A stretch of 10,186 bases of DNA from an uncultured Alistipes sp. (lineage in GTDB: Bacteria; Bacteroidota; Bacteroidia; Bacteroidales; Rikenellaceae), in assembly GCA_949840605.1 (NCBI GenBank), contig CATKXN010000102.1:1-10186 (forward strand), read 5' to 3'. Shown here one piece after another: positions 1 to 10,186 of the stretch (the stretch's first letter is position 1; each line of letters starts with the position of its first letter). Under the pieces are notes generated by a model. That model was not told where the DNA came from and made no database searches. It saw only the letters and a program-made list of their open reading frames with translations. The translations under genes were made by a program, and so were the position numbers.

Positions 1-795
1 TACATTGGCCCCGGCTATCCACTGGCCATAGAGCTTTCCCCACACGGCTTTACCCCAGCCTGTGTCGGCCAGGGTAAGGTGTAGGCTATCTTCATCAAGA
101 TTGTGCCAGTAGCTGGCGGTTATGATCTGCCCCAGCGGATAGGTGAAATCGTGGGCCACCATCTTCGGCTCGCCCGTCGTTCCCGACGTGAAATACATCA
201 TCATGATGTCGTCGTTGGCATTGGCTCGCTCCGGACGCACGAAGGGAGCCGCCCCGGCAATGCCCTCGTGAAAGTCGAGAAAGCCGTCGGGAATCCCGGG
301 CCCCACGCTTATCAGCACCTCCGCAGTGGGGCACTCGGGCATGGCCGCCGCGATATGATCGGTGATGACCGCCTCGCCGGCCGCCACGATCGCCTTGATC
401 CGGGCCGTGTTGCAGCGGTAGACGATGTCCTTCTTGGTCAGCAGGTGGGTCGCGGGGATCACTACGGCCCCCAGCTTGTGGAGTGCGAGGATCGAGAACC
501 AGAATTCGTAGCGCCGCTTGAGGATCAGCATCACCGCGTCGCCCTTGCCGATGCCCAGGCTCCGGAACCACGAGGCCGTGCGGTCGCTCGCGCGTTTGAG
601 ATCGGCGAAGGTGAACTGAATCTCCTCGCCCCGGTCGTCGGTCCACAGGAGCGCCTTTTTGTCGGGCTGCTCCGCGGCGTAGGCGTCGACGACGTCGTAG
701 GCGAAATTGAAATTTTCGGGAACGCGGATGTGCAGGTTCCTGCGCAGATCTTCCTGCGACTCGAACGCGGTCTGGGTTAAGAATCGTTCTACCAT
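1..795 (-). CDS. AMP-binding acyl-CoA synthetase, N-terminal part (cut by left window edge)
   Basis: This is the N-terminal 265 residues of an adenylate-forming acyl/acetyl-CoA synthetase, which activates a carboxylic acid with ATP to an acyl-adenylate and transfers it to CoA. The ATP-binding signature YFTSGTTGEPK is at residues 201-211. Before it, TFADLKRAS (about 62-70) and the stretch around EFWFSILALHKLGAVVIPAT are typical of the ANL superfamily. After it, the segment DTGWGKAVWGKLYGQW resembles acetyl-CoA-synthetase-like and medium-chain acyl-CoA ligases. Full-length relatives are about 550 aa, so roughly half the gene lies outside the window. The start at 795 sits 4 nt after the stop of the XRE/cupin regulator gene, so the two are probably cotranscribed. 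Substrate cannot be told from this half. Codons for residues 224-265 are less G/C-ending than the rest (see findings). The family call is firm; the exact substrate is unknown. Confidence 0.9.
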   Translation of the reverse strand, partial: MVERFLTQTAFESQEDLRRNLHIRVPENFNFAYDVVDAYAAEQPDKKALLWTDDRGEEIQFTFADLKRASDRTASWFRSLGIGKGDAVMLILKRRYEFWFSILALHKLGAVVIPATHLLTKKDIVYRCNTARIKAIVAAGEAVITDHIAAAMPECPTAEVLISVGPGIPDGFLDFHEGIAGAAPFVRPERANANDDIMMMYFTSGTTGEPKMVAHDFTYPLGQIITASYWHNLDEDSLHLTLADTGWGKAVWGKLYGQWIAGANV

Positions 796-799
796 ACGC

Positions 800-1357
800 T
801 TACATGATTATGGCCAGAAACCGGACCGTTTTTCCGTCGAGAGCTTTCATTCCGTGGGGCTGCGCCGAGTCGAAATAGAGGCTGTCGCCCGGTTCGAGTT
901 CGAACTCCCGGCCGTTCAGGCTGATGAGCAGCCGGCCTTCGAGCACGTAGTTCATCTCCTGCCCGTCGTGGGCGTTCAGGTGCATCGGGACATCGGCCGG
1001 AGCCGGCTCCACCGTCACGATGAAGGGGTCGATCTTCCGCCCGCGGAATCCCGAGGCCAGGGCCTCGTACCTGTACGCCTTGCGGCGCTCCACCGCCACG
1101 CCTTTTCCGGCGCGGGTGATGAAATAGGAGTTCATCCGGGGCTCCTCGCCGAACATCAGCACGTCGAGGCTGATGCCGTAATGGCGGGATATGGCCTGCA
1201 GCACATTGACCGAGAAATCGGTCTGCCCGCTCTCCATGGCCCGGTACTGCTCGGGGGTCAGGTGGCAGCTTTCGGCCACCTCCCGCTCCGACAATTCGAG
1301 CACCTCGCGCAGCCCGCGCAGGCGGGTCGCGATCGATTGAATGGGATCGTCACACAT
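800..1357 (-). CDS. XRE-family HTH regulator with C-terminal cupin domain
   Basis: This is a 185-aa predicted cytoplasmic transcription regulator. Residues about 8-70 form an XRE/Cro-type helix-turn-helix (LRGLREVLELSEREVAES, then LTPEQYRAMESGQTDF and the fourth helix NVLQAISRHYGI). Residues about 110-185 form a small cupin barrel. Its motif 1 is around H126, H130 and E134 followed by NYVLEGRLLISLNG; motif 2 is PGDSLYFDSAQPHGM with H168. These His/Glu residues are candidate metal or ligand contacts. In this family (PuuR/SutR-like architecture) the cupin senses a small molecule and the HTH binds DNA. The neighbour 4 nt downstream is an acyl-CoA synthetase, so the natural inference is a regulator of that operon responding to a carboxylic acid or its CoA ester; that is inference only. 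The start at 1357 places the HTH at the usual distance from the N-terminus. Confidence 0.9.
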   Translation of the reverse strand: MCDDPIQSIATRLRGLREVLELSEREVAESCHLTPEQYRAMESGQTDFSVNVLQAISRHYGISLDVLMFGEEPRMNSYFITRAGKGVAVERRKAYRYEALASGFRGRKIDPFIVTVEPAPADVPMHLNAHDGQEMNYVLEGRLLISLNGREFELEPGDSLYFDSAQPHGMKALDGKTVRFLAIIM

Positions 1358-1667
1358 TATTCTGTCTTTTTTTATTGAAAGTCCGTTTTTTTGCGTCGTT
1401 CCGCACCCCTCACTGACGATCCGAAACTTACGTCAAAGCCGTTCTGCACCCGCTTTTGTGCCGTGCATGGCGTAAAGATACGGAAAATATCCAAAAATCG
1501 TAACCGCCCGTTCCATTTTATCCTTCGCATTTGCAGCCGCAGAACGCCCCGAGAAGCCGCAACATAGCTAAAAATGAGACTTTTAGTCAAAAAACTGATT
1601 CGATTCTACACCGCCGTTCCCGCTGCCGCAGTTAACTTGCGTAACAATCCAAAACGAGCCTAACGCC
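1358..1667. other. Divergent intergenic region with no convincing gene
   Basis: These 310 bp separate the leftward XRE/cupin operon from the rightward phosphoesterase gene and must hold both promoters. The region is AT-richer than the flanking genes. On the minus strand TATCTTTA (1473-1480) matches the Bacteroidetes -7 consensus TAnnTTTG at all but one position but lacks a TTTG about 20 nt upstream. A second minus-strand candidate is listed separately (1563-1591). On the plus strand I find no good -33/-7 pair before 1668; TAACTTGC at 1633-1640 is a poor match. A 72-codon minus-strand reading frame (1372-1590) is rich in Arg and Lys, resembles nothing I know and is probably chance. A 4-bp inverted repeat GACT/AGTC (1578-1588) is too short to call an operator. 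Confidence 0.6.
1563..1591 (-). promoter_or_regulatory. Weak candidate promoter for the XRE/cupin-acyl-CoA synthetase operon
   Basis: Read on the minus strand, TTTG (1591-1588) is followed 17 nt later by TAGCTATG (1570-1563), one mismatch from the Bacteroidetes -7 element TAnnTTTG. The spacing is shorter than the 19-21 nt usual for this promoter class, and the implied 5' leader would be about 200 nt. The alternative -7 at 1480-1473 is closer to the gene but has no -33 partner. Either could be chance in AT-rich DNA. Confidence 0.2.
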
Positions 1668-3653
1668 ATGAAAAAAACGATGTTTGCTCAAATCCGAACC
1701 TTACTGGCCGTCGTCTGCCTGGGAGGATTCCTCTTCGCATGCAGCGACAAACCGAAGGTCGAAATCCCTGCCGACCGGCTCGAGATCACAGGCGTGGTCA
1801 TCCCCTCTGAACTCGAAGTGCTCCGGGGCGGGGAGGTAACTATCGCCGGAAGGGGGTTTGCGGAAGGGGACCGCTTCAAACTCACGTCCGCGGAGCATCC
1901 TTCGGAAAGTTACCTGGTCGAAGCCCATTCGATCACCGACGAAAGCGCCGGATTTACGCTCCCCGAACTGCTTGCCACCGGAACCTGGAAGATCGCCATC
2001 GTCCGCGGCGAACGCACGCTCACGCTGGGCACCGTCAAACTGACCGTCAATCCCGTCGTCAGCATCCCCGACATCTCCGGCATGAATATAAAGGGAGCGG
2101 TCCTCTGCGGCGACCGGCCCGTTGCAGGCGTTGTCGTATCCGACGGATTCGCCGTGACACGGACCGACGGAGACGGCGTCTACCACCTCAGGTCGGACAA
2201 GAAAAGCGGATATGTCTTCATTTCCCTGCCGGGCGGTTACGAGGTCCCGGTCGTGAAGACCGTCCCCCAGTTCTACAAACGCCTCTCCCAACCGGCTGCG
2301 GTGATCGAACAGCGGGACTTCATCCTGACACGGCGGCCCAACGACAGGCACCGGATGGCGGTCTTCACGGATACGCACCTGGCCGGCCGCAACAACGACC
2401 GCACCCAGTTCGCCGGCGGGTTCCTTGCCGAGATGAACGGACTCGTCGCCGATGCGAAAGCCTCGGGCACGAACCTCTACTGCATGGCTCTGGGCGATCT
2501 GGCCTGGGACCTCTACTGGTACGACAAATCGTATAACCTCGGGAACTACCTCGATGAGATCTCGTCGCTCGACTGCGCGGTTTTCAGTGTCCCGGGCAAC
2601 CACGACAACGACCCCTACGAGACCGACGACTGGCTCTGCGAGGTTCCGTTCCGCCGGATCATCGGTCCGACTTATTACTCGTTCAACCTCGGCAGGGTCC
2701 ACTACATCCTGCTCGACAACATCGTGTACATCAACACCGGAGGTTCCCAGGGCACCGTCGGATCGCGGAATTACGACGCCCGAATCGTTTCCGACCAGAT
2801 CGCCTGGCTGAAGAAGGACCTGGCGACGATCTCCGACAAGAGCACCCCGATCGTCGTGGGAATGCATATCCAGCTCTTCGGATATCCCTCGCTCGACGCC
2901 TCGGGCAGCCAGACCCAGGTCTTCCGGCTCGACAATGCCGAAGAGCTGACGGCCTGCTTCAGCGAATTCACCGACGTGAGCTTCCTCACGGGACACACCC
3001 ACATGAACTACAACGTCACGCCCCGCGACAGCAGCCTGCCGAACATCCGCGAGCACAACATCGCGGCCGTATGCGCCACCTGGTGGTGGACGGGCAAAGA
3101 GGGTTATGCGGACAACCACATCTGCGTCGACGGATCGCCCGGCGGCTACAAGCTATTCGACATCGACGGCACCCGGTTCGGGTGGCACTACAAAGCCATC
3201 GGCAAGGACAGCGACTACCAGTTTCGCACCTACGATCTCAACGAATCGCTGATCACCGTCGAGAAGTACTGCCCCGAAACCTCCGTTCCCGCCGAAGCGG
3301 CCAAAAACACTTTCGGCTACAACCTCCCCAACAAAAACAACGAGGTGCTTATCAACGTCTGGGACTGGGATTCCGACTGGACGCTCACCGTCACGGAGCT
3401 GCCCGCACGGAAGAATCTGACGGTACAACGCGTTTTTGCCTACGACCCGCTCCATATCATCTCCTACAACATGCAGCGCTACGCACATCGTGCGACAAGC
3501 CTCACCTTCCCCACCAAGCGGACGGTCCACCTGTTCAAGGCCACGGCATCTTCAGCCGTTTCGACCCTGGAAATCACGGCCGTAAACGGCCAGGGCGTCT
3601 CCTATACGCAGACCATGACCCGCCCCAAACCGCTCGCCTTCGACATGCAGTGA
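1668..3653 (+). CDS. Calcineurin-like metallophosphoesterase, predicted lipoprotein
   Basis: This is a 661-aa predicted lipoprotein. The N-terminus MKKTMFAQIR, a hydrophobic stretch and the lipobox LFAC give lipidated Cys25 followed by SDKPK. Residues about 38-130 look like an immunoglobulin-like/IPT-type beta domain (ITGVVIPSELEVLRGGEVTI, then VKLTV). Residues about 140-218 resemble the MetallophosN beta domain. The catalytic domain carries D235-x-H237, G276-D277, G310-N-H312-D313, H400 and G442-H-T-H445, the full two-metal set of the calcineurin-like superfamily. Residues about 470-661 match in position and style the MetallophosC domain of Bacteroidetes homologues. The substrate is unknown; a periplasmic or surface phosphomonoester or phosphodiester is inferred. 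It appears monocistronic, between a divergent promoter region and its own terminator. The start is set by the signal peptide. It is unrelated to the his operon beyond adjacency. Confidence 0.9.
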   Translation: MKKTMFAQIRTLLAVVCLGGFLFACSDKPKVEIPADRLEITGVVIPSELEVLRGGEVTIAGRGFAEGDRFKLTSAEHPSESYLVEAHSITDESAGFTLPELLATGTWKIAIVRGERTLTLGTVKLTVNPVVSIPDISGMNIKGAVLCGDRPVAGVVVSDGFAVTRTDGDGVYHLRSDKKSGYVFISLPGGYEVPVVKTVPQFYKRLSQPAAVIEQRDFILTRRPNDRHRMAVFTDTHLAGRNNDRTQFAGGFLAEMNGLVADAKASGTNLYCMALGDLAWDLYWYDKSYNLGNYLDEISSLDCAVFSVPGNHDNDPYETDDWLCEVPFRRIIGPTYYSFNLGRVHYILLDNIVYINTGGSQGTVGSRNYDARIVSDQIAWLKKDLATISDKSTPIVVGMHIQLFGYPSLDASGSQTQVFRLDNAEELTACFSEFTDVSFLTGHTHMNYNVTPRDSSLPNIREHNIAAVCATWWWTGKEGYADNHICVDGSPGGYKLFDIDGTRFGWHYKAIGKDSDYQFRTYDLNESLITVEKYCPETSVPAEAAKNTFGYNLPNKNNEVLINVWDWDSDWTLTVTELPARKNLTVQRVFAYDPLHIISYNMQRYAHRATSLTFPTKRTVHLFKATASSAVSTLEITAVNGQGVSYTQTMTRPKPLAFDMQ

Positions 3654-3670
3654 GGGGGCTTGCCGATTCA

Positions 3671-3709
3671 GGGGCCGCACCCTGAACGGAGGCGGCCCCG
3701 ATTTTTTTT
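3671..3709 (+). terminator. Intrinsic terminator of the phosphoesterase gene
   Basis: GGGGCCGC (3671-3678) pairs perfectly with GCGGCCCC (3692-3699) around a 13-nt loop, in which CC/GG (3681-3682 with 3688-3689) could add two pairs. It is followed by eight T residues at 3702-3709. It starts 17 nt after the phosphoesterase stop and ends 10 nt before the his promoter -33 element, insulating the two transcription units. Confidence 0.9.
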
Positions 3710-3719
3710 CGGCCCGAAT

Positions 3720-3751
3720 TTTGCTTTTTCCGAATGAAAGCCCTATATTTG
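3720..3751 (+). promoter_or_regulatory. Bacteroidetes-type promoter of the his operon
   Basis: TTTG at 3720-3723 and TATATTTG at 3744-3751 match the primary-sigma consensus of Bacteroides (-33 TTTG, -7 TAnnTTTG) with no mismatch and a 20-nt spacer, the usual distance. The expected transcription start is about 3756-3759, giving only 11-14 nt before the leader-peptide ATG at 3770 and a hisG leader of about 185 nt. Confidence 0.85.
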
Positions 3752-3769
3752 TCCCCGACAACGACAGAA

Positions 3770-3823
3770 ATGACGATTTTCAACCATATCCATCATCACC
3801 ATCACCGCTTTACCGAGGGGTAG
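3770..3823 (+). CDS. hisL: his operon leader peptide (six His in 17 residues)
   Basis: A 17-codon frame ATG...TAG encodes MTIFNHIHHHHHRFTEG. His occupies residue 6 and residues 8-12 (codons 3791-3805), using both CAT and CAC. The enterobacterial HisL peptide (16 aa, seven consecutive His) has the same design, although this one is not obviously homologous outside the His run. The frame starts 11-14 nt after the predicted transcription start and lies just ahead of an antiterminator and a terminator hairpin that precede hisG. Its role is inferred to be the sensor of charged tRNA-His: a ribosome stalled on the His codons lets the operon be transcribed. There is no evident Shine-Dalgarno sequence (the upstream bases are A-rich: CGACAGAA), as is normal in this phylum. 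The peptide itself probably has no function after synthesis. Confidence 0.9.
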   Translation: MTIFNHIHHHHHRFTEG

Positions 3824-3872
3824 GTCGATCATGTATATGTGAAACAACGCAATTATATGAAGCTCACCCCCT
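3815..3872 (+). promoter_or_regulatory. Antiterminator hairpin of the his attenuator
   Basis: By hand pairing, three stacked helices form one long hairpin. The outer helix is 3815-3825 with 3862-3872: core GGGGT (3817-3821) to ACCCC (3866-3870), then GGT (3823-3825) to GCT (3862-3864) with G.U wobbles, and two mismatches. The middle helix TCATGTA (3829-3835) pairs with TATATGA (3854-3860), seven pairs with one wobble. The inner helix is TGTG (3838-3841) to CGCA (3848-3851). The 3' arm is the 5' arm and loop of the terminator, so the two structures exclude each other. The 5' arm covers the leader stop codon (3821-3823): a ribosome finishing the peptide would mask it, while one stalled on the His codons would not. 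No energy was calculated. Confidence 0.7.
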
Positions 3873-3887
3873 GCGGGTGGGCTTTTT
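3860..3887 (+). terminator. Attenuator (intrinsic terminator) in the his leader
   Basis: GCTCACCC (3862-3869) pairs with GGGTGGGC (3875-3882) over eight pairs, one of them a U.G wobble, around the 5-nt loop CCTGC. AA (3860-3861) can extend the stem with the first T residues. Five T residues (3883-3887) follow. The hairpin lies 38 nt after the leader-peptide stop and 56 nt before the hisG start. It is inferred to stop transcription when histidine is plentiful. The T-tract is short, so some read-through is likely. Confidence 0.88.
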
Positions 3888-3943
3888 CATATGCCGAACC
3901 GCAGGTGGGTGTCGCGAAACGAAACAATCAACACACACCGAAT

Positions 3944-4795
3944 ATGCTGAGAATAGCCATCCAGGCCAAGGGCCGACTGAACGAACAGAGCATCGAACTG
4001 CTTTCCGAAGCAGGCATCCGCGTTGCCGAGAGCAAGCGCAAACTCATCTCCCGCGCCGAGGGATTTCCGCTGGAAGTCCTCTACCTGCGCGACGACGACA
4101 TTCCGCAGGCCGTAGCCATGGGCGTCGCCGACGCGGGCATCGTGGGACTGAACGAGGTCGCCGAGAAGGGTTTCCCGGTCGAACAGGTCATGGACCTCGG
4201 GTTCGGAGGCTGCCGCATCTCGCTGGCCGTGCCCAAATCCACGCCCTACGAGGGTCCCGACTTCTTCCGCGGCAAGCGCGTCGCCACCTCCTACCCCAAC
4301 ATCCTCGCCCGCTACTTCGCCGAGCGCGGCATCGAGGCCGAAATCCACACCATCGAAGGTTCCGTGGAAATCGCCCCGGCCGTAGGCATGGCCGACGCCA
4401 TCTTCGACATCGTCTCTTCGGGCGGCACGCTCATCTCGAACGGGCTCACGGAGGTCGAAAAGGTCTTCTTCTCCGAGGCGGTGCTCATCGCAAACCCCGG
4501 TCTCGACAGCGACAAACGCCGCGAAATCGAGCAGCTCACGTTCCGCTTCAACTCGATCCTCGACAGCCGCGGAATGAAATACGTGCTGATGAACCTCCCG
4601 AAGGAGCGTCTCGACGACGCCATCCGCATTCTCCCCGGGATGCGCAGCCCGACGGTGCTGCCGCTGGCGCAGGAGGGGTGGTGCTCGATCCACGCCGTGA
4701 TCGCCCAGGACCAGCTCTGGGAACGCATCGAACGCCTCAAGGAGATCGGGGCCGAAGGCATCCTGATCCTGGCCCTCGAAAACATGATCCGCTAA
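3944..4795 (+). CDS. hisG: ATP phosphoribosyltransferase, long form
   Basis: This enzyme condenses ATP with PRPP to phosphoribosyl-ATP, the committed and feedback-inhibited step of histidine synthesis. The protein is 283 aa and starts MLRIAIQAKGRLNEQS, the conserved HisG N-terminus. The family signature and PRPP-binding stretch runs from about E142 (EIAPAVGMADAIFDIVSSGG, then TLISNGL) to about residue 168. Residues about 207-283 (LMNLPKERLDDAIRILPGMRSPTV to the end) form the C-terminal ACT-like regulatory domain of the long form. It should therefore be a hexamer inhibited by histidine and need no HisZ. The frame stays open upstream to a GTG at 3839 and an ATG at 3857, but that extension runs through the attenuator hairpin and matches no HisG, so the ATG at 3944 is chosen. 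It is the first structural gene, 15 nt ahead of hisD, controlled by the upstream attenuator. Confidence 0.97.
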   Translation: MLRIAIQAKGRLNEQSIELLSEAGIRVAESKRKLISRAEGFPLEVLYLRDDDIPQAVAMGVADAGIVGLNEVAEKGFPVEQVMDLGFGGCRISLAVPKSTPYEGPDFFRGKRVATSYPNILARYFAERGIEAEIHTIEGSVEIAPAVGMADAIFDIVSSGGTLISNGLTEVEKVFFSEAVLIANPGLDSDKRREIEQLTFRFNSILDSRGMKYVLMNLPKERLDDAIRILPGMRSPTVLPLAQEGWCSIHAVIAQDQLWERIERLKEIGAEGILILALENMIR

Positions 4796-4810
4796 AATCC
4801 CGAACCCGAT

Positions 4811-6106
4811 ATGGAAATCCTCAACATCTACCCCAACCCCGACCGCCCCGACTGGGCTTCCCTCACCGAACGCTGCACGCGGCAGGAGGAGGAGATCACC
4901 CGTCAGGTGGCCTCGATCCTCGACGAGGTGCGCACCGGCGGCGACCGGGCCCTGCGCGACATCACCCGCCGCATCGAGGGCCGCGATTGCGAAACGTTCG
5001 AAGTCCCCGCCGACGTCCGCCGCGCGGCCGCGTCGCTCGTCCCCGCGGCGCTGAAGGAGGCCCTCGCCACCGCCAAGGCCAACATCGAAGCCTTCCACCG
5101 CGCCCAGCTGCCCCCCGAGGTCAGCGTTGAACCGATGCCGGGCGTGCGGTGCGTCCAGCGCGCGCTGCCCATCCGCCGCGTGGGGCTCTACATCCCCGGC
5201 GGCAAGGCTCCGCTGTTCTCCACGGTGCTGATGCTGGCCGTTCCGGCCCGCGTCGCCGGATGTGCGGAGGTCGTGCTCTGCACCCCCGCGCGTCCCGACG
5301 GCACCATAGCCCCCGAAATCCTCTATGCCGCCGACCTCTGCGGCGTGGACCGCGTCTACGCCGTAGGCGGCGCGCAGGCCGTGGCGGCCCTGGCCTACGG
5401 CACCGAGAGCATCCCGCGCGTGGACAAGATCTTCGGCCCAGGCAACCGCTACGTCACCAAGGCCAAACAGCTGGTCGGAGCCAACGATGTGGCCGTCGAT
5501 CTTCCGGCAGGCCCCTCGGAGGTGCTCGTGCTGGCCGACGACGGAGCGTCGCCCGACTTCGCCGCCGCCGACCTCCTCTCGCAGGCCGAACACGGGGGCG
5601 ACAGCCAGGCGGTGCTGGTCTGCGCCTCGGAACGCTTCGCCCGCGACACCCGGCGCGCCGTCGAAGAGCAGCTGCAGCAGCTCCGGCGCGGCGAGACCAT
5701 CCGCGAAGCGCTCCGCCAGAGCCGTATCGTGGTGCTCGACAGCCGCGAAAAGATGATCGACTTCGCCAACGCCTATGCCCCCGAGCATCTGATCGTCTCG
5801 ATGCGCGACGCCTGGGAGGCCGCCGCGCAGATCACCGCCGCCGGCAGCGTCTTCATCGGGCCGTGGTCACCCGAAAGCGCCGGCGACTACGCCTCGGGCA
5901 CCAACCACACGCTGCCCACGGGCGGCTGGGCGCGGGCTTACAGCGGCGTCAACACCGACTCGTTCCTGCGCAAGATCACCTATCAGGAACTCACCCGCGA
6001 CGGGCTTTCGGCCCTCTCCCCGGCGATCGTCGCCATGGCCGAGGCCGAAGGGCTCGGGGCGCACGCCGCCGCGGTCCGCGTCCGTCTGAAAAAAGAACGC
6101 TCATGA
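4811..6106 (+). CDS. hisD: Histidinol dehydrogenase
   Basis: This enzyme carries out the last two steps of the pathway, oxidising L-histidinol through histidinal to L-histidine with two NAD+. The protein is 431 aa, close to the usual 430-435. Zinc ligands are visible as Q258 and H261 (SQAEHGGDSQ), D359 (GDYASGTNH) and H418 near the C-terminus. The catalytic pair E325-H326 is in APEHL. Each lies one residue before its Escherichia coli counterpart (Q259, H262, D360, H419, E326, H327). The GPGNRYVTKAKQLV and DLPAGPSEVLVLAD segments are further family hallmarks. It begins 15 nt after hisG, and its stop overlaps the hisC start as ATGA, which suggests translational coupling. Nothing unusual is seen in the protein. 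Confidence 0.98.
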   Translation: MEILNIYPNPDRPDWASLTERCTRQEEEITRQVASILDEVRTGGDRALRDITRRIEGRDCETFEVPADVRRAAASLVPAALKEALATAKANIEAFHRAQLPPEVSVEPMPGVRCVQRALPIRRVGLYIPGGKAPLFSTVLMLAVPARVAGCAEVVLCTPARPDGTIAPEILYAADLCGVDRVYAVGGAQAVAALAYGTESIPRVDKIFGPGNRYVTKAKQLVGANDVAVDLPAGPSEVLVLADDGASPDFAAADLLSQAEHGGDSQAVLVCASERFARDTRRAVEEQLQQLRRGETIREALRQSRIVVLDSREKMIDFANAYAPEHLIVSMRDAWEAAAQITAAGSVFIGPWSPESAGDYASGTNHTLPTGGWARAYSGVNTDSFLRKITYQELTRDGLSALSPAIVAMAEAEGLGAHAAAVRVRLKKERS

Positions 6107-7137
6107 AGACCCTCGAACAGCTCGTGCGCCCCAACATCCGGGCGCTGAAACCCTACTCCACAGCCCGCGACGAATACGCCGGCGGAGAGATCTCGACGTG
6201 GCTCGACGCCAACGAAAATCCCTACGAAAACGGCGTCAACCGCTATCCCGACCCGCACCAGAAGGGCCTGAAACAGCGCATTGCCGCGCTGAAAGGCGTG
6301 CGCGAGGAGCAGGTCTTCATCGGCAACGGCAGCGACGAGGCCATCGACCTCGCCTACCGCATCTTCTGCCGTCCGGGCGTCGACAACGCCGTTTCGATCG
6401 CCCCGACCTACGGCATGTACCGCGTCGCGGCCGACGTCAACGACATCGAGATGCGCGAGGTGCCCCTCGGCGCGGATTACGCACTCCCGGTCGAAGCCCT
6501 GCTGGCTGCGGCCGACGAGCGGACCAAACTGCTGTGGCTCTGTTCGCCGAACAACCCAACGGGCAACGCCTTCCCGGCGGGCGACATCGAACGGCTCATC
6601 CGTGGTTTCAACGGCATGGTCGTGCTCGACGAAGCCTACATCGACTTCGCCTCCGGGCCGGGATTCCTCGCGCGACTCGACGAGTTCGAGAACCTCATCG
6701 TCCTGCAAACCCTCTCCAAGGCGTGGGGCATGGCGGGGCTGCGCCTCGGGCTGGCGTTCGCGTCGGCCTCCGTCGCGGCGCTCTTCGCCCGCGTGAAATA
6801 CCCCTACAACATCAACTGCCTGGCGCAGGCCGCCGTCGCCGAACGGCTCTCGTTCGACATCGCGGGTCAGGTGGCACAGCTCCGCGCCGAGCGCGACACC
6901 GTCGCCCGTGTCCTCGCCTCATGTCCGGCGATCGAACGGGTCTACCCCTCCGAGGCCAACTTCGTGCTGGTCCGCACCCCCGATCCCGACCGGCTCTACG
7001 ACGCGCTGATCGCCGCCGGGGTCATCGTCCGCAACCGCTCGCGCATCCCGGGGTGCGAAGGTTGCCTGCGCATCACCGTCGGACGCCCCGACGAGAACGC
7101 CCGGATGCTGGAAACCGTCAAAAACTTCACCCTATGA
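6103..7137 (+). CDS. hisC: Histidinol-phosphate aminotransferase
   Basis: This is a PLP-dependent fold-type I aminotransferase that converts imidazole-acetol phosphate and glutamate to L-histidinol phosphate and 2-oxoglutarate. The protein is 344 aa, near the family norm of about 350. Motifs in order are LDANENPY near the N-terminus, GNGSDEAIDL, APTYGMY, CSPNNPTGN (147-155, with the PLP-contacting N151 region), LDEAYIDF with D176 and Y179, the Schiff-base lysine K206 in TLSKAWGMAGLRLG, and near the C-terminus the substrate-carboxylate arginine in CLRITVGRPDEN. The chosen ATG overlaps the hisD stop by 4 nt. The same frame stays open far upstream inside hisD, but that is only a high-GC shadow. 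The gene overlaps hisB by another ATGA. Broad-substrate aminotransferases share this fold, but operon position makes HisC secure. Confidence 0.97.
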   Translation: MKTLEQLVRPNIRALKPYSTARDEYAGGEISTWLDANENPYENGVNRYPDPHQKGLKQRIAALKGVREEQVFIGNGSDEAIDLAYRIFCRPGVDNAVSIAPTYGMYRVAADVNDIEMREVPLGADYALPVEALLAAADERTKLLWLCSPNNPTGNAFPAGDIERLIRGFNGMVVLDEAYIDFASGPGFLARLDEFENLIVLQTLSKAWGMAGLRLGLAFASASVAALFARVKYPYNINCLAQAAVAERLSFDIAGQVAQLRAERDTVARVLASCPAIERVYPSEANFVLVRTPDPDRLYDALIAAGVIVRNRSRIPGCEGCLRITVGRPDENARMLETVKNFTL

Positions 7138-8261
7138 AAAAAGCCCTCTTCATCGACCGCGACGGCACCGTCATCGCCGAACCCGCCGACGAACAGATCG
7201 ACAGCCTCGAAAAACTCGCGTTCGTGCCCGGAGCCATCTCCGCGCTGAAAGCCCTCGCGGGCCTCGGGTTCGACCTCGTGCTGGCCACCAACCAGGACGG
7301 CTTGGGCACCGCGTCCTTTCCCGAGGAGACCTTTTGGCCGGCGCACGAAAAGATGCTCTCGACGCTGCGGGGCGAGGGCGTCGCGTTCGACGACCAGCTG
7401 ATCGATCGCACCTTCGAGGCCGACAACGCCCCCACGCGCAAACCCCGCACGGGGATGTTCGGGAACTACCTCGACGGCAGCTGCGACCTCGCCGCGAGTT
7501 ACGTCATCGGCGACCGCGTGACCGACGTCCTGCTGGCCCGCAACCTCGGGGCCCAGGGCATCCTGCTGGCGCCCGTCGCCGAGGGGCTCCGGATGCTCGA
7601 CGAGGCCGGGGCCGCCGACGCCTGCGCGCTGGTCACCGACTCGTGGGCCGAGATCGCCGAATTCATCCGCCGCGGCGAACGCCGGGTCGAAATTCGGCGC
7701 GAAACCCGCGAGACGCAGATCACCGTGCGCCTCGACCTCGACGGCCGCGGGGATTTCAACGGCGAGATCTCCACGGGCCTGCGCTTCCTCGACCACATGC
7801 TCGCGCAGATCGCCCACCACGGCGGCGTGTCGCTGGCCGTGGACGCCCGGGGCGACCTCGACATCGACGAACATCACACGATGGAGGATGTGGCCATCAC
7901 CCTGGGCGAAGCCATCGACCGCGCGCTGGGCACGAAGGCCGGCATCGCCCGCTACGGCTTCGCCCTGCCGATGGACGACTGCCGGGCGCTGGTGCTCCTC
8001 GACTTCGGGGGCCGCATCGACTTCGAGTGGGACGCCGAATTCCGCCGCGAGCGGGTCGGCGACGTCCCGACGGAGCTATTCCGCCACTTCTTCCACTCGC
8101 TCGCATGCGCCGCGCGGTGCAATCTCCAGATCTCGGCCCGCGGCGACAACGACCACCACAAGGCCGAAGCCGTCTTCAAAGCCTTCGCCCGCGCCCTGCG
8201 CATGGCCGTCGGCCGGCAGGGCTTCGGATACGACATTCCCAGCAGCAAAGGCGTCCTATGA
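7134..8261 (+). CDS. hisB: Bifunctional histidinol-phosphatase / imidazoleglycerol-phosphate dehydratase
   Basis: This is a 375-aa fusion of two pathway enzymes. Residues 1 to about 165 are a HAD phosphatase that hydrolyses histidinol phosphate: the DxD motif is D8-R-D10-G-T, TNQDG gives motif II, K103 lies in TRKP, and VIGDRVTD gives motif IV. Residues about 190-375 are imidazoleglycerol-phosphate dehydratase, with metal-binding FLDHMLAQIAHHGG, DEHHTMEDVAITLGEA, LFRHFFHSL and NDHHKAEAVFKAFARAL, and the usual PSSKGVL end. The E. coli phosphatase half binds a structural zinc through C93, H95, C101 and C103; the aligned residues here are D91, T93, A99 and T101, so that site is absent (see findings). 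The gene overlaps hisC and hisH by 4 nt each. The long open frame inside hisC ahead of 7134 is not coding. Confidence 0.97.
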   Translation: MKKALFIDRDGTVIAEPADEQIDSLEKLAFVPGAISALKALAGLGFDLVLATNQDGLGTASFPEETFWPAHEKMLSTLRGEGVAFDDQLIDRTFEADNAPTRKPRTGMFGNYLDGSCDLAASYVIGDRVTDVLLARNLGAQGILLAPVAEGLRMLDEAGAADACALVTDSWAEIAEFIRRGERRVEIRRETRETQITVRLDLDGRGDFNGEISTGLRFLDHMLAQIAHHGGVSLAVDARGDLDIDEHHTMEDVAITLGEAIDRALGTKAGIARYGFALPMDDCRALVLLDFGGRIDFEWDAEFRRERVGDVPTELFRHFFHSLACAARCNLQISARGDNDHHKAEAVFKAFARALRMAVGRQGFGYDIPSSKGVL

Positions 8262-8854
8262 TAGCGGTAGTCGATTACGATACGGGCAACCTGCGGTCGG
8301 TTGCCGACGCCCTGCACCGCGCCGGGGCCGAATTCATCCTCACGGCCGACCCCGCGCTGCTGCGCCGGGCCGACCGGGTAATCCTGCCGGGGGTCGGAGA
8401 GGCCTCGTCCGCGATGGCGAAACTCCGCGAACGGGGGCTCGACGCCGTGATCCCCGCGCTCACGCAGCCCGTGCTGGGCATCTGCATCGGCATGCAGCTG
8501 ATGTGCCTCGCAAGCGAGGAGGGCGACGCCCGCTGCATGGGCATCTTCCCGACGCGGGTCCGGCGGCTCCCGACGCTCACAGCTGCGGGCGAGCGGCTCA
8601 AAGTCCCCCACGTGGGCTGGGACACGATTTCGGAGCTCCGCACCCCGCTGTTCGACGGCATGACGGAAGACACCTATGTCTATTACGTCCACTCTTTCGC
8701 GGCGGAACCGTGCCCGGCGACCGTCGCCTCGACCCGCTACGGAGCGCCGTTCAGCGCGGCGCTCGGCCGCGACAACTTCTTCGGCACGCAGTTCCACCCC
8801 GAAAAGAGCGGGCGGGCGGGCGCGCTGATCATACGGAATTTCCTAAACCTTTGA
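8258..8854 (+). CDS. hisH: Imidazole glycerol phosphate synthase, glutaminase subunit
   Basis: This class I glutamine amidotransferase hydrolyses glutamine and passes ammonia through the HisF barrel to make imidazoleglycerol phosphate and AICAR. The protein is 198 aa, typical length. The catalytic triad is visible: nucleophile C76 in GICIGMQLM, then H180 and E182 in GTQFHPEKS. The N-terminus MIAVVDYDTGNLRSV and the LPGVGE oxyanion-strand segment are HisH hallmarks, as are KVPHVGWD and YYVHSF. The start codon overlaps the hisB stop (ATGA); hisA follows after 4 nt. The partner hisF is two genes downstream, so both subunits come from the same transcript. Confidence 0.97.
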   Translation: MIAVVDYDTGNLRSVADALHRAGAEFILTADPALLRRADRVILPGVGEASSAMAKLRERGLDAVIPALTQPVLGICIGMQLMCLASEEGDARCMGIFPTRVRRLPTLTAAGERLKVPHVGWDTISELRTPLFDGMTEDTYVYYVHSFAAEPCPATVASTRYGAPFSAALGRDNFFGTQFHPEKSGRAGALIIRNFLNL

Positions 8855-8858
8855 CATT

Positions 8859-9587
8859 ATGATCGAAATCATACCGGCAACGGACATCATCGGCGGCCAG
8901 TGCGTGCGACTGACACAGGGCGACTACGCCAGCCGAAAAACCTACTACCGCGACCCGCTCGAAGCCGCCCTGCGCTTCGAGGAGGCGGGCGTCCGACGCC
9001 TGCACATGGTCGACCTCGACGGCGCCAAGGCTTCCGAGCCCCGCAACCTCGCGGTGCTGGAGCGCGTGGCGACGCGGACGGGACTCGAAGTGCAGTACGG
9101 CGGCGGCATCAAGAGCCGCGAGGCCCTGCGCAGCGTCTTCGACGCCGGGGCCGACCGCGCCATCTGCAGCAGCCTCGCCGTCCGCGAACCCGAACGCTTC
9201 GCCCAATGGCTCGCGGAGTTCGGCCCCGAACGGCTGATCCTCGGGGCCGACATCCGCGACGGCGCGGTGGCCATCCAGGGCTGGCTGGAAAGTTCGGCCC
9301 TCACGGCGCCCGAACTGATCGAACGTTTCCTCCCGCAGGAGCTCGCGCAGGTCATCTGCACCGACATCTCCCGCGACGGCATGCTGTGCGGCCCTTCGGC
9401 TGCCTTCTACGCCGGGCTGCAAAGCCGCTTCCCCGCCGTGGAGATCACCGTCAGCGGCGGCATCTCGGCGATGGGCGACATCGAAGAGCTCGACCGGCAG
9501 GGCCTGCGGAGCGTCATCGTCGGCAAAGCCCTCTACGAAGGACGCATCACCCTCAAAGAACTCGAACGATGCTTGCGAAACGCATAA
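8859..9587 (+). CDS. hisA: ProFAR isomerase (phosphoribosylformimino-AICAR-P isomerase)
   Basis: This (beta-alpha)8-barrel enzyme carries out the Amadori rearrangement of ProFAR to PRFAR, the substrate of HisH/HisF. The protein is 242 aa, the usual size. The general acid/base aspartates are D9 in [15 protein letters not shown] and, on the opposite half-barrel, D169 in CTDISRDGM. Phosphate-binding glycine-rich segments are seen after strand 3 (QYGGGIKS) and strand 7 (VSGGIS). The half-barrel repeat shared with HisF is evident. It starts 4 nt after the hisH stop, and its last 19 nt overlap the hisF start in another frame. Nothing atypical is seen. Confidence 0.97.
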
Positions 9588-10186
9588 TCCCCTGCCTCGA
9601 CATCCGCGACGGCCAGACCGTCAAGGGGATCAACTTCGTGGGGCTCAAGCAGGTCGGCGACCCCGTGGAACTCGGTGCGAAATACGCCGCCGAGGGGGCC
9701 GACGAACTGGTCTATCTCGACATCAGCGCTTCGGAGGAGGGCCGCCGGACCTTCACCGAACTGGTCGCACGCATCGCCGCGCGCATCGACATCCCGTTCA
9801 CTGTCGGGGGCGGCATCTCGTCGGTCGACGACGCCGGACGCCTCCTCGACGCCGGAGCCGACAAGGTCACCCTCAACAGCGCCGCCGTGGCCAACCCCGC
9901 GCTGATCGACGCCATCGCGGCCAAATACGGCTCGCAGTTCGTCGTGGCGGCGATCGACGCCCGGACGGTCGGGGACCGCTGGGTCGTAACGACCCACGGC
10001 GGCAAACGCCCCACCGACCGCGAACTCTTCGCCTGGGCCCGCGAGGCCGCCGACCGCGGTGCGGGCGAGATCCTCTTCACCTCGATGGACCACGACGGAA
10101 CCCGCGGAGGTTACCCCGGCGCCACCGCGGCCCGGCTGTCCGAACGTCTGCACATCCCCGTCATAGCCTCGGGGGGAGCCGGTAAC
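9569..10186 (+). CDS. hisF: Imidazole glycerol phosphate synthase, cyclase subunit (cut by right window edge)
   Basis: This is the cyclase barrel that receives ammonia from HisH and closes the imidazole ring of IGP, releasing AICAR. The window holds the first 206 of about 250 codons, with no stop. The N-terminus [20 protein letters not shown] is diagnostic. The two catalytic aspartates are at D11 and D130 (VVAAIDAR), the same numbers as in Thermotoga maritima HisF. Phosphate-binding GGGISS follows strand 3, and [13 protein letters not shown] and IASGGAGN mark later strands. The ATG chosen lies 19 nt inside hisA, which gives the canonical N-terminus; no other start in this frame would keep the first strand. 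In related genomes hisI/hisE usually follows; it is not visible here. Confidence 0.96.

Follow-up and report, generated by a model that had tools for sequence, protein, structure and literature searches.

A putative ribosome-mediated histidine attenuator ahead of the his operon of an Alistipes species, and related leaders in the class Bacteroidia

The window analyzed here is a stretch of 10,186 nt from an uncultured Alistipes sp. (contig CATKXN010000102.1). It contains a his operon on the + strand whose first gene, hisG (3944-4795), was assigned with NCBIfam model TIGR00070 (200.9 bits) and also with TIGR03455. The genes hisD, hisC, hisB (bifunctional), hisH and hisA follow on the same strand (4811-9587; NCBIfam assignments), and hisF (9581-10186, + strand) is incomplete at the window end. 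The latter covers positions 5-210 of the 254 positions of TIGR00735, and its score of 257.7 bits, which lies below the whole-protein cut-off of 294.55, is that of an incomplete gene. A gene with a weak phosphodiesterase match (32.6 bits, cut-off 225) is located upstream on the same strand as the leader (1668-3653), and the leader region described below (3720-3887) sits between this gene and the his operon. Two minus-strand genes oppose the phosphodiesterase-like and his genes: an acyl-CoA synthetase-like gene cut at the window edge (1-795), and the regulator-like gene that it adjoins (800-1357), which has a weak PuuR match below the cut-off. The HisG protein of the window is 93% identical to that of Alistipes montrealensis (locus L001; Bacteroidota, class Bacteroidia, family Rikenellaceae), 84-90% identical to those of loci L002-L017, and 65-77% identical to those of the remainder of the 80 nearest loci.

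The leader region contains a promoter, a short open reading frame (ORF) and a terminator, all on the + strand. A first-pass annotation made from the letters had listed these three elements, and re-reading of the sequence found each of them in place. The promoter is of the Bacteroidota type known for sigma-ABfr (3720-3751) and consists of a -33 element TTTG (3720-3723), a 20-nt spacer (3724-3743) and the -7 element TATATTTG (3744-3751). The ORF, MTIFNHIHHHHHRFTEG, has 17 codons (3770-3823, stop codon TAG at 3821-3823) and includes six His codons, five of which are consecutive (CAT CAT CAC CAT CAC, 3791-3805) and the sixth of which is located at 3785-3787. The short ORF therefore carries tandem codons for the operon's own amino acid, as is required of an attenuator. 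A short gene of this kind may well be missed by annotation. The 120 nt that separate the leader stop from hisG contain the other element that an attenuator requires between leader and first gene, an intrinsic terminator (3861-3887), which is evident from both the sequence (stem-loop 3861-3883, T-run 3883-3887) and the predicted fold. Thus, the fold of region 3857-3891 has an energy of -17.6 kcal/mol (z -3.85), that of region 3788-3891 has a z of -3.18, and in both cases 0 of 200 shuffles were as good. A simple terminator scan, which gave 5 sites in the whole window versus 7.8 expected, omitted this terminator. Together these results establish that a leader, a promoter and a terminator are present ahead of the his operon.

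Relatives were searched for similar leaders using as criterion an ORF of 7-35 codons, with four or more His within eight residues or three consecutive His, that ends at least 40 nt 5' of hisG. Counting over 203 loci, with hisG-upstream regions of at least 200 nt, a His-rich short ORF was found on the sense strand in 142 regions and on the opposite strand in 3; three mononucleotide shuffles gave 0, 1 and 3 of 203. When the same criterion was applied to the other 19 amino acids the sense counts ranged from 0 (Trp) to 49 (Ser). In the best-ORF form of the criterion, hisG is preceded by a His-rich leader in 97 of the 123 class-wide loci and in 42 of the 80 nearest loci; with the window added the latter become 43 of 81, and the total is 140 leaders. 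A search of 295 genomes of the class gave a HisG match in 127, from which the class-wide loci derive after omission of G157, G182 and G200 (as fragmentary or scoring below the cut-off) and of G001 (identical to L001); these loci may include species that are also among the nearest loci. His codons and terminator, for which the first-pass annotation had proposed a conservation check, persist in relatives, and the other residues and the arm sequences change. Among the putative his attenuators found across the class, the window is an ordinary case. Conservation of the TAG stop as a part of the arm described below was considered and rejected as a general feature: the class-wide leaders end with TAA (39), TGA (36) or TAG (22), and the 43 nearest leaders, including that of the window, with TAG (30), TGA (7) or TAA (6).

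By this criterion a leader is absent in 26 of the 123 class-wide loci and in 38 of the 80 nearest loci. Most of these 38 (32 loci) carry labels other than Alistipes or Rikenellaceae, among which are Muribaculaceae, Bacteroidaceae, Bacteroides, Prevotella, Prevotellamassilia and Barnesiella. Those labeled Alistipes or Rikenellaceae are L037, L041, L048 (which has just 50 nt of upstream sequence), L054, L057 and L070. Inspection by eye revealed a TTTG promoter element shortly before hisG in several of the 38 leaderless loci. The criterion overlooks some likely or degenerate leaders (L053, L054, L037 and L070). Loci L037 and L070 have the usual terminator and a matching arm, but their leader frames contain few His and many Arg codons, which may reflect either decay or a changed sensor.

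A TA..TTTG motif was found at most 75 nt from the leader ATG in 119 of the 140 leaders, as compared to 4.9% in shuffles. The distance from TTTG to the leader ATG in these 119 leaders, which have the strict -7 motif, has a median of 18 nt (quartiles 11 and 23); in the window, where the leader ATG is located at 3770, it is 18 nt. A second TTTG is located 16-24 nt further 5' in 73 of the 130 leaders that have a strict or relaxed -7 motif. The published sigma-ABfr consensus is TAnnTTTG, with TTTG near -33 (PMC7366714); the model used in a sigma-70 promoter scan of the window does not cover a promoter of this TTTG type. If transcription starts a few nt after TTTG, then the 5' UTR of the window leader would be about 10-15 nt long. 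For Bacteroides thetaiotaomicron, the same source gives 5' UTRs of 23 nt for most mRNAs and of less than 10 nt for about 3.7% (PMC7366714). None of the sequences GGAGG, AGGAG or GAGGT occurs at positions -16 to -4 in any of 135 ATG leaders, and A is the commonest base at positions -5 to -1 (0.44-0.54). The little use of Shine-Dalgarno (SD) sequences to which attention had been drawn for this leader is hence borne out, and is widened to these ATG leaders.

Next to the terminator, an attenuator needs an alternative structure. In the minimum-energy folds of regions 3757-3891 and 3757-3888, which represent ribosome-free RNA, the His codons are paired with 3822-3842 (structure 3771-3851, + strand), and the whole leader folds into this His-codon hairpin plus the terminator. 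The first-pass annotation had proposed an alternative hairpin. A stable hairpin is indeed predicted at 3829-3860 (+ strand), but it does not exclude the terminator: the lowest-energy structure of 3822-3891 contains both this hairpin and, next to it, the terminator core. Since the two coexist, this hairpin cannot by itself be the antiterminator, and it was discarded in that role. More likely, the antiterminator is formed by the sequence GGGGUAGGU (3817-3825, + strand), which starts at the end of codon 16, spans the stop codon and was identified by duplex and state folds, paired with the sequence GCUCACCCC (3862-3870, + strand) around the inner hairpin that it encloses. The latter sequence would be a switch arm, being both the 5' side of the terminator and the 3' side of the antiterminator. 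The first paired base of the 5' arm is the twelfth one after the last His codon.

The pairing between these arms was analyzed in 123 loci having a leader and a terminator below -8 kcal/mol (42 nearest loci including the window, and 81 class-wide loci); exactly equal leader regions occur in only one pair among them (L102 and L103). Pairing was sought between the region up to 55 nt after the last His codon and the 5' arm of the terminator. The best pairing averages -13.2 kcal/mol and overlaps the stop codon in 81 loci. It starts at a median of 11 nt past the last His codon (quartiles 8 and 14), a figure that mostly counts one unpaired base; taking the first paired base instead gives a median of 12 nt (quartiles 9 and 15), and 11 nt for the window. 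The start falls 5-17 nt past the last His codon in 115 of the 123 loci, as compared to 31% in shuffles. As the footprint of a ribosome extends about 12 nt beyond the first base in the A site, the arm would begin at the expected leading edge of a ribosome that has stalled on the last His codon. Arms were better than mononucleotide shuffles at the 5% level in 75 of the 123 loci and not in the other 48. When tested against the terminator arms of other loci, the median percentile was 0.13, and 31 of the 123 loci were at or under 5%. The percentile of the window is 0.59, meaning that 59% of the other loci's terminator arms bind its arm at least as well. Many arms share the core GGCTTACC, and for this reason the arm of the window is not special and the swap control is weakened. 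Variants of the arm exist, such as GGCTTACC combined with the leader sequence GGTAGGC and ACCCGTCTGAG combined with CTCAGGCGAGG, and each leader fits its own terminator.

Covariation was analyzed in the 67 of the 123 loci that have both anchor motifs, 61 of which are distinct. Position a-1, a variable position beside the shared core, can pair in 45 of the 61 loci, versus a mean of 22.7 and a maximum of 33 in 2000 permutations. An excess of pairing was also observed for position a-2 (33 of 61, mean 23.5, p 0.001) and for position a+2 inside the core (57 of 61, mean 52.7, p 0.0035). No excess was observed in these 61 loci for positions a-3 and a-4, and positions on the other side gave p values of 0.06-0.07 at best. 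After thinning to 40 loci with less than 75% identity, a-1 pairs in 27 (mean 13.0, maximum 22 in 3000 permutations), through G-C, C-G, A-U and U-A pairs, and a-2 pairs in 21 (p 0.036). After thinning to 9 loci with less than 65% identity, a-1 pairs in 7 (p 0.011). Further thinning leaves 2 loci and is uninformative; relatedness was thinned and not removed. A control in which the register was slid over five positions (40 loci) gave one p value of 0.003 and others of 0.13 or more. These comparisons of aligned arms indicate that the antiterminator arm covaries with the terminator arm in relatives.

We also folded the window leader in states that differ in the position of the ribosome. In the stalled state, RNA was folded from 3816 (A site on the last His codon) to 3872 (3' terminator arm not yet made). 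The antiterminator is then the minimum-energy fold, with -20.8 kcal/mol and 10.9 expected pairs: 3817-3821 pairs with 3866-3870 and 3823-3825 with 3862-3864, and the inner hairpin is enclosed. The same fold was obtained for RNA from 3804, with the A site at the first codon of the His run. With the ribosome at the stop codon (RNA from 3834), only the terminator and a four-pair hairpin remain, with 10.8 expected terminator pairs. In the absence of a ribosome, and before synthesis of the 3' arm, the antiterminator is also favored (10.4 expected pairs). When the ribosome is stalled and the terminator is complete, the minimum is the terminator plus the inner hairpin (-24.6 kcal/mol). As the full-length stalled state favors the terminator, antitermination must rest on the order of folding. 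At least five antiterminator pairs are expected in 118 of the 123 loci; the mean of a 5'-shuffled control reaches five in 27 of them. At the level of fold, placement and covariation, then, the leader has a predicted antiterminator that would exclude the terminator, that would be masked by a ribosome at the stop codon and that would be free when the ribosome stalls.

In agreement with the proposal of the first-pass annotation, conservation, arm placement, covariation and state folds argue that the leader is very probably a ribosome-mediated transcription attenuator of the his operon that senses the supply of charged tRNA-His. From these features, all obtained by computation, we infer the following course from transcription start through ribosome footprint and stalling to termination or read-through. 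The ribosome would start on the leader ORF about a dozen nt from the 5' end of the RNA. When histidyl-tRNA is plentiful it would reach the stop codon (3821-3823) and cover 3817-3833, leaving the switch arm at 3862-3870 free to form the terminator, and transcription would end near 3887. When histidyl-tRNA is scarce it would stall in the His run, its front edge reaching no further than about 3815; 3817-3825 would then be free to pair with 3862-3870 around the inner hairpin. This pairing would block the terminator and RNA polymerase would continue into hisG.

A variant of this attenuator would keep the inner hairpin (3829-3860) as antiterminator, acting against an outer extension of the terminator stem (AUAUGAA paired with UUCAUAU). 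The stability of the hairpin fits with this, as does the overlap of its 3' side with the outer extension in the fold of 3757-3891. However, a hairpin that stands beside the terminator core would only trim the stem, and relatives differ in the length and sequence of the stretch that separates the arms, the arm at the stop codon keeping its place. We consider this variant improbable.

Terminators below -8 kcal/mol are located downstream of 123 of the 140 leaders; in the other 17 either none was found (10) or the terminator is weak (7). Relatives without a clear intrinsic terminator show some recurrent features. Leaders ending in ..HHSS* are present in L100, L118, L120, L121, L105 (weak hairpin only) and L155 (above the length cut-off and left out of the counts), with the stop codon 96-206 nt before hisG and within a short self-complementary hairpin of the TTCCTCC-TGA-GGAGGAA type; L100, L120 and L121 have a second stem in common (CCGGTGA...TTCACC). 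The leaders of L156, L158, L173 and L192 end in ..NR or ..IR, with the stop 58-69 nt before hisG; in these four loci no terminator was found, a hairpin joins the last His codons with the codons preceding the stop, and the sequence TGTATGTTTCTACGCGAAATAACA after the leader is identical. L158, the member of this group that was scanned, gave no Rfam match. L149, L153, L161, L170 and L189 have a CGCC...GGCG hairpin over the last codons and a stop 68-82 nt before hisG, and their terminators are weak or absent.

Such His leaders without a terminator imply that another output may exist in the class. They also bear on the idea that the window leader acts on translation or stability of the hisG mRNA, by translational attenuation or reinitiation, its hairpin being only a processing site. 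In favor of this idea, three groups of relatives have His leaders 58-102 nt before hisG that are not followed by a clear intrinsic terminator, yet the window has a strong stem-loop with a T-run within the stretch between leader stop and hisG, as have the 123 leaders counted above, and we regard such a role of the window leader as very unlikely. That the His run is due to chance, or is part of a small His-rich protein that binds metal, the terminator belonging to the upstream same-strand gene ending at 3653, can practically be dismissed: chance yields such ORFs in 0-3 of 203 regions as against the 142 observed, a promoter stands between that gene and the leader, and the His codons and the geometry persist where other residues differ.

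Leaders of related design were seen by eye ahead of other operons. In L251, upstream of ilvD in A. montrealensis, the peptide MNALNHSNIIVITLLLVVLRR is followed by TAA, by GGGAGAAAGG and by a terminator with the 5' arm CCTTTCTCCC; all ten bases of the arm past the stop are complementary to the 5' arm of the terminator, and the design is the same as that of the his leader. L251 and L255 both have Ile/Leu/Val-rich leader peptides before a terminator, the arm being less clear in L255. Three of 19 ilvD loci pass the leader filter, and the third (L269) has no terminator in the part inspected. Among 17 pheA loci, 4 pass each of two filters and L237, L241 and L246 pass both; these three have Phe/Tyr runs followed by a terminator. 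A Trp leader ahead of trpE-like genes was rejected: no credible case was found among 30 chorismate-binding loci, many of which are perhaps not trpE, and the one that passed a loose filter has no terminator in the stretch inspected.

In Enterobacteria, HisL is a short leader ORF with a His run followed by an intrinsic terminator before hisG. The window leader resembles this system (Rfam His_leader, RF00514) in having a short His-run ORF and an intrinsic terminator before hisG, and would respond to the same signal. It differs from HisL in lacking an SD sequence, in that TTTG ends 18 nt before the ATG, and in that the antiterminator arm includes the stop codon. The comparison with Rfam His_leader that had been suggested at first gave no match in the window: RF00514 was not among the matches listed for the whole window up to E 5, nor for 3700-3960 up to E 10. 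The leader would therefore work like HisL without matching that RNA family. At the gathering score, no Rfam 15 family was found in the window or in the 20 of 203 relative loci scanned, and T-box or riboswitch models were not among the matches up to E 5 (window) or E 10 (3700-3960). Models Thr_leader (RF00506, 21.6 bits), Phe_leader (RF01859, 18.3 bits) and Trp_leader (RF00513, 14.3 bits) gave the best sub-threshold matches of operon-leader families over leader and terminator; their gathering scores are 55, 55 and 41, so the window is not a member of these families, and its regulatory codons are those for His.

One published case concerns the same phylum and gene. In Flavobacterium psychrophilum, strong clues for leader-peptide attenuation before amino-acid biosynthesis operons were presented in 2021; structured 5' elements listed there, those of hisG and pheA among them, gave no Rfam hits and recur in other Flavobacteriaceae genera (PMC9723704). 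The section of that paper on the hisG element does not describe a peptide, arms or a mechanism, nor occurrence of the element outside the family. Another His-codon leader outside the Proteobacteria, in a different phylum and before different genes, is that of hisZ/hisS in bacilli, whose peptide is reported to have a stretch of His codons (PMC2965389). According to the same text, leader-peptide systems had to its authors' knowledge been shown only in Proteobacteria and Actinobacteria, and 'Bacteroid-' does not occur in its main text (PMC2965389). Short ORFs reminiscent of leader peptides are mentioned for B. thetaiotaomicron in a paper whose main text does not contain the word histidine (PMC7366714). 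Among open-licence papers, hisG, leader peptide and Bacteroid- were found together only in PMC4833913 and PMC9723704. No open-licence paper was found that combines Bacteroidota, leader peptide and transcription attenuation. A comparative study of attenuation by Lopatovskaya (2010) may already include Bacteroidetes. The mechanism is known; its class-wide spread, its anatomy and the absence of SD sequences are little described in the open-licence literature searched.

For classical attenuation to work, a ribosome must follow RNA polymerase closely from the first few dozen nt onward. On a broader reading, for and against which we see the case as evenly poised, the class Bacteroidia has its own, probably ancient, family of his attenuators with an SD-free and almost leaderless start, and hence dependable ribosome loading beside the promoter and early coupling; in some lineages, the terminator would have been replaced by another output behind the same kind of His peptide. 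If true, this would mean dependable early coupling in a phylum in which ribosome loading and coupling are little described. Annotators would also gain an RNA family that escaped every Rfam model in the 21 sequences scanned. It involves no new mechanism, but an under-described regulatory family in Bacteroidota, and the signs of attenuation through much of Bacteroidia mean that a native reporter could be used to test coupling and SD-free initiation.
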